Source: Chelativorans petroleitrophicus (GTDB lineage: Bacteria > Pseudomonadota > Alphaproteobacteria > Rhizobiales > Rhizobiaceae). From it: a stretch of DNA of 64,000 nucleotides. This document shows, one piece after another, positions 1 to 64,000 of this stretch. A program made the position numbers and the translations under genes. The stretch is taken from positions 186,001 to 250,000 of the forward strand of contig NZ_JAODNV010000005.1 in assembly GCF_025398195.1 (NCBI RefSeq), written 5' to 3'. A model generated the notes under the pieces. It saw only the letters and a list, made by a program, of their open reading frames with translations, did not search any database and had not been told where the DNA came from. The first letter of the stretch is position 1. Each line of letters begins with the position of its first letter.

Positions 1-831
1 GAGATGCCGCTTTCGAAATCGAGCGCGGCACTCTTTGTCTCTCAGTCCGGCGAGACGGCGGACACGCTCGCTTCGCTACGTTATTGCCGAGCCCAGGGAG
101 TGCCGATCGCTTCCATCGTGAATGTGCGGGATTCGACCATCGCGCGCGAGAGCGACGGCATCTTCCCCACGCTTGCGGGACCGGAGATCGGTGTGGCCTC
201 CACCAAGGCCTTCACCTGCCAGCTTGCGATCTTCGCCGCCCTTGCGGCGCGCGCCGGCCTCCAGCGCGGCACGCTTTCCGACGAGGAGGCGCGCAGGATG
301 GTCCGTGCGCTTTCGGAAGCGCCGCGCTATGCCGCCCAGGCCTTGCGGCTGGAAGGGCACATCGAGAAGATCGCGCGCGAGCTGTCCCAGGTCCGCCACG
401 TGCTCTATCTCGGGCGCGACACTAGCTATCCGCTCGCCATGGAAGGGGCGCTGAAGCTCAAGGAGATCTCCTACATCCACGCCGAAGGCTATGCGGCCGG
501 CGAACTCAAGCACGGGCCGATCGCGCTGATCGATGAGAGCATGCCGGTCATCGTGATCGCACCGACCGACCGCATTTTTGAAAAGACCGTCTCCAACATG
601 CAGGAAGTGGCGGCGAGGGGAGGGCGCATCATCCTGATTACAGACGAAGCGGGTGCCGCGCGTGCGTCGCTCGACAAGTTTGAGACGATCGTCATGCCCA
701 CCATGCCGGAATTCATCGCCCCGATCGTCTATGCGCTTCCGGTACAGATGCTGGCCTATCACACGGCCGTCGCGATGGGCACGGATGTCGACCAGCCGCG
801 CAATCTCGCGAAGTCCGTGACCGTCGAATAG
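1..831 (+). CDS. glmS: Glutamine--fructose-6-phosphate aminotransferase, 3' part (partial at window edge)
   Basis: GlmS makes glucosamine-6-phosphate from fructose-6-phosphate and glutamine in the cytoplasm, the first step towards UDP-GlcNAc. Only the C-terminal isomerase half is present: the frame is open from the first base, and the N-terminal glutaminase domain lies outside the window. Visible are the sugar-binding SIS motif SQSGETADTL near residue 15, a second SIS domain with LKLKEISYIHAEG, the ELKHGPIALI segment, and the family-typical C-terminus DQPRNLAKSVTVE. A glmU gene for a later step of the same pathway lies at 23979-25340. The DUF502 gene follows on the same strand after about 140 bases. 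Assignment is secure; the true start cannot be seen. Confidence 0.96.
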   Translation, partial: EMPLSKSSAALFVSQSGETADTLASLRYCRAQGVPIASIVNVRDSTIARESDGIFPTLAGPEIGVASTKAFTCQLAIFAALAARAGLQRGTLSDEEARRMVRALSEAPRYAAQALRLEGHIEKIARELSQVRHVLYLGRDTSYPLAMEGALKLKEISYIHAEGYAAGELKHGPIALIDESMPVIVIAPTDRIFEKTVSNMQEVAARGGRIILITDEAGAARASLDKFETIVMPTMPEFIAPIVYALPVQMLAYHTAVAMGTDVDQPRNLAKSVTVE

Positions 832-973
832 ACCCACTGGAGCATGGTGGCCTCGGCGGGCTTGCACCTGCCGCGGGCATCAACGCATGGCTGGACGGCC
901 GGAACTGTCTTGGCTAAAGTCCCGGGCGTGCCGCAGCCGTGTTTTCCCGCATTGTCCGAGGTGCCTTCCGTTG

Positions 974-1675
974 ATGACCCGTCTGCGCAATTATTTTTTG
1001 ACGGGCTTCATCGTGACCGCGCCGCTGGCGATCACGATCTACATCGTCTGGTCCTTCATCGGCTGGGTCGATTCTTGGGTGAAGCCCTACATTCCGGCCC
1101 GCTACAACCCGGACAATTATCTGCCTTTCGCGGTGCCGGGATTCGGCCTCATCGTCGCCTGCGTTCTCATCACGCTGGTAGGGTTCCTGACAGCAAGCTT
1201 CGTCGGCCGGACGATCATCCACTACGGCGAGTATCTGCTCGACCGCATGCCGCTCATCAGAACCGTCTACAAGACGCTGAAACAGATCCTGGAGATGATC
1301 TTTTCGGAGCGGTCGGAGACCTTCAAGAAGGTGGGTCTGGTCGAGTTTCCGCACCGGGGTGTGTGGGCCATCGTCTTCATCGCGGCTGAGGCGCGCGGCG
1401 AAATTCAGCAGTCGATTGGCAGCGAGGAAGACCCGATGATCGCGGTCTTCATGCCGACTACGCCCAATCCGACCACCGGCTTTCTCATGTATGTGCGCAA
1501 GAGCGAGGTGATCGAGCTTTCGATGTCGATTGAGGACGGGGCCAAACTCCTCATCTCCGCCGGCCTCATATCGCCTGAATACCAGCAGACCACCCAGGCG
1601 CTTGCCGAGGAATTTCTTGGAAAGAGGCACAAGCCGAACGGGCCGCACGAGGCGGGCGATAAGCCGCAAGCTTAG
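974..1675 (+). CDS. DUF502 family membrane protein
   Basis: A 233-residue inner-membrane protein of the DUF502 family, of unknown function. The N-terminus MTRLRNYFLTGFIVTAPLAI leads into a first membrane helix (about residues 8-28) and a second helix follows near residues 52-78. A soluble domain then contains the conserved HYGEYLLDRMPLIRTVYKT and the FMPTTPNPTTGFLMYV segment. I chose the ATG at 974 because the family motif begins there and a GAGGTG lies about a dozen bases upstream. An in-frame ATG at 887 would add 29 Arg/Cys-rich residues that look non-coding. It sits between glmS and the convergent recG. Confidence 0.86.
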   Translation: MTRLRNYFLTGFIVTAPLAITIYIVWSFIGWVDSWVKPYIPARYNPDNYLPFAVPGFGLIVACVLITLVGFLTASFVGRTIIHYGEYLLDRMPLIRTVYKTLKQILEMIFSERSETFKKVGLVEFPHRGVWAIVFIAAEARGEIQQSIGSEEDPMIAVFMPTTPNPTTGFLMYVRKSEVIELSMSIEDGAKLLISAGLISPEYQQTTQALAEEFLGKRHKPNGPHEAGDKPQA

Positions 1676-1708
1676 TCGCGTCTCAGTGACAGCTATGGGT
1701 TGCGGTCG

Positions 1709-3817
1709 TCAGCCCGCGCGCAGGAGGCGAACCGCCTCGTCCTTGCCGAAGAGATAAAGCAGTATCCTGAGCGCCTGTCCGCGCTCCGAGGTAAGCTCGG
1801 GATCGCGCGCGAGTACCAGGCGCGCATCGTCGCGCGCGGCGGCCAGCAGATCGCCGTGGAACTCCAGCCGCGCCACCTGGAAGCCCGGCGTGCCGGACTG
1901 TCGTGTACCAAGCAGATCGCCCTCTCCGCGCAGCTTCAGATCCTCCTCGGCAATCAGGAAGCCATCCTCCGTCTCGCGCAGGATGGAGAGCCGTCGCTTG
2001 GCCGTTTCTCCGAGCGGCGCTTTGTAGAGCAGGACACAGGATGACGGCTTCTCGCCGCGCCCCACGCGGCCGCGAAGCTGGTGAAGCTGGGCAAGTCCGA
2101 ACCGTTCCGCGTGCTCGATGACGATGATCGTCGCGTCCGGCACGTCCACGCCCACCTCCACCACGGTCGTGCCGACCAGGATGCGCGTTTTCCCCTCCTT
2201 GAAAGCGCTCATGGCCGCGTCCTTCTCGCGCGCGTTCATCCGCCCATGCACGAGCCCGACCGCCTCGCCGAAGATTTTCTCCAGGGCAGCGAAGCGGTCT
2301 TCCGCGGAGGTAAGTTCGAGCTCTTCCGACTCCTCCACGAGCGGGCAAATCCAGTAGACCTTCTGCCCGCCGGCGATCGCCTGTTGCAGCCGTTCGATCA
2401 GTTCGCCTAGCCTGTCCGCCGGCATGGTTACGGTGCGGATGGGCTTGCGCCCGGCCGGCTTCTCCGTCAGTCGCGAGACGTCCATGTCTCCGAAGGCCGA
2501 AAGCACCAGCGTGCGCGGAATGGGCGTCGCTGTCATCACCAGCATATCCGGCGCTTCGCCCTTGGCGCTGATCGCAAGCCGCTGATGGACGCCGAAACGG
2601 TGCTGTTCGTCGATGACGGTAAGCACGAGGTCGCGGAAGCGCACCTGTGCCTGGAAGAGCGCGTGCGTGCCGATGACGAGGGAGATTTCGCCGGAGGCCA
2701 GCCCCTTGAGTACGGCGTCGCGCTCGCGGCCCTTTTCTCGACCCGTCAGCAACGCCGCCTTGAGACCCGCCGCCTGCGCCAGAGGGGCTATGGTTGCGAG
2801 GTGTTGGCGGGCGAGCAGTTCCGTGGGGGCCATCAGCGCAGCCTGGCCGCCTGCCTCGGCGGCACGCGCCATCGCCATGAGCGCCACCACCGTCTTGCCC
2901 GCGCCCACGTCGCCCTGAAGCAGGCGCAGCATACGGGTTTCCTTGGCAAGGTCGGAAAGGATGTCGGCCACCGCCTGCTCTTGCGAGTGTGTAAGCGAAT
3001 AGGGCAGGGCCTTCCTGATGTGGGCAATGAGCCTGCCGTCCCCCGTCAGCGGCCGCCCCGAAAGCTTTCGCGCGCGGGCTCTCACGAGCGCGAGCGAAAG
3101 CTGGCTTGCCAGGAATTCGTCATACGCCAGACGGCGCCAGGCTGGTCCCTCGGGCGAAATATCCTCCGCACCCTTCGGATCGTGCAGCTGCGCAAGGGCC
3201 GCCTTGAAGCCCGGCAGGCCGAGGCGGCCCCTGAAATTCCTATTTTGCCATTCCGGCAGGTCCGGGAGACGGGTGAGCGCCTGCTGAATGGCCCGTCGCA
3301 GAACCTTGGGTGAAAGGCCGGCCGTCAGCGGGTAGACTGGTTCCAGTGCGGGAAGCTCCTGGGCCTCCGCGACGGGCACTACATAGTCCGGATGGACCAT
3401 GGAGGGCCTGCCGTTGAACCAGTCCATGCGACCGGAGACCAGCACTTCCGCGCCAACCGGCAGCAGCCGCTCCAGATAGGCTTGGTGCGCGTGAAAGAAG
3501 GTCAGCGCGATCTCGCCCGTCTCGTCGAAGGCGAAGACGCGGTAGGGCACGTTCTTCTTGCCGCGTGGGGGCGGCTGGTGGCGCGCAACCGTCACCTGAA
3601 GCGTCACCGTCGCGCCGTGGGGCGCATGCACCACCTCGGGCCGCCGAGTACGGTCGATGAGCGAATGCGGCAGGATGAAGAGAAGATCGCCCACTCGAAG
3701 CGATCTGTTCGTCAGGTCTGCGGGCACCACATTGGCGATAAGCCCTGCGATGCGATTGCCGATGCCGTCCAATGACGTGGCGGGAGCGAAGAGCGGATCG
3801 AGAAGAGGCGGGCGCAT
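1709..3817 (-). CDS. recG: ATP-dependent DNA helicase RecG
   Basis: RecG remodels stalled replication forks and Holliday junctions. The 702-residue protein has the family layout: an N-terminal OB-fold wedge domain (about residues 40-150), then two superfamily-2 helicase lobes. Walker A is GDVGAGKT at 302-309, the DExH box reads DEQH in VIDEQHRFGV near residue 400, and the second lobe has LVGTTVVEVGVDVPDA followed by QLRGRVGRG. Length is normal for RecG. It reads toward the DUF502 gene and is divergent from sdhE-mfd. The ATG is used directly; no strong alternative start is seen. Confidence 0.97.
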   Translation of the reverse strand: MRPPLLDPLFAPATSLDGIGNRIAGLIANVVPADLTNRSLRVGDLLFILPHSLIDRTRRPEVVHAPHGATVTLQVTVARHQPPPRGKKNVPYRVFAFDETGEIALTFFHAHQAYLERLLPVGAEVLVSGRMDWFNGRPSMVHPDYVVPVAEAQELPALEPVYPLTAGLSPKVLRRAIQQALTRLPDLPEWQNRNFRGRLGLPGFKAALAQLHDPKGAEDISPEGPAWRRLAYDEFLASQLSLALVRARARKLSGRPLTGDGRLIAHIRKALPYSLTHSQEQAVADILSDLAKETRMLRLLQGDVGAGKTVVALMAMARAAEAGGQAALMAPTELLARQHLATIAPLAQAAGLKAALLTGREKGRERDAVLKGLASGEISLVIGTHALFQAQVRFRDLVLTVIDEQHRFGVHQRLAISAKGEAPDMLVMTATPIPRTLVLSAFGDMDVSRLTEKPAGRKPIRTVTMPADRLGELIERLQQAIAGGQKVYWICPLVEESEELELTSAEDRFAALEKIFGEAVGLVHGRMNAREKDAAMSAFKEGKTRILVGTTVVEVGVDVPDATIIVIEHAERFGLAQLHQLRGRVGRGEKPSSCVLLYKAPLGETAKRRLSILRETEDGFLIAEEDLKLRGEGDLLGTRQSGTPGFQVARLEFHGDLLAAARDDARLVLARDPELTSERGQALRILLYLFGKDEAVRLLRAG

Positions 3818-3919
3818 GGATTGAAATTATGCGACCCTGAAGCGGATGAAAACCGCAACGGAGGCTGACATCGGCCGGCCGAAACGCTATATGCCCCTTC
3901 TCACCGCGAAAGACAGGCA

Positions 3920-4207
3920 ATGACCGGAAGCACTCGCTCAAGCGCCGATCTCGACCCGCGCCGACGCCGCGCGCTTGTTCGCGCCTGGCGGCGGGGCATG
4001 CGCGAGATGGATCTCGTATTGGGTGCGTTCGCCGATGCGCATATAGGCTCGCTCTCCGACGAGGAGCTTTCGCAGTTCGAGGCTCTGCTGGAAGTGCCCG
4101 ATACGGACCTTCTGTCGTGGGTGACCGGTCAGGCAAAGGTGCCTGAATCCTTCGACACGCAACTTTTCCGGCGCATCCGAGCTGCGTGCGGAACACCGAC
4201 GGCCTGA
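3920..4207 (+). CDS. sdhE: Succinate dehydrogenase assembly factor 2 (SdhE/YgfY family)
   Basis: A 95-residue protein of the SdhE/Sdh5/CptB family, which promotes covalent attachment of FAD to flavoproteins such as SdhA. The diagnostic segment near residues 24-30 reads RRGMREMD and includes the RGxxE signature (RGMRE); an acidic helical stretch SDEELSQFEALLEVPD and DLLSWVTG follow, as in the family. It precedes mfd by a few bases and is probably co-transcribed with it. The region between it and recG (about 100 bases) must hold divergent promoters; I see no clear boxes. Confidence 0.9.
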   Translation: MTGSTRSSADLDPRRRRALVRAWRRGMREMDLVLGAFADAHIGSLSDEELSQFEALLEVPDTDLLSWVTGQAKVPESFDTQLFRRIRAACGTPTA

Positions 4208-4218
4208 TACGATCCAAG

Positions 4219-7200
4219 ATGACCGACCTTGTCACACCTATCGGCCTTGCGCCCGGCCGGAACGGTTCCGTGATCATCGACGGCGTGGCGGACGGCTACG
4301 AAGCCTTTGCCCTGGCGCAGCTTGCAAGCGAGATCGCGCCCGACCGGCCGCTGATCTTCGTCCTTCGGGACGGACAGCGGCTGCCTGCCATTGCCGAGGT
4401 TTTGCGTTTCGCCGCTCCTGGCCTGCCGGTCCTCCAGCTTCCGGCCTGGGACTGCCTGCCTTACGACCGTGTTTCGCCGGGCAGCGACGCGGCCGCCCGT
4501 AGGCTCGACGCGCTCTCGGCCTTGGCCGCGCTGAAGCGCCAGCCTCACCGGGCGGTGATCCTCGTCAGCGCCAACGCGCTGCTGCAGCGGATGCCGCCTG
4601 CCGCGCATGTGGAGGGGCAGACATTCCGGGCCAGACCCGGCAATCAGGTCGACATGGAAGCGCTGATCAGCCGGCTTGAACTCGGCGGCTTTGAGCGCGT
4701 GCCGACCGTGCGGGATGTCGGCCAGTATGCGGTGCGCGGCGGCATACTCGACCTGTTCGCGCCCGGCTGGGACGAGGCCCTGCGTCTCGACTTCTTCGGT
4801 GACACGCTCGAATCGATCCGCGCTTTCGACGTGGCGACGCAGCGGACGACCGGCCAGCAGAAGGAGGTTTCGCTCCAGGCCGTAAGCGAGGTGACGCTGA
4901 CGCCCGAGACGATCAGCCGCTTCCGGCGCAACTATATCGAGGCCTTCGGCGCGCCCTCGCGCGACGACGCGCTTTATGCCGCGGTTTCGGAAGGGCGCCG
5001 TTTCGCCGGCATGGAGCACTGGCTGCCGCTTTTCTACGAGCGGCTGGAGACACTGTTCGACTATCTGCCCGACGCGCCGCTCGTCTTCGATCACCTGGCG
5101 CAGGAAGCGATCGGCGAGCGTCACGCGCTGGTGACGGACCACTACGAGGCTCGTATGCGCCAGCTCAGCGAGGGTGCGAATCTCGGCGAGGCCGTGCCCT
5201 ACAAGCCTCTGGAGCCGGGACGCCTCTATCTGAGCCCCGACGAGATCGCGGCCGCGGCCGAGACCCGCACGTTCGTCCGCTTCACGCCCTTCGCGGCGCC
5301 GGAGGGAGCCGGAAAGGTGCTGCACGCCGGTTCACACCCCGGGCGCAGCTTCGCGGAGGAGCGTGCCGATCCCAATGCCAATGTCTTCGACCACGTGGTG
5401 AAGCACATCGGCGCGCTGCGGGCCGGGGGCAAGCGCGTGCTGATTGCCGGCTGGAGCGAAGGCTCGGCAGACCGAACCAACCAGATCCTCACCGAGCATG
5501 GTTTGGGCGGCGTGACGCGGGTGGAAAGCCTCGAAGCGCTCACCAAACTTCCAAAAGGTCAGGCCGGCCTTGCCGTCCTGCCGCTGGAAACGGGATTCGA
5601 AACCGATGCGCTGGCGGTCATAGCCGAGCAGGACATCCTGGGCGACCGCCTGATTCGCCGTGCCAAGAGAAGCCGCAAGGCCACTGATTTCATTTCTGAA
5701 GTCACGGCACTCTCCGCCGGCGACATCGTCGTGCATGCCGATCACGGCATCGGGCGTTTCGTCGGCCTCAGGACCATCGAGGCCGCGGGTGCTCCCCATG
5801 AATGCCTCGAAATCCGCTATGCGGGCGATGACCGGCTGTTCCTGCCGGTGGAAAATATCGACCTTCTGTCGCGCTACGGGTCGGATGCAGCCGAAGCCGT
5901 GCTCGACAAGCTCGGCGGGGTCGCGTGGCAATCGCGCAAGGCAAAGCTCAAGAAGCGACTGCTGGAAATGGCTGGTCAGCTTATCCGGCTTGCCGCCGAG
6001 CGGGCGATGCGCCCGGCCGCGAAACTCGTGCCGCCCGACGGGCTTTATGGCGAGTTTGCCGCCCGCTTCCCCTATGACGAGACGGAAGACCAGCAGACGG
6101 CCATCGAGGCCGTGCTGGAGGATCTGAGTTCAGGCCGCCCCATGGACCGGCTCGTCTGCGGCGACGTGGGTTTCGGAAAGACTGAAGTTGCACTGCGCGC
6201 GGCCTTCGTCGCGGCCATGGAAGGGTTCCAGGTGGCTGTCGTCGTGCCAACGACTCTGCTTGCCCGCCAGCATTACAAGACTTTCCGTGAGCGTTTCGCC
6301 GGCCTGCCGGTGAAGGTGCGGCAGGCGTCGCGCCTCGTCAGCAGCAAGGAGCTTGCGGAGACCAAGAAGGCGATCGCGGATGGAACGGCGGACATCGTCG
6401 TCGGCACCCATGCGCTGCTTGGCAAGTCGGTGCAGTTCAAGAACCTCGGATTGCTGATCATCGACGAGGAGCAGCATTTCGGCGTCAAGCACAAAGAGCG
6501 GCTCAAGGAGCTGAAGTCGGACGTGCATGTGCTCACGCTGTCAGCGACGCCTATTCCGCGCACCCTGCAGCTTGCGCTGACAGGTGTGCGGGAACTGTCG
6601 CTGATCGCCACGCCGCCGGTGGACAGGCTCGCCGTGCGCACATTCATCTCGCCTTTCGATCCGCTCGTCATCCGCGAGACGCTCCTGCGCGAGCGCTATC
6701 GGGGCGGCCAGAGCTTCTATGTCGTCCCGCGCATCTCGGACCTCGCGGAGGTGCGCGAGTTCCTGGCCGAGCAGGTGCCGGAACTGAAGGTGGCGACAGC
6801 GCACGGCCAGCTTCCGCCGGGCGAACTGGACGACATCATGAATGCCTTCTACGAGGGCAAATACGATGTCCTCCTGTCCACCACCATTGTCGAATCGGGG
6901 CTCGACATCCCGACGGCCAACACGCTGATCGTACACCGCTCCGATATGTTCGGCCTGGCGCAGCTCTATCAGCTTCGCGGCCGCGTCGGCCGTTCGAAGG
7001 TGCGGGCCTATGCGCTTTTCACCCTGCCGGCCAACAAGAAGCTAACACCCACGGCCGAGCGGCGCCTGAAGGTCCTGCAATCGCTCGACACTCTGGGCGC
7101 GGGTTTCCAGCTTGCTAGTCACGATCTCGACATTCGCGGCGCGGGCAACCTGCTTGGCGAGGAACAGTCCGGCCACATCAAGGAGGTAGGCTACGAACTC

Positions 7201-7725
7201 TACCAGCAGATGCTGGAGGAGGCGGTGGCAGAATTGCGTGGCGAGGGAGAGGCGGCCGATACGGGCTGGTCGCCGCAGATCACCGTCGGCACGGCCGTGA
7301 TGATCCCGGAAAGCTATGTGCCCGACCTTCAGCTTCGGCTTGGGCTTTACAGGCGGCTGGGCGAACTGACCACGACGGAGGAGATCGACGCCTTCGGCGC
7401 GGAACTCATCGACCGGTTCGGTCCAATGCCGGAAGAAGTGCAGCATCTCCTCAAGATCGTCTTTATCAAGGCGCTCTGCCGCCGCGCGAATGTGGAGAAG
7501 CTCGATGCCGGGCCGAAAGGTGCGGTGCTGCACTTCCGCAACCGGGAATTCGCAGAGCCTGCGGCACTGGTTCGCTTCATTGGAGAGCAGGGGCCGCTTG
7601 CAAAAATCCGGCCCGATCAGAGCGTAGTCTTCATCCGCGACTGGCCGACGGCGGAAAAGCGCCTTGCAGGCGCGGCCGTCATTATGACCCAGCTTGTCCG
7701 GCTCGTCGAAAAGAAAGCCGCCTGA
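4219..7725 (+). CDS. mfd: Transcription-repair coupling factor Mfd
   Basis: Mfd removes stalled RNA polymerase at DNA lesions and recruits UvrA. The protein is about 1168 residues, normal for the family. It has an N-terminal UvrB-like region (LPAWDCLPYDRVSP near residue 70), a CarD-like RNA polymerase interaction domain (GDIVVHADHGIGRFVGL near residue 500), then helicase lobes with Walker A GDVGFGKT near 648 and the DEEQ box in IIDEEQHFGV. The RecG-like TRG region and a C-terminal TRCF domain follow. I start at the ATG at 4219. A GTG at 4186 overlaps sdhE and would add 11 residues. Confidence 0.97.
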   Translation: MTDLVTPIGLAPGRNGSVIIDGVADGYEAFALAQLASEIAPDRPLIFVLRDGQRLPAIAEVLRFAAPGLPVLQLPAWDCLPYDRVSPGSDAAARRLDALSALAALKRQPHRAVILVSANALLQRMPPAAHVEGQTFRARPGNQVDMEALISRLELGGFERVPTVRDVGQYAVRGGILDLFAPGWDEALRLDFFGDTLESIRAFDVATQRTTGQQKEVSLQAVSEVTLTPETISRFRRNYIEAFGAPSRDDALYAAVSEGRRFAGMEHWLPLFYERLETLFDYLPDAPLVFDHLAQEAIGERHALVTDHYEARMRQLSEGANLGEAVPYKPLEPGRLYLSPDEIAAAAETRTFVRFTPFAAPEGAGKVLHAGSHPGRSFAEERADPNANVFDHVVKHIGALRAGGKRVLIAGWSEGSADRTNQILTEHGLGGVTRVESLEALTKLPKGQAGLAVLPLETGFETDALAVIAEQDILGDRLIRRAKRSRKATDFISEVTALSAGDIVVHADHGIGRFVGLRTIEAAGAPHECLEIRYAGDDRLFLPVENIDLLSRYGSDAAEAVLDKLGGVAWQSRKAKLKKRLLEMAGQLIRLAAERAMRPAAKLVPPDGLYGEFAARFPYDETEDQQTAIEAVLEDLSSGRPMDRLVCGDVGFGKTEVALRAAFVAAMEGFQVAVVVPTTLLARQHYKTFRERFAGLPVKVRQASRLVSSKELAETKKAIADGTADIVVGTHALLGKSVQFKNLGLLIIDEEQHFGVKHKERLKELKSDVHVLTLSATPIPRTLQLALTGVRELSLIATPPVDRLAVRTFISPFDPLVIRETLLRERYRGGQSFYVVPRISDLAEVREFLAEQVPELKVATAHGQLPPGELDDIMNAFYEGKYDVLLSTTIVESGLDIPTANTLIVHRSDMFGLAQLYQLRGRVGRSKVRAYALFTLPANKKLTPTAERRLKVLQSLDTLGAGFQLASHDLDIRGAGNLLGEEQSGHIKEVGYELYQQMLEEAVAELRGEGEAADTGWSPQITVGTAVMIPESYVPDLQLRLGLYRRLGELTTTEEIDAFGAELIDRFGPMPEEVQHLLKIVFIKALCRRANVEKLDAGPKGAVLHFRNREFAEPAALVRFIGEQGPLAKIRPDQSVVFIRDWPTAEKRLAGAAVIMTQLVRLVEKKAA

Positions 7726-7740
7726 GGGTTGCCATCAGGC

Positions 7741-8154
7741 CTAACTGAAAATGGCCAGCGGCAATCCGAGGAGGCCAAGCATGGCTCCGGCGCTTCCCAT
7801 CAGGAGTGACCAGAACGCCAGCCACGCGGGAATCCGGATGGCGGGGCTTTTGGCGTCAAGATACCATCGCAACTGGCCTACCACTCCGGCACGCGTCAGC
7901 GAGAACTCGTATGTCTGGTCGTGCATCACGCCTAGATCGAGACGAGTGTCGAGATCCATCTCGATGACGTCTTCCTCTTCCGTGCCGAGAACGGACACGT
8001 GGCAGGAATTCCCGTTGGCGGACAGCTTGACCACATCGTGGCGCCCGATCGTGCCGCGATGCTTCTTGTGAAGCCGGATGACATCGCGCGCCGTGTCGGG
8101 CACGCGCGCCTTAACCACTCGCCAGGTAAGGGTTTTTGCCTCCTTAGCCGTCAT
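7741..8154 (-). CDS. Small membrane-anchored protein of unknown function
   Basis: A 137-residue protein I do not recognise. The N-terminal part (to about residue 100) is soluble and basic, with segments such as RHDVVKLSANGNSCHVSVLG and DLGVMHDQTYEFSLTRAGVV. The C-terminus (IPAWLAFWSLLMGSAGAMLG onward, about 108-132) is one long hydrophobic stretch with a GxxxG-like pattern, so a tail-anchored topology is likely. Its ATG lies inside the end of the FrnE-like gene (11-base overlap), so it is probably translated by coupling as the last gene of a three-gene unit. The start at 8154 fits this overlap better than an in-frame start 66 bases upstream. Confidence 0.72.
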   Translation of the reverse strand: MTAKEAKTLTWRVVKARVPDTARDVIRLHKKHRGTIGRHDVVKLSANGNSCHVSVLGTEEEDVIEMDLDTRLDLGVMHDQTYEFSLTRAGVVGQLRWYLDAKSPAIRIPAWLAFWSLLMGSAGAMLGLLGLPLAIFS

Positions 8155-8842
8155 GCGGGTCCGGAGCGTCCGCGGCGAGTTCCCCGCTCGCCTTGGCCTG
8201 TGCCACCTTCCTGATGGCATCGGCCAAGGATTCGGGAGGCTGAGCGCCCATCAATGCGTAGCGTCCCTCCAGTAGAAAGCATGGCACGCCGGTGACCCCC
8301 ATTCTCTGCGCGGTCGCAATCTCGGCCTGAACCTCCTGCCGGTCGGCTGGCGAGGGAAGCAGCGACTCCACCACCGCGCGATCCATGCCTGCCTCTTCTG
8401 CGGCGGAGACGAGAACGGCTGGGTCGCCGATATTCTGCCCCTCCTCGAAATAGAGGCTGAAAAGATTGCCGATCAGGCGGCTCTGTATGTCTTCGCTCGC
8501 GCCACCAGCCCAACGGATCACCCGATGCGCATCGAGCGTGTTCGGCGCGACCTTTATGGCTTCGAAGTCGAATTTGATGCCCGCGGCGGCACCGAGCTCA
8601 CGAAGCCGGTCGTGAGCGGCGTCGATGCGCTCGCGGCTGCCGAATTTCGACAGCATGTAGCTTTGTCGCTCCAGCCCCTCAGGCGGGATTGTCGGGTCGA
8701 GTTGGAAGGGGCGCCAGCGCACCGGCACGTCGATATCTGAAAGCAGAGCCTTCGCGCGCTCCAGATTGCGCTGGCCGAGGAAACACCAAGGACAGACCAC
8801 GTCGGAGATGACATCGACGCTGATGGTGATCTTCGGTTCCAT
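8144..8842 (-). CDS. DsbA/FrnE-family thioredoxin-fold oxidoreductase
   Basis: A 232-residue cytoplasmic-looking protein (no signal peptide) of the DsbA-like FrnE / 2-hydroxychromene-2-carboxylate isomerase superfamily. It begins with the beta strand ITISVDVISDVVCPWCFLG, which carries a CPWC redox motif near residues 17-20. WRPFQLDPTIPPEG and the C-terminal GVTGVPCFLLEGRYALMGAQ, with the cis-proline of thioredoxin folds, are typical of FrnE. The start at 8842 overlaps the stop of the upstream binding-protein gene by one base (TGATG), implying translational coupling. FrnE homologues have been linked to disulfide or oxidative-stress chemistry; the substrate here is unknown. Confidence 0.88.
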   Translation of the reverse strand: MEPKITISVDVISDVVCPWCFLGQRNLERAKALLSDIDVPVRWRPFQLDPTIPPEGLERQSYMLSKFGSRERIDAAHDRLRELGAAAGIKFDFEAIKVAPNTLDAHRVIRWAGGASEDIQSRLIGNLFSLYFEEGQNIGDPAVLVSAAEEAGMDRAVVESLLPSPADRQEVQAEIATAQRMGVTGVPCFLLEGRYALMGAQPPESLADAIRKVAQAKASGELAADAPDPHDG

Positions 8843-10689
8843 CAGTCGCCAGCCCCCTGCGGTTTGCGCCACCAGGCGGAAAGGTCAAAGCCATCCAACG
8901 GCGCTGTTTCCGGGTGCTCCAGATAGTTCCAGTAAGCGACCCATTTCTGCGTGTTGTGCTGCGTGGGCACCATATAGGCGCCGGAGATCAGGAGCCGATC
9001 GAGAGCCCGCACGGCGGCAACGTAGGATTTCTTGTCGCGCGCGCTCAGCATCGCCTCGATCATGGCGTCGACGGCCGGATCGGCAACCCCGGAGAGGTTG
9101 AAGGAGCCTTCGGCATTGGCCGATTCGGAGCCCCAGCGGCCGATCTGCTCGATGCCGGGCGAGAGCGAGCCCGAGAAGCCGACCGACGAAATCAGCATGT
9201 CGAACTCGAAGGTCTGCTTGCGCTGCTGGATCTGCGAATCGTCGAGCATGCGCAGCGTGACTTCTATTCCAAGACGCGAGAGGGCGCGCTGGAAAACGCT
9301 GGCAAGCCGCTCCTGCTCCGCGGAAACGATGAGAATCTCGAAGGAGAGGGGATTTCCCTCTCGATCCCTGAGCTTGCCGCCGTCGAGCGTGTAGCCCGCA
9401 TCCTGAAGCAGACCGAGGGCTTCGCGCATCGTCTCGCGGCTCAGCCCCTCCCCCTTGTCGGCATCCTTGCCATAGGTGCCGTCGGCCACCGTGGGGAGGA
9501 TTTTGTCCATATAGGGAGCAAGCAGCTCCTTCTCCCTTTCGTCCATGGGCCGCCCGAGCGCGGAAAGCTCCGAATTCTGCCAGTAGCTCAGCGTCCGGTG
9601 GTACTGGCCGTCATAGACGTTCTTGTTCACCCAGCCGAAGTCGTAGAGCATCGACAGGGCGCGCCGCACCCTCGGATCGGCGAATATCTCGCGCCTGGTG
9701 TTGAAGACGAACCCGGTGACCACCGGAGGTATCTTCGATTCGAACGCCTTCACCACCACGTCGCCATTGCGGGCGGCCGGAAAGTCGAAGTCTCGTGCGA
9801 CCTGGGTGGCATCCATTCCGGTGTAGATCGCGCCCGCATAGACGGAGCACAGGCCCTTTTTGAAAGCCTCGAACTGGGCGTTCCCGTTCAGGAAGTAGTC
9901 AATGGTGATGCGGTCGTAGTTATGAAAGCCTCGCATGGAGGGCTTGTCGGCCCCCCAATAGTCGGGGTTGCGCTTGAAGACGATGCGCTGGCCCGGGATA
10001 ACTTCATCGATCACATAGGGTCCGCTGCCAGTCACCGGCTTGAGCGTCGACTGGTCGAACGTATCGCGGTCGAACGCATGCGCCGGGATCACCGGTGTCA
10101 TGGCCACGATCAGCGGAAATTCACGGTCGGAGTTCTCGTTGAAGGCGAAGCGGACGCTATGCTCCCCTGTTTTTTCAATCTTTTTGATCCGCTCCATGCG
10201 CGTGCTGTAGGGCGGACGGCCTTTCTCGGCGAAGGTTTCGTAGGTAAAGATGACGTCCTTAGGCGTGACGGGCTTGCCGTCCGACCATCTGGCGTCGGGG
10301 TCGAGATGAAATTCGGCGTAGGTGCGCTCTGCGTTCATCTCCACCGATTCGGCGAGAAGCCCGTAGAGGGAGAACGGTTCCGCGCCGTTGCGCCGCATCA
10401 GCGGCTCGAAGACCAGATTGCCGAAGATCGTATCGATGACGCCGCGTGCCGTGGTGCGCATGCTCTTCAGGATGAACGGGTTCAGGTTGTCGAACGAACC
10501 GGTCACGCAGTAGGTGATCTCGCCGCCTTTGGGAGCATCCGGATTGGCGTAGGGAAAATGAGTGAACCCTGCGGGCAGCTCCGGCTCGCTGTTCATGGCG
10601 ACGCCATGCATCGGCGTCTCCTGGGCGGAAGCAGCGGCGGCCCAGAGGATCAGGGCGGAAAGCGCCGGAGCGAGATGAAGGCGCGACAT
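8842..10689 (-). CDS. Extracellular solute-binding protein, family 5 (YejA-like)
   Basis: A 615-residue periplasmic peptide-type binding protein. The signal peptide is clear (MSRLHLAPALSALILW, cleavage after ASA near residue 22). The mature part has family-5 features: GGEITYCVTGSFDNLNPFIL, DARWSDGKPVTPKDVIFTYE and VTGSGPYVI. The length and the YANPDAPKGG segment match the YejA group of microcin C/peptide importers. No permease or ATPase lies beside it, so it must work with components encoded elsewhere or with another importer. It heads a unit with the FrnE-like and small membrane protein genes. A much longer open frame continues upstream, but the signal peptide fixes the start. Confidence 0.92.
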   Translation of the reverse strand: MSRLHLAPALSALILWAAAASAQETPMHGVAMNSEPELPAGFTHFPYANPDAPKGGEITYCVTGSFDNLNPFILKSMRTTARGVIDTIFGNLVFEPLMRRNGAEPFSLYGLLAESVEMNAERTYAEFHLDPDARWSDGKPVTPKDVIFTYETFAEKGRPPYSTRMERIKKIEKTGEHSVRFAFNENSDREFPLIVAMTPVIPAHAFDRDTFDQSTLKPVTGSGPYVIDEVIPGQRIVFKRNPDYWGADKPSMRGFHNYDRITIDYFLNGNAQFEAFKKGLCSVYAGAIYTGMDATQVARDFDFPAARNGDVVVKAFESKIPPVVTGFVFNTRREIFADPRVRRALSMLYDFGWVNKNVYDGQYHRTLSYWQNSELSALGRPMDEREKELLAPYMDKILPTVADGTYGKDADKGEGLSRETMREALGLLQDAGYTLDGGKLRDREGNPLSFEILIVSAEQERLASVFQRALSRLGIEVTLRMLDDSQIQQRKQTFEFDMLISSVGFSGSLSPGIEQIGRWGSESANAEGSFNLSGVADPAVDAMIEAMLSARDKKSYVAAVRALDRLLISGAYMVPTQHNTQKWVAYWNYLEHPETAPLDGFDLSAWWRKPQGAGD

Positions 10690-10756
10690 GGCAAGGCCTC
10701 GTGTTGAATGGACTCGGGGGTGCCGCTGCCATCCTTGCGCGCCTTGCCCGCCTTGT

Positions 10757-10785
10757 CCACCGGTGCACCGGGAAGATTCCGGTGG
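10757..10785. promoter_or_regulatory. Inverted repeat in a divergent intergenic region (candidate operator)
   Basis: CCACCGG and CCGGTGG form a perfect 7-base inverted repeat separated by 15 bases. It lies between the divergently read binding-protein gene and the IalB-like gene. It could be an operator for either direction; no regulator is encoded next to it. Confidence 0.25.
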
Positions 10786-10927
10786 CAAACACGCGGTAAT
10801 GCCGATGGGCTCTGGATTCGGGAAAGCAGGCGTTGTAACACGCGCCCAAAGCCTTGCTGTCGCCGCATTCGGCCAACAGGAAACGAGAAACGCTATGTTC
10901 GCTGGGGATTCCAAAGGAACGGGAAGT

Positions 10928-11554
10928 ATGAAGAGCCAGAATGCGAAAGCACACCGTTTGATCGCGGCATTGGCCGGAGGGGTGTGCATGGCCGTCATCG
11001 GCGCCTCGAATGCGGCGCACGCGCAGCAGGAGCCGCCGCAGGGCTGGTTCAAGGCCTGCACCAAGCAAGAGGATGTGGACGTCTGCAACGTGCAGTTCCT
11101 GCGTCGCGCCGAGACGGGCCAGCTTCTGACCGCGGTCAACCTGATCGAGGTAAAGGGGAAGATCAATCGACGTGTGCTGCAGATCGCCGTTCCCACCGGC
11201 CGGCTCATCCCGCCCGGAATCGGAATGCAGATCGACGGCGGCGCGACCCGCAAGATCGAATATGCAATCTGCGTTCCCGACCGTTGTGTGGCCGAAGCTC
11301 CGCTTACGGATGAGCTCGTGAATTCGTTCAAGCGCGGGTCAGAACTGACCCTCACCTCCGTCAATTTCCAGAACCAGCCCAATCCGATCAAGGTTACGCT
11401 TCAGGGCTTCACCAGCGCGTTCGACGGCGAGCCGCTGCAGCAGAGCGAGCTGGACGAGCGTCAGAAGAAGCTCGAAGAGTTCGTCAGCAAGAACAACGAG
11501 GAATTCGCCGAAAGACTGAAGCGGGCCCAGGAAGAGGCTAAGCAGTCCCGATAA
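10928..11554 (+). CDS. Invasion-associated locus B (IalB) family secreted protein
   Basis: A 208-residue exported protein. The N-terminus is a signal peptide with hydrophobic core LIAALAGGVCMAVIGA and a cleavage site after AHA near residue 31. The mature part carries the IalB-family pattern GWFKACTKQEDVDVCNVQF, with paired Cys (positions about 42 and 50) and a second pair in CVPDRC. The family was named in Bartonella, where it aids erythrocyte entry, but homologues are widespread in free-living rhizobia with no known role. The C-terminus (KLEEFVSKNNEEFAERLKRA) is a charged helix. AGGAAC sits before the chosen ATG; an ATG 33 bases upstream is possible. Confidence 0.88.
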   Translation: MKSQNAKAHRLIAALAGGVCMAVIGASNAAHAQQEPPQGWFKACTKQEDVDVCNVQFLRRAETGQLLTAVNLIEVKGKINRRVLQIAVPTGRLIPPGIGMQIDGGATRKIEYAICVPDRCVAEAPLTDELVNSFKRGSELTLTSVNFQNQPNPIKVTLQGFTSAFDGEPLQQSELDERQKKLEEFVSKNNEEFAERLKRAQEEAKQSR

Positions 11555-11655
11555 GCGGGCCAGCTTGCTCGCGCGCCGGCCGGACTAGCGGCCGGTCAGC
11601 GTTCAATCGCATTTTTAAATGATGTGGTTCAAAGACCGATGTTCTGCGCTTAACC

Positions 11656-11680
11656 AAAAAGGGCGTCACACGGCCTTTTT
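11656..11680. terminator. Bidirectional terminator-like hairpin
   Basis: AAAAAGG and CCTTTTT form a 7-base inverted repeat around an 11-base loop between the convergent IalB-like and hspQ genes. It gives a T-run after the stem in both directions, so it can serve both genes. Confidence 0.6.
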
Positions 11681-11686
11681 TGCGTT

Positions 11687-12019
11687 TCAGTGACGAAAAC
11701 GCTGGCGCGGAGCGTATTTGCCGTCCGCGGTCTGAACGAACAGCTCGAAGAGCTGCGGGTGGCGCACGGGCTCACCGGATTCGTCCTCGAGGAGATTCTG
11801 CTCCGAAACATAGGCCACGTATTCCGTCTCGTCGTTCTCCGCGAGGAGGTGGTAGAAAGGCTGATCCTTCGACGGACGCACCTCGGGCGGAATGGCTTCA
11901 TACCATTCCTCGGTGTTGCTGAATTCGGGATCGACGTCGAAGATGACGCCCCGGAAGGGAAACAGCCTGTGGCGGACAACCTGGCCGATCGAGAATTTTG
12001 CCGTTTTGACTTTCTGCAT
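11687..12019 (-). CDS. hspQ: Heat shock protein HspQ / YccV-like hemimethylated-DNA-binding domain protein
   Basis: A 110-residue protein of the HspQ (YccV) family, which in E. coli is a heat-inducible protein and a specificity factor for Lon. The family motif FSIGQVVRHRLFPFRGVIFD lies at residues 9-28, followed by DPEFSNTEEWYEAIPPEVRP and the QPFYHLLAEND block. I use the ATG at 12019 (MQKVKTAKFSIG); a longer version would add 21 residues with no similarity pattern. It follows the UbiH-type gene on the same strand by about 90 bases and converges on the IalB-like gene. Confidence 0.93.
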   Translation of the reverse strand: MQKVKTAKFSIGQVVRHRLFPFRGVIFDVDPEFSNTEEWYEAIPPEVRPSKDQPFYHLLAENDETEYVAYVSEQNLLEDESGEPVRHPQLFELFVQTADGKYAPRQRFRH

Positions 12020-12108
12020 TGCCCCGCAACCTTTGGCCTGAATTTGGATCAGCCTGCTCGGCAATTCAATGCTAAACGACACCGGTACAATTAAGGCAAC
12101 GGTGCAAA

Positions 12109-13326
12109 TTAGCCACGACGCGCGACGGTAGGCAATAGGGCCGCAAAGCCGCTGCCCGGCTGCATCCCTTCCCGCATGAAAAATCCGCGCAGAAAAGGCA
12201 GGCTGCTCAGGAGGGCAAGGCCAGTGCTTCTGGCAAGTTGGGCCGGCAGCAGGCCGGAAAGCAGCGAGGCGTTGACGAGGTTCACCGCGCTGGAACGCGC
12301 CAGAATGTCGGGCCTGCGACGCATGTCATAACGAAGCAGCGCCGCCGGCGAGCCCGGGTCCTGCACATGGGCGCGGATGACCTTCGCCAAGTCCATCACG
12401 TCGCGCAGGCCGAGATTGAGCCCTTGCGCCGTAATCGGCGGGAAGACATGCGCCGCCTCGCCCACGAGCGCGATGCGCCGGGCGGCGAAGCGCGCCGGTA
12501 GGGCGGAGGAAAGCGGGTAGACTTGCCGCCCCGGCTCGACCGTTACCTTGCCAAGGAAGGACTGTATGCGCGCTTCGAGGCGCTTGGACAGGACATCATC
12601 GTCAAGTACGGACAATTCCTCCGCCTGCCGGGGGCGCAGGACCCAGACGAGGCTGGAGCGGAAACCGCCCGGCAACGGAACCTGCGTGCAGGGGCCGCTT
12701 TCGGTGTGAAATTCGGTCGAGGTAAAGTCGTGATGGCGCTGATGGGCGAAGTTAAGCACCAGTGCGCGTTGCGGCAGGCGGTGTGTGGTCACGGAAATAC
12801 CGGCCGCTTTTCGCGCGGGCGAGTTGCGCCCATCGGCGGCAACCGCCAGAGCAGCACGCACCACCGTTCCGTCGGCCAGCCTGGCCTCGACGCCGTTGGC
12901 TTCGGGACGCCACTCCTCGACCATGGTCTCATGCCAGACAATATCGCCCCGGGCGCGAACGGCGTCAGCCAGTGCTGCGTTCAGCACCGCGTTGGGAATA
13001 TTGACGCCGAAATAGTCTTCGCCGATTTCGGCTGCCCTGAAGGTGACCGCCGGGCTGCGGATAAGCCGCGCTGTTGCATCGACGATGCGCATGGTGGCAA
13101 GCGGCGCGGCCGCGTCCGGGCCCAGCGCCCGCCCGAGGCCGAGCCGTTCCAGAAACGCGACCGCGGGCCGCATCAATGCGGTGGTGCGCTTGTCGCTGGT
13201 GGAAGGCGGGGGACCGGCAAGGACGGTGCGGACACCAGCCCCGGCAAGCGCTAGCGCTGCGGAGAGGCCGGCTGGGCCGGTTCCGGCAACAAGGATCGTC
13301 GCCCTGCCGTTTTCTTCGCTCGCCAT
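12109..13326 (-). CDS. FAD-dependent UbiH/UbiF/VisC-type monooxygenase
   Basis: A 405-residue flavoprotein of the ubiquinone-hydroxylase family. It opens with the FAD-binding Rossmann motif GTGPAGLSAALALAGAGV near residue 13. It has the mid-domain DGRNSPARKAAGI typical of aromatic hydroxylases and the second FAD motif LVGEAAHVFPPITAQGLNLG near residue 285. This family hydroxylates the quinone ring in ubiquinone synthesis; which position this one acts on cannot be told from sequence. The start at 13326 places the Rossmann strand at the usual distance; a longer frame upstream adds 38 residues without family features. Confidence 0.88.
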   Translation of the reverse strand: MASEENGRATILVAGTGPAGLSAALALAGAGVRTVLAGPPPSTSDKRTTALMRPAVAFLERLGLGRALGPDAAAPLATMRIVDATARLIRSPAVTFRAAEIGEDYFGVNIPNAVLNAALADAVRARGDIVWHETMVEEWRPEANGVEARLADGTVVRAALAVAADGRNSPARKAAGISVTTHRLPQRALVLNFAHQRHHDFTSTEFHTESGPCTQVPLPGGFRSSLVWVLRPRQAEELSVLDDDVLSKRLEARIQSFLGKVTVEPGRQVYPLSSALPARFAARRIALVGEAAHVFPPITAQGLNLGLRDVMDLAKVIRAHVQDPGSPAALLRYDMRRRPDILARSSAVNLVNASLLSGLLPAQLARSTGLALLSSLPFLRGFFMREGMQPGSGFAALLPTVARRG

Positions 13327-13615
13327 CGTCTCAACCTGTTCGCAATCCGGCACATATCGCAGTCGGTCCCATGGTTCAATGTCGGCGGGCGCGGCAAAGG
13401 GTTGCGGAGCACCGCACTCGGGGGATCTTGTTTTCCACACCCTTCGCCTGTTTATGCTGTCTGAGCCGCGCGGTCGTGATAATGACGCGCGAAAAGAACC
13501 AGAAGAGGAAGGTAATGAGGGGGAAGGTGGAGTTTGGCGAGGCGATGGAAGGGCGCTCCGGTTCGGGCCGCCACAGGGTGCTCCTTTCGTGAACCCGCCC
13601 AGCGGAAGCGCTTTT

Positions 13616-14338
13616 ATGAAAAGAAAAAAGGTTACGGCCCCTCAGGCAAAGGCCTTCTCGGTCCATCTGCTGACCGCATCCGGCTCTTTCCTGGCTTTCC
13701 TTTCGCTGGTCGCCGCAAGCGAGGAACGCTGGACGGCCATGTTCTGGTGGCTGGGGCTTGCCCTGCTGGTGGACGGCATTGACGGGCCCATCGCCAGGAA
13801 GCTCGAGGTGAAGCATGTGCTGCCGACCTGGTCGGGCGACACGCTGGACAACATCATCGACTATGTGACCTACGTGCTGATCCCCGCTTTCGCCCTCTAT
13901 CAGAGCGGCTTCATGGGCGAGGGGCTGTCGTTCCTGTCGGCGGCCATCATCGTGGTGTCGAGCGCCATCTATTACGCCGACACGGGTATGAAGACGGCGG
14001 AGAACTTCTTCAAAGGCTTCCCGGTCGTCTGGAACATGATCGTCTTCACCCTGTTTGTCATCAGTCCCGGCGAATATGTCTCCTTTGCAGTGGTCGTGAT
14101 CTCGGCCGTGCTGACATTCACACCGCTCCACTTTCTGCATCCCGTGCGCGTGAAACGGCTGCGGCCGCTTAATCTCGGTATTTTCCTGGCCTGGTGCGCC
14201 TTCGGGCTCGTGGCCCTTCTGCAGGGCCTTGAAGCGCATGCCGCCGTAAAGGCGGGCGTTGGCGTGACGGGACTCTATCTCTACTGCATCGGCGCAATCA
14301 TGCAGGCGATGCCGCAACTGGGGAGAAGGGCTGGATGA
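13616..14338 (+). CDS. pcs: Phosphatidylcholine synthase (CDP-diacylglycerol--choline O-phosphatidyltransferase)
   Basis: Pcs condenses choline with CDP-diacylglycerol in the inner membrane to make phosphatidylcholine, a hallmark lipid of rhizobia. The 240-residue protein shows about eight hydrophobic segments and the Pcs form of the CDP-alcohol phosphotransferase motif: DGPIAR, 12 residues, G, then D and D in GDTLDNIID (residues about 48-75). The 12-residue spacing is characteristic of Pcs rather than of other family members. The ATG at 13616 has GGAAG eight bases upstream. The stop overlaps the next gene (ATGA). Confidence 0.95.
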   Translation: MKRKKVTAPQAKAFSVHLLTASGSFLAFLSLVAASEERWTAMFWWLGLALLVDGIDGPIARKLEVKHVLPTWSGDTLDNIIDYVTYVLIPAFALYQSGFMGEGLSFLSAAIIVVSSAIYYADTGMKTAENFFKGFPVVWNMIVFTLFVISPGEYVSFAVVVISAVLTFTPLHFLHPVRVKRLRPLNLGIFLAWCAFGLVALLQGLEAHAAVKAGVGVTGLYLYCIGAIMQAMPQLGRRAG

Positions 14339-15309
14339 CGAAGGCAATTCGCGTACACGAAGCTGGCGGTCCCGAGGCTTTGCGTCTGGAGGACGCCGAT
14401 CCGGGCAGACCGGGCAGGGGCGAGGCACTGATCGAGCACAAGGCGATCGGCCTCAACTTCATCGATGTCTACCAGCGCAAAGGTCTCTACTCGCTGCAGA
14501 CGCCTTTCATCCCGGGCGCGGAAGCGGCAGGCGTCGTGCTCGACGTGGGGGAGGGCGTCGAGGGGCTGAAGCCGGGCGACCGCGTTGCCTATTGTGTGGC
14601 TGGCGGCGGCGCTTATGCGGAGCGTCGGGTGATCGCGGCCGACCGTCTGGTGCGCGTGCCGGACGCCATTTCGGACGAACAGGCCGCCGGCATGATGCTG
14701 AAGGGCATGACGGTGTGGTATCTCCTGCGCCGGACCTACCCCGTCAAGCCGGGCGATACGATTCTTTGCCACGCGGCCGCGGGTGGCGTCGGGCTCATCC
14801 TCGGCCAGTGGGCCAAACATCTGGGCGCGACGGTGATCGGCACGGCAAGCTCTCAGGAAAAGATCGAGCTTGCTCGTGCTCACGGCTTCGATCACGTGAT
14901 CGACTACACGAAGCAGGATTTCGTCGCGGCCGTACGCGAGCTGACGGAAGGCCGACTATGCAACGTCGTCTATGACTCCGTCGGCAAGGACACGTTCCCG
15001 GGCTCTCTCGATTGTCTGAGGCCGCTCGGCATGTTCGTGAGCTTCGGCCAGTCTTCCGGCCTGGTGCCGCCTTTCAACATCAGTCTACTGTCCCAGAAAG
15101 GGTCGCTTTTCGCAACGCGGCCCATTCTTTTCACCTACATCGCGGCACGCAGCGACCTTGAAGAAGCAGCACGCGAACTTTTCGCCATGGTCCAATCGGG
15201 AGTGGTGAAGATCGTGATCAACCAGCGCTATCCACTGTCGGAAGCGGCACGAGCGCACCAGGATCTGGAAGGGCGGAAGACCACCGGCACGACGGTGCTT
15301 ATCCCGTAG
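14335..15309 (+). CDS. NADPH:quinone oxidoreductase family protein (zinc-independent MDR)
   Basis: A 324-residue medium-chain dehydrogenase/reductase of the Qor (zeta-crystallin) group, expected to reduce quinones with NADPH in the cytosol. It begins VHEAGGPEALRLEDADPGRP. It has the NADPH-binding HAAAGGVGLILGQWAKHLGA near residue 140, the Qor-specific VVYDSVGKDTF, and no zinc-binding Cys tetrad. Its start overlaps the pcs stop by 4 bases, so the two are translationally coupled, although no shared pathway is obvious. Confidence 0.9.
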   Translation: MTKAIRVHEAGGPEALRLEDADPGRPGRGEALIEHKAIGLNFIDVYQRKGLYSLQTPFIPGAEAAGVVLDVGEGVEGLKPGDRVAYCVAGGGAYAERRVIAADRLVRVPDAISDEQAAGMMLKGMTVWYLLRRTYPVKPGDTILCHAAAGGVGLILGQWAKHLGATVIGTASSQEKIELARAHGFDHVIDYTKQDFVAAVRELTEGRLCNVVYDSVGKDTFPGSLDCLRPLGMFVSFGQSSGLVPPFNISLLSQKGSLFATRPILFTYIAARSDLEEAARELFAMVQSGVVKIVINQRYPLSEAARAHQDLEGRKTTGTTVLIP

Positions 15310-15401
15310 GGTATTCCACACAAAATCTGTTGCATCGCAAAACCGCGCGCCTACGATGGCGAGGAAGAACACAGAAGAACGGCGCTGAAATGGGAGGTGT
15401 C

Positions 15402-16973
15402 GTGGACTCAACGGGCGACGCGGCGGCCGAGCCGCTGCTGGAGGTACGGGGGCTGTCGAAGATTTTCGGTACCCTCAAAGCCTGCGATTCCATCGATCTT
15501 GAAATCCGGCGCGGTGAAATCCACGCCCTCTTGGGCGAGAACGGCGCGGGCAAGTCCACACTGGTCAAGATGCTGTTCGGCGCGCTGGAGCCGACCGCCG
15601 GAACGATCCGCTGGAAAGGTCAGGAGGTGGCCATCCGCAGCCCCGGGGAAGCTCGCCGCCTCGGCATCGGCATGGTGTTCCAGCACTTCTCCCTCTTCGA
15701 TGCGCTGACGGCGGCGGAAAATATCATCCTCTCGCTGGACGATCCTGCTCCCGTCAGCGCCGTGGCTGCCCGCGCGCGGGAGCTCTCGCGCGCCTACGGG
15801 CTGCCGCTTGATCCGCAGGCCCATGTGGGCGATCTTTCGGTGGGCGAGCGCCAGCGCATCGAGATCATCCGCTGCCTTCTGCAGGACCCCGAGCTCATCA
15901 TTCTGGACGAGCCGACCTCGGTGCTGACACCGCAGGAAGCCGACAAGCTCTTCGATACCCTGGAGACGCTGCGGTCCGAGGGCCGCTCCATCCTCTACAT
16001 CTCCCACCGGCTGGAGGAGGTGAAGCGCCTTTGCGACCGCGCCACCGTGCTTCGCGGGGGCCGTGTGGTTGGGCATTCCGATCCGCGCCGCGAAACGGCC
16101 GCTTCGCTCGCACGCATGATGGTGGGCGGTGATGTGCCGGTCGTGGTGCGCGACAAGCCCGCAGCCACGCGGGAGGCGCTGCTGGAAGTACGCGGCCTCA
16201 ATCGCAAGGCCGGGCATCCCTTCGCCGTGTCCCTGTCGGAAATCGAGCTGACGGTGCACGCGGGCGAGATCCTCGGCGTTGCGGGTGTTGCCGGCAACGG
16301 ACAGGGCGAGCTTTTCGAGGCGATTTCCGGAGAGGCGCTGCAGGAAAGTGCTGATACCGTGCGGATCTGCGGTCACGCTGCCGGGCGGCATGACATCACC
16401 GGCCGACGGCTTATGGGCGCGGCCTTCGTGCCTGAGGAACGGCTCGGCCATGCGGCGGCCCCGTTCATGACCTTGACGCAGAACCTGCTTCTTTCGCGCT
16501 ACCGGACCGATGCGCGCGCCTTCCTTGGCCGCCTCGGCATCATCCGCAACGCGGTGGTGGCCAGCGCCGCCAAGCGGGTCTCCACCGCGATGGACGTGCG
16601 CAAGGGCAGCGAGGACCCGGAGGCGACAGCGCTTTCGGGCGGAAATCTGCAGAAATTCGTCATTGGTCGCGAGCTCGACCGTCAGCCGCGCGTTCTGGTG
16701 GTCAATCAGCCCACCTGGGGCGTCGATGCGGGGGCGGCGGCGCGGATTCGCCAGGCGCTTGTCGATCTCGCCAAGGGCGGCTCGGCCGTGCTCGTCATCA
16801 GTCAGGATCTCGATGAATTGTTTGAAATCTGCGATGCCATAGCCGTCATGCACGGCGGAAGACTTTCTACGCCCGTCCCCATTGCCGAGGCGACATATGA
16901 GAAGATAGGCCTGCTCATGGGTGGCGCGCGCCCTGAGGCCACCTCCGGGCTTCCGCTGGAGGAGACGGTGTGA
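15402..16973 (+). CDS. ABC transporter ATP-binding protein of a BMP-type (nucleoside) importer, two NBDs
   Basis: A roughly 523-residue protein with two fused nucleotide-binding domains, the layout used by sugar and purine-nucleoside importers. The first domain has Walker A GENGAGKST, signature LSVGERQRIEI and Walker B LIILDEPTSVL. The second has a degenerate P-loop (GVAGNGQGEL) and signature LSGGNLQKFVIGRE. The first domain therefore probably does most of the hydrolysis. I start at the GTG at 15402 because GGGAGG ends four bases before it; an ATG at 15390 is the alternative. Two permeases and a BMP binding protein follow, which points to nucleosides or related purine compounds. Confidence 0.9.
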   Translation: MDSTGDAAAEPLLEVRGLSKIFGTLKACDSIDLEIRRGEIHALLGENGAGKSTLVKMLFGALEPTAGTIRWKGQEVAIRSPGEARRLGIGMVFQHFSLFDALTAAENIILSLDDPAPVSAVAARARELSRAYGLPLDPQAHVGDLSVGERQRIEIIRCLLQDPELIILDEPTSVLTPQEADKLFDTLETLRSEGRSILYISHRLEEVKRLCDRATVLRGGRVVGHSDPRRETAASLARMMVGGDVPVVVRDKPAATREALLEVRGLNRKAGHPFAVSLSEIELTVHAGEILGVAGVAGNGQGELFEAISGEALQESADTVRICGHAAGRHDITGRRLMGAAFVPEERLGHAAAPFMTLTQNLLLSRYRTDARAFLGRLGIIRNAVVASAAKRVSTAMDVRKGSEDPEATALSGGNLQKFVIGRELDRQPRVLVVNQPTWGVDAGAAARIRQALVDLAKGGSAVLVISQDLDELFEICDAIAVMHGGRLSTPVPIAEATYEKIGLLMGGARPEATSGLPLEETV

Positions 16974-18073
16974 TGCGCATCGAGCTCGTCAAACGGCCGC
17001 AACGCTCGGCGCTTTTCAGTATGCTTTCGCCCTTCATTGCGCTGGGGCTTACCCTCGTCGCGGGTGCCGCCCTGTTTCTCGCGCTAGGCAAGAACCCGGG
17101 CGAGGCGCTCTACTACTATTTCGTCGATCCCCTGCACGAGACCTGGTCGCTGCATGAGCTGGCGGTAAAGGCGGCACCCCTCATACTGATCGCCGTCGGG
17201 CTTTCGGTCTGCTTCCGCTCCAACAACTGGAACATCGGCGCGGAAGGGCAGTTCATCATCGGCGCCATGGCGGGTTCCATTCTGCCTGTGATGTTCCCGG
17301 ATTTCCAATCCTGGGTGGTCCTCCCCCTGATGCTGCTGTTGGGTGTCGCCGGCGGAGCGGCCTATGCGTCAATCCCCGCGGTGCTTAAGGCGCGCTTCAA
17401 CACCAGCGAAATTCTCACCAGCCTGATGCTCGTCTATGTGGCGCAGCTCTTCCTCGACTGGATGGTTCGCGGCCCGTGGCGCAACCCGGCCGGCTTCAAC
17501 TTTCCCGAGACGCGCACCTTCCACGCCTTCGCCACCCTGCCTGAGATCTGGCCGGCGTCGGGCAGGGCGCATTGGGGCTTCATCTTCGCGCTTCTCGCGG
17601 CCCTCGTCCTGTGGTTCGTGATGACGCGCACGCTGAAGGGCTTTGAAATCCGCCTTCTGGGACAAAGCCCGCGGGCAGGGCGTTTCGCGGGCTTCTCCCG
17701 GGAGAAGATGGTTCTGTTCAGTTTCCTGGTTTCAGGCGGGCTCGCCGGGCTTGCTGGCATATGCGAGGTTTCCGGCGCCATCGGTCAGTTGCGGCCGATC
17801 ATCTCGCCCGGCTACGGCTTCACCGCCATCATCATCGCCTTTCTCGGCCGGCTCAACCCGCTCGGCATTGTGGCGGCGGGCCTCGTGCTGGCGCTCACCT
17901 ATCTGGGCGGCGAGGCGGCACAGATATCCGTCGGCCTGTCCGACAAAGTGGCACGGGTCTTCCAGGGAATGATCCTGTTTTTCGTGCTCGCCTGCGACAC
18001 GCTCATACATTACCGCATCCGGCTGGTGGCCGAGCCGGCCGTGCGCGGGGAGGGGGCGCGGGCCGATGTTTGA
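16973..18073 (+). CDS. ABC transporter permease of BMP-type importer (first subunit)
   Basis: A 366-residue inner-membrane permease of the BPD_transp_2 family. After a short cytoplasmic start come many hydrophobic helices; the conserved core LSVCFRSNNWNIGAEGQFII (about residues 78-97) is typical of nucleoside-importer permeases of the YufP type. The stop of the ATPase gene and this ATG share a base (TGATG), so they are coupled, and the 3' end overlaps the second permease by 8 bases. Confidence 0.91.
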   Translation: MRIELVKRPQRSALFSMLSPFIALGLTLVAGAALFLALGKNPGEALYYYFVDPLHETWSLHELAVKAAPLILIAVGLSVCFRSNNWNIGAEGQFIIGAMAGSILPVMFPDFQSWVVLPLMLLLGVAGGAAYASIPAVLKARFNTSEILTSLMLVYVAQLFLDWMVRGPWRNPAGFNFPETRTFHAFATLPEIWPASGRAHWGFIFALLAALVLWFVMTRTLKGFEIRLLGQSPRAGRFAGFSREKMVLFSFLVSGGLAGLAGICEVSGAIGQLRPIISPGYGFTAIIIAFLGRLNPLGIVAAGLVLALTYLGGEAAQISVGLSDKVARVFQGMILFFVLACDTLIHYRIRLVAEPAVRGEGARADV

Positions 18074-18980
18074 GGACATTCTCATCACCATCGCCACGGC
18101 GGCCACGCCGCTTCTGCTCGCCGCCATTGGCGAACTCGTGACCGAGCGCTCGGGCGTGCTGAATCTCGGTGTCGAGGGCATGATGATCATGGGCGCGGTG
18201 ACGGGCTTTGCCGTTGCGGTCACCACCGGCTCTCCCTGGCTTGGCGTCTTGGCGGCCATTCTGGTCGGCGCGGCATTCTCCCTGCTTTTCGGCTTCCTGA
18301 CGCTCACCTTGGTCACCAATCAGGTGGCGACGGGCCTTTCCCTGACGCTGCTCGGCCTCGGCCTCTCGGGCATGATCGGCGAGAGCTTCGTCGGGCGCGC
18401 GGGCGTGAAGCTTGCCGCTATCCGCATTCCCTATCTCAGCGACATTCCCTATATCGGACGTCTCATTTTCGGGCAGGATCCGCTGTTCTATGTATCCATC
18501 CTGCTTACCGCGGGGGTGGTATGGTTCCTGTTCCGTACGCGCGCGGGCCTCACACTGCGCTCGGTGGGCGACAATCACGCATCCGCCCACGCGCTTGGCA
18601 TCAGGGTCATCACGATACGCTATTTGGCCGTCATGTTCGGCGGTGCGTGCGCGGGGCTTGCCGGGGCGTATCTGTCACTCGTCTATGTGCCGCAATGGGT
18701 GGAGAACATGACTGCGGGCCGCGGCTGGATCGCGCTGGCTCTCGTGGTCTTCGCGTCCTGGCGCCCGTGGCGGCTTCTGGTGGGCGCTTATCTGTTCGGC
18801 GCGGTGTCGATCGGCCAGCTTCATACCCAGGCGCTTGGCGTCGGCATCCCTTCTCAGTTCCTCTCCTCGCTTCCCTATCTGGCGACCATCGTCGTCCTCG
18901 TCCTGATCTCGCGTAACAGGCGGCTGACGATGATGAACACACCGGCTTCCTTGGGACAGCCATTCGTTCCGGACCGCTGA
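18066..18980 (+). CDS. ABC transporter permease of BMP-type importer (second subunit)
   Basis: A 304-residue BPD_transp_2 permease, partner of the preceding one. It shows the family stretch LGVEGMMIMGAVTGFAVA near residue 36, and the loop VGDNHASAHALGI near residue 172 that contacts the ATPase. About eight to nine hydrophobic helices are visible. It overlaps the upstream permease gene and is followed after 64 bases by the binding protein, giving the order ATPase-permease-permease-binding protein. Confidence 0.91.
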   Translation: MFEDILITIATAATPLLLAAIGELVTERSGVLNLGVEGMMIMGAVTGFAVAVTTGSPWLGVLAAILVGAAFSLLFGFLTLTLVTNQVATGLSLTLLGLGLSGMIGESFVGRAGVKLAAIRIPYLSDIPYIGRLIFGQDPLFYVSILLTAGVVWFLFRTRAGLTLRSVGDNHASAHALGIRVITIRYLAVMFGGACAGLAGAYLSLVYVPQWVENMTAGRGWIALALVVFASWRPWRLLVGAYLFGAVSIGQLHTQALGVGIPSQFLSSLPYLATIVVLVLISRNRRLTMMNTPASLGQPFVPDR

Positions 18981-19044
18981 GTGCAGCAGGGGATGTGGGG
19001 AGGAAGCTTGATGCAAAAGAAGCAAACCGAAAGAGGATGATGAC

Positions 19045-20115
19045 ATGAAACGACAAATGCTGGCCTTAGCGGCATCCGCATTCCTGGCGCTACCGGGTGC
19101 TGCGCTTGCGCAGGACAAGACCAAGGCCTGCTTCATCTATGTGGGGCCCATTGGTGACTTCGGCTGGAGCTATCAGCATCATCAGGGTGTTCTGCAGCTT
19201 GAGGAAGAGCTCGGCGACACGGTCGAGACGGCATATCTGGAAAGCGTGCCGGAGGGCGCGGACGCCGAACGCGCCATCGAGCGTTTTGCCCGTTCCGGCT
19301 GCGACATCATCTTCACTACCTCCTTCGGTTACATGGACCCCACTAACAAGGTGGCTGGGAGGTTCCCGGACGTGAAGTTCGAGCACGCCACGGGATACAA
19401 GCGCGAGCATCCGAACGTTTCAACCTACAATTCGCGCTTCTATGAAGGTCGCTACGTTCAGGGCGTGATCGCGGCGAGCCTTTCCAAGGCCGGCGTTGCA
19501 GGCTACATCGCCTCCTTCCCCATTCCCGAGGTGGTGATGGGCATCAACGCCTTCATGCTGGGCGCACAGTCCGTCAACCCGGACTTCAAGGTGAAGATCG
19601 TCTGGGCCAACACCTGGTTCGATCCGGGCAAGGAGGCCGACGCGGCCAAGGCGCTGATCGACCAGGGGGTGGACATCATCACCCAGCACACCGACTCGAC
19701 GGCGCCCATGCAGGTGGCGGCCGAGCGCGGCATCAAGGCGTTCGGACAGGCCTCCGACATGATCGAGTTTGGGCCGGAAACCCAGCTCACCTCGATCGTG
19801 GACGACTGGGGCCCGTACTACATCAGGCGTGTGAAAGCCGTGCAGGACGGCACTTGGGAGCAGTCTGACGTTTGGGGCGGCTTTGCCGAGGGCCATGTGG
19901 TGATGGCGCCCTACGCGAACATGCCGGACGAGGTGAAGGCGCTGGCAGAGGAGACCGAGGAAAAGATCCGTTCGGGCGAATTCCATCCCTTCACCGGCCC
20001 CATCAACAGGCAGGACGGCACGCCCTGGCTTGCCGCCGGCGAGGTGGCCGACGATGCCACCCTTCTCGGCATGAACTTCTATGTCGAGGGCATCGACGAC
20101 CAGTTGCCGAATTGA
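19045..20115 (+). CDS. BMP family ABC transporter substrate-binding protein
   Basis: A 356-residue periplasmic protein of the BMP/PnrA family, whose studied members bind purine nucleosides. A signal peptide (LALAASAFLALPGAALAQ) is cleaved near residue 22; there is no lipobox Cys, so this is a soluble rather than lipid-anchored form. Family motifs are YVGPIGDFGWSYQHHQG, IFTTSFGYMDPTNKVAGRFP and GVDIITQHTDSTAP. Residues such as the Phe/Tyr of FGWSY line the ligand pocket in the family. It ends the operon just before a strong hairpin. Confidence 0.93.
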   Translation: MKRQMLALAASAFLALPGAALAQDKTKACFIYVGPIGDFGWSYQHHQGVLQLEEELGDTVETAYLESVPEGADAERAIERFARSGCDIIFTTSFGYMDPTNKVAGRFPDVKFEHATGYKREHPNVSTYNSRFYEGRYVQGVIAASLSKAGVAGYIASFPIPEVVMGINAFMLGAQSVNPDFKVKIVWANTWFDPGKEADAAKALIDQGVDIITQHTDSTAPMQVAAERGIKAFGQASDMIEFGPETQLTSIVDDWGPYYIRRVKAVQDGTWEQSDVWGGFAEGHVVMAPYANMPDEVKALAEETEEKIRSGEFHPFTGPINRQDGTPWLAAGEVADDATLLGMNFYVEGIDDQLPN

Positions 20116-20132
20116 CGCCTTTCAGGCGGCGG

Positions 20133-20157
20133 GGAGGGCGGTCCAAAACCGCCCTCC
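20133..20157 (+). terminator. Terminator-like hairpin after the BMP operon
   Basis: GGAGGGCGGT and ACCGCCCTCC are a perfect 10-base inverted repeat around a 5-base loop, starting 17 bases after the binding-protein stop. The T-run is missing, so it could act as an mRNA 3' stabiliser as well as a terminator. Confidence 0.6.
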
Positions 20158-20165
20158 TGTCATCG

Positions 20166-20189
20166 CTACTGACAGGCTGTTGTCAGTAG
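20166..20189 (+). promoter_or_regulatory. Perfect 9-base palindrome upstream of the GST gene
   Basis: CTACTGACA and TGTCAGTAG flank a 6-base centre, about 40 bases before the GST start codon. The position and symmetry suit a repressor operator or a 5' UTR hairpin. No T-run follows it, and a separate hairpin already ends the upstream operon. Confidence 0.4.
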
Positions 20190-20230
20190 GCCCCTGCTAG
20201 CATGTCCATATCCGAAAAGAGGAGAGGACG

Positions 20231-20875
20231 ATGCTTAAATTCTATCACGCGCCTTGGTCCCGTTCGTCCACGATCTTCTGGCTTCTGGAGGAGCTGGGCC
20301 TGGAATACGAAATGGAACTCGTCGACATACGCGGCGAGGGCGGCGCTCCCGAGGAATACCGGAAGATCCAGCCCAACAAGAAGGTACCGGCCATCGTGCA
20401 TGACGGGAAGGTTGTCACCGAAAGGGCGGCAATCACCATCTATCTGGGCGACGTATTCCCCGAGAAGGGTTTAGCGCCCGCCATCGGAGACCCGGATCGG
20501 GCGGCCTACATCAGCACGCTCGTCTATCACGACGCGGTGTTCGATCCCGTCGTCTGCGCGAAGGTGAAGGGCCTCAGCTACGTCAGCAACGATTATCCCT
20601 TCGGCCTTTACGAGGATATGGTCGCCTATCTGGAGCGCAAGCTTTCGGAGAATCCCTGGGCAGCGGGCGAGCGCTTCACGCTTGCCGACGTGATCCTGGG
20701 GGGCGGCATCAACTACGTGATGAATGTGCTGAAAGCCCTGCCCGAACGGCCCGTTTTCCGCGACTATGTCGCACGGACGACCGACCGCCCGGCGTTCAGA
20801 CTGACCGCCGAGCGGGACGCGGCAATGGCTGCGGAGATTCCGACCCTCCAGAAGATCATGGCGGGACGGGCGTAG
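20231..20875 (+). CDS. Glutathione S-transferase family protein
   Basis: A 214-residue cytosolic GST. The N-terminal thioredoxin-fold half starts MLKFYHAPWSRSSTIFWLLE; the Ser pair after Trp is at the usual catalytic position. The glutathione-binding NKKVPAIVHDGKVVTERAAI (about residues 52-71, cis-Pro and the ER/ES loop) follows. The helical C-terminal half has FTLADVILGGGINYV. A good ribosome site (GAGGAGAGG) precedes the ATG. Substrate unknown. It converges with speE. Confidence 0.92.
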   Translation: MLKFYHAPWSRSSTIFWLLEELGLEYEMELVDIRGEGGAPEEYRKIQPNKKVPAIVHDGKVVTERAAITIYLGDVFPEKGLAPAIGDPDRAAYISTLVYHDAVFDPVVCAKVKGLSYVSNDYPFGLYEDMVAYLERKLSENPWAAGERFTLADVILGGGINYVMNVLKALPERPVFRDYVARTTDRPAFRLTAERDAAMAAEIPTLQKIMAGRA

Positions 20876-20881
20876 AGGTAG

Positions 20882-21742
20882 CTAGACGCCTTTACGAGCC
20901 TTTTCCGCCAGATCCGCGATGTAGCGCGGCAGCACGAAAGCCGCCTGATGGAGAGCGGGCGTGTAGTAGCGGGTTTCCATCCCCGCCGCCCGCTCCTCGA
21001 GCGTTTTCTGGTCCACCTGAAGCGCCTGCTCGCTGTCGCTTGCCCAGCCGAGCGTCATGAACCCGCCGAAATAGGTCGGCACGGCCACCACATAGGGCCG
21101 GGCGACCGGAAACACGGAGGCCAGTGCGCCGAAACCTGCCACGAATTCGTTCTTTTGCAGGAACGGAACGCTGTTCTGGGTGACGGCAATGCCGCCCGGC
21201 TTCAGGATGCGCTTCAGATTGCCATAGAATTCGCGCGTGAAAAGCACCGCACCCGGCCCTGCCGGGTCCGTGGAATCCACAAGCACCACGTCGAAGCGAC
21301 GGTCCGTCTCCCTGGCAAAGGCGGAGCCGTCGCCGATCTCCACAGAAAAGCGCGGATCGTCAAAGACGGGTGCGTTGAATTCACCGAAGTGTTGGCGCGC
21401 GAAATCTACGACCGAGGCGTCGATTTCCACCTGCGTCAGCGATTTCACCCGGCGATGCTTCAGCACCTCCTCGGCAAGCCCGCAATCCCCGCCGCCGATG
21501 ATGAGAACATCGGCGGGATCGCCATGAGCCATCAGGGGCACATGCGCCATCATCTCGTGATACATGAACTCGTCGGCGCTGGTGACCTGCACCGCGCCGT
21601 CGAGCAGCAGCACCTTGCCGAAACGGCGATTGCGGATGAGCTGCAGGCGCTGATGACCGGTTGCCTCCTCGTGGAGTACCTCTTCCACCGCGAACGAAAG
21701 CTGTACGCCGTCGTGCAGTGTCTCCGTAACGGTCTTCTTCAC
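20882..21742 (-). CDS. speE: Polyamine aminopropyltransferase (spermidine synthase)
   Basis: SpeE transfers aminopropyl from decarboxylated AdoMet to putrescine, making spermidine. The 286-residue protein has the N-terminal beta domain (VQLSFAVEEVLHEEATGHQ), the Rossmann motif VLIIGGGDCGLAEEVLKH near residue 80, and the catalytic-region DVVLVDSTDPAGPG near residue 155. I place the start at a GTG whose last bases overlap the speD stop (GTGA), with AGGGCAAGGGG just upstream; a longer frame would run back over speD. It works with speD in the same unit. Confidence 0.93.
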   Translation of the reverse strand: MKKTVTETLHDGVQLSFAVEEVLHEEATGHQRLQLIRNRRFGKVLLLDGAVQVTSADEFMYHEMMAHVPLMAHGDPADVLIIGGGDCGLAEEVLKHRRVKSLTQVEIDASVVDFARQHFGEFNAPVFDDPRFSVEIGDGSAFARETDRRFDVVLVDSTDPAGPGAVLFTREFYGNLKRILKPGGIAVTQNSVPFLQKNEFVAGFGALASVFPVARPYVVAVPTYFGGFMTLGWASDSEQALQVDQKTLEERAAGMETRYYTPALHQAAFVLPRYIADLAEKARKGV

Positions 21743-22212
21743 GCCCCTTGCCCTCGCAGAAGCTCCTTCACCTCTATGCGCCCCGGCCGGAAGGCCGCTT
21801 TCAGCACGTCCACGCAGCGCCTGGGCTGCGCCTTGCCGCACATGAAGACGTCGAGCGCCGCATAGGCGCGCTCGGGCCAGGAGTGAATGGAAATGTGGCT
21901 TTCGGCCAGCACCGCGACCCCGCTCACCCCCCCATTGGGCTCAAAGGGATGAAGGTGGATGTGCAGAAGCGTGGCACCCGCCGCCCGAACGCATTCGATC
22001 AGCGTTCGCTCGATAAAGGGCAGATCGTCGAGCCGCTCCGCATCGAACAGATCGATGATCAGATGCTCGCCGGCGCACACGACGCCGTCCCTTTCTATAA
22101 AGTGATCGTTGCACTCCGGCACATAAGGCCGCGTTGTAACCTCTTCTTCCGTTTGGGCGGTGTTCAGACGCGCTGAATCCATCCCCAATTGGAAAAGGGC
22201 GTCGTCAACCAT
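21739..22212 (-). CDS. speD: S-adenosylmethionine decarboxylase proenzyme
   Basis: SpeD decarboxylates AdoMet to supply the aminopropyl donor for SpeE. The 157-residue proenzyme has the self-cleavage site in LAESHISIHSWPE: cleavage falls between Glu104 and Ser105, and Ser becomes the pyruvoyl cofactor. CGKAQPRRC downstream is the conserved Cys region. The form with a roughly 30-residue N-terminal extension before ECNDHFIERDG is slightly longer than the minimal bacterial enzyme, and a second ATG at residue 11 exists. A promoter candidate lies about 50-80 bases upstream. Confidence 0.94.
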   Translation of the reverse strand: MVDDALFQLGMDSARLNTAQTEEEVTTRPYVPECNDHFIERDGVVCAGEHLIIDLFDAERLDDLPFIERTLIECVRAAGATLLHIHLHPFEPNGGVSGVAVLAESHISIHSWPERAYAALDVFMCGKAQPRRCVDVLKAAFRPGRIEVKELLRGQGA

Positions 22213-22262
22213 GGCGTCCTCTCCAACCAGCAGATGTGGCGTTTCTTTTCAGAAGAGCGACC

Positions 22263-22290
22263 TATATAGTTATGTTTGCCGCGTTGACAA
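22263..22290 (-). promoter_or_regulatory. Candidate promoter of speDE
   Basis: Read on the minus strand, TTGTCA and TATATA are separated by 16 bases, about 50 bases before the speD start. The match is close to the housekeeping -35/-10 pattern and the region is otherwise non-coding. Confidence 0.4.
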
Positions 22291-22335
22291 CAGGCTGAAG
22301 GCCGCCAGGCCGAGATTCTTTTGGCCGCTCTCCGC

Positions 22336-22605
22336 CTAATCGTCCTCCGCCCTCACGATAATGGGGCGATAGACAACTCTGGGCTCCAGCCAATGGTCCA
22401 TGGCGATCATTCTGGCCCGGCGTTCCGCTCTCCGATCAAGCTCGATTCGCTGCAGGCATTCGGCAAAGCCGGTGGTTCCCGGACGGAAGCCATAGGAGCG
22501 GCATTCCTCCTCGTCCATGGCGCGCTGCTGCTCGGGCGTGATCGTCGCACATCCGGCGACCAACGTCAGAAGGCCAATGGCAGCGGCAAGACGAAGCGGC
22601 GACAT
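22336..22605 (-). CDS. Small predicted lipoprotein
   Basis: An 89-residue exported protein. The N-terminus MSPLRLAAAIGLLTLVAGCA is a lipoprotein signal with lipobox LVAGC, so Cys19 is the likely lipidated residue. The short mature part contains ITPEQQRAMDEEECRSYGFR and a repeated Arg-rich helix (DRRAERRARM); similar small proteins are common in rhizobia with no assigned function. GGAG lies at the right distance from the chosen ATG; upstream in-frame ATGs would precede the signal peptide. It lies between speD and tRNA-Lys. Confidence 0.75.
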   Translation of the reverse strand: MSPLRLAAAIGLLTLVAGCATITPEQQRAMDEEECRSYGFRPGTTGFAECLQRIELDRRAERRARMIAMDHWLEPRVVYRPIIVRAEDD

Positions 22606-22738
22606 GCGAGCTACTCCAGGCTTTGTCCTGCCCATTAGAGTCTGAGCGCTCCATTGCGTCAATGTGGCAGGGAAGCTAAGCGGCGGCAAGCCGGCTTCTT
22701 ATAGGCAAGCTATTTTATCATTTTAAATCAAGCACTTA

Positions 22739-22814
22739 TGGTGAGCGCGCTGGGATTCGAACCCAGGACCTACTGATTAAAAGTCAGTTGCTCTACCGGC
22801 TGAGCTACGCGCTC
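22739..22814 (-). tRNA. tRNA-Lys (anticodon UUU)
   Basis: A full cloverleaf on the minus strand: acceptor GAGCGCG pairs with CGCGCTC, the D arm has GCTC/GAGC, the anticodon arm is ACTGA-CTTTTAA-TCAGT with anticodon TTT at 22779-22781, and the T arm is CTGGG-TTCGAAT-CCCAG. The 3' CCA is encoded in the DNA (22739-22741). There is no sign of an integrated element or a duplicated tRNA 3' end beside it. Confidence 0.97.
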
Positions 22815-23146
22815 GCCTGCGCAAAATGGGCCGGCGAAATTGCGGCGGAACATAGTCAGCCGCCTCCCGGCGGTCAACCGCAAAAGCCGTCGCGATGTGC
22901 CCAGAAATACCGGAAGACCATCACGGTGAAGCAATATGCGGTAGAGCGGTTGTGCGGCAGCGGTGGTGCTGTGCATGTTCGCAGCTCGTAAAAAATCTGT
23001 GATGTGCATCTGACCGCAATGTTTGTGATGTGCACGGGAGCGCAGTGCACGCTGCGGCGGTATGCCACGAGATGGTGATTGGAGAGGGCAGGGGCATACG
23101 GCTATATGCCGCCTGAAAGTCGTCAATCAGGAGCCTGAAGCAAAGC
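22815..23146. other. Intergenic region with a spaced direct repeat upstream of ccdA
   Basis: No convincing gene is seen in this stretch between tRNA-Lys and ccdA. TGTGATGTGCA occurs twice (22998-23008 and 23024-23034), 26 bases apart start to start. GTGCAC also recurs at the second copy and a few bases later. The spacing is near 2.5 helical turns. The tRNA promoter must also lie in the left part of the region. Confidence 0.4.
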
Positions 23147-23884
23147 ATGGCGATCGATATCGGCTACACCAGCGCGCTTTTCGCGGGGGCGCTCTCCTTC
23201 CTTTCGCCCTGCGTGCTGCCCTTGGTGCCGCCCTATCTGTGCTACATGGCGGGCGTCTCGGTGGAGGATTTCCGCAAGCCCGATGGAGCACGGAGCACGC
23301 GGCTGCCGCTGCTTGCCGCCTCGCTCGCCTTCGTGCTTGGCTTTGCCACCGTCTTCACCGCGCTCGGTGCGGGCGCCTCCACCATTGGCGCGCTGCTGCG
23401 TGCATGGCAGCAGGAACTGGCGATCGCGGCAGGGGTGGTCATCATCCTGATGGGCCTCAATTTCCTGGGCGTGATGCGCATACCTCTCCTGTCGCGGGAG
23501 GTGCGGTTCCAGGCGGGCGGCCAGCCCGCCAGCCTGACGGCCGCTTACATCATGGGACTCGCTTTCGCCTTCGGCTGGACTCCGTGCATCGGCCCCGTCC
23601 TGGGCCCGATTCTCACGCTGGCGGGCGGGCGCGAGACGGTAGGCGAGGGCGCGCTGATGCTCGCCGTCTATTCCGCCGGTCTGGGCATTCCCTTTCTGGT
23701 GGCGGCGCTCTTTTCCGGCGCGTTCATGCGTTTCCTGCAGCGTTTCCGCGTGCATCTCGGCCGCGTGGAGAAGGCGATCGGCGGCATGCTGGTTCTGGCC
23801 GGCGTGCTTTTCCTGACGGGCGGCATGCAGTCCATGGCCTACTGGCTTCTGGAAACCTTCCCGGCGCTGGGAATGCTGGGCTGA
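23147..23884 (+). CDS. ccdA: Cytochrome c biogenesis protein CcdA
   Basis: A 245-residue inner-membrane protein that passes electrons from cytoplasmic thioredoxin to periplasmic thiol proteins for cytochrome c maturation. It has six hydrophobic segments and the two redox Cys in the family positions: FLSPCVLPLVPPYLCYM near residue 25 and FGWTPCIGPVLGPIL near residue 145. The ribosome site before the ATG is weak. No other cytochrome c maturation genes are nearby. Confidence 0.93.
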   Translation: MAIDIGYTSALFAGALSFLSPCVLPLVPPYLCYMAGVSVEDFRKPDGARSTRLPLLAASLAFVLGFATVFTALGAGASTIGALLRAWQQELAIAAGVVIILMGLNFLGVMRIPLLSREVRFQAGGQPASLTAAYIMGLAFAFGWTPCIGPVLGPILTLAGGRETVGEGALMLAVYSAGLGIPFLVAALFSGAFMRFLQRFRVHLGRVEKAIGGMLVLAGVLFLTGGMQSMAYWLLETFPALGMLG

Positions 23885-23978
23885 GTAGTCGGGACGGAAG
23901 GCCTGACGCATTGACGGCGGCCGCCCCGCTGCCCTACTGCCTTGTTGCCGAACCATCCTGTTGAAGCGGAAGGCGCCC

Positions 23979-25340
23979 ATGAACAAGAAACGCAGCTGTC
24001 TCGCCATCATCCTTGCCGCGGGTGAGGGCACCCGGATGAAGAGTTCGCTGCCGAAGGTGCTGCACCCGGTCGGCGGGCTTCCCATGGCTGCCCATGTGAT
24101 GGCGGCAGCAGATGCTTCCGGTGCCGACGCGCTGGCCCTCGTGGTAGGCAACGGGGCGGAGCAGGTGAGGGCGGCGCTCTCGGAGGTTCCGTTGCGCGGC
24201 GCGCCGGCGCCGGAGTTCTTCGTCCAAACGGAGCGGCTTGGCACGGCGCATGCGGTGCTCGCGGCACGCGCGGCCATCGCGCGCGGCTATGACGACGTGC
24301 TTGTGGCCTTTGGCGATCATCCGCTGCTCGAGTCGGCGGCCCTCATTGAGGCGCGCGCCAGGCTTGCAGAGGGAGCCGCTGTGGCCGTGCTCGGCTTCCG
24401 CCCGTCCGACCCTTCCGGCTATGGCCGGCTGATCGAGAAGGAGGGGCGCCTCGCGGCGATCCGGGAGGAGAAGGACTGCTCGGACGAGGAACGGAAGATC
24501 GCCTTCTGCAACAGCGGCATCATGGCCGTCGCCGGCGGCAGCGCCCTGGCGCTGCTCGAGGCCGTCGGCAACGGCAATGCCAAGGGCGAGTACTATCTCA
24601 CGGACATTGTCGAGATCGCCAACAGCCGGGGCCTGCCTGTGGTCGCCACCGAGATCAGCCCCGAGAGCGCGTTCGGCATCAACAACCGCGCGCAGCTTGC
24701 GGAGGCGGAGGCCGTCTGGCAGGCGCGGCGCAGGCGGGAACTGATGCTGGCCGGCGTAACGCTGGTGGACCCGGCGACCGTCTATCTCTCCCACGACACG
24801 GAAATCGGACCTGATACGGTGGTGGAGCCTAATGTCTGGTTCGGGCCGGGCGTCCGGGTGGGCAGCGGCGCCCGCATCCATGCTTTTTCGTATCTGGAAG
24901 GGGCCACCGTAGAAAGCGGCGCCCTGATCGGCCCCTTCGCGCGACTGCGGCCCGGGGCGGCAATCAAGGAGAAGGCGAAGGTCGGCAATTTCTGCGAGAT
25001 CAAGAATGCCGAGGTCGGGCCCGGCGCCAAGGTGCCGCATCTGTCCTATATCGGAGATGCCGCGATCGGTGCCGCCGCCAATATCGGGGCGGGAACGGTT
25101 ACCTGCAATTATGACGGCTACGCCAAGCACCGCACGGAAATCGGCGCAGGCGCCTTCATCGGCACGCATACCTCGCTCGTGGCGCCGATCACGGTCGGCA
25201 CCGGGGCCTATGTGGCCTCGGGCAGCGTGCTGACGCAGAACGTGCCCGACGATGCGCTGGCCTTCGGCCGCGCGCGGCAGACGACCTATGAGGGCCGAGG
25301 AAAAGCTCTGCGCGAAAAGCTTTCGGCGCGCAAGCGGTAA
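23979..25340 (+). CDS. glmU: Bifunctional N-acetylglucosamine-1-phosphate uridyltransferase / glucosamine-1-phosphate acetyltransferase
   Basis: GlmU acetylates glucosamine-1-phosphate and then adds UMP, giving UDP-GlcNAc for peptidoglycan and lipopolysaccharide. The 453-residue protein has the N-terminal nucleotidyltransferase domain ([19 protein letters not shown] at about 11-29, [17 protein letters not shown]) and a C-terminal left-handed beta-helix with hexapeptide repeats ([20 protein letters not shown]). I start at the ATG at 23979, which has GGAAGG seven bases upstream; a TTG 18 bases earlier is less likely. Confidence 0.96.
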
Positions 25341-25356
25341 GCAGCCGCTCTGCCGC

Positions 25357-26178
25357 TTAGCCTTCCCGCTTACGCTCCTCGCTCAGATCGTCGAGCAGGC
25401 GGCTCATCTCGTCTTCGATAGAAAACTCTTCCTGGCGGTTCTGCCGTGCGGGTGCTGCCGCGGGAGCGGACGCCTCAGCCGCGGGTCTGACGGTATGCAG
25501 CGAGACGTCCTCATTGCGAAGGCGTACGGTCTCCTCCTCTCCCCGGTTGTTCCACGCCGCGACGGATGGAGCGGCCGGCGCGGCCGGCGTCGGCTGCCGC
25601 CTCTGAGCCGCGGGCTTTTCAACGGGTAGGCCGGCTTCTGAGCCTGTGCGCACCTGGCTTTCCGCGCGTGGTGCGGGCGCAATCCGGTCGTTCCGCAGGG
25701 GCTGCGCCGGGGAAGCGGCTGGCCATGGTTCAGAGCGGGTAAGGGAGGGTTCAGGCCGCGGTGCTGAGGCCGTTTGCGTTCCCGTAATATCGGATGGCTG
25801 GGAGCGGCGGACCGGTGCTGCCGGCTGCGGCGCGCGCGCCCGCTCCGCGGCGGGTTGTGCTTCGGAGGCCGCGCGGGCAGGGGCGGCGCCTATGTGCTGT
25901 TCCACCACGATATCCGTCGGCCCGCCGATCAGGATGAGGTGCTCCACATCGTCCCGCCGCACAAGCACCAGCCGCCGCTGATTATCGACCGCGGCCGCAT
26001 CCACCACGGCGAGCCGCGGCGGCCGGTTGCGGCCACCTGCTATGAAGGTGCCCGAGGACAGATTCCGCATCATGCGTACGATGATGAGCACGCCGAGGAG
26101 AAGGACGAGCGCGGCGGCGACCCAGAACGCCGCCGAGGCCGAGCTGCCTCCACCAAAATCTCCCAGCCATTCGCCCAT
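25357..26178 (-). CDS. FliO-like single-pass membrane protein with long Pro/Ala-rich tail
   Basis: A 273-residue protein with one N-terminal membrane helix (FWVAAALVLLLGVLIIVRMM, about residues 19-38). It is followed by a short domain LAVVDAAAVDNQRRLVLVRR...HLILIGGPTDIVVE that matches the FliO pattern of flagellar export. After that comes a disordered Pro/Ala/Arg-rich linker (about 97-240), then an acidic helical end (EFSIEDEMSRLLDDLSEERK). No flagellar gene lies nearby. The gene is divergent from cckA. Whether it serves flagellar assembly or another envelope role is not decided by the sequence. Confidence 0.72.
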   Translation of the reverse strand: MGEWLGDFGGGSSASAAFWVAAALVLLLGVLIIVRMMRNLSSGTFIAGGRNRPPRLAVVDAAAVDNQRRLVLVRRDDVEHLILIGGPTDIVVEQHIGAAPARAASEAQPAAERARAPQPAAPVRRSQPSDITGTQTASAPRPEPSLTRSEPWPAASPAQPLRNDRIAPAPRAESQVRTGSEAGLPVEKPAAQRRQPTPAAPAAPSVAAWNNRGEEETVRLRNEDVSLHTVRPAAEASAPAAAPARQNRQEEFSIEDEMSRLLDDLSEERKREG

Positions 26179-26356
26179 TTGCCACTCTCCGATACATCTG
26201 TCTGGCTCAAGAGGTTAGACTAGGCATGAGAGGCCGAGGCGGCAAGCCGGAATGAGCCAAACGGGACACAGCGGGGGACGGGACTGTCGGCGATCTTGCG
26301 CCGTGACGCGGCCCTGATGTATGCCGAGGAACCTCGGCGCGACAGGCAGGGAACGC

Positions 26357-28939
26357 ATGGCCAGATCTATTGGCGACGGCGAAGTGGAAATGGCGCCCAT
26401 CGTCAATCAGGGCGCGCGACCCGGCGTCATTACCCGGCTAATCATATTTATACTCGTGCTGACCGGCTCTGCGCTGGTCTTTGTTCTGTTCCAGGACAGG
26501 CTCGGCGAGGAATTTCTGCTCGGCATACTGGGCGTGCTGGCGATGATTGGCGTAGGCTATCTGTTCGCCAGCGCCATCGGCTTCATTCAGATCGCGCCGC
26601 GCTCCACCGGGGACGAGCTGTCGCGCGCCTTCATCGATTCCATGGGTGAGGGGCTGGTCGTCACCGACGCCAAGGGCCGAATCCTCTATGCCAACCGCGC
26701 CTATGCGGAACTGACAGGTGCCGCTTCGGCCACCGACGTCAAGACGGTGGAGGCGCTGCTTTCCGACAATCCCGAAGCGGCTCCCGTCATTGAGCGCGTG
26801 GCAGCGGGCTTGCGCGACGGAAAGCCTGGAGACGGCGAGTTCCGCCTGTCGCGGCCGATTCGCCCCGGCGCCGGAACGGGCGCGCGGTGGTATCGCGCCT
26901 TGGCGCGCGTCTTCAAGGTTCCGGGCTATCGCCGGCCGCTTTCGGCATGGCTGCTGACCGACATTTCTGACGAACGGGCCGAGCAGGAGCGCTTCTTCCT
27001 CGATCTTCAGAAGGCGATCGACCACCTCGATCACGCTCCGGCCGGTTTCTTCGCGGCCGATGCCGACGGGCGCATCACCTATCTCAACGCCACGCTGGCT
27101 GAATGGCTGGGCGTGGATCTGGCAAATTTCGTGCCCGGCGCGCTGTCGCTCTCCGATATCGTGGCGGGCGACGGTATGGCGCTGATCCAGGCCGTGAAGG
27201 CGGAGCCCGGCACTGTGCGCAACTCCGTTATCGATCTCGATCTTTCCACCGTGCGCGGCGAGGTGCTGCCGGTGCGCTTCATGCACCGGGTGACGGCCAC
27301 GCGCGAGGGGCAGCGGGGACCGACTCGAACCATCGTCCTGAACCGCACGCTCGGCGAAGATGCATCCGCGGACCTGCGGGCCTCCGAGGTCCGCTTCACC
27401 CGGTTCTTCAATTCCACGCCGATGGCCATCGCCAGCGTGGACCATGACGGGCGCATCCTGCGCACGAATGCACCGTTCCTATCGCTGTTTGCCTGCGTGG
27501 TCGATCGTGATGCGGTGGACCGGCGCGTGCGCCTCGATACGGTGATGCACGAGCGCGACCGGGAGGCTTTCGCGCTGGCGCTGGAGAAAGCCAAGCAGCA
27601 TCAGGCCGACATTCCTCCGATCGATACCGTGCTGCCGGGTAACGAGGAACGCCATGTGCGTTTCTACGTCAATGCCGTGGCCGATGCCGGAAGCGGCAGC
27701 GATGTGGAAGAGGCGGCGATCGTCTACGCGGTCGATACGACGGAGCAGAAGGCGCTCGAAGCGCAGATGGCGCAGAGCCAGAAAATGCAGGCGGTCGGGC
27801 AGCTTGCCGGCGGCATCGCGCACGACTTCAACAATGTGCTGACGGCGATCATCATGGCCTCGGACTTGCTGCTTGCCAACCACCGGCCATCGGACCCGTC
27901 CTTCCCGGACATCATGAACATCAAGCAGAACGCCAATCGTGCCGCCTCGCTGGTCCGGCAGCTTCTGGCGTTCTCGCGCAGGCAAACGTTGCGGCCCGAA
28001 GTGCTGAACCTGACGGATGTTCTGGCGGACATTCGCATGTTGCTCTCCCGTCTCATGGGCAACGACATCACGCTCGCCATCGAGCACGGCAGGGATCTGT
28101 GGCCGGTGAAGGCCGACATCGGCCAGTTCGAGCAGGTGATCGTCAATCTCGCGGTCAATGCGCGCGACGCCATGCCCGACGGCGGCCAGCTCACTGTACG
28201 CACCAGGAACGTGCCGACCAGTGAATGTGCGCAATATCCCTATCGCGAGCTGCAGCCGGCCGATTACGTCATGGTCGAGGTTGCCGATACCGGCACCGGT
28301 ATTCCGCCCGAAACGCTGAAGAAGATCTTCGAGCCGTTCTTCACCACGAAGGAAGTGGGCAAGGGCACGGGCCTTGGCCTTTCCATGGTCTACGGCATCG
28401 TCAAGCAGACGGGCGGGTTCATCTTCTGCGATTCCGAGGTCGGCAAGGGAACGACCTTCCGGATATTCCTGCCGCGTCACCTGCCGTCCGCTCAGACGGA
28501 AGAGGGGAAGAGCGCCGGGGCGGAGCAGGCGAAGGAGCCCCGCCAGACCACGCGTGACCTTTCAGGCTCCGCACGGGTCTTGCTGGTGGAGGACGAGGAT
28601 GCCGTGCGCATGGGCAATGTGCGCGCGCTCACCTCGCGCGGCTACGAGGTGCATGAGGCAAGCTCAGGCACCGAAGCACTGGAAATCTTCAAGGCGCTTG
28701 ATGGCAAGGTCGATATCGTCGTCTCGGATGTTGTGATGCCCGAGATGGATGGGCCGACCCTGCTTGCCGAGCTGCGCAAGATACGGCCTGACGTTAAATT
28801 CATCTTCGTTTCCGGCTATGCCGAGGACGCCTTCGCCAAGAACCTGCCTTCTGACGCCAAGTTCGGTTTCCTGCCAAAGCCATTTTCGCTGAAGCAGTTG
28901 GCGACAACCGTGAAGGAAATGCTCGAAGAAGACAGCTAA
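26357..28939 (+). CDS. cckA: Cell-cycle hybrid histidine kinase CckA
   Basis: CckA phosphorylates, through ChpT, the cell-cycle regulator CtrA. The 860-residue protein has two N-terminal membrane helices (about 25-45 and 50-73), PAS-like sensor domains, a HisKA domain with phospho-acceptor His489 in [14 protein letters not shown], and a HATPase domain ([41 protein letters not shown]). A C-terminal receiver follows with Asp791 in [14 protein letters not shown]. The ATG at 26357 follows GGGAACGC; an in-frame start 36 bases upstream is possible. A hairpin lies just after the gene. Confidence 0.94.
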
Positions 28940-29308
28940 GGCGCCGCGGCGACCTTTGCGGTCTTCCCACAGCAGCGCAGTTCCGGCGGAACTGCGCGGG
29001 CGTTGCTGAGAAGTTGACTGGAGAAGAACGCCGCTCCGGTACGCGAGACCTGATCCGGAGCCTGGAGGCGTGTCGCATCCGCCTCGTCCCCTCTTTTAAG
29101 CGGATATCCTTACCGCGGAGTTAGCAAGTCATTGAGCAAACCTTAATTCGGAATTTTTTTGAACGCCTTCAAAATATCGAGCTGTCAGGTAGGCGACACG
29201 CTTATGGCGGAACAGGCGGCGAGTTATTGGCCGAAATGCAGACGCTTTGCCGCCGGCCAGTCTGCAGCACATGGAATGGATCGCTGTCGCGGTCATAGGG
29301 AAGAGAAG
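28940..29308. other. Intergenic region between cckA and cobQ
   Basis: No gene is supported here. The left end holds the cckA terminator-like hairpin. Near 29065-29085 GAGGCG and CGCCTC form a 6-base inverted repeat. Just before the cobQ leader there is a short T-rich stretch (TTTTTTT near 29154). I looked for a cobalamin riboswitch ahead of cobQ and found no convincing B12-box or core. Confidence 0.4.
28975..28997 (+). terminator. Hairpin after cckA
   Basis: GCGCAGTTCC and GGAACTGCGC make a perfect 10-base stem with a 3-base loop, 35 bases after the cckA stop; CAGCA/TGCTG outside it could extend the stem past a bulge. No T-run follows. Confidence 0.55.
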
Positions 29309-30778
29309 ATGACGCGCGCCATCATGCTTCAGGGCACGGGTTCCGATGTCGGCAAGACCCTGCTGGTCGCGGGCCTGTGCCGCCTCGCGCGTCGGCGCGG
29401 GCTGCAGGTCCGGCCGTTCAAGCCGCAGAACATGTCGAACAACGCCGCTGTTGCCAAAATCCCCGAAACCGGAGGTGACGGCGAGATAGGCCGCGCCCAA
29501 TGGCTGCAGGCGCTTGCCTGCGGGACGGAGCCCACAGTGCACATGAATCCGGTACTCCTGAAACCTCAGAGCGATACGGCGGCCCAGGTCATCGTTCAGG
29601 GAAAGGTGCTTGCGGAGGCGCAGGCGGCCGATTACGGCAGCCTCAGACAGCGCCTCATGGAGGCTGTTATGGATTCCTGGGCGCGGGTAGGCGAGGGGGC
29701 CGATCTCGTCGTGGTCGAGGGAGCCGGCTCGCCGGCTGAAATCAATCTGCGCGACCGCGACATCGCGAATATGGGCTTTGCCGTAGCGGCAGGCGTTCCT
29801 GTGGTGATGGTCGGCGACATCGACCGGGGCGGCGTGATCGCCGCGCTGGCGGGAACGCACCTCGTCCTGCCAGCGGAGGACCGCGCGATGATAAGGGGCT
29901 TCATCATCAACAAATTCCGCGGCGATCTTTCCCTGTTTTCGGGTGGAATCTCCGCGATCCAACGCTTTACAGGCTGGCGCTCCTTCGGCGTTGTGCCTTG
30001 GCTTCGCGAAGCCGCGCTTCTGCCCTCGGAGGATTCGGTGATTCTGGAACGCTTGCCCCGTGGCGCGGCGGCGACCCTCAAGATTGCCGTGCCCATGCTG
30101 TCGCGGATCGCCAATTTCGACGATCTCGACCCGCTGCGCGCCGAGCCAGGGGTGGATGTCGTCTTCGTGCCGCCCGACCAAAGGCTGCCCGAGGATGCGT
30201 CGCTGGTCATTCTGCCCGGCAGTAAATCGACAATCGCGGACCTTGCATTCCTGCGCGCCAATGGCTGGGAGCTGGACCTCATCGAACACCGACGAAGAGG
30301 CGGCGCGATCGTGGGCCTGTGCGGGGGATACCAGATGCTCGGCCGCTCGGTCGCTGACCCGCACGGCATTGAAGGCGAGCAGCGCCAAGCGGAGGGATTG
30401 GGTTTTCTGGATGTGGAAACCGTCATAACGCCTGAGAAGACCGTGCGGAACGTGAGCGCCATATCCGCCGTGCATCAGGAAGTTCTCACCGGCTACGAGA
30501 TCCATGCCGGCGAAACATGGGGCCCGGATTGCGCGCGCCCCGTTGCCATTGTGGATGGCCGGACGGAAGGCGCGATGTCAGCCGATGGAAAAGTGTTCGG
30601 GACCTATTTGCACGGCCTTTTCAGCGCCGACGGCTTCCGGCGGCGGTTTCTGGCGCAGTTCGGTGTTGTCGCGGGCGAGGCCAGTCATCTGAACCGGATC
30701 GAAAGCACGCTCGATGCCCTCGCATGTCACCTTGAACGGCACCTTGATTGCGACGCTCTTCTCGCTGCCGCGCGATAG
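29309..30778 (+). CDS. cobQ: Cobyric acid synthase
   Basis: CobQ amidates four carboxylates of adenosylcobyrinic acid a,c-diamide using glutamine and ATP in cobalamin synthesis. The 489-residue protein has an N-terminal P-loop-like GTGSDVGKT near residues 8-16, KPQNMSNNA, and VVEGAGSPAEINL. The C-terminal glutaminase domain follows, with its catalytic Cys in GLCGGYQMLG near residue 335. The ATG at 29309 has GGGAAGAGAAG directly upstream; longer frames upstream look non-coding. No other cobalamin gene is in the window. Confidence 0.95.
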   Translation: MTRAIMLQGTGSDVGKTLLVAGLCRLARRRGLQVRPFKPQNMSNNAAVAKIPETGGDGEIGRAQWLQALACGTEPTVHMNPVLLKPQSDTAAQVIVQGKVLAEAQAADYGSLRQRLMEAVMDSWARVGEGADLVVVEGAGSPAEINLRDRDIANMGFAVAAGVPVVMVGDIDRGGVIAALAGTHLVLPAEDRAMIRGFIINKFRGDLSLFSGGISAIQRFTGWRSFGVVPWLREAALLPSEDSVILERLPRGAAATLKIAVPMLSRIANFDDLDPLRAEPGVDVVFVPPDQRLPEDASLVILPGSKSTIADLAFLRANGWELDLIEHRRRGGAIVGLCGGYQMLGRSVADPHGIEGEQRQAEGLGFLDVETVITPEKTVRNVSAISAVHQEVLTGYEIHAGETWGPDCARPVAIVDGRTEGAMSADGKVFGTYLHGLFSADGFRRRFLAQFGVVAGEASHLNRIESTLDALACHLERHLDCDALLAAAR

Positions 30779-30783
30779 GGCCC

Positions 30784-31215
30784 CTAATCCTGCTGCACCT
30801 CGTGCGCCTTCGGCCAATAGGTGCCGATGCACCAGATATTTCCCTCCGGATCGCGGCAGATGAACTCGCGTCCGCCATAGTCGCGGTCGATGGGGCCCTC
30901 GAGTATCTCCGCGCCGGCTTTTACGGCCTGCTCATGCACGACATCGGCGTCCTCTACGGCGATATAGACCGCCTTGCCGCCGTTTTCGCCTGGCGGACCC
31001 ACCATGGCGCCGAACGCGTCATCCGATGCCTGGCCGAGCATGATTATGGAAGAGCCGAGGGCCAGTTCGGCATGGGCGATGCGGTCTCCATCCTCGTAGC
31101 GGGCATGAATCGAGAAGCCCAGCGCCCGGACGAGCCAGTCGATCATGGCAGCCGGGTCGCGGTAGCGGAATGTGGGAAAGATCCTGGGCGGCTGGATGGC
31201 AACGGACTTGTTCAT
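30784..31215 (-). CDS. VOC (glyoxalase/bleomycin-resistance) superfamily protein
   Basis: A 143-residue single-domain VOC protein. It contains FPTFRYRDPAAMIDWLVRAL, the PhnB-like AHAELALGSSIIMLGQ, and ends with GREFICRDPEGNIWCIGTYW, which carries the C-terminal metal-site Glu/Asp-Pro-Glu region. The family covers diverse metal-dependent enzymes and resistance proteins; the substrate cannot be predicted. AGGAGG lies six bases before the ATG at 31215, which decides that start over two upstream ATGs. It is followed closely by cobQ on the other strand. Confidence 0.82.
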   Translation of the reverse strand: MNKSVAIQPPRIFPTFRYRDPAAMIDWLVRALGFSIHARYEDGDRIAHAELALGSSIIMLGQASDDAFGAMVGPPGENGGKAVYIAVEDADVVHEQAVKAGAEILEGPIDRDYGGREFICRDPEGNIWCIGTYWPKAHEVQQD

Positions 31216-31305
31216 GAACATCCTCCTTGGCGGCACGGGTGAGGGCGCGCCTCTTAAGGAATGTCATCGGGCCGAGTTTGTTGCAGGCGTTAGGTTTGGC
31301 CGCGG

Positions 31306-32925
31306 CTATGAAGCCACGATCCGCTTTTCAAGGATTCGCTCAAGATCAGGCGCGGTCTCGACGAGCGCCCTGGCGGGTTCGGAGCGGGGTGTCTGCAGCA
31401 CCATCTCCGTCGGCCCGGCCTCGACGATCCGTCCCTCGTGCATGACCAGCGCCCGGTCGCAGATGGCACGGGCGACGGTCAGGTCGTGCGTGATGAAGAG
31501 GTAGGCAATGCCGAGACGGGCGTTAAGATCGGCAAAAAGATCGAGGATCTGCGCCCGGATGGAGACATCGAGGGCCGAGACCGGCTCGTCGGCGATGATG
31601 AGCCGCGGCCGCGTGATGATCGCCCGGGCGATGGAGAGACGCTGGCGCTGCCCGCCGGAGAATTCGTGCGGATACTTGTCCATGTCCGCAGGCGAAAGGC
31701 CGACCTGGGTGAGCGCCTCGGCCACCATCTCACGGCGCCTGCGCCGGTCAAGCTTCTCGTCCAGCAGATAGAGCGGTTCGGCCACCAGCCTTTCCGCCTT
31801 GTGGCGCGGGTCGAAGGAGCCGTAGGGGTCCTGGAACACCACCTGCATGTTGCGACGGACGGGCCGGAGGGCGTCCTTTGCCCGCGCGCCGATGTCCTCG
31901 CCCATGAAGCGGATCGCGCCGGAAGTGGGACTGTCCAGCGCGAGAATCACGCGCGCGAGGGTGGATTTCCCGCATCCCGAGCGCCCGACCAGGGCCACCG
32001 ACTCGCCCGTAGCAAGCGAGAAGGAGACGCCGTCCACGGCGCGGAAGGTCCTGCGGCGGGAAAAGATCGACTGCCGGCGAAGCGCATAGTCTCGGCTGAC
32101 GTTCTCGACCTCGAGCAGCGGCTTCTCCGCAGTCCGGACGGCCTGTTTCGGCCGTGCCGGGACGTGGGTGGAAGCCCTTGCGAGCTGCCGCGTGTAGGGG
32201 TGCGCCTGTTCGGCGAGAACGCGGACGGCCCCTCCCGTCTCCATCACCTCGCCATGGCGCATGACGGTAATGCGGTCCGCCATCTCCGCGACGACAGCAA
32301 GGTCGTGCGAGATGAGGAGCAGGCTCATCCGGTTCTCATCCACGAGATCGCGGAGAAGCTGCAGGATCTGCGCCTGCAGCACCACGTCGAGGGCCGTCGT
32401 GGGCTCGTCTGCGATCAGCAGCTTGGGCTTCAGAGCGCAGGCGATGGCGATGACCACGCGCTGGCGCTGCCCGCCGGAGAGCTCATGCGGATAGCGGGTA
32501 AGGGGAAAGCGGTTTTCCGGAAGGCCGACGCGCTCTAGCATGGCGCGGGCGCGCGCCTCGGCGTCGGCGCGGTTTGCCCCTGTGTGCCAGCGGATGCCCT
32601 CCGCCACCTGCTCGCCGATGGTCTTCAGGGGATTGAGCGCGGTCATGGGCTCCTGGAAGACCATGCCGATGTGCCTCCCGCGCAGGCGGCACATGGCGGC
32701 CTCTGGCGCGGTGAGGATGTCCATGCCATCGAAGGTGATGCGCCCCGACACCCGCGCGCCGCGTGGCAGGAGACGCATGAGCGCCAGGGCCGTCATCGAC
32801 TTGCCGGAACCGGATTCGCCGACGAGACCCATCACCTTGCCCGGCGCGATGTCGAGGTCGACGCCCCTCAGGATCGGCACGTCGCCGATGGACAGCCTCA
32901 GGTCGCGGATCTCGATCAGGCTCAT
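31306..32925 (-). CDS. Peptide-type ABC transporter ATP-binding protein, fused DppD-DppF form
   Basis: A 539-residue protein with two complete nucleotide-binding domains, combining what are often separate DppD and DppF subunits (as in GsiA/YejF). The first has Walker A GESGSGKS, signature LSGGQRQRVVIA and Walker B LLIADEPTTAL. The second has GRSGCGKS, FSGGQRQRLSIAR and LIIADEPVSAL. Both domains look active. The start overlaps the DppC-like stop by 4 bases (ATGA), and the preferred start is set by this overlap; the open frame continues far upstream. Confidence 0.93.
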   Translation of the reverse strand: MSLIEIRDLRLSIGDVPILRGVDLDIAPGKVMGLVGESGSGKSMTALALMRLLPRGARVSGRITFDGMDILTAPEAAMCRLRGRHIGMVFQEPMTALNPLKTIGEQVAEGIRWHTGANRADAEARARAMLERVGLPENRFPLTRYPHELSGGQRQRVVIAIACALKPKLLIADEPTTALDVVLQAQILQLLRDLVDENRMSLLLISHDLAVVAEMADRITVMRHGEVMETGGAVRVLAEQAHPYTRQLARASTHVPARPKQAVRTAEKPLLEVENVSRDYALRRQSIFSRRRTFRAVDGVSFSLATGESVALVGRSGCGKSTLARVILALDSPTSGAIRFMGEDIGARAKDALRPVRRNMQVVFQDPYGSFDPRHKAERLVAEPLYLLDEKLDRRRRREMVAEALTQVGLSPADMDKYPHEFSGGQRQRLSIARAIITRPRLIIADEPVSALDVSIRAQILDLFADLNARLGIAYLFITHDLTVARAICDRALVMHEGRIVEAGPTEMVLQTPRSEPARALVETAPDLERILEKRIVAS

Positions 32926-33791
32926 CGTTCGTGCCTCAGTCTGGGGTCCAGCACGTCGCGCAACCCGTCGCCCAGGAGATTGAGGCCGAGCACGGTTATA
33001 ACGATGGCAAGGCCGGGGAAGAGGGCAAGATGTGGCGCGACCGCGATGCGCGTCTGCGCGTCGAACAGCATGCGCCCCCACGAAGGCATGGGCGGCTGCG
33101 CCCCGAGCCCCAGATAGGACAACCCCGCCTCCGCGAGCACGCCGAGGGCGAACTGGATCGTTGCCTGAACGAGAAGCAGGCTCATGATGTTGGGCAGGAT
33201 GTGCTCCAGCGTGATGAGTACGCGCCCCTTGCCGGCTGCGCGCGCGGCGAGCACGAACTCCCGCGGCCACAGCGAAAGTGCCCCGGCGCGCGCCACGCGC
33301 GCGAAGACCGGGATGTTGAAGATGCCGATGGCGATGATGGCATTGACCGCGCCAGGCCCGAAGACCGCCGTGATCATCACCGCCGAGATGAGGGCAGGGA
33401 AGGCAAAGACGACATCGTTGAGGCGCATCAGGGCGTCGTCGATCCAGCCCCCCCGCGCCGCGGCCAGCGCCCCGAGCGGCACGCCGATGCCGAATCCGAT
33501 GCCGACCGCCACGAGGGCAACGGCGATGGAGTTGCGCGCGCCGATCATGATCATGGAGAGGATGTCGCGCCCAAGATGGTCCGTGCCGAAAGGATGGCTC
33601 AGCGAAAGCCCCTGCATGCGGGCTGCAACCTGAAGCCGTGTGATGTCGTAAGGCGTCCAGAAGAGGGAAATGAGGGCCATCAGCGCGATGGCCGCGGTGA
33701 TGACGAGGCCGATCAGAAAAGAGCGGTTCTGGAGCGCCTTAAGGATGAAGTGGCGCTCCGGCGCGGGCATGAAGAACATGTCCGCGCTCAT
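32922..33791 (-). CDS. Peptide-type ABC transporter permease (DppC-like)
   Basis: A 289-residue inner-membrane permease. After an N-terminal helix (FLIGLVITAAIALMALISLF) it shows the DppC hallmark HPFGTDHLGRDILSMIMIGA near residue 67, and the EAA-loop region AAGKGRVLITLEHILPN near residue 190. About six membrane helices are visible. It overlaps both neighbours by 4 bases, consistent with one transcript with the DppB-like and ATPase genes. Confidence 0.94.
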   Translation of the reverse strand: MSADMFFMPAPERHFILKALQNRSFLIGLVITAAIALMALISLFWTPYDITRLQVAARMQGLSLSHPFGTDHLGRDILSMIMIGARNSIAVALVAVGIGFGIGVPLGALAAARGGWIDDALMRLNDVVFAFPALISAVMITAVFGPGAVNAIIAIGIFNIPVFARVARAGALSLWPREFVLAARAAGKGRVLITLEHILPNIMSLLLVQATIQFALGVLAEAGLSYLGLGAQPPMPSWGRMLFDAQTRIAVAPHLALFPGLAIVITVLGLNLLGDGLRDVLDPRLRHER

Positions 33792-34744
33792 CGGCCCGCC
33801 CTCAGTCTCGGGTCGACTATCGCGTAGCAGATGTCGACAGCGAAATTAATGAGAATGACGCTAGCGACGAGCAGCATCACCACCCCTTCCACGACAATGA
33901 GGTCGCGCTGGCTGATTGCCTGGAAGATCAGGCGCCCGAGGCCTGGCAGGTAGAAGACGTTTTCGATGATGATGGTGCCCGCCAGCAGGAACGCTAATTG
34001 TAGCCCCATGATGGTAAGCACGGGTATCATGGCGTTCCGCAGGGCATGCCGCCACAGAACCTGGGTCCGCGGCAGGCCTTTCGCTCGGGCGGTGCGGATA
34101 TAGTCCTCGCCCAGCACCTCCACCATGGCCGAGCGCGTCACGCGGGCGAGGATGGCCGCCTGCGGCAGGGCGAGGGCGACAGCCGGCAGGATCAGCGCCT
34201 TGAATGCCTGCCAGTGCTGCGCCCAGCTCTCGCCCCATCCGGGAAAGCCGCCCGCAGGCAAAAGCCTGAGGCCGACGGAGAAGACATAGACGAGCAGGAG
34301 CGCGAACCAGAAATTGGGGATGGCGACGCCCACTTGCGCCGCGCCCATCGTGATGGTGTCAGCGGCGCTTCCGCGCCGAGACGCGGAAAAGACGCCGACC
34401 GGTATGGCAATCAGGGTGGAAAGGCTGAGCGCAAAGACGGCAAGCGGCAGGGATACCGCCAGTCGTTCCCATACGAGATCGAGCACCGGAGACGAATAGG
34501 TGTAGGAACGGCCGAAATCGCCCGTCGCCATGCCGGCCAGCCAGTCCAGGTAGCGGGCGAGGATCGGGCGGTCGAGCCCCATCTCGATGCGCAGCGCCTC
34601 CAGCGCGTCAGGACTCGCGTTCATGCCCAGCATGATGCGCGCGGGATCACCGGGGAGAATCTCGAGAACGGAAAAGACGATCACTGAAGCTGCAAGCAGC
34701 GTGATCAGACCCACAGCCAGTCGCTTGGCGAGAAAGGCTGTCAT
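33788..34744 (-). CDS. Peptide-type ABC transporter permease (DppB-like)
   Basis: A 318-residue permease of the DppB family. The opening helix includes LITLLAASVIVFSVLEILPGDPA, with the family PGDPA motif. The EAA loop reads YIRTARAKGLPRTQVLWRHA, and the C-terminus ends AIVDPRLR. The ATG at 34744 (MTAFLAKRLAVG) has AAGGTG about eight bases upstream; a GTG nine bases earlier is less likely. It lies downstream of the binding-protein gene, separated by about 190 bases. Confidence 0.94.
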   Translation of the reverse strand: MTAFLAKRLAVGLITLLAASVIVFSVLEILPGDPARIMLGMNASPDALEALRIEMGLDRPILARYLDWLAGMATGDFGRSYTYSSPVLDLVWERLAVSLPLAVFALSLSTLIAIPVGVFSASRRGSAADTITMGAAQVGVAIPNFWFALLLVYVFSVGLRLLPAGGFPGWGESWAQHWQAFKALILPAVALALPQAAILARVTRSAMVEVLGEDYIRTARAKGLPRTQVLWRHALRNAMIPVLTIMGLQLAFLLAGTIIIENVFYLPGLGRLIFQAISQRDLIVVEGVVMLLVASVILINFAVDICYAIVDPRLRAGR

Positions 34745-34807
34745 GGGGCGCACCTTGCGAGACCGCTTCTGCTCTCTGTCACGGCGTCGATCCGGAGCGG
34801 ACGGAAA

Positions 34808-34821
34808 GGCCGACTTCGGCC
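34808..34821 (-). terminator. Small hairpin between binding-protein and permease genes
   Basis: GGCCGA and TCGGCC form a 6-base stem with a very tight centre in the 192-base gap between the binding-protein stop and the DppB-like start. Such hairpins often reduce downstream expression or protect the binding-protein mRNA. Nothing else is seen in this gap. Confidence 0.3.
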
Positions 34822-34936
34822 GGCAAGGTTCATGCCAGACAGCACTGGTCGCCCGTCCTAAGCCGACGTTTCACGGGACATCGCAGGGGCAGGGAAACAG
34901 CCGCATGTGATCGATGCGCTCCCGCCCCGGCGTCGC

Positions 34937-36418
34937 TCATTCCGTCCAGCGCACCTTGGTCAGGTCATTGGCCTGGATGGGCGAGTTTTCCCACAGGCCC
35001 TCGAGCTTCGCATCCCAGACGCCGATCTTGGGAAGCTGGAACAGGAAACCGTTCACCGCGTCCTCGGCGATGATCCGCTGCGCCTGGCCGTAGAGCTCGT
35101 TGCGCTTGGCGGGATCGGCGGTGAGCTCCAGCTCCTCAATCACCGCATTGAACTCCGGGTTCTGATAATTGAAGTAGTAGTCCTCGCGCGCGTAGATGTT
35201 GATGTCATTGGGTTCGGTATGGGAGATGATTGTCAGGTCATAGTCCTTGTTGGTGAAGACCTGCTCCAGCCACTGCGCCCATTCCATGGGAATGATCTCA
35301 AGCTCGATGCCGATCTCGCGCAGCTGCGAGGCGATGATCTCCCCACCTTGGCGTGCATAGTTGGGCGGCGGCAGCTTGAGCGTAGCCGAAAAGCCGTCAG
35401 GATATCCCGCCTCCGCCAGAAGCTGCTTGGCCTTCTCCACGTCGTGCGGATAGAGGCCGGTGAGGTCCACATAGGCCTCGTTAGCAGGGGAAAAGTGGGA
35501 GCCGATCGGCACTCCGTGGCCAGAGGACGCGCCGAGAATGATCTCGTCTCGGTTCAGCGCGTGGGAGATCGCCTGCCGGACCTTGAGATCGTTCAGCGGT
35601 TCCTTGCCGTTGTTCATGGCGAGGATCGTCTCGCCCTCGGTCGCCCCAATGACGACTTTGAAGCGCGAATCGGCTTCGATCTGGGGCAGGGCGTCGCCCG
35701 CCTGCATGTTCGGTAAAGCCTGAACGTCTCCCGATAGAAGCGCCGTCACCGATGCTGCCGCATCCGGGATGAAGCGGAATTCGGCGCGCTCCAGCGCCAC
35801 CGGCTCACCCCAATAGTCCGGATTCTTCACGATGGTGACGGAAGAGCCCCGTGCCCAGTTCTGGAACTTGAAGGGGCCGGTGCCGATGGGTTTTTCCTTG
35901 TTTCCCTCGGCCGATTCCGGGGCGACGATCACCGCATCGCCCCAGCCGAGATTGTAGAGGAATGAGCCCTGCGGGTGCTTGAGACTCACGCGCACGGTGG
36001 CCGCATCCACGACTTCGACGCTCTCGATCGCCGAAAACAGCACCTTCTGCGCGTTGGTCGAATCCTCGGCCATCGCTCGCTCCAGGCTGAACTTGACATC
36101 CTCGGCGTCGAAGCTCGTGCCGTCATGGAAGGTCGCATTCTGGCGCAGATGGAACGTATAGGTCTTCCCGTCGTCAGAGACCTCCCAGCTTTCCGCCAGC
36201 GCGGGCAGCACCTCGCCCTTAGGGCCGATCCGGGTAAGGCCCTCGAAGATGTTGGCATAGACGATTTCGTCAATGGCAGCGGCGGCTCCCGCCGTCGGGT
36301 CGAGATGCGGCGGCTCCAGCACGACGCCCAGGACAAGGTCGGTGCGCGCGCTCAGTGCGCCGGATGCGCTCGCAAGGACGATTGCGGCAGCGCCGAGCGC
36401 GGATGCAAAAACGTTCAT
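34937..36418 (-). CDS. Extracellular solute-binding protein, family 5
   Basis: A 493-residue periplasmic binding protein of the peptide/opine family. The signal peptide (MNVFASALGAAAIVLASASG) is cleaved near ALS-A at about residue 22. Mature motifs are VLEPPHLDPTAGAAAAIDEI near the start, LAESWEVSDDGKTYTFHL, the FHDGTSFDAEDVKFSLER pattern and GTGPFKFQNW. The start at 36418 is set by the signal peptide. The M20 hydrolase gene is upstream and the permease/ATPase genes downstream on the same strand, so this protein probably feeds a substrate that the hydrolase then cleaves. Confidence 0.94.
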   Translation of the reverse strand: MNVFASALGAAAIVLASASGALSARTDLVLGVVLEPPHLDPTAGAAAAIDEIVYANIFEGLTRIGPKGEVLPALAESWEVSDDGKTYTFHLRQNATFHDGTSFDAEDVKFSLERAMAEDSTNAQKVLFSAIESVEVVDAATVRVSLKHPQGSFLYNLGWGDAVIVAPESAEGNKEKPIGTGPFKFQNWARGSSVTIVKNPDYWGEPVALERAEFRFIPDAAASVTALLSGDVQALPNMQAGDALPQIEADSRFKVVIGATEGETILAMNNGKEPLNDLKVRQAISHALNRDEIILGASSGHGVPIGSHFSPANEAYVDLTGLYPHDVEKAKQLLAEAGYPDGFSATLKLPPPNYARQGGEIIASQLREIGIELEIIPMEWAQWLEQVFTNKDYDLTIISHTEPNDINIYAREDYYFNYQNPEFNAVIEELELTADPAKRNELYGQAQRIIAEDAVNGFLFQLPKIGVWDAKLEGLWENSPIQANDLTKVRWTE

Positions 36419-36526
36419 GTGCTTCTCCCCAGTGATCGCCCGCACATAACCGGCGGAGACAGAGACGCACCGATTGAAGCGTGAAATCGCCGGCGAGTAA
36501 ATCGCCTTTCGCACTTGCGAAAAGAA

Positions 36527-37798
36527 TTACGCCTTCCTGAGCAGCGTATCGAGCGCCATGGCCATGACCGTGGCCGACTGCACCATGTCCTCGATCCCCA
36601 CCCACTCATCCGGTCTGTGGGCGAGGTCCAGAATGCCGGGTCCATAGGCCACACAATCATGGAGATGACCCAACCGGGCGATGTGCTTCTGGTCATAGGT
36701 GCCTGGCGAGATCACGTAATCCGGTTCGCGCCCGAATACGGCGCGCACCGCCTTCGCTAGCGCGCGCGGAACCGCCGCATCGCGCGCCGTCATGGTGGGC
36801 AGAACTTCCATCAGATCGCGGATTGAGTAATCGAAGCGCGGTCTCTCCCGCTTCAGCCGCTCCAGAATGGCGATCACCTCATCCTTCACCTCTTCGAGGC
36901 TTTCCTCGATGAGGAAACGGCGGTCGATCACGATGCGGCAGGAATCCGCCACGTTGGGGGAGGGCAGGCCGGGGAAGAAGTCCTCCGTCTGCCCGCCATG
37001 GATCGAATTGATGTTCAGCGTGGAGCGGCGGGCGCCTTCCGGCACCACAGGCATGTCCGTTCGCTTGGCGTCAAGCGCGGGGTACAATTCAGCCTCGAAG
37101 GCGGAGAGTACGGCCGCCATATGGCGGATGGCCGAATCGCCTAGGAATGGCATGGAGCCATGGGCGATCGCACCGTGCGTTTCGATCTCCGCCCACCACA
37201 CGCCGCGATGGCCAAGACAGATGCGGTCCTTGTTGAGCGGTTCTGGGATGATGACGTGATCCACGCGGGGCTTGGAGAAGAAGCCGCTCCTCGCAAGATA
37301 TGCTACGCCTCCGAAGCCTCCCGATTCTTCATCCACCGTGCCGGAAATCTCGATCGCGCCGTGAAAATCCGGATAGACGGCCATGAAGGCATCGGCCGCT
37401 ATGATGGAGGCGGCGAGCCCGCCCTTCATGTCGCAGGCGCCGCGGCCGAACACCTTTCCATTCCGCACCACGCCCGTGAAGGGATCAACGGACCAGCCTT
37501 CGCCCGCCTCCACCACGTCGATATGGGAATTGAAATGGACAGTGGGACCCGGCGCACGCCCCTCGCGCCGCGCAACCACATTGGTGCGCGGATAGCGGTC
37601 GCTGTCGCCTGGCGCTCCCTCGCCGCGAATCAGACGCGTTTCGAAACCGCGCGCGGCAAGAATGCATGCGAGATGTTCGGCGCAGGGTGTGTAGGCCTCG
37701 CCCGGCGGGTTCACCGTGGGAAAGCGGATGAGGTCAACAGTCAGCGCGACGAGTTCGTCCACGCGTTCGGAAACCGCTCGGGCCAGGGATTCATTCAT
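36527..37798 (-). CDS. M20 family metallo-deacylase/peptidase (ArgE/DapE group)
   Basis: A 423-residue cytoplasmic zinc hydrolase of the ArgE/DapE/ACY1 group. Metal and catalytic residues are present: His and Asp in HFNSHIDVVEAGEGW near residue 95, Asp in GRGACDMKGG near 128, and the Glu pair in VDEESGG near 163. The dimerisation domain between has HGSMPFLGDSAIRHM. It heads the operon with the family-5 importer, so an N-acylated amino acid or dipeptide taken up by that system is the likely substrate; this is inference from context. GGAG precedes the ATG; an earlier in-frame start is less likely. Confidence 0.9.
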   Translation of the reverse strand: MNESLARAVSERVDELVALTVDLIRFPTVNPPGEAYTPCAEHLACILAARGFETRLIRGEGAPGDSDRYPRTNVVARREGRAPGPTVHFNSHIDVVEAGEGWSVDPFTGVVRNGKVFGRGACDMKGGLAASIIAADAFMAVYPDFHGAIEISGTVDEESGGFGGVAYLARSGFFSKPRVDHVIIPEPLNKDRICLGHRGVWWAEIETHGAIAHGSMPFLGDSAIRHMAAVLSAFEAELYPALDAKRTDMPVVPEGARRSTLNINSIHGGQTEDFFPGLPSPNVADSCRIVIDRRFLIEESLEEVKDEVIAILERLKRERPRFDYSIRDLMEVLPTMTARDAAVPRALAKAVRAVFGREPDYVISPGTYDQKHIARLGHLHDCVAYGPGILDLAHRPDEWVGIEDMVQSATVMAMALDTLLRKA

Positions 37799-37907
37799 GG
37801 CTCCATCCAAGCCCCGATCATCCCGCTTGGCAAGGTGGTTGCCCATCAGAGCAACAGGGATTCAGGCGCTCAGCGAAGCAGCGGCCCTAAGGCAGTGCGA
37901 AGGCGTT

Positions 37908-38819
37908 TCAGCCCATCTCCCAGCGCCGGTGGAACCACATCCACTGGCCCGGATGCTCGCGGACCCACTCTTCCACCACATCATTGAGCAGCTGGGACAT
38001 GCGCGTCACATCGACCGCGCCATCTTTATCGCGCGGCAGCTCCAGCTTTTCCATGATCTCGAGCCGGTAGCGCCCGCCAGGCAAGCGGATGCACCGTGCA
38101 GGATAGACGTCGCAGTCATACTGCCTGGCGAGTTTGGGCACGAGCGGGTTGGTGAGGCACGGCCGGTTGAAGAAGGTCGTCCTTACGCCCCGCCGGAACT
38201 TCTGGTCCACCAGCGCGCCGACATTGCCGCCGCTTTCCAGGATCCGGGCTAGCTGAAGCGCCGCGCCCGCGCGGGAGGGAACAAGGCCACCCATCGCCGA
38301 CTGCCGCGTGCGGTGAATATAGTCCGCAATGAAGGGATTGTTCGGCGGGCGGAAGAGGGAGGTGACGTCAAGCCCGTAGGTGGCTGCCGCGATCGGCAGA
38401 AACTCGAAATTGCCGATATGGGCGGTGAACATGATGTGGGGCTTCTTCTCGTCGCGGATGCGCAGGAAGAGATCGATGCCCGAGACTTCCACTCGACCAG
38501 GCTGAGAAGCCTCGGGATCGAAGTCGAATAGCTTGTCGATGAAGACATATTCGACCGCAAGCCGCGCCATATTGGCCCACATGTCGCGCGCGATCGCCTC
38601 GATCTCGTCTTCCGTCTTTTCCGGATAGGCCTTGCGCAGGTTTTCCGTCGCCACGCGATGGCGGCCGGTCCATGGGCCGATGTGTCGCGCGATGCGCTCG
38701 GCGAAATTCAGCGCTTTATCGGGTGGCAGGCCGCGCAAAATGGCAAGAAGGGCCATTGCCACCTGCGCCGTCAGCCAGTGCTCGAGGGTCTTGAGCCTGC
38801 GGCCGAATGTCCGGAGCAT
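37908..38819 (-). CDS. lpxXL: Lipid A very-long-chain acyltransferase (LpxXL, LpxL/HtrB family)
   Basis: An inner-membrane acyltransferase that adds a secondary acyl chain to lipid A. The 303-residue protein has an N-terminal hydrophobic helix, the family catalytic HX4E motif in TAHIGNFE near residue 138, and the C-terminal VREHPGQWMWFHRRWE. In rhizobia the member located in the acpXL cluster transfers the 27-hydroxyoctacosanoyl (or similar) chain from AcpXL. The position here, as the last gene after adh, fabF1, fabF2 and acpXL on the same strand, supports LpxXL rather than an ordinary LpxL. Confidence 0.88.
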   Translation of the reverse strand: MLRTFGRRLKTLEHWLTAQVAMALLAILRGLPPDKALNFAERIARHIGPWTGRHRVATENLRKAYPEKTEDEIEAIARDMWANMARLAVEYVFIDKLFDFDPEASQPGRVEVSGIDLFLRIRDEKKPHIMFTAHIGNFEFLPIAAATYGLDVTSLFRPPNNPFIADYIHRTRQSAMGGLVPSRAGAALQLARILESGGNVGALVDQKFRRGVRTTFFNRPCLTNPLVPKLARQYDCDVYPARCIRLPGGRYRLEIMEKLELPRDKDGAVDVTRMSQLLNDVVEEWVREHPGQWMWFHRRWEMG

Positions 38820-38824
38820 GGATC

Positions 38825-39862
38825 TCAGGCGTTCTGTTGAACGCGCAGGATGATCTTGCCAAAAACATCCCGGCTTTCCATGCGCGCCAGGGCCTTCTCG
38901 ATCTCTTCAAACCCGACAGTCGTGTCAATCACAGGCGAGACGAGCCCGGCCGCCATCTTCTGCATGGCGTCGGCCATGTTTTCCATGCGGCAGCCGAAGG
39001 AGCCGATGATCCTGATCTGCTGCTGGAAGAGCTGCATCAGGTTTATGCTGGTGGACACACCAGAGGTCGAGCCGCAGGTGACGAGCCTGCCGCCGCGCTT
39101 GAGCGACAGCATCGAGCCCGCCCAGGTATCGGCGCCCACATGCTCGAACACCACGTCCACACCGCGCTTCCTGGTGATCTTACGGACCACCCCCTCGAAC
39201 CGTTCCTCGCGGTAGTTGATGATGTGGTCTGCGCCGAGCGCCCTTGCCTTTTCCGCCTTGCGTTCAGAGCCCACGGTGGTGATCACCGTGCAGCCCATCC
39301 GCTTTGCAAGCTGAATGGCCGCCGAACCGATGCCGGAGCCGCCCGCATGCACGAGGATCGTCTCGCCCGGCTGCAGCCTGGCATTGTCGAACAGCATGTG
39401 CTCGACCGTGCCGAAGGTGATGGGCGCAACCGCCGCCCCGATCTCGTCCACGCCGGGAGGGGCGGGAACCAGCAGCCGCGCGGGGAGGTTGATCTTCTCC
39501 TGCGCGAAGCCGTCGATATGGAAACCGTGAACACCGCCCACATGCTCGCAGAGATTGTCTCGCTTCTCGCGGCAGGCGCGGCAAAGGCCGCATGTGCGCG
39601 CCCCGTAGATGGAGACGATCTGGCCCGGAACGAGGCCGCTGACGCCTGGCCCGATCGCATCGACCCATCCGGAGGCCTCCGCCCCGATAACCAGCGGAAG
39701 CGAGCGCTTCGCAAAGGCCATCCCGCGCCAGCCCCACACATCGATGTGATTGAGCGCCACGGCCGCGATCCTGACCGTCACCTCGCCGTGGGTCGGCGGT
39801 GGAGGGGGCGCAATATCGGAAATCTCGAGCTTGCGATCGGAAATGAGCTGCAATGCGCGCAT
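38825..39862 (-). CDS. adhXL: MDR-family oxidoreductase of the acpXL cluster (AdhXL)
   Basis: A 345-residue medium-chain dehydrogenase/reductase. The NAD(P)-binding fold has VHAGGSGIGSAAIQLAKRMG near residue 170. The four structural-zinc Cys are present in CGLCRACREKRDNLCEHVG near residue 95. The catalytic-zinc ligands of true alcohol dehydrogenases are not: the Cys position reads NHIDVWG and the GHE motif reads GAEASG. It may therefore be a reductase rather than an alcohol dehydrogenase. It sits between lpxXL and fabF1 in the very-long-chain fatty acid cluster; its exact step is not established by the sequence. Confidence 0.85.
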   Translation of the reverse strand: MRALQLISDRKLEISDIAPPPPPTHGEVTVRIAAVALNHIDVWGWRGMAFAKRSLPLVIGAEASGWVDAIGPGVSGLVPGQIVSIYGARTCGLCRACREKRDNLCEHVGGVHGFHIDGFAQEKINLPARLLVPAPPGVDEIGAAVAPITFGTVEHMLFDNARLQPGETILVHAGGSGIGSAAIQLAKRMGCTVITTVGSERKAEKARALGADHIINYREERFEGVVRKITRKRGVDVVFEHVGADTWAGSMLSLKRGGRLVTCGSTSGVSTSINLMQLFQQQIRIIGSFGCRMENMADAMQKMAAGLVSPVIDTTVGFEEIEKALARMESRDVFGKIILRVQQNA

Positions 39863-39882
39863 GGATGACGTTTCCGATGAAA

Positions 39883-39941
39883 GTGAATAGCGAATGAGCG
39901 AATTCCGCAGCGGAACCGGTTCTTCCCTATTCGCTATTCAC
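39883..39941. repeat. Inverted repeat element, copy A (GAATAGCGAAT type)
   Basis: GTGAATAGCGAAT (39883-39895) and its exact complement ATTCGCTATTCAC (39929-39941) form 13-base arms. A nested TTCCGC-A-GCGGAA palindrome lies between them at 39903-39915. The element fills most of the gap between fabF1 and adhXL. A related, longer copy lies at 54835-54970. Confidence 0.75.
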
Positions 39942-39948
39942 GCTCCTG

Positions 39949-41217
39949 TCACCCCGGCTCACGCGCCATCACCAGGCAGGTGTTCTGCCCGCCGAAGCCG
40001 AAGGAGTTGGAAAGCACTGTGGGGACGTCCGCCTCGCGCTTCACATTCGGCACGACATCGAGATCGATGGCCGGATCGGGATTGTCATAGTTGATGGTGG
40101 GCGGAATCACGCCTTCGCGCATGGTCATGATCGAGAAAACTGCTTCCACCGCCCCGGCGGCGGACAGGGTGTGGCCGATCATCGATTTGTTGGAGGAAAT
40201 CGGGATCGTCCGCATCCGCTCGCCGAACACGGTCGAAAGCGACAGATGTTCCATCTTGTCGTTCTCGGGCGTGGACGTGCCGTGCGCGTTTATATAGGCG
40301 ACCTCTTCTTCCGCCATGCCTGCATCGGCAAGCGCCGCGCGCACCGCGCCGGCCGCGGGAGAGCCGTCGGGCTTGGAGCGCGTGCGGTGGAAGTCGTCGG
40401 CCTTTTCGCCGCAGCCGCGCATGATCGCGAGGACCTTCGCCCCGCGGGAGCGTGCGCTTTCCAGCGGTTCGAGCACGAGAGCAGCGGAGCCCTCCGCCAG
40501 CACGAATCCGTCGCGATCCTTCGAGAAAGGCTTGGAGGCCTTTTCCGGCCGCTCGTTCTGGGTGGAGAGAGCCGAAAGCAGCGAGAACCGGATGAGCGCC
40601 TCCGCCGTCGCCGAACCGTCGGCGCCAATCGCCAGCGCCCGGTCGCATTCGCCCCGGCGAATCGCCTCTATGCCGAGCTGAATTGCCGTGGCGCCCGAGG
40701 CGCAGGCCGTGGACAGCGTCACCGGCAGTCCGCGCGTGCCGTATTTGTCCGCCAGCCGGTTGGCGATGTTCGCAAACTGCCCCTCATCGAAATAGGCCCT
40801 GTTTGCCGTCTTGCGCGCCGTCTCGATCAGGCTGCGCCAGTCGCCCGAGCGCTCCGAGCGGGCATAAAGCGCCAACCGGTTCCTCCAATCCAGCTCCACC
40901 GGCGGGGCGGCGAGGAAGAGCGGCCCGCCGAAATTCGACAGGGAAAGGCCGGATTCGTCAATCGCTTCCTCTGCAGCGAGTTCGGCAAGCGCGAGGGTAA
41001 GGGCAGTCGCGCCCTGCTCGCTCTCGGGCAGGAAGTCGACCAGGCCCGCGATGGTCGTGGCCAGATGGTCCACGGGAAAGCGTTTGATCGAGCGGATTCC
41101 GGAGCGGCCGCCGGTCAGCGCAGCCCAGTTGTCGCGCTTGCCCTGCCCGAGCGAGGTCACTACGCCCATTCCGGTCACGGCGACGAGCGGGCGTCCGAAT
41201 TTGTCGGTATAGCTCAT
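39949..41217 (-). CDS. fabF1XL: Beta-ketoacyl-ACP synthase II of the acpXL cluster (FabF1XL)
   Basis: A 422-residue condensing enzyme that extends acyl chains on AcpXL toward the C26-C28 length. The Cys-His-His triad is intact: Cys172 in LSTACASGATAIQLG, His in NAHGTSTPEND, and His in NKSMIGHTLSAAGAVE near residue 340. The N-terminus (VAVTGMGVVTSLGQG) is typical. The neighbouring fabF2 product lacks this triad, so this is the likely catalytic partner of a heterodimer. Confidence 0.92.
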   Translation of the reverse strand: MSYTDKFGRPLVAVTGMGVVTSLGQGKRDNWAALTGGRSGIRSIKRFPVDHLATTIAGLVDFLPESEQGATALTLALAELAAEEAIDESGLSLSNFGGPLFLAAPPVELDWRNRLALYARSERSGDWRSLIETARKTANRAYFDEGQFANIANRLADKYGTRGLPVTLSTACASGATAIQLGIEAIRRGECDRALAIGADGSATAEALIRFSLLSALSTQNERPEKASKPFSKDRDGFVLAEGSAALVLEPLESARSRGAKVLAIMRGCGEKADDFHRTRSKPDGSPAAGAVRAALADAGMAEEEVAYINAHGTSTPENDKMEHLSLSTVFGERMRTIPISSNKSMIGHTLSAAGAVEAVFSIMTMREGVIPPTINYDNPDPAIDLDVVPNVKREADVPTVLSNSFGFGGQNTCLVMAREPG

Positions 41218-41232
41218 GCGCTCCTCCGCTCC

Positions 41233-42417
41233 TCAGGCCTCGACAATCAGCCCCATGCCTTCGTAGCAATGATAGCCTACCGAGGTTGCGAGTACGGCTT
41301 TCGGCGCGTCTTCGAGGGGGCGCTCGTTTTCGGCATCGAAGGGCGGGTAGGCCTTTGCGTTATGGATGGCGAGCGCGGCAAGCGCCACAGCGAAGGGGAA
41401 CTGCGCCTCCTTGAGGTGGCCGGTCACGGTGTTGAAGCCGCGCACGGCCATATTGCCGTAGGCATCCAGCGCCGCCTTTTCGGCCCTGGTGGCCGCGTGC
41501 GCACCGGATGCGCCGGATATGGCAAGCGCCGGTGCCGCCCGTCCGGCAAGCACGTCCAGCATCTCGCCCAAGGCGTCCTTTAGGCCGCTGCCTTCCCGCC
41601 GCGCGCGGCCGGAAAGGATTGGCCCGATGGCGGCATAGGCCTTGCGGCCACGCTTTTCGGCATGTTCGCGCGATTCGAGCACCAGAAAGGCTGCACCGGA
41701 GCCCGTGATGATGCCGCCGCCCAGCTCCTCGCGCCGCTGCCAGACGGGTGACCACTCACCGCGCTGCAGATAGGCCGCAAGCTCATAGGCAAGAAGCATG
41801 TCCGGGTGCTCGGTCTGGAAAGCCGCGCCCACGAGACAGTGCGTCGACTGCCCGGCGCGGATGCGCGCTGCCGCCGTCTCGATCGCGGCAACGCCCGCGC
41901 CATCCTCACCCATGAAAGTGCGCGAGGAGCCGGTGACCTTATGGACGATAGAAATGTTGCCGGCCAGCAGGTTGGAAAGCTGCGCTAGGAAGAGCGTAGG
42001 CCTCAATTCGGTCGTAAGCTTTTCATTGAGCAGCACGCCGTGGTCGTTGCGCGCAAGCGAGGCGTCGAGAATGGCCTGGTCCACCGCCGTGTCGCGCTCG
42101 CCGCCGCCGGCCGCCACGATCATGTCCATGGTGGCGCACAATTCCTCGTCGCCCTTGAGGCCCGCATCGTCCAGCGCAAGGCCTGCGGTATAGGTGCCAA
42201 GCCGCTGCCAGGTCTCCATCTGGCGCTGGTCGCCGCGCCTTGGAATCTGCACGCTCCAGTCGATTTCCGGCAGCGGATGGATGACGTAGGGCGCGAAGCG
42301 CTCCCGATCGAGTTTCGGGGCAGGGGAGCCCTGCAGCGCCTGCCAGTGCGCGTCCGTTCCAAGCCCCAGCGACGAGACGATGCCGATACCGGTAATGACG
42401 ACGTCGGTGGAGCTCAT
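41233..42417 (-). CDS. fabF2XL: Ketosynthase-like protein lacking catalytic Cys (FabF2XL)
   Basis: A 394-residue thiolase-fold protein of the FabF family (DVVITGIGIVSSLGLGTDAH at the start). The nucleophile-elbow region (about residues 163-179) reads SSRTFMGEDGAGVAAI, with Asp where FabF has Cys. The first active-site His motif HGTST is replaced by ISGASGAHAAT. Only the second, in FNTVTGHLKEAQ, remains. The GED-G pattern recalls the GEQAGG of polyketide chain-length factors, so it may be a non-condensing partner of FabF1XL that sets chain length. The start at 42417 follows GAGGTGCAT. It is one of four acyl-chain genes on this strand. Confidence 0.86.
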   Translation of the reverse strand: MSSTDVVITGIGIVSSLGLGTDAHWQALQGSPAPKLDRERFAPYVIHPLPEIDWSVQIPRRGDQRQMETWQRLGTYTAGLALDDAGLKGDEELCATMDMIVAAGGGERDTAVDQAILDASLARNDHGVLLNEKLTTELRPTLFLAQLSNLLAGNISIVHKVTGSSRTFMGEDGAGVAAIETAAARIRAGQSTHCLVGAAFQTEHPDMLLAYELAAYLQRGEWSPVWQRREELGGGIITGSGAAFLVLESREHAEKRGRKAYAAIGPILSGRARREGSGLKDALGEMLDVLAGRAAPALAISGASGAHAATRAEKAALDAYGNMAVRGFNTVTGHLKEAQFPFAVALAALAIHNAKAYPPFDAENERPLEDAPKAVLATSVGYHCYEGMGLIVEA

Positions 42418-42443
42418 ATGCACCTCGCGCGCAGTAATGCAGG

Positions 42444-42728
42444 CTAACCCGCCGACTTGGCGGCAACCAGATCGTCAATCTTGGCGCACAGGTTCTTCAT
42501 CACGAAATATTCTTCCGTGCTCACCTTGCCTTCGTTGACCTCCTGGGTCCATTTCTCGAGCGGCACCTTGATGCCGAACTCCTTATCGATGGCAAAGACA
42601 ATGTCGAGGAAATCCAGGCTGTCGATACCCAGATCGTCAATGGTATGGCTGTCGGGAGTGATCTTGTCGCGCTCGATCTCGCTCGTCTCGGCGATGATGT
42701 CGGCAACCTTGTCGAAGGTCGTTGTCAC
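42444..42728 (-). CDS. acpXL: Acyl carrier protein AcpXL
   Basis: A 94-residue acyl carrier protein dedicated to very-long-chain hydroxy fatty acids of lipid A. The phosphopantetheine Ser lies in [15 protein letters not shown] (Ser37). The C-terminus is longer than in ordinary AcpP ([20 protein letters not shown]), as in rhizobial AcpXL. The first codon appears to be GTG, preceded by GGGGACC. Only 26 bases separate its stop from fabF2, leaving no room for the dehydratase gene (fabZXL) that sits here in Rhizobium. Confidence 0.92.
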
Positions 42729-42968
42729 TTGGGTCCCCTCAAAGTACGGGCTTTGGTCCGAATGATGCTGTGCGGCTGTCTAATCGCTTTTTAGCGGCAG
42801 GAAAAGGGCAGGCCAACCGCTCCGGCATGTAGTCGAAAGCGGCAAACACGGCAATGCCCCCTGGCGCGGGAACGCGCGCCCAAAAATCAAAGCAGTGGAA
42901 ACGCTGCCTGAAAGGTTTCTCGGGGAGGCGCTTGCCGCAGCGCATCCGGTGCCATACACAGGCCCGCA

Positions 42969-43919
42969 ATGGAATCCCTCGCAGGCACGCTCGCCTTTGT
43001 TTTCGCGCTCGTCGCGCTCGGTTACCTCAGCGGCTGGTCCGGTCTTCTGAAAAAGGACACGGGCGCGGCGCTGACGGACTTTGCGGTTTCCGTGGCATTG
43101 CCGCTCCTGCTTTTCCGCACCATGGCCCGTGCTGACTTCGCCGGCAGCCTGCCCGCCGCCCTCTGGCTCTGCTATTTCACCGCCGTCGCGTTCACCTGGA
43201 TCACGGCACATTTCGTCATCGTCCGCTTCTTCGGGCGCGACACCCGCGCTGGCATCGTGGGTGGGCTGTCGGCCGGTTTCTCCAATCTCGTGCTGCTCGG
43301 CTTTCCCTTCATGCTGGGTTTATACGGGCAGGAGGGATTCGAAGTCCTCTCGCTCATAGTCTCCGTCCATCTGCCGATCATGATCGGCACTACCGTCCTG
43401 CTGTTCGGGCTGTTCGGCCGGTCCGAAAACGGCGGCATGGGCCTTGCGGCGATCGTTCGCGACTTCCTGGTCAAGCTGCTTACGAATTCGCTGATCATCG
43501 GGATCCTGGCGGGGCTCATCTGGCGGTTTTCCGGGCTCGGCATGCCGCCGCTCATGGAGCGTCTTGTGGACGCGCTGGCGAATGTCGCAGGAACCATAGC
43601 GCTGTTCGCGATGGGGTTGGAGCTCAGGCGTTACGGCATTTCCGGCAATGTGCGGCCTGCGGCGGCCATGACGGGGCTGAAGCTCGTGCTGATGCCGGCG
43701 GTGGCGCTCGCCATGGCGAAGCTGGTGGGCCTACCGCCCTTGAGCGGCAAGGTTGTCGTGACAGCCGCTGCACTGCCCTGCGGCGTAAACCCCTATCTTA
43801 TCGCCGTGCGCTTCGGTACGGGCCAAGCGCTCGCCTCCAATGCCACCACTATCGGCACGCCTCTTGCTGCCCTGAGCACGGCCTTCTGGGTTGCGATGGC
43901 CGAGTGGGTGTTCGGCTGA
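42969..43919 (+). CDS. AEC (auxin efflux carrier) family transporter
   Basis: A 316-residue inner-membrane transporter of the AEC family (DUF-type permease, about ten helices). Helix regions include LAFVFALVALGYLSG near the start, and the substrate-binding halves contain GLSAGFSNLVLLGFPFMLG near residue 95 and AALPCGVNPYLIAVRFG near residue 270. AEC members in bacteria often move malate or malonate; the substrate here is unknown. It is divergent from acpXL. The 240-base gap between them shows no clear promoter boxes to me. Confidence 0.88.
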   Translation: MESLAGTLAFVFALVALGYLSGWSGLLKKDTGAALTDFAVSVALPLLLFRTMARADFAGSLPAALWLCYFTAVAFTWITAHFVIVRFFGRDTRAGIVGGLSAGFSNLVLLGFPFMLGLYGQEGFEVLSLIVSVHLPIMIGTTVLLFGLFGRSENGGMGLAAIVRDFLVKLLTNSLIIGILAGLIWRFSGLGMPPLMERLVDALANVAGTIALFAMGLELRRYGISGNVRPAAAMTGLKLVLMPAVALAMAKLVGLPPLSGKVVVTAAALPCGVNPYLIAVRFGTGQALASNATTIGTPLAALSTAFWVAMAEWVFG

Positions 43920-44084
43920 CTGACAACTTTCTTGCATTTGCCTCCACCGGCTCTAGCTTTGGAGCCAGAGGCGCTATAACGAGATGCTGCGGGCGCGTGC
44001 AGCCGTCCGGAACGTGTCGCATCGAATGCGACCTGATTCTCATCCATAAAGCGGGCGCAGCCTCCCGGCGCCCCAGGAGGAAAC

Positions 44085-45542
44085 ATGCTGAAGAAGACCA
44101 GCCATTTTATGCGTGAGGCCAATCTCATCGGAGGCTCTTGGGTCCAGGCGGATTCGGGCGAGACGATCGAGGTGGTCAATCCCGCCAACGGGCAGACGAT
44201 CGGCACGGTGCCGAAATGCGGCCGGGCCGAAACGCGGCGCGCCATCGAGGCGGCCGAGGCGGCATTCCACTCTTGGAAGAAGACCTCGGCCAATGACCGG
44301 GCGAAGCTTCTGCGCAGGCTGCACGACGTGATCATGGACAATCAGGATGCGCTCGCGGAGCTTCTCGTCCTCGAGCAGGGCAAGCCGCTTGCCGAGGCGA
44401 AGGGCGAGGTGGGTATGTCGGCTGCCTACATCCTGTGGTTCGCGGAAGAGGCCCGGCGCGTCTACGGCGATGTCGTGCCTTCGCCCTGGGCGGACCGGCG
44501 CATTCTCGTCACCAAAGAGCCGGTCGGCGTGATCGGCGCGATCACGCCGTGGAATTTCCCTTCCTCAATGCTTGCGCGCAAGCTGGGCCCGGCGCTGGCG
44601 GCCGGATGCACGGCCGTGGCGAAGCCGGCTTCGCAAACGCCTTACTCTGGCCTTGCCTGGGGCGTGCTTGCCGAGGAGGCGGGTTTCCCTGCCGGCGTGG
44701 TGAACATCGTCACCGGCTCGGCTTCCGCGATTGGCGACGAACTCACTGAAAACCCGCTGGTACGCAAGATCACCTTCACCGGCTCGACCGAGATCGGCAA
44801 GCTTCTCATGCAGAAGGCCGCCGGCACCGTGAAGAAAGTGTCGATGGAACTCGGCGGCAACGCGCCCTTCCTGGTTTTCAACGACGCCGACGTGGACCGG
44901 GCCGTGCAAGGCGCGATCGTGGCCAAGTATCGCAATTCCGGCCAGACCTGCGTGTGCACCAACCGCTTCTTCGTGCAGGAGGAAATCCACGACCGCTTTG
45001 TCGAGAAGCTGGTGGAGGCCACGAGCAAGCTCAAGGTGGGCCCCGGCCTGGAGGAAGGTTCGCAGCAGGGTCCGCTGATCGACGAGAAGGCCGTGGAGAA
45101 GGTGGAGGAGCTGCTGGCCGACGCGACCTCCAAGGGCGCCAAGGTGGCCATCGGCGGCAAGCGCCACGCACTCGGCGGCACCTTTTTCGAGCCGACCGTC
45201 ATCACCGGCGCTTCGCCGGAAATGCGGATCATGGAAGAGGAAATCTTCGGGCCTGTGTCGCCTATCTTCCGCTTCAAGCACGAAGAGGAAGCGGTCGCCA
45301 TGGCCAACGCCACGTCCTTCGGCCTTGCCTGCTACTTCTACACCAGCGATTTGGGCCGCGCCTTCCGCGTCATGGAAGGGCTGAAATACGGTCTCGTCGG
45401 CGTCAATGAAGGCCTGATCACGACCGTGGAGGCTCCGTTTGGCGGCTTCAAGGAATCGGGGCTCGGCAAGGAAGGTGGATATCAGGGCATCGAGGATTAT
45501 CTCGATACCAAATATGTCTGCATCGGCGGGCTGGGGCTTTAG
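44085..45542 (+). CDS. gabD: NAD(P)-dependent aldehyde dehydrogenase (succinate-semialdehyde type)
   Basis: A 485-residue aldehyde dehydrogenase, most like succinate-semialdehyde dehydrogenase of GABA breakdown. It has ITPWNFPSSMLARKLGPALA near residue 152, NAD-binding FTGSTEIGKLL near 229, Glu in MELGGNAPFLVF near 255, and catalytic Cys in NSGQTCVCTNRFFVQE near 289. AGGAGG lies just before the ATG. Its stop abuts the cinA stop with no spacing. The succinate-semialdehyde specificity is likely but not proven. Confidence 0.88.
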   Translation: MLKKTSHFMREANLIGGSWVQADSGETIEVVNPANGQTIGTVPKCGRAETRRAIEAAEAAFHSWKKTSANDRAKLLRRLHDVIMDNQDALAELLVLEQGKPLAEAKGEVGMSAAYILWFAEEARRVYGDVVPSPWADRRILVTKEPVGVIGAITPWNFPSSMLARKLGPALAAGCTAVAKPASQTPYSGLAWGVLAEEAGFPAGVVNIVTGSASAIGDELTENPLVRKITFTGSTEIGKLLMQKAAGTVKKVSMELGGNAPFLVFNDADVDRAVQGAIVAKYRNSGQTCVCTNRFFVQEEIHDRFVEKLVEATSKLKVGPGLEEGSQQGPLIDEKAVEKVEELLADATSKGAKVAIGGKRHALGGTFFEPTVITGASPEMRIMEEEIFGPVSPIFRFKHEEEAVAMANATSFGLACYFYTSDLGRAFRVMEGLKYGLVGVNEGLITTVEAPFGGFKESGLGKEGGYQGIEDYLDTKYVCIGGLGL

Positions 45543-46034
45543 CTAAGCCTTGCTCGCTGCCTCCAGCACCAGGGACAGCGCGGTCGCCACGCTGTCCCTG
45601 CGCACGATGGCGCGCTCCCCGGCAAGGAAGATGCGCTTTTCCGCGCGTGGCTCCTTGCCCTTCACGGCCAGACCGAACCAGACAAGACCCACAGGCTTTT
45701 CCGCGCTGCCGCCGCCGGGTCCGGCGATACCGGTGATCGAGACGGCCATATCCGCGCGGGAATGGCGGAGGGCGCCTTCTGCCATCTCGCGCGCGGTTTC
45801 TGCAGACACTGCGCCGTGCTGGCTCAGGGTTTCCTCCGAGACGTCGAGGAGCTCCATCTTCGCCTCGTTGGAATAGGTGACGAAGCCGCGCTCGAATACG
45901 TTGGAGGCGCCCGCAAGGTCCGTCAGGGCGGCGCTCACCATTCCGCCGGTGCAGGATTCGGCCGTGGCGAGTTTCAGGCCCTTTTTCTCAAGCGTACGCA
46001 ATACCTTAGCGGCCAACATTGAGGTGTCGCTCAT
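45543..46034 (-). CDS. cinA: CinA-family nicotinamide-nucleotide amidohydrolase
   Basis: A 163-residue single-domain CinA C-terminal (PncC) protein, which deamidates NMN to recycle NAD. Motifs are LATAESCTGGMVSAAL near residue 22 (catalytic Ser region), FVTYSNEAKMELLDV, and VSITGIAGPGGGSAEKPVG near residue 105. The larger two-domain form is absent. It begins 3 bases after the ispDF stop and is transcribed in the same direction as ispDF. Confidence 0.93.
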   Translation of the reverse strand: MSDTSMLAAKVLRTLEKKGLKLATAESCTGGMVSAALTDLAGASNVFERGFVTYSNEAKMELLDVSEETLSQHGAVSAETAREMAEGALRHSRADMAVSITGIAGPGGGSAEKPVGLVWFGLAVKGKEPRAEKRIFLAGERAIVRRDSVATALSLVLEAASKA

Positions 46035-46037
46035 TCC

Positions 46038-47276
46038 TCACCCTCCGTCAGCCAGGCGGCCGGGATAGACGACTGTTGCGGTCGCGATCGCGGCAATTCC
46101 CTCGGCACGTCCGATGAACCCCAGTCCCTCGTTCGTCGTCGCCTTCACAGAAAGGCGCTCGGCGGAAATTCCGAGCATGCGGGAAAGTTCCGCGCGCATC
46201 GCGTCGCGATGAGGGCCGATCTTGGGCGCTTCGCAGATCAGCGTGATGTCGGCGTTGGCAATGCGCCCGCCGCGCTCGCGCACCAGCCGCACGGCATGCT
46301 CGACGAAGAGATGGGACGGGGCACCCTTCCACTTGGGATCCGAGGGCGGGAAGTGGGTGCCGATGTCGCCTGCCCCGCAGGTGGCAAGCAGCGCGTCTGT
46401 CAGCGCATGCAGGCCCACATCGGCGTCGGAATGACCCGACAGCCGTCGCGAATGAGGAATCTTTACCCCACAAAGGGTTACGTTGTCGCCTTCAACAAAA
46501 GCATGTACGTCGTAGCCGTTACCCGTGCGCACATCCGGCAAACCGTTCATCATTCCTCCCAGTCTCTGGTCGGCCAGCGCGAGGTCACGCGCCCACGTGA
46601 TCTTCACATTGTCCGGAGAGCCTTCGACCAGACGGTTTTCCAGCCCTGCCCATTCGGCGATGGACGCATCGTCCGTGAAGCCGTCGAGCCCTGCTTGGGC
46701 AGCTTTCTCGTGCGCGGCTAGGATCGCACGGAATGGAAAGCCCTGCGGGGTCTGCGCGGCAAAAAGCCCGTCGCGCGGAACCGTACCCGCCACGCGCATG
46801 TCCTTTTCCGCGTGTTTCAGCGTATCGGAAACCGCAACGGCGGGAAGGGCGCCGTTGTGCTCCCCTACGGCGTCGATCACCCGGTCGATCAGAACGGCAT
46901 CGACAAAGGGCCGTACGGCATCGTGGATGAGCACGATCTCGGGCTCGAGGTCTTCGATGGCCCGAAGGGCAAGCCGTGTCGATTCCTGCCGCGTAGCCCC
47001 GCCTGGCACCGCCCGCACATCGGCGTCGAGCCCGGCACTGGCCTGCGCGAAAAGATCGTCGTCGTTGGGATGGATGGCGACCGCTATGGCGTCGATGCGC
47101 GGGTGCACTGCGAATGCTTCAAGCGTGTGACGGATCACCGGCTTGCCGCCGATGATGCGGTATTGCTTGGGTCCTTGGTCGGTGTGGCCCGCCCGCGAGC
47201 CGCGGCCTGCCGCCACGAGCACGACAGCAACACTGCACTTCAGCGCCTTCTGATCCCTTTCAGATTGCGTAGTCAT
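46038..47276 (-). CDS. ispDF: Bifunctional IspD/IspF (MEP pathway cytidylyltransferase and cyclodiphosphate synthase)
   Basis: A 412-residue fusion of two non-mevalonate isoprenoid enzymes, as found in many alphaproteobacteria. IspD occupies about residues 10-245 ([33 protein letters not shown]). IspF occupies about 253-408 ([29 protein letters not shown] with metal-binding Asp/His, AEKLSV-type [18 protein letters not shown]). The ATG at 47276 is preferred; a start ten codons upstream is possible. Downstream cinA follows closely. Confidence 0.96.
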
Positions 47277-47383
47277 GGCGAGACGCTTAATTGCGAGCGC
47301 AGGCAAATGCCAGCGGATTTCTCCGGTGCAGAAATCATCCGTTGCGCGCGAAAGGATTTCTGTCTAGAAAATAGGCAGCGGAC

Positions 47384-48418
47384 ATGGGTGCCCGAATTTT
47401 GAGCAGCAATTCTCTACACAAGCTGGCGTTACCTCTTCGCGTGGGGGCAGTGGAACTTCGCAACCGGGTGTTCCTGGCGCCCATGTCAGGCGTTACGGAC
47501 CTTCCTTTCCGCTTGCTTGCGCATGCGCACGGAGCAGGGCTCGTCGTCTCCGAGATGGTGGCGAGTGGCGAGCTTGCGAAAGGCCGAATGGATACCGAAC
47601 GGCGCATCCGCCGCCCGAATATCGACGTGCATATGGTGCAGATCGCCGGGCGTGAAGCCCGCTGGATGGCGGAGGCTGCCCGCATCGCGGTGGACGAGGG
47701 CGCGGACATCATCGATATCAATATGGGCTGTCCAGCCAAGAAGGTGACCGGCGGCTATTCGGGTTCGGCTCTGATGCGCGAGCCCGACCATGCACTGTCG
47801 CTGATCGAGGCGGTCGTGAAGGCGTCATCTGCTCCGGTGACGGTCAAGATGCGGCTCGGCTGGGACGAGAACAGCCTCAACGCGCCCGAAATTGCCCGCC
47901 GTGCCGAGGAGGCGGGCGTGGCGATGGTGACGGTGCACGGGCGCACACGCTGCCAGTTCTACAAGGGCAGGGCGGATTGGCGCGCAATCGCGGCGGTCAA
48001 ACAGGCGGTTTCCATTCCTGTCGTTGCGAATGGAGATGCCGAAGGGCCTGCGGAGGCGATGGAGATGCTTGCGCAGTCCGGCGCCGATGCGGTGATGATC
48101 GGCCGCGCCCACTACGGGGCGCCGTGGAAGGCCGGCGCGCTCGCGCATTTCGCCGCCGGAAGCGTAGCGCCCGGCATCCCGGACGAAGAGCAGATGGCCG
48201 ACTACGTGGCCACCCATTACGAGGCGATGCTGTCGCATTACGGCACAGGGCAGGGGGTGCGTCATGCACGCAAGCACCTGGGCTGGTATCTGGATCGCAT
48301 GGGCGCCGCCAGCTCCACCCTGCGCCAGTCCATCATGACGGAGACCGATCCTCGGACGGTCTTGCGGCTTCTGCGGGTCGCCTTTGGCGAACCGACTCCA
48401 TGCAGGGAGGCAGCATGA
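47384..48418 (+). CDS. dusB: tRNA-dihydrouridine synthase (NifR3 group)
   Basis: A 344-residue flavoenzyme that reduces uridines in tRNA. It has [20 protein letters not shown] near residue 28 (FMN site), [14 protein letters not shown], the catalytic Cys in [11 protein letters not shown] near residue 112, and [15 protein letters not shown] near residue 186. In rhizobia the gene stands before ntrB, and the name nifR3 comes from that position. Its stop overlaps the ntrB start (ATGA), so the two are coupled. Confidence 0.95.
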
Positions 48419-49548
48419 GCAGTAACACGCCCTATGCTGCCCACGGCGCGGCCCATGTAGCGCAGCTTGCCGTCAACTCCATCGGCCATCCGGTCATCAT
48501 GGTGGACAAGGACGGCTTCATCACCTTCGCAAATGCCGAGGCGGAGAATTTCTTCCGGTCGAGCGCCGCGATGCTGGCGCGCCATCGCTTGGCCGATTTC
48601 GTCCCCTTCGGCAGCCCGATGCTTTCGCTCGTGGAGCAGGTTCGCGAGCGCCGCGCGCCCTTCAACGAGTATCGCGTCGATATCTCCTCGCCCCGGCTCG
48701 GGCCGGACAAGGCAGTGGATATCTATGTCGCGCCGGTCTCGGAGCTTCCCGGTTCCGTCGTCGTCATGCTCCAGGAACGCTCGATGGCCGAGAAGATCGA
48801 CCGCCAGATGACCCATCGCGGGGCGGCGCGCTCGGTAACGGGGCTGGCTGCGATGCTGGCGCACGAAATCAAGAACCCGCTTTCGGGCATCAGGGGCGCC
48901 GCCCAACTGCTCGAACAGGTCGTCTCCGACGACGACCGCGCGCTCGCCCGGCTGATCACCGAGGAGACCGACCGGATCGTGGCGCTTGTGGATCGCATGG
49001 AGGTCTTTTCGGATGACCGGCCGGTCGACCGCGAACCGGTCAACATCCACATCGTTCTCGACCATGTGAAGGCCATCGCCAAGAGCGGATTTGCGAGCCA
49101 CATCAAGATCGTCGAGGAATACGACCCATCTTTGCCCCTTATCCTCGCCAATCGCGACCAGCTCGTGCAGGTCTTCCTGAACCTTGTGAAGAACGCCGCC
49201 GAAGCCATTGGGGATTCAAGCGGAGGCGAGATCAGGCTGACCACGGCTTTCCGTCCCGGCATCCGCTTTTCCGTGCCCGGTACGCGCGAGCGCGTCTCAT
49301 TGCCTATGGAGTTCTGCGTGCATGACAACGGGCCGGGCGTGCCGGAAGATATTCAGTCGATTATCTTCGACCCTTTCATCACGACGAAGCAGAATGGCTC
49401 CGGGCTGGGCCTGGCCCTGGTAGCGAAGATCGTGGGCGCCCACGGAGGCATTGTCGAATGCGATTCCTCCTCCCGCGGCACTACGTTCCGCATCCTGATG
49501 CCGGCCTGGCGCGGGGAGGGGGAGGATACGGAAAGTCAGCGGACGTGA
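48415..49548 (+). CDS. ntrB: Nitrogen regulation sensor kinase NtrB
   Basis: NtrB controls NtrC phosphorylation in response to nitrogen status, through PII. The 377-residue cytoplasmic protein has a PAS-like N-terminus ([20 protein letters not shown], about 21-40), HisKA with phospho-acceptor His150 in [15 protein letters not shown], and HATPase boxes ([42 protein letters not shown]). AGGGAGGCAGC precedes the ATG. It lies between dusB and ntrC in the usual rhizobial order. Confidence 0.96.
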
Positions 49549-49552
49549 AGGC

Positions 49553-51040
49553 ATGAGCGCACACGGCAACATCCTCGTGGCTGATGACGATGCGGCCATC
49601 CGTACGGTCCTCAATCAGGCGCTGTCCCGCGTCGGCCATCAAGTGCGGGTGACCTCGAACGCGGCGACGCTCTGGCGCTGGGTCACGGCGGGCGAGGGGG
49701 ACCTTGTCATCACCGATGTTGTGATGCCCGACGAAAACGCCTTCGACCTTTTGCCGCGCATCAGGAAGGCCAGGCCCGATCTGCCGGTCATCGTCATGAG
49801 CGCCCAGAACACGTTCATGACCGCCATTCGCGCCTCGGAGGCGGGGGCCTACGAATATCTCCCCAAGCCCTTCGATCTGACGGAACTTCTCTCCATCGTG
49901 GGGCGCGCGCTGGCGGAGCCCCGTTCGAGGCCCGTGGAGAAAAAGGCGCCCGAGACGCCCGAATCGATGCCGCTCGTCGGCCGCTCGCCGGCCATGCAGG
50001 ACATCTACCGGATGCTCGCCCGCATGATGCAGACGGATCTCACGGTTATGATCGGCGGCGAATCGGGTACCGGTAAGGAGTTGGTGGCCCGCGCGCTGCA
50101 CGAGTTCGGCAAGCGCCGCAACGGCCCCTTCGTTGCCATCAACATGGCGGCCATTCCGCGCGATCTGATCGAATCGGAGCTCTTCGGTCACGAAAAGGGC
50201 GCCTTCACCGGCGCGCAGCAGCGTTCGTCGGGGCGCTTCGAGCAAGCCGAGGGCGGCACGCTGTTTCTGGACGAGATCGGGGACATGCCGATGGAGGCGC
50301 AGACGCGGCTTCTGCGCGTGCTCCAACAGGGCGAATACACCACCGTGGGCGGCCGCACGCCGATTAAGACCGATGTGCGCATCGTGGCCGCTACAAACAA
50401 GGACCTGCGCGCGCTCATCAATCAGGGACTTTTCCGCGAAGACCTGTTCTACCGCCTCAATGTGGTGCCGCTGCGCCTGCCGCCGCTGCGCGAGCGCACG
50501 GAGGATATTCCTGATCTCGTGCGCCATTTCTTCGCCCAGGCCGAACGTGAGGGGCTGCCCGCCAAGCGCATCTCCAAGGGCGGTTTTGACGCGATGATGC
50601 GCTATCCTTGGCCAGGCAATGTGCGGGAGCTGGAAAATCTCGTACGCCGGCTGGCAGCACTCTACCCACAGGAGGAAATCTCCGAGGAGATCATCCTCAA
50701 TGAGCTATACGGCAGCGCGCCGGCCGCAAAATCGCAAGCCGAGGAGGGCACGGGCTCGGATCTGCCCCTCGGCCAGGCCGTCGAGCGCTACCTGCAGCGC
50801 TATTTCCGCGGCTTCGGCGCTGGATTGCCGCCGCCGGGGCTCTATCACCGGGTTCTGGCGGAGGTGGAGTATCCCCTGATCCTCGCCGCGCTCGCGGCCA
50901 CGCAGGGAAATCAGATACGCGCGGCCGAACTTCTGGGTCTCAACCGCAATACGCTGCGCAAGAAGATTCGCGAGCTTGGCGTGGATATCTACCGCGCAAC
51001 CCGGCCTTCCGGCAGCATTGGCAGCCTTCAGACGGAATAG
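49553..51040 (+). CDS. ntrC: Nitrogen regulation response regulator NtrC
   Basis: NtrC activates sigma-54 promoters of nitrogen genes. The 495-residue protein has a receiver with Asp55 in [12 protein letters not shown], a sigma-54 AAA+ domain (Walker [10 protein letters not shown], the RNA polymerase contact motif GAFTGA, Walker [11 protein letters not shown]), and a Fis-type helix-turn-helix ([20 protein letters not shown]). It starts 4 bases after the ntrB stop. A spaced pair of hairpins lies downstream, before ntrY. Confidence 0.97.
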
Positions 51041-51120
51041 CCCTTCTTTCGCTATCCTGTGTCCACACCGCTGGGATTCTCTCCCGAAAGTCCACTGGCC
51101 CGTTGCAAAATCGCCACAAT

Positions 51121-51166
51121 GCGTTGCATATCTGCAACGCGATTGCCGGTTGCGTGACGAACCGGC
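51121..51166 (+). promoter_or_regulatory. Two tandem hairpins between ntrC and ntrY
   Basis: GCGTTGCA-TATC-TGCAACGC (51121-51140) is a perfect 8-base stem. GCCGGTT, 8 bases, AACCGGC (51145-51166) is a perfect 7-base stem immediately after. They end 29 bases before the ntrY start. They may attenuate ntrC-to-ntrY readthrough or be protein-binding sites; no T-run follows either. Confidence 0.45.
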
Positions 51167-51195
51167 GAGGTTAATGGGGTGAGGGTGAGTTCTTT

Positions 51196-53478
51196 ATGAG
51201 CACGCAGGCGCCGGCCATGTCCGCAGAGCCGTACCGGCCCAATCCGACGGAGGGGCGGCGTCTCATGGCATGGCCAGGCATTCTGGCTGCGGCCGGCGCG
51301 CTGCTGACGGCTGCCGTCTCGTTCGCCGTTCTCCTGGGGCTCACGCCCCTTGCGCCCGACGCTTCCACCACTCTCGCGCTGATCGGTATCAACGCGGCCT
51401 TTGTCCTGATTCTGATCGGGCTGATCGCGCGCGAGGCGCACCGCATCTATACGGCGCGCAAGGGTGGCAAGGCTGCCTCGCGGCTGCATGTGCGCATCGT
51501 CGCCATGTTCTCGCTGGTGGCGGCGATTCCGGCCATATTGGTCGCCATTGTCGCTTCCATCACGCTCGATCTGGGTCTCGACCGCTGGTTCGAGATCAGA
51601 ACCCGCGTCATCGTGCAGTCGTCGCTGTCCATCGCGGATGCCTATGTGCAGCAGAACGCTCAGACGCTGCAGGGCACGACGCTCTCAATGGCGATCGACC
51701 TCGATCGCCTTCGCACCCTCTACAATCTCGACCGCACCGGGTTCCGCCAGGTGCTGACGCAGCAGGCGAGGGGGCGGGGGCTTACCTATGCGGTGCTCAT
51801 TCGTGAAGATGAGTCGGTCATCATGGGCGCCGAAATGCCCCGCTCCGGCGAGATTCCGGCCCCGCCCAACGGTGTTCTGGGGCAGGCTGCACAGGGGCTA
51901 ACCGTCCTGTTCGACCTACCGCCCGGCAATCTGATCGGCGCCGTCGTAAAACTCAGGGAAATCCCCGACGCTTATCTCTACACGCTGCGCGAGCTCGACC
52001 CGCAGGTCATCAAGGCGCAGCGCATCGTTGCCGCCAATGCCGACGAATACCGAGCCCTGGAGGGGAACCGCTTCAATACGCAGGTCGCCTTCGCGCTACT
52101 CTATCTCATCGTGACGCTCGCCATCGTTCTGGCCGCCATCTGGACGGGCATTGCGGTCGCGGACCGGCTGGTGCGGCCCATCCGCCAACTCATCGCTGCG
52201 GCCGACGCGGTATCGACTGGAAACCTCGACGTTGCCGTCCCGGTACGCCGTTCCGACGGGGACGTGGCCTCTCTCGGCGACACCTTCAACAAGATGACGC
52301 TGCAACTCAAGACGCAGCGCGACCAGCTCATCCATGCGCGCGACATGATAGACGAGCGCCGGCGCTTCACCGAAGCGGTGCTGTCGGGCGTGTCAGCGGG
52401 CGTCATCGGCGTCGACCGGCAGGGCACCGTCTCCATCGTCAACCGCTCGGCCGAAACCATGCTTTCTATCCACGCCGCCGATACGCTGGGCAAGAATCTT
52501 ACGGCCGTCCTTCCGCAGGTTGGACGCGTGTTCGAGGTCGGCAAGGCATCGGGGCGCAAGGTCTATCGCGACCAGGTGACCTTCTATCGCAGCGGCTCGG
52601 AGCGCACCTTCAACATCCAGATCACCACCGAGGAGACTGTGGGCGGCGCCGAGGAGCGCTCATATGTCGTGACGGTCGACGACATCACTGATCTGGTGCA
52701 GGCGCAGCGCTCCACCGCCTGGGCCGACGTGGCCCGGCGCATTGCCCACGAGATCAAGAATCCGCTCACCCCCATCCAGCTCTCCGCGGAGCGCATCCGC
52801 CGGCGTTTCGGGAAGGTGATCACCGAGGATCGCGAAATCTTCGACCAGTGCACCGACACGATCATCCGCCAGGTCGGGGACATCGGCCGGATGGTGGACG
52901 AGTTCTCCGCTTTTGCGCGCATGCCCAAGCCGGATATGCAGAAGCTCGATCTGCGCGAGCCGTTGCGTGAGGCATCCTTCCTGATCGAGGTGAGCCGTCC
53001 CGACATCACGATAGAGAACGATCTGGGCAATCAGCCTCTGATCGGACGCTTCGATACACGGTTGATGAGTCAGGCCTTCGGCAACATCATCAAGAACGCC
53101 GCCGAAGCAATCGATGCCGCATCGCGCGAGGCCGACCGCATGGGCGTGATCCGCATCACTGCGCGGCAGGCGGGCGGGGTGATCGAGGTCAGCGTGATGG
53201 ACAATGGCAAGGGCCTGCCGCGCGAGAACCGGCAAAGGTTGCTCGAGCCTTACATGACGACGCGCGAGAAGGGCACCGGCCTGGGGCTCGCTATCGTCAA
53301 GAAGATCATCGAGGACCATGGCGGCCGGCTGGAGTTGCACGACGCTCCAGCCTCCTTCCACGGCGGTGTAGGCGCAATGGTGCGAATGCTGCTGCCGGCA
53401 GCACCCGATGAGCGGGGAAGCAGGGCAGGGGTGGGCGAGACTGCAGGTAGAACGGAAAAGATCGACAATGGCGTCTGA
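51196..53478 (+). CDS. ntrY: Nitrogen regulation membrane sensor kinase NtrY
   Basis: A 760-residue membrane histidine kinase paired with NtrX. Four hydrophobic helices are visible (about 26-48, 57-77, 98-118 and 292-315), with a periplasmic loop of about 170 residues between the last two. A HAMP domain (VADRLVRPIRQLIAAADAVS), a PAS domain, HisKA with His in [16 protein letters not shown] near residue 517, and a HATPase domain with GTGLGLAIVKKIIEDHGG follow. The length and long periplasmic part are normal for NtrY. The gene overlaps ntrX by 11 bases. Confidence 0.96.
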   Translation: MSTQAPAMSAEPYRPNPTEGRRLMAWPGILAAAGALLTAAVSFAVLLGLTPLAPDASTTLALIGINAAFVLILIGLIAREAHRIYTARKGGKAASRLHVRIVAMFSLVAAIPAILVAIVASITLDLGLDRWFEIRTRVIVQSSLSIADAYVQQNAQTLQGTTLSMAIDLDRLRTLYNLDRTGFRQVLTQQARGRGLTYAVLIREDESVIMGAEMPRSGEIPAPPNGVLGQAAQGLTVLFDLPPGNLIGAVVKLREIPDAYLYTLRELDPQVIKAQRIVAANADEYRALEGNRFNTQVAFALLYLIVTLAIVLAAIWTGIAVADRLVRPIRQLIAAADAVSTGNLDVAVPVRRSDGDVASLGDTFNKMTLQLKTQRDQLIHARDMIDERRRFTEAVLSGVSAGVIGVDRQGTVSIVNRSAETMLSIHAADTLGKNLTAVLPQVGRVFEVGKASGRKVYRDQVTFYRSGSERTFNIQITTEETVGGAEERSYVVTVDDITDLVQAQRSTAWADVARRIAHEIKNPLTPIQLSAERIRRRFGKVITEDREIFDQCTDTIIRQVGDIGRMVDEFSAFARMPKPDMQKLDLREPLREASFLIEVSRPDITIENDLGNQPLIGRFDTRLMSQAFGNIIKNAAEAIDAASREADRMGVIRITARQAGGVIEVSVMDNGKGLPRENRQRLLEPYMTTREKGTGLGLAIVKKIIEDHGGRLELHDAPASFHGGVGAMVRMLLPAAPDERGSRAGVGETAGRTEKIDNGV

Positions 53479-54829
53479 CATTCTGGTCGTCGACGACGAG
53501 GAAGATATCCGGGAACTGGTCGCGGGAATTCTGAGCGACGAGGGCCACGAGGCGCGCACGGCTGGCAACAGCGATGCGGCCCTCGCGGCGATTGCCGAGC
53601 GGGTGCCGAGGCTTGTGCTGCTCGACATCTGGCTGCAGGGCTCGACGCTGGACGGAATGGCCCTGCTCGACAAGATCAAGGAAATGCACCCCGACCTGCC
53701 GGTGGTCATGATCTCCGGGCATGGCACCATCGAGACGGCCGTGGCGGCCATCAAGCGCGGCGCATATGACTTTATCGAAAAGCCGTTCAAGGCCGACCGG
53801 TTAATCCTGATCTGCGAGCGGGCGCTGGAGACGTCCAAGCTCCGCCGCGAGGTCTTGGACCTGAAGAAACGCAGCGGCGAAACCTTCGACCTCATTGGCA
53901 ATTCGCCCGCCATCAACCAGCTGCGTCAGACCATTGAGCGTGTTGCGCCCACCAACAGCCGCATCATGCTGATCGGCCCTTCCGGTTCCGGCAAGGAACT
54001 GGCCGCCCGCGCCATCCACGCCCTCTCCGCGCGTGCCAACGGGCCGTTCGTCTCACTCAACGCCGCCTCGATCACGCCTGAGCGCATGGAGATCGAGCTT
54101 TTCGGCACCGAATCGAACGGCGGCGAGCGTAAGGTGGGGGCGCTCGAAGAGGCCCATCGCGGCACGCTCTATCTCGATGAGGTGGCCGACATGCCGCGCG
54201 AGACGCAGGGCAAGATCCTGCGCGTGCTGGTCGATCAGCAGTTCGAGCGCGTGGGCGGCACCAAGCGCGTCAAGGTGGACGTGCGCATCATCTCGTCGAC
54301 GGCCCGGAACCTCGAATCCCTGATCGCGGAGGGGCGCTTCCGGGAAGATCTATATCATCGTCTGGCGGTGGTGCCGATCATGGTTCCGTCATTGGCGGAA
54401 CGGCGCGAGGACATACCGCTGCTCGTGGAACATTTCATGCACCAGATCACCGCGCAGGCGGGCATCAAGCCTAGGCGGCTGGGCGAGGATGCTATGGCGG
54501 TGCTTCAGGCGCACAACTGGCCGGGCAACATCCGCCAGCTCCGCAACAATATTGAACGGCTGATGATCCTAACGCGCGGCGAGGATGAAGATAAGCCGAT
54601 CACTGCCGATCTCCTGCCGGCGGAGATTGGCGATGTGATGCCGCGTGTGCCCACGCAGTCGGATCAGCATATCATGGCGCTGCCCTTGCGCGAGGCGCGC
54701 GAGCTGTTCGAGAAGGAATACCTGCTTGCCCAGATCAACCGCTTCGGCGGCAACATCTCACGCACGGCCGAATTCATCGGCATGGAACGCTCGGCGCTGC
54801 ATAGGAAGTTGAAGTCGTTGGGAGTTTAA
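53468..54829 (+). CDS. ntrX: Nitrogen regulation response regulator NtrX
   Basis: A 453-residue NtrC-family regulator. It has a receiver with Asp53 in LVLLDIWLQG, an AAA+ domain with Walker A GPSGSGKE, Walker B LYLDEVADMP and a C-terminal helix-turn-helix (NISRTAEFIGMERSALHRKL). Where NtrC has GAFTGA, NtrX has TESNGGERKVGALEEA, so direct sigma-54 activation is doubtful. The ATG at 53468 lies inside the ntrY end; a longer frame upstream is less likely. Confidence 0.96.
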   Translation: MASDILVVDDEEDIRELVAGILSDEGHEARTAGNSDAALAAIAERVPRLVLLDIWLQGSTLDGMALLDKIKEMHPDLPVVMISGHGTIETAVAAIKRGAYDFIEKPFKADRLILICERALETSKLRREVLDLKKRSGETFDLIGNSPAINQLRQTIERVAPTNSRIMLIGPSGSGKELAARAIHALSARANGPFVSLNAASITPERMEIELFGTESNGGERKVGALEEAHRGTLYLDEVADMPRETQGKILRVLVDQQFERVGGTKRVKVDVRIISSTARNLESLIAEGRFREDLYHRLAVVPIMVPSLAERREDIPLLVEHFMHQITAQAGIKPRRLGEDAMAVLQAHNWPGNIRQLRNNIERLMILTRGEDEDKPITADLLPAEIGDVMPRVPTQSDQHIMALPLREARELFEKEYLLAQINRFGGNISRTAEFIGMERSALHRKLKSLGV

Positions 54830-54834
54830 GGCCA

Positions 54835-54970
54835 GCGAGTAGTGAGTAGCGAATAGCGAGTAGGGACGGAGAATGAAGGTGAGGATTCGCGTGCACACGC
54901 AGGCGTCCGGTCAGCAGTTGCAAATCCCTATTCCCTATTCGCTATTCGCTCTTCGCTCTTCGTCATTCGC
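54835..54970. repeat. Inverted repeat element, copy B (GAATAGCGAAT type)
   Basis: The left arm (54835-54866) contains TAGTGAGTAGCGAATAGCGA, and the right arm (54925-54970) is its imperfect complement with CTATTCGCTATTCGCTCTTC. Short 7-8 base units (GCGAATA-like) recur within each arm. A small GCGTG/CACGC hairpin is in the centre. It fills the gap between ntrX and trkA. Confidence 0.72.
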
Positions 54971-55000
54971 TGCCGGCGATCCGCATCAAGAGCAGGACGC

Positions 55001-56377
55001 ATGAAAGTCATCATCTGCGGTGCCGGGCAGGTCGGATACGGTATTGCCGAGCGGCTGGCGGCGGAGAAGAACGACGTCTCTGTCATCGACACCTCCGCTG
55101 ACCTGATTCGCGCCGTGCGCGATTCTCTGGACGTGCGCGGTCTGGTAGGCCATGGCGCGCATCCAGAGGTGCTGGCCAATGCCGGGGCGCAGCAGGCGGA
55201 CATGATCATCGCCGTGACGCTTTACGACGAGGTCAATATGGTGGCCTGCCAGGTGGCGCATTCGCTTTTCAACGTGCCCACCAAGATCGCGCGCATCCGC
55301 TCGCAGTCCTATCTGCAGCCGCACTACATGGACCTGTTCTCGCGCGATCACTTGCCCATCGACGTGATCATCTCACCGGAGATCGAGGTCAGCGAGATGG
55401 TGCTGCGGCGCATCGCCCTGCCGGGGGCGACCGATGTGGTCTCCTTTGCCGACGGCCACGTGGTGATGGTCGCCATCGAATGCCTCGAGGAATGCCCCGT
55501 CATCAACACGCCGCTTGCGCAGCTCACCGAGCTCTTTCCGGACCTGCCTTCGACCGTAGTCGGGGTTTCACGCAATGGAAACCTGTTCATCCCCCATTCG
55601 GCCGACCAGCTCATGGCGGGCGATCTCGCCTATGTGGTCACCACCAAGGATCAGGTGCGGCGCACGCTGGGCCTATTCGGGCATGAGGAGCCGGAAGCCA
55701 CGCGAATCGTGATCGCCGGCGGGGGCAATATCGGCCTCTATGTGGCGCGGGCCATGGAAAGCAAGGGCGGGCGGACGAAGGTCAAGCTCATAGAGAACAA
55801 CCGCGATCGCGCCGTAGCCATTGCCGACCAGCTGCGCCGCACGGTCGTCCTTCACGGAAGCGCCCTAGACCAAAAGCTTCTTCTGGAAGCCGACATCGAC
55901 CATGCCGATCTGATGGTCGCGCTCACGAATGACGATCAGGTTAATATCCTGACCAGCGTGATCGCCAAGAGACTCGGTTGCAAATCCAACCTCGTGCTCA
56001 TCAACAACCCGACCTATCACGAATTCGCAAAGACGCTGGGGGTCGATGCTCATGTCAACCCGCGTGCGGTCACCATCTCGCGCGTGCTGCAGCATGTGCG
56101 CCGCGGCCGCATCCGCGCCGTCCACAACATTCAGTGGGGAGCAGCGGAAGTGATCGAGGCGGAGGCGCTGGAGACGTCGCCGCTCGTCGGCCCGCCGCTC
56201 AAGGAACTGGATTTGCCGGATGGCATGCGCATCGGCGCGGTTTATCGCGAGGGCGTTTTCGTCAAGCCCAGCGGCTCGCTGCGCATCAAGCCCAAAGATC
56301 GGGTCGTGATATTCGCCCTTGAAAAGGCGGTGCGGCATGTCGAGCAGCTGTTCCGCGTGAGCCTGGAATTTTTCTGA
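55001..56377 (+). CDS. trkA: Trk potassium uptake system NAD-binding protein TrkA
   Basis: A 458-residue cytoplasmic regulator of Trk/Ktr potassium channels. It contains two RCK units, each with a Rossmann fold and C-terminal lobe: KVIICGAGQVGYGIAERLAA at residue 2, and RIVIAGGGNIGLYVARAMES near residue 232. The C-terminal lobes contain GNLFIPHSADQLMAGDLAYV and SLRIKPKDRVVIFAL. No TrkH/TrkG channel gene is next to it, as is usual in this block. Confidence 0.95.
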   Translation: MKVIICGAGQVGYGIAERLAAEKNDVSVIDTSADLIRAVRDSLDVRGLVGHGAHPEVLANAGAQQADMIIAVTLYDEVNMVACQVAHSLFNVPTKIARIRSQSYLQPHYMDLFSRDHLPIDVIISPEIEVSEMVLRRIALPGATDVVSFADGHVVMVAIECLEECPVINTPLAQLTELFPDLPSTVVGVSRNGNLFIPHSADQLMAGDLAYVVTTKDQVRRTLGLFGHEEPEATRIVIAGGGNIGLYVARAMESKGGRTKVKLIENNRDRAVAIADQLRRTVVLHGSALDQKLLLEADIDHADLMVALTNDDQVNILTSVIAKRLGCKSNLVLINNPTYHEFAKTLGVDAHVNPRAVTISRVLQHVRRGRIRAVHNIQWGAAEVIEAEALETSPLVGPPLKELDLPDGMRIGAVYREGVFVKPSGSLRIKPKDRVVIFALEKAVRHVEQLFRVSLEFF

Positions 56378-56404
56378 TTCTTCGAACCACCCAAGGAGGG
56401 AACC

Positions 56405-57271
56405 TTGCCGCGAATTGCCTATGTGAACGGCCGTTATGTCCGTCACGCTCAAGCCGCCGTACATATCGAGGACCGGGGGTACCAGTTCGCCGATGGCGTC
56501 TATGAGGTGTGCGAGGTGGCGCGCGGCTTCATCATCGATATGACGCGGCATCTCGACCGACTCGACAGATCCTTGCGGGAGCTGCGTATCCGCTGGCCGC
56601 TGCGCCGCGCGGCTCTGGAGCTGATCATGCGCGAGGTGGTGCGTCGCAACGGCGTGAAGAACGGCCTCGTCTATGTGCAGGTGACGCGTGGCGTGGCGCC
56701 GCGCGATCATGTGTTTCCGGCGGAGAGTACCCGCCCCGCGCTCATCGTTACGGCGAAGCGGACCGATCCGCAGGCCAACGCCCGGCGCGCGGAGACCGGC
56801 GTGAAGGTGATCACGGTGCCCGAGAACCGGTGGGAGCGGGTGGACATCAAGACGATTGGCCTGCTGCCCAACGTGCTTGCGCGGCAAAAGGCGCGCGAGA
56901 GCGGTGCCTCCGAAGCCTGGTTCGTCGATTCCGAAGGACTTGTGAAGGAGGGCGCGGCCACGAACGCCTGGATCGTCACGCAGGACGGCAAGCTGGTGAC
57001 CCGGCCCGCCGACTACGGCATTCTGCGCGGGATCACGCGCGCGACCGTTATGGATGTTGCTGCCCGGCTGGGCCTGGAGGTCGAGGAGCGGGCCTTCTCG
57101 GTGGAAGAAGCTCAATCGGCGCGCGAAGCCTTCATCACCGCCGCCTCCACCGTGGTCATGCCCGTGGTGGAAATCGACGGCCGCCCGGTGGCCAACGGAC
57201 ATCCGGGCACCGTAGCCCTGTCGCTCAGGCGCTCGTTTTTTGACGTTGCGGAAAAATGCCCTGCCTGTTAA
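56405..57271 (+). CDS. dat: D-amino-acid aminotransferase
   Basis: A 288-residue PLP fold-type IV enzyme that interconverts D-alanine and D-glutamate with 2-oxo acids, supplying D-Glu for peptidoglycan. It has YVNGRYVRHAQAAVHIEDRG at the start, the PLP Lys in VDIKTIGLLPNVLARQKA near residue 146, Glu in VKEGAATNAWIV near 180, and FITAASTVVMPVVEIDGRPV near 245. The start is TTG, but AAGGAGG lies seven bases upstream and decides it. It lies between trkA and hfq as in related genomes. Confidence 0.9.
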   Translation: MPRIAYVNGRYVRHAQAAVHIEDRGYQFADGVYEVCEVARGFIIDMTRHLDRLDRSLRELRIRWPLRRAALELIMREVVRRNGVKNGLVYVQVTRGVAPRDHVFPAESTRPALIVTAKRTDPQANARRAETGVKVITVPENRWERVDIKTIGLLPNVLARQKARESGASEAWFVDSEGLVKEGAATNAWIVTQDGKLVTRPADYGILRGITRATVMDVAARLGLEVEERAFSVEEAQSAREAFITAASTVVMPVVEIDGRPVANGHPGTVALSLRRSFFDVAEKCPAC

Positions 57272-57342
57272 CCACTTGCCGGAGGCGGCTGGCTCGTAGG
57301 TATCGGCATGCCTCCCGCGCGGTGGAAGGGCAGTCATCGCGC

Positions 57343-57371
57343 TTGACAGGGCGGGGTAATGTTGCGCTACT
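57343..57371 (+). promoter_or_regulatory. Candidate promoter of hfq
   Basis: TTGACA is followed after 17 bases by GCTACT, ending 29 bases before the hfq start. The -35 is a full match; the -10 is weak. Confidence 0.35.
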
Positions 57372-57400
57372 GCCGGCGACGCAGGGGATGAAAAACAAAA

Positions 57401-57649
57401 ATGGCGGAACGTTCCCAAAATTTGCAGGACCTCTTCCTCAACACTGTTCGTAAGAGCAAGAACCCGCTGACGATATTTCTGATCAACGGCGTGAAGCTGA
57501 CGGGTGTCGTCACATCGTTTGATAATTTCTGTGTCCTTCTGCGCCGTGACGGCCATTCACAGCTCGTCTACAAGCACGCGATCTCGACCATCATGCCGAG
57601 TCAGCCCGTGCAGCTCTTCGACGCGGAGGAAAACAACCGGGAAGGTTGA
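57401..57649 (+). CDS. hfq: RNA chaperone Hfq
   Basis: Hfq binds small RNAs and mRNAs to promote their pairing. The 82-residue protein has the Sm1 region ([20 protein letters not shown], about residues 21-40) and the Sm2 motif [11 protein letters not shown] near residue 57 that lines the RNA ring. The C-terminal tail is short, as in alphaproteobacteria. The hflX start follows directly after the stop. Confidence 0.98.
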
Positions 57650-59008
57650 TTGGCCAGGAAAGAAGGCAGAAAGCCACAGGAGGAGGCTCCGACAAACGGT
57701 GATCGTACCAAGGCCGTCGTCGTAACGCCGGTTCTGCTTTCCCACGGCCGCGGCCAGCCTGCGGACCGCGATGGGCGGCCGCACATGTCGCTGTCGCCCG
57801 AGGCGCGGCTGGCGGAAGCGGTGGGACTGGCGGAAGCCATCGATCTCGACGTCGTCCACCGTGAGGTCTTCACCGTCACCCAGCCAAAGCCGGGCACATT
57901 GATCGGCACCGGCAAGGTGGAGCAGCTCGCGGGAATCGTGGCCGAAACCCCGGCAGAGCTTGTCATCGTCGATCATCAGCTTACGCCTGTGCAGCAGCGC
58001 AACCTCGAACGCGCGCTCAAGGCGAAGGTGCTCGACCGCACCGGACTGATTCTCGAAATCTTCGGCCGCCGCGCGCGCACCAAGGAAGGGCGCCTGCAGG
58101 TCGATCTTGCCCATCTCGAATATCAGCGGGGGCGGCTCGTCAGAAGCTGGACGCATCTTGAGCGCCAGCGCGGCGGCGGGGGCTTCATGGGCGGCCCGGG
58201 CGAAACGCAGATCGAGGCGGACCGGAGGCTCCTGCAGGAGCGGATCGTCCGCATCCGGCGGGAGCTGGAGACGGTGAGGCGCACCCGCGATCTGCACCGG
58301 GCCAAGCGGCGCAAGGTACCGTTCCCGGTGGTTTCGATCGTGGGTTACACCAACGCCGGCAAATCCACGCTGTTCAACCGGCTGACTGGGGCCGCTGTGC
58401 TTGCGGAAGACATGCTCTTCGCCACGCTGGATCCCACATTGCGGCGGGTCCGTTTTCCGCACGGTACCGTAGTCATCCTTTCCGATACGGTCGGCTTCAT
58501 CTCGGACCTGCCGCCTCATCTCGTCGCCGCCTTCCGCGCCACGCTTGAGGAGGTGATCGAGGCCGATCTCATCCTCCACCTGCGCGATATTTCGGACCCG
58601 GATACCACGGCTCACGCGGCGGATGTGGAAGAAGTCCTATCGAGCCTGGGGATCGACCCTGCCGACACCAACCGCGTGCTGGAGGTCTGGAACAAGATCG
58701 ATCTCCTGAGCGAGGAGGATCGCAGGCGGCTTTTGCGCGACGCGGTGAACAGGACGCCGCCGGTGGCCATATCCGCGGTGACTGGCGAGGGGATCGACGA
58801 CCTGATGGCCATTATTGAGGAGCGCGTCTCAGGCGGGGTCGTGGAAGCCTCATTCACTTTATCGGCGGAACGGCTGGGATTAATCGACTGGATTTATCGC
58901 CACGGAGATGTGATCCGCCGTGAAGATCACGAGGATGGCAGCGTCACGCTGCATCTGCATACAACCCAAACCGCGCGCGATGAAATCGCGCGAAAATTAA
59001 GAAATTAA
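57650..59008 (+). CDS. hflX: GTPase HflX
   Basis: HflX is a ribosome-associated GTPase that splits 70S ribosomes under stress. The 452-residue protein has the N-terminal HflX domain (LIGTGKVEQLAGI near residue 85) and helical GGPGETQIEADRRLL near 183. The G domain has G1 GYTNAGKST near 230, G3 DTVGF, G4 NKID near 345. The start is TTG immediately after the hfq stop, with GGGAAGG before it; an in-frame ATG 135 bases later is the alternative. Confidence 0.94.
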   Translation: MARKEGRKPQEEAPTNGDRTKAVVVTPVLLSHGRGQPADRDGRPHMSLSPEARLAEAVGLAEAIDLDVVHREVFTVTQPKPGTLIGTGKVEQLAGIVAETPAELVIVDHQLTPVQQRNLERALKAKVLDRTGLILEIFGRRARTKEGRLQVDLAHLEYQRGRLVRSWTHLERQRGGGGFMGGPGETQIEADRRLLQERIVRIRRELETVRRTRDLHRAKRRKVPFPVVSIVGYTNAGKSTLFNRLTGAAVLAEDMLFATLDPTLRRVRFPHGTVVILSDTVGFISDLPPHLVAAFRATLEEVIEADLILHLRDISDPDTTAHAADVEEVLSSLGIDPADTNRVLEVWNKIDLLSEEDRRRLLRDAVNRTPPVAISAVTGEGIDDLMAIIEERVSGGVVEASFTLSAERLGLIDWIYRHGDVIRREDHEDGSVTLHLHTTQTARDEIARKLRN

Positions 59009-59026
59009 AACAAGGGGTAGGGCGGA

Positions 59027-59839
59027 TCACTTCATCTTCTTTGCGCGCTGCCAGAGTATTTCCATCTCATCAAGCGTGGCTGATCCGAGGTCCTTCTCAT
59101 TCGCCTTAAGTTCGCGCTCGATCTGATGGAAACGGCGGCGGAATTTCTCGTTAGCCGATCGTAGCGCGCTTTCCGGATCTACATCGAGATGGCGGCCGAG
59201 ATTGACCAGCGCGAAGAGCAGGTCTCCAAACTCCTCAGCTACCTCGTCGTGGCGGGACTGAACGATGGCCTGCCGTAGCTCCCCGATCTCCTCCTCGATT
59301 TTGTCGAGAACGGGTTCGGCAGCCTTCCAGTCGAAGCCGACCCTCGCCGCCTTCTGCTGCAGCTTCAAAGCTCGCATGAGCGCGGGCAGGGCGATGGCCA
59401 CATCGTCCAGATAGCCATGTTCCTCGCGCTGGTCGGGAGTCCGGCGCGCCAGGCGCTCCTTTTTCTCCTCGGCCTTGATCTTCTCCCACATGACCTTGAC
59501 GGCATCCGCCTGGCGCGCATCCGTTTCGCCGAAGACATGCGGATGGCGGCGGATCATCTTGGTCGTGATGGCTTCCACAACGTCGCCGAAGTCGAAATGT
59601 CCGGCTTCCTCGGCCATACGCGCATGAAAGACGACCTGGAGCAGCAGGTCGCCCAGCTCCTCGCGCAGATCATGCATGTCGCCGCGCTGGATGGCATCCA
59701 GCACCTCGTAGGCTTCTTCGATCGTATAGGGCGCGATGCTCGCGAAATCCTGCTTCACGTCCCAGGGGCAGCCGGTCTCGGGATCGCGCAGCGCAGCCAT
59801 GATCTCGATCAGGCGCGAAATGTCTCTCGAAGGCTTCAT
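59027..59839 (-). CDS. mazG: Nucleoside triphosphate pyrophosphohydrolase MazG
   Basis: MazG hydrolyses NTPs and dNTPs to monophosphates and moderates ppGpp signalling. The 270-residue protein has two MazG domains. The first starts IMAALRDPETGCPWDVKQDF near residue 13, with EEAYEVLDAI and the EELGDLLLQVVFHARMAEE metal-binding pattern near 55. The second has EVAEEFGDLLFALVNLGRHL near 215. The start at 59839 is chosen because the family begins there. The foreign gene upstream reads over its first 56 codons in another frame. Confidence 0.94.
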   Translation of the reverse strand: MKPSRDISRLIEIMAALRDPETGCPWDVKQDFASIAPYTIEEAYEVLDAIQRGDMHDLREELGDLLLQVVFHARMAEEAGHFDFGDVVEAITTKMIRRHPHVFGETDARQADAVKVMWEKIKAEEKKERLARRTPDQREEHGYLDDVAIALPALMRALKLQQKAARVGFDWKAAEPVLDKIEEEIGELRQAIVQSRHDEVAEEFGDLLFALVNLGRHLDVDPESALRSANEKFRRRFHQIERELKANEKDLGSATLDEMEILWQRAKKMK

Positions 59840-61133
59840 TCGGGCTCCTCTGCGGTGCAGGAGCCGTAGCGCGGATCGACCTCCAGGGCAAGAAAGCGCG
59901 GCATCCAGCAAGCCCGCGTTCTATATCTATTTCCCTCCTTTGGCTGACTCGTGCAGGGAAGAGACAGCCTTGTTGACGACCGGTATTAGACTTACGCATC
60001 GCGGATGCACCAATCCAGCCAGCAGCTCCACCGGCTGCCATACCGACAGGTCCGGCTGGCATGCCAGTTACTGTCCCTAGCCCCAGTCCTGACAGATTAC
60101 CTTTAAGACGGTTCAAATCCTGCCTTTGTATGGATTTTAGTTCTTCGTAATCCGCTCCTCTTTTGTAGGCCAAGATAGTGCGTGAGAAAGGAACAATATT
60201 TAATCCTCCTTTCTTCATATCTGTAATAATGACATTTTCATTCTTCCTATCAATATCCGCACGAAGTACGGTCTTATAAATATTGCGCTCATTTTCAATC
60301 TGTTTTCTGTAGGTATCACGCAGGATGGAAACAACGGCATTGGCGGCGATTCTCGTGCCGCGCCCAGGCGTCGGGTTACTGCTCAAGTTGCTGGACAATA
60401 TCATTGGCGCCCCAAGGGCTTGCGTGTTACTCTCACCCACTTCATCTGGCGAAAGAGTGATTATGTTGCCCTCATACGTGACAACCCACAGGCGCTCCTG
60501 ATTGTCGGGTTCTTTGAAGAGGCATCCAACGAAAGAACCGCCAGACGACTCGTCTTTATATAAATATTGTAACTCAAACTCCTTGTATCTTAGTATCTTA
60601 CTCTCCGGATTTAATATAGATTCCTTGAATGTGTCGCCATCAGATAGATTCGTTGCTTCATTCCTTATTATATCTAACCTGATATTTGCTATTGCGTTCC
60701 TAAAGTTCATTCCATAATAGTTATTTGCGTCTCCGTACTTTTTATGAATCTTCTTTGGATCAAGTTTCAATTCCCTGGCGATTTCCATGAGGGTTGCTGG
60801 GCGCGACCGATCAAGGAAATCGTTCATCGCACGGTTCTGCCTGGCACTTGTGCTCAAGTTCGCATGGGCAGGCTGCAATCGGCCTTCATCAACATCCGTC
60901 CTAATCTCCGCGGCCAGGTTTTCCATGACCTCATCACGAAAGGTGTCCATCGCGGGATTTGAAGCGCCGTCGGATTTACGCGGCGCGTAGAAAACGTATT
61001 TGGAAAGGCCAGTGTCTTCCTGACGTGCCGGGTCAGAAGGCCGCTGCTTTGTCGGTTTTATTTTTTCACCCAATTCATGGGCAAGCGTACGAAGAGTGTG
61101 CTTTATATCTGATGAAACAGTAAGAGGAGACAT
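59670..61133 (-). CDS. AT-rich orphan protein, 3' end fused out of frame into mazG (probable acquired gene, truncated)
   Basis: I do not recognise this 487-residue frame. Its base composition from about 60090 to 60800 is much richer in A and T than anything else in the window, and its codon use follows. The N-terminus is polar and basic (SSDIKHTLRTLAHELGEKIK). A hydrophilic middle has IRDTYRKQ-like SILRDTYRKQIENERNIY near residue 290. Near residue 375 comes a Gly/Ala-rich hydrophobic stretch (TGMPAGPVGMAAGGAAGWIG), a possible membrane segment. The last roughly 90 residues are encoded by GC-rich host-like DNA, and the last 57 overlap mazG, so the native C-terminus is probably lost. An effector or toxin role is possible but unsupported. 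Confidence 0.5.
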   Translation of the reverse strand: MSPLTVSSDIKHTLRTLAHELGEKIKPTKQRPSDPARQEDTGLSKYVFYAPRKSDGASNPAMDTFRDEVMENLAAEIRTDVDEGRLQPAHANLSTSARQNRAMNDFLDRSRPATLMEIARELKLDPKKIHKKYGDANNYYGMNFRNAIANIRLDIIRNEATNLSDGDTFKESILNPESKILRYKEFELQYLYKDESSGGSFVGCLFKEPDNQERLWVVTYEGNIITLSPDEVGESNTQALGAPMILSSNLSSNPTPGRGTRIAANAVVSILRDTYRKQIENERNIYKTVLRADIDRKNENVIITDMKKGGLNIVPFSRTILAYKRGADYEELKSIQRQDLNRLKGNLSGLGLGTVTGMPAGPVGMAAGGAAGWIGASAMRKSNTGRQQGCLFPARVSQRREIDIERGLAGCRAFLPWRSIRATAPAPQRSPNEAFERHFAPDRDHGCAARSRDRLPLGREAGFREHRALYDRRSLRGAGCHPARRHA

Positions 61134-61210
61134 CGTGCTTACCGCGAAAATTCACTACGAGTACCACTTTTCAATACGGTTTCCGCGTCCAACGACGCGA
61201 CTGTTCAATA

Positions 61211-61238
61211 AATAAACCTCGATCCGGAGTACTGACAA
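61211..61238 (-). promoter_or_regulatory. Candidate promoter of the AT-rich gene
   Basis: On the minus strand TTGTCA is followed after 16 bases by TTTATT, about 80 bases before the start codon. Moderate match only. Confidence 0.25.
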
Positions 61239-61369
61239 TTAAAGTCTCTTCACGAAACCGTGCCGGAGAGGAGATCAAGTCATGGATCGCATAAGATAGA
61301 TTATGGAACCAGCCCGCGTCCGCGTTGTGAGAGCTTGGGATCCAGAGAGACAGTGGCAACGGCGCTACT

Positions 61370-61401
61370 GGGTGCCCGGATAGCCGCGTGCCCGGATAGC
61401 C
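61370..61401. repeat. Tandem 16-base duplication within a REP-like palindrome
   Basis: GTGCCCGGATAGCCGC occurs twice in direct succession. The second copy pairs with the following GCGGCTTCCCGG to give an AGCCGC-TCG-GCGGCT hairpin with a bulged outer stem, a shape seen in interspersed palindromes of alphaproteobacterial genomes. Confidence 0.65.
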
Positions 61402-61463
61402 GCTCGGCGGCTTCCCGGATTACGGGTGGATGCGTCCCGCGGCTCCGAGATTTCCGGAACCGA

Positions 61464-61934
61464 CTACCCGGCAATATCCGCCGTTTCCGCGCCCGCCGCT
61501 GCAATCAGCGCCTTCGGGTCGGCCGCGAAGACCGCATCATGCGCGCCAGCAGCCGCCCAGACCTGATCGAATTCGAGCAGAGTCTCGTCCGCGAAGCGGC
61601 GGACACCGTCGGGATGGCCAAGCGGCGAAACGCCGCCTATGGCAAATCCTGTCTCCTCGCGCACCTGCCGCGGATCGGCGCGCTCCAGAGCCTCGCCAGC
61701 GAGCCTTGAGGCTTTTTGCAGGTCGAGCTTCTTTCCGCCGGAGACCAGGAAAAGATAAAGTCGGCCGGAAGATTTGCCGGCAAACACCAGCGATTTGACG
61801 ATCTGATTGACCTCACAGCCGCACTGGCGCGCCGCTTCCTCGGCCGTTCTGGTCGATTCCCCCATGCGCTTGACCTCGATGGCGAGCCCCGCCTGCGCAG
61901 CTGCCATCTCCACGCGCCTGATGCTCTTGGACAT
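61464..61934 (-). CDS. YbaK/EbsC-family aminoacyl-tRNA deacylase
   Basis: A 156-residue single-domain protein of the YbaK/ProX editing family, which clears mischarged tRNAs (Cys- or Ala-tRNA-Pro). Family features are TRTAEEAARQCGCEVNQIVK near residue 28 with the catalytic-site Lys of VKSLVF, and GFAIGGVSPLGHP near residue 96. It is followed by the MBL hydrolase on the same strand. The exact tRNA substrate is not decided. Confidence 0.9.
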   Translation of the reverse strand: MSKSIRRVEMAAAQAGLAIEVKRMGESTRTAEEAARQCGCEVNQIVKSLVFAGKSSGRLYLFLVSGGKKLDLQKASRLAGEALERADPRQVREETGFAIGGVSPLGHPDGVRRFADETLLEFDQVWAAAGAHDAVFAADPKALIAAAGAETADIAG

Positions 61935-61958
61935 GCGTTCCCCCGAAACACCCCAGGT

Positions 61959-62768
61959 TCAAAGCTCGGTTTCGATCATCATCCCATCATAGGCCGGTTC
62001 GACGTGATCGGGCGTCTGGCGCCGCACGGTTTCATAATCCAGCGGCGTGTGCATATGGGTCAGCACCGCCCGCCGGGGCGTCAGACGCTCAATCCATTCC
62101 AGAGCCTCGGAAAGCGAAAAATGGCTTGGGTGCGGCTTGTATTGCAGAGCGTCGATGACAAGCACGTCGAGGCCCTGAAGCAGCGGTACGGTCTCAGGCG
62201 GAAAGTCGCTGACGTCCGAGCAGTAGGCAATGTTTCCTATCCGGAAGCCCAGCGAACGGATATCGCCATGGATCTGAGGCAGCGGCGTGAAGGTCAGCGG
62301 CCCGCCCTCGCCCGGCACGCTGAAATCGCGATCGTGCACTATCGGGTGCGGCATGACGATCGGAGGATAATTGCTGCCCTCCGGCGTTTCGAAACAGTAG
62401 CCGAAGGCCTGTTTCAGCCGGCCAAGTGTGACCTCGTCCGCATAAATATCGATGAGACGGCCCTGCGCCAGCACATAGCCGCGCAGATCGTCGATGCCGT
62501 GGATGTGGTCGGCGTGCGGATGGGTGTAGACCACGCCGTCCAAGCGGCTGACGCCGGCCGCGATCATCTGCGCGCGGAAATCCGGGCCGGTATCGATTGC
62601 AACGCGCGTGACAAGCCCGTCCGACCTAACGCACTCCACCAAGGCTGCCGCGCGCGTGCGCCGGTTCCGGGGATTGCTTGGATCGCAGGCGCCCCAGTCG
62701 CCGATGATGCGCGGCACGCCGGGCGAGGAGCCGCAGCCGAGGATGGTCAGTCGAAGTCGCTCCGGCAA
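61959..62768 (-). CDS. Metallo-beta-lactamase-fold hydrolase (PhnP-like)
   Basis: A 269-residue MBL-fold enzyme. Metal-binding motif HxHxDH is in YTHPHADHIHGIDDLRGY near residue 83, with further ligands in AYCSDVSDFP and TPRRAVLTHMHTPLDY near residue 235. The N-terminal LTILGCGSSPGVPRIIGDWG is typical of the group next to tatD in alphaproteobacteria. The first codon appears to be TTG, three bases after the tatD stop. The substrate is unknown; PhnP members cleave cyclic phosphodiesters. Confidence 0.88.
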   Translation of the reverse strand: MPERLRLTILGCGSSPGVPRIIGDWGACDPSNPRNRRTRAAALVECVRSDGLVTRVAIDTGPDFRAQMIAAGVSRLDGVVYTHPHADHIHGIDDLRGYVLAQGRLIDIYADEVTLGRLKQAFGYCFETPEGSNYPPIVMPHPIVHDRDFSVPGEGGPLTFTPLPQIHGDIRSLGFRIGNIAYCSDVSDFPPETVPLLQGLDVLVIDALQYKPHPSHFSLSEALEWIERLTPRRAVLTHMHTPLDYETVRRQTPDHVEPAYDGMMIETEL

Positions 62769-62771
62769 GGC

Positions 62772-63566
62772 TCACGCGCTCCTCATGGACGGGCGTTGCA
62801 CCTTCTTGAACAGCCGGAAGAAATTTTCCGACGTGATCGCCGCTGTCTCTTCCGGGGAAAGCCCGATGGTCTCGGCCAGAACGGCGGCCGTATGCGCCAC
62901 ATAGGCCGGCTCGTTGCGCTTGCCGCGGAAGGGAACGGGCGCAAGGTACGGCGCATCCGTCTCCACCAGAAGCCGGTCGTGCGGAATGCCCTTGGCAATC
63001 TCCCGCAGCGCGTCCGATTTCTTGAAGGTCAGGATTCCCGAAAAGGAGATGTAGCCGCCCAGTTCCACGCCGGTGCGGGCAAGCGCCGGCCCGGAAGAGA
63101 AGCAGTGGAGAATGAAGGGAAAAGCCCCCCTTCCCGCTTCTTCACGCAGGATTGCAGCCACGTCGTCGTCGGCATCCCGCGCGTGGATGACAAGCGGCAG
63201 GCCGGTGCGCCGCGCGGCCTCGATATGCGTGCGGAAGCTCCTGGCCTGCAGGTCGCGCGGGGCCCTGTCGTAGAAATAGTCGAGGCCAGCCTCCCCGATG
63301 CCGACGACCTTGGGATGTTCGGAAAGGTTCACCAGCTCTTCAGCCGTGACATCAGATTCCTCGGCCGCATTGTGCGGATGCGTGCCGACGGTGCACCAGA
63401 CATTGTCGTAGCGCTCGGCAATGGCGCACACGACGGGAAACTTCCTCACCCGTGTGGCAATGGTGACGAGCAGGCCCACGCCCGCTTCGCCCGCGCGCGC
63501 AACAACCTCGTCACGTTCGTTTTCAAAATCCGGGAAATCCAGGTGACAGTGGCTGTCGACCAGCAT
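62772..63566 (-). CDS. tatD: TatD family metal-dependent DNase
   Basis: A 264-residue TIM-barrel metal hydrolase of the TatD family, linked to DNA repair and 3'-5' DNA processing. Metal ligands are in LVDSHCHLDFPDF at the start, GIGEAGLDYFYD near residue 92, LPLVIHARDADDD near 127, LHCFSSG near 152 and LVETDAPYLAP near 203. The ATG directly follows the metG stop (TGAATG), so the two are coupled. Confidence 0.94.
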   Translation of the reverse strand: MLVDSHCHLDFPDFENERDEVVARAGEAGVGLLVTIATRVRKFPVVCAIAERYDNVWCTVGTHPHNAAEESDVTAEELVNLSEHPKVVGIGEAGLDYFYDRAPRDLQARSFRTHIEAARRTGLPLVIHARDADDDVAAILREEAGRGAFPFILHCFSSGPALARTGVELGGYISFSGILTFKKSDALREIAKGIPHDRLLVETDAPYLAPVPFRGKRNEPAYVAHTAAVLAETIGLSPEETAAITSENFFRLFKKVQRPSMRSA

Positions 63567-64000
63567 TCAGGCCCCCTGCCCTTCTTCCGGTTCCATATAA
63601 CGCGGAAATACGGGCTGAGGTGTGGGCAGCTCCGTCCCGGGCTGAAGCATGCCGGCAGCGCCGAGATCGGCAAAGCTGCGCCGGTCGGCAGGCACCGAAA
63701 GCAGATCCAGAAGCTTTCCGGCAGAGCCGGGAATGTAGGGCTGGCAGAGGATCGCGATGCGTCGCAGCACTTCCGCGGTCGTATAGAGCACCGTCTCCAT
63801 GCGCGCCGGATCGGATTTGCGAAGTGCCCAAGGCTCCTGAGCGGCAAAATACCGGTTCGCCTCCGACACCACTTCGAAGATGGCTCCCAGCGCGGTATGG
63901 ATCGCCTGGCGCGCCATCGCCTCACGGGCCGTCGCAAGCGCCGTTTCCGCGCGCTCGAGCAGGGCCGTATCGGCTTCCGCGAACGTCCTGCGCGCTGGCA
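63567..64000 (-). CDS. metG: Methionyl-tRNA synthetase, 3' part (partial at window edge)
   Basis: The last roughly 143 codons of metG, open to the end of the window on this strand. The visible part is the anticodon-binding helical domain, with FEVVSEANRYFAAQEPWALR, VLRRIAILCQPYIPGSAGKL and the typical final LDLLSVPADRRSFADL. MetRS charges tRNA-Met in the cytoplasm. The gene lies directly before tatD on the same strand. Confidence 0.9.
   Translation of the reverse strand, partial: PARRTFAEADTALLERAETALATAREAMARQAIHTALGAIFEVVSEANRYFAAQEPWALRKSDPARMETVLYTTAEVLRRIAILCQPYIPGSAGKLLDLLSVPADRRSFADLGAAGMLQPGTELPTPQPVFPRYMEPEEGQGA

Follow-up and report, generated by a model that had tools for sequence, protein, structure and literature searches.

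Introduction

Xer-exploiting integrative elements (IMEX) are bounded by two dif-like sites and are known at dif, with LME-1 in Legionella as an example, according to PMC9765430. Published dif sequences from the order include those of Mesorhizobium loti and Brucella melitensis chromosome I (Table 1 of PMC2731167). No link between mazG and dif was found described in the literature searched, judged by title and start of abstract, and no dif islands in Brucella were found in the literature searched either.

The window analyzed here is a 64,000-nucleotide stretch of Chelativorans petroleitrophicus (GCF_025398195.1, contig NZ_JAODNV010000005.1). Near its end, the ORF listing gives a frame of 487 codons (59670–61133, minus strand, 487 residues, ATG start) between mazG and a ybaK-type gene. 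In this locus, as in LME-1 and other IMEX, foreign DNA adjoins dif. Unlike those elements as PMC9765430 describes them, the window's block has no second dif-like site, no recognizable mobility gene, and one gene only. The original prediction took the frame for an AT-rich orphan gene running out of frame into mazG; the dif setting beside it was missed. G305 below is another genome of the same family. The features discussed are as follows.

59027–59839, minus strand: mazG, a core gene (Pfam MazG, E 1.3e-42; start ATG at 59839)
59670–59929, minus strand: run-on tail, probably not native, about residues 402–487 of the 487-residue frame, matched in relatives solely as mazG 5′ DNA
59882–61281, no strand: block without DNA similarity to genus stretches beside mazG (blastn, 15 relatives, two stretches short)
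59927–59929, minus strand: TAG stop of the +1 frame, a tentative candidate for the stop of the native gene, assuming a frameshift near codon 385
59943–61133, minus strand: orphan gene body, residues 1–397 (G305 homologue, composition, shuffle tests)
60099–60833, minus strand: conserved central domain, residues ~101–345, about 245 residues, common to the G305 protein
61287–61308, plus strand: predicted dif core, XerC arm, 6-nt center, and XerD arm (pattern, published dif, GC skew)
61464–61934, minus strand: ybaK-type aminoacyl-tRNA editing gene, the other flank of the terminus interval

Coding Evidence and Composition of the Orphan Frame

Residues 1–395 of the orphan frame are real coding sequence. 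The longest stop-free run in 59930–61300 was 407 codons, while in 500 dinucleotide shuffles this run averaged 113 codons and never exceeded 227. Because the run exceeds the shuffle maximum, the body is a gene, and a chance ORF was ruled out. It comprises a variable N-terminus (residues 1–100), the conserved central domain (~101–345), and a Gly/Ala-rich segment (~349–379). From about 60100 to about 61300, GC content dropped from about 0.63 to 0.36–0.56; inside this stretch, the region near 60300–60500 was less AT-rich (0.55). Codons 1–350 had a GC content of 45.5% and a GC3 of 0.48 in core DNA of about 63% GC, and GC3 was 0.73–0.77 in five neighboring core genes (hflX, mazG, ybaK, a metallo-beta-lactamase gene, and tatD). 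The ORF was as originally described. The last 90 or so residues had been called GC-rich, and the tail is; however, GC already stood at 0.64–0.69 at residues 349–372, which are Gly/Ala codons, and at 0.50–0.58 at residues 373–396, so the rise starts earlier, at residue 349. A Gly/Ala-rich hydrophobic segment had likewise been placed near residue 375. The Gly/Ala-rich stretch is present, but its hydropathy is modest (best 19-residue mean 0.96). Promoter- and terminator-like sites occurred at chance level only across 59500–61600, and structured RNA was absent from 58000–64000 at E up to 1. A tRNA T-arm-like string was seen at about 60110; the only tRNA called by ARAGORN was tRNA-Lys at 22739.

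A Predicted dif Site and the Variable Terminus Interval

The sequence TCGCATAAGATAGATTATGGAA occupies 61287–61308, an intergenic position about 150 bp upstream of the orphan gene. The 22-nt dif pattern occurred once in the genome without mismatch, one further site was found at three mismatches, and at up to three mismatches the pattern was absent from 100 shuffles of the window. With the next base included, the 23-nt sequence TCGCATAAGATAGATTATGGAAC is identical to the core of the M. loti and B. melitensis chromosome I dif as listed in Table 1 of PMC2731167, and the outer bases of the window's 28-mer differ from those entries. Cumulative GC skew, computed for the single 295-kb contig rather than a closed chromosome, peaked in the 240–245 kb bin, and dif lies at 247287. 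In five-kb bins, skew was negative in 9 of 49 before 245 kb and in 9 of the 10 full bins after. The arms, the center, and the position near the skew maximum all point to 61287–61308 as the chromosomal dif, the predicted dimer-resolution site.

A dif-like site was also found beside mazG in 11 of 15 genus relatives, allowing up to two arm mismatches and a free center in the stretch fetched beside mazG; a three-mismatch site in L031 was dropped as chance. Of the other four, G013 has its dif about 14 kb from mazG and G001 about 126 kb, and the mazG contigs of G007 and G008 stop short of any dif. The mazG–dif gaps of the 11 relatives were 138, 300, 467, 582, 1609, 1651, 3032, 3081, 5122, 5126, and 5181 bp; that of the window is about 1450 bp. 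G011 and G005 also carry about 5–6 kb between dif and ybaK. A Pfam scan of ten of the cargo proteins, together with inspection by eye, showed an MFS-regulator pair in G012 (Pfam) and G011 (by eye); G014 (Pfam), G003, and G005 (both by eye) carry genes for branched-chain amino-acid transport. Cargo is common within lineages, so the mazG–dif–ybaK locus varies by lineage, not at random. The mazG–dif stretches of these relatives had a GC content of 0.56–0.65 (n = 11), and the strong AT-richness is therefore peculiar to the window's gene.

Several side observations were made at dif sites. In 3 of the 11 relatives (loci L027, L028, and L029), dif is inverted relative to the mazG–ybaK axis; all three also have genes for branched-chain amino-acid transport as cargo, identified by Pfam in L027 and by eye in L028 and L029, and their mazG–dif distances are nearly equal (5.12–5.18 kb). 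The window's own genome has a second dif-like site on contig C69 (L052:8787–8808) with identical arms and another center, TCGCATAACAAACATTATGGAA, which is probably that of a second replicon. Including the dif core, its XerD side aligns at 88% across 64 bp with the window's dif; its XerC side, core again included, aligns at 84% across 145 bp with the dif in L028, which belongs to another species. These mixed flank matches might reflect past Xer exchange between replicons. Beside the window's dif, 61329–61420 contains dispersed repeats with partial matches (80–96% identity) at seven genomic sites in addition to C69, and the 16-mer GTGCCCGGATAGCCGC forms a perfect tandem duplication at 61372–61403. 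Two dif-like sites in G007 (C13:92–113 and C10:92–113) lie 92 bp from their contig starts and differ in their centers; that assembly seems to break next to dif.

Distribution and a Single Distant Homologue

The orphan gene was absent from 15 of 15 other genus genomes in the 487-residue search, apart from a match to its tail. For the DNA comparison, blastn was run against the stretches beside mazG in the 15 relatives, two of them short at contig ends, plus locus L015 of G305, which gave no alignment to the window. On the mazG side, window DNA aligned with 15 of 15 relatives up to 59839–59881 (59803 in G003). Alignment resumed on the ybaK side from 61474–61504 in 8 of 15, and between the two flanks dif alone aligned, within 61282–61322, also in 8 of 15. 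The gene's absence from the 15 genus relatives and the dissimilar block at 59882–61281 support the acquisition proposed in the original prediction.

A search with residues 1–400 matched 2 of 394 family genomes, the window's own and G305 (one among 393 others). Two-protein alignment searches matched the own genome only in an order draw (1 of 397) and a phylum draw (1 of 378), and G305 itself was the sole match among 35 genomes of its genus; all these draws overlap. Pattern scans of an 84,980-genome collection and of viral contigs confirmed nothing, such scans catching close relatives only. Searches of phage and plasmid records with tblastn, using the window protein and the G305 protein, gave no match, and a phage or plasmid gene was rejected because these searches were empty. 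A candidate third homologue in G379 (E 2.5e-4) was dropped: it has one internal stop and, by reading, lies antisense within a peptidyl-prolyl isomerase-like gene. In a near-identity comparison of window 61000–64000 with plasmid records, one Shinella record matched at 72%.

The G305 homologue has 392 residues (L014:1441–2619, minus strand) and was found at E 5.2e-11 forward and 5.8e-11 reciprocal. It shares 23% identity with the window protein over residues 106–351, with an alignment score z of 14.5 against 1000 local shuffles. Residues 100–345 carry the homology (z 14.0), compared with z −0.9 for residues 1–105 and z 0.1 for residues 345–395. The two proteins share the homologous central part of about 245 residues and a Gly/Ala-rich C-terminal segment, and both genes are AT-rich orphans among ordinary genes. 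The G305 gene has a GC content of 0.362 in DNA of about 0.46–0.57; by reading, it is flanked by a glyoxalase-like gene on one side and by an MFS gene, then pheT and pheS, on the other. Its product ends in a Gly/Ala-rich hydrophobic stretch with a best 19-residue hydropathy of 1.92, and, given the z of 0.1, the two Gly/Ala segments are alike in kind only. In contrast to the window's gene, the G305 gene lies away from dif, has a normal stop, and encodes an unrelated N-terminus. Two dif-like sites occur in the G305 genome, both on contigs other than the homologue's, and linkage to dif is thus not a family property.

Probable Run-On into mazG and the Native 3′ End

Protein similarity to the relatives (15 of 15) starts at ATG 59839, the mazG start. 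The orphan frame, which lies on the mazG strand but is read in a different frame, therefore overlaps mazG by 57 codons (59670–59839), as first noted. When the 487-residue query was run against 16 genus genomes, each relative (15 of 15) gave one match, always within residues 416–487, and stop codons interrupted the matched frame in 10 of 15. These matches arise from the 5′ end of mazG and its leader, translated out of frame. As the tail matches only as mazG 5′ DNA and meets stops in 10 of 15 relatives, it is not a conserved protein, and it is probably not native. An intact ancestral gene of 487 residues was rejected, since the mazG-derived tail alone matches relatives; full-length homologues sharing the C-terminus over mazG were looked for and not found.

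Two accounts of the native 3′ end were weighed. According to the original prediction, the end was lost by recombination at a junction near 59930–60000, which fused the gene to the mazG leader. We regard this as the less likely account. It fits the end of the conserved mazG-side DNA at about 59839–59881, the GC rise near that boundary, and the run-on of about 90 codons. Weighing weakly against it, the homologue ends at about equal length (392 residues), so little or nothing seems missing, and a +1-frame coding signal at residues 385–396 belongs to a frame that ends in a stop. The signal comes from a codon score trained on residues 1–350 and applied in twelve-codon windows, with the frames scored separately, without a joined sequence; windows starting at 349 or later share little or nothing with the training set. 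Frame 0 was preferred in 6 of 7 windows from 301 to 384, the exception being 349–360, and in 2 of 3 of the (nearly) independent windows before the switch, with the same exception. At residues 385–396, the score was −7.4 for frame 0 and +2.8 for frame +1. The switch spans 12 codons, and in window 397–408, which contains the stops of the +1 frame, frame 0 again scored higher (+1.2). The TAG at 59927–59929 is the equivalent of codon 402. Aligned with the homologue's C-terminus, the +1-frame C-terminus scored 21 and that of frame 0 scored 9, a score of 21 being reached by 17% of shuffles. Together, these observations slightly favor a late frameshift over loss of the 3′ end. The apparent frame change could possibly be a sequencing error.

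Possible Function of the Orphan Product

The original prediction described the protein as unassignable, and it stayed so. Searches of Pfam, NCBIfam, PHROGs, and PADLOC gave no significant match; the best subthreshold matches were a Pfam entry at E 0.04, below its cutoff, and a PHROG at E 0.15, with none in NCBIfam or PADLOC. PDB sequences gave no significant match either (best E 1.1 and 0.089). Membership in a known family was rejected on these profile-library and PDB searches. The product might be a membrane-associated accessory protein, a low-confidence guess from its two-part layout, in which a Gly/Ala-rich segment comes after the conserved domain of about 245 residues, and it is possibly exported.

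A resemblance to membrane-inserting toxins or secreted effectors had also been proposed, and a resemblance it stays; we consider such a role doubtful. The gene is AT-rich and sporadic with a divergent N-terminus, and in both homologues a hydrophilic domain precedes the Gly/Ala-rich segment, all of which would suit an effector. However, it has no significant family match, and its flanks are mazG and ybaK, without a chaperone, immunity, or secretion gene. The T6SS sheath gene (VipB) was found in neither of the two carrier genomes, in a search that was positive in the E. coli control. YscC-type T3SS secretin matches occurred in both carriers, neither above the curated cutoff, but none of 14 control genomes exceeded it either and split rhizobial secretins could be missed.

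Origin and Proposed History

The setting beside dif raises the question of Xer-mediated entry. Since no second dif-like site flanks the orphan gene (best arm match 11/16 in 59840–61280), it does not lie in an intact Xer-integrated element, and an IMEX with two dif sites was ruled out. The gene could instead be a remnant: it would have arrived as cargo when an element recombined with dif, and the distal dif copy would later have been lost along with neighboring DNA. Its start about 150 bp from dif, on the same side as most other lineages' cargo, would suit this, as would the occurrence of such elements at dif (PMC9765430). Yet no second dif-like site was found between mazG and dif: in 59800–60200, the best arm match was 9/16, a value reached by 499 of 500 shuffles. 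The PHROG match is not significant and phage and plasmid records gave none, and we hold a remnant to be improbable. The block contains no phage, plasmid, or island genes, its one gene matching neither phage or plasmid records nor mobility families. Four short direct-repeat families occur in 59700–61550, none of which brackets the block as an insertion footprint would. No donor was found in the records searched. Ancestral presence followed by loss from all sampled relatives is scarcely credible. A homologue does exist elsewhere in the family, but the gene is found in none of the 15 genus relatives, composition is foreign in both carriers, and the homologue occupies an unrelated place.

As a whole, the locus is best explained, with reasonable but far from full confidence, as an acquired accessory gene of the dif interval with a broken 3′ end and a run-on into mazG. 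This account starts from the observed composition, the absence in relatives, dif and its position, the homologue, and the mazG origin of the tail. The route that we infer is horizontal acquisition of a rare AT-rich accessory gene on the mazG side of the chromosomal dif, at the replication terminus, in an interval whose cargo differs between lineages of the genus. The native product would have had about 390–400 residues, with the conserved domain of about 245 residues set between a variable N-terminus and a Gly/Ala-rich C-terminal segment, and would most likely have been a membrane-associated, possibly exported accessory protein. A frameshift or deletion would then have broken the native 3′ end, after which the frame would happen to stay open across the mazG leader and 57 codons into mazG, giving the 487-residue run-on. 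The orphan is a real, acquired accessory gene that is probably decaying, and this decay is most likely what produced its run-on into mazG.

Conclusions

Herein, a long frame is described whose last fifth is probably run-on and which automatic annotation would keep. No biological meaning should be given to its overlap with mazG. The finding is mostly ordinary, with a two-member family that has no match in the four libraries searched. It is conceivable, if a long shot, that this pair of homologues represents the first observed examples of a very rare membrane-active accessory family spreading as single AT-rich genes through one alphaproteobacterial family, probably Rhizobiaceae, with the window copy having entered via the dif locus and being inactivated after insertion. 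The orphan is now placed as an accessory gene in the terminus dif interval, where lineages of one genus carry different cargo.
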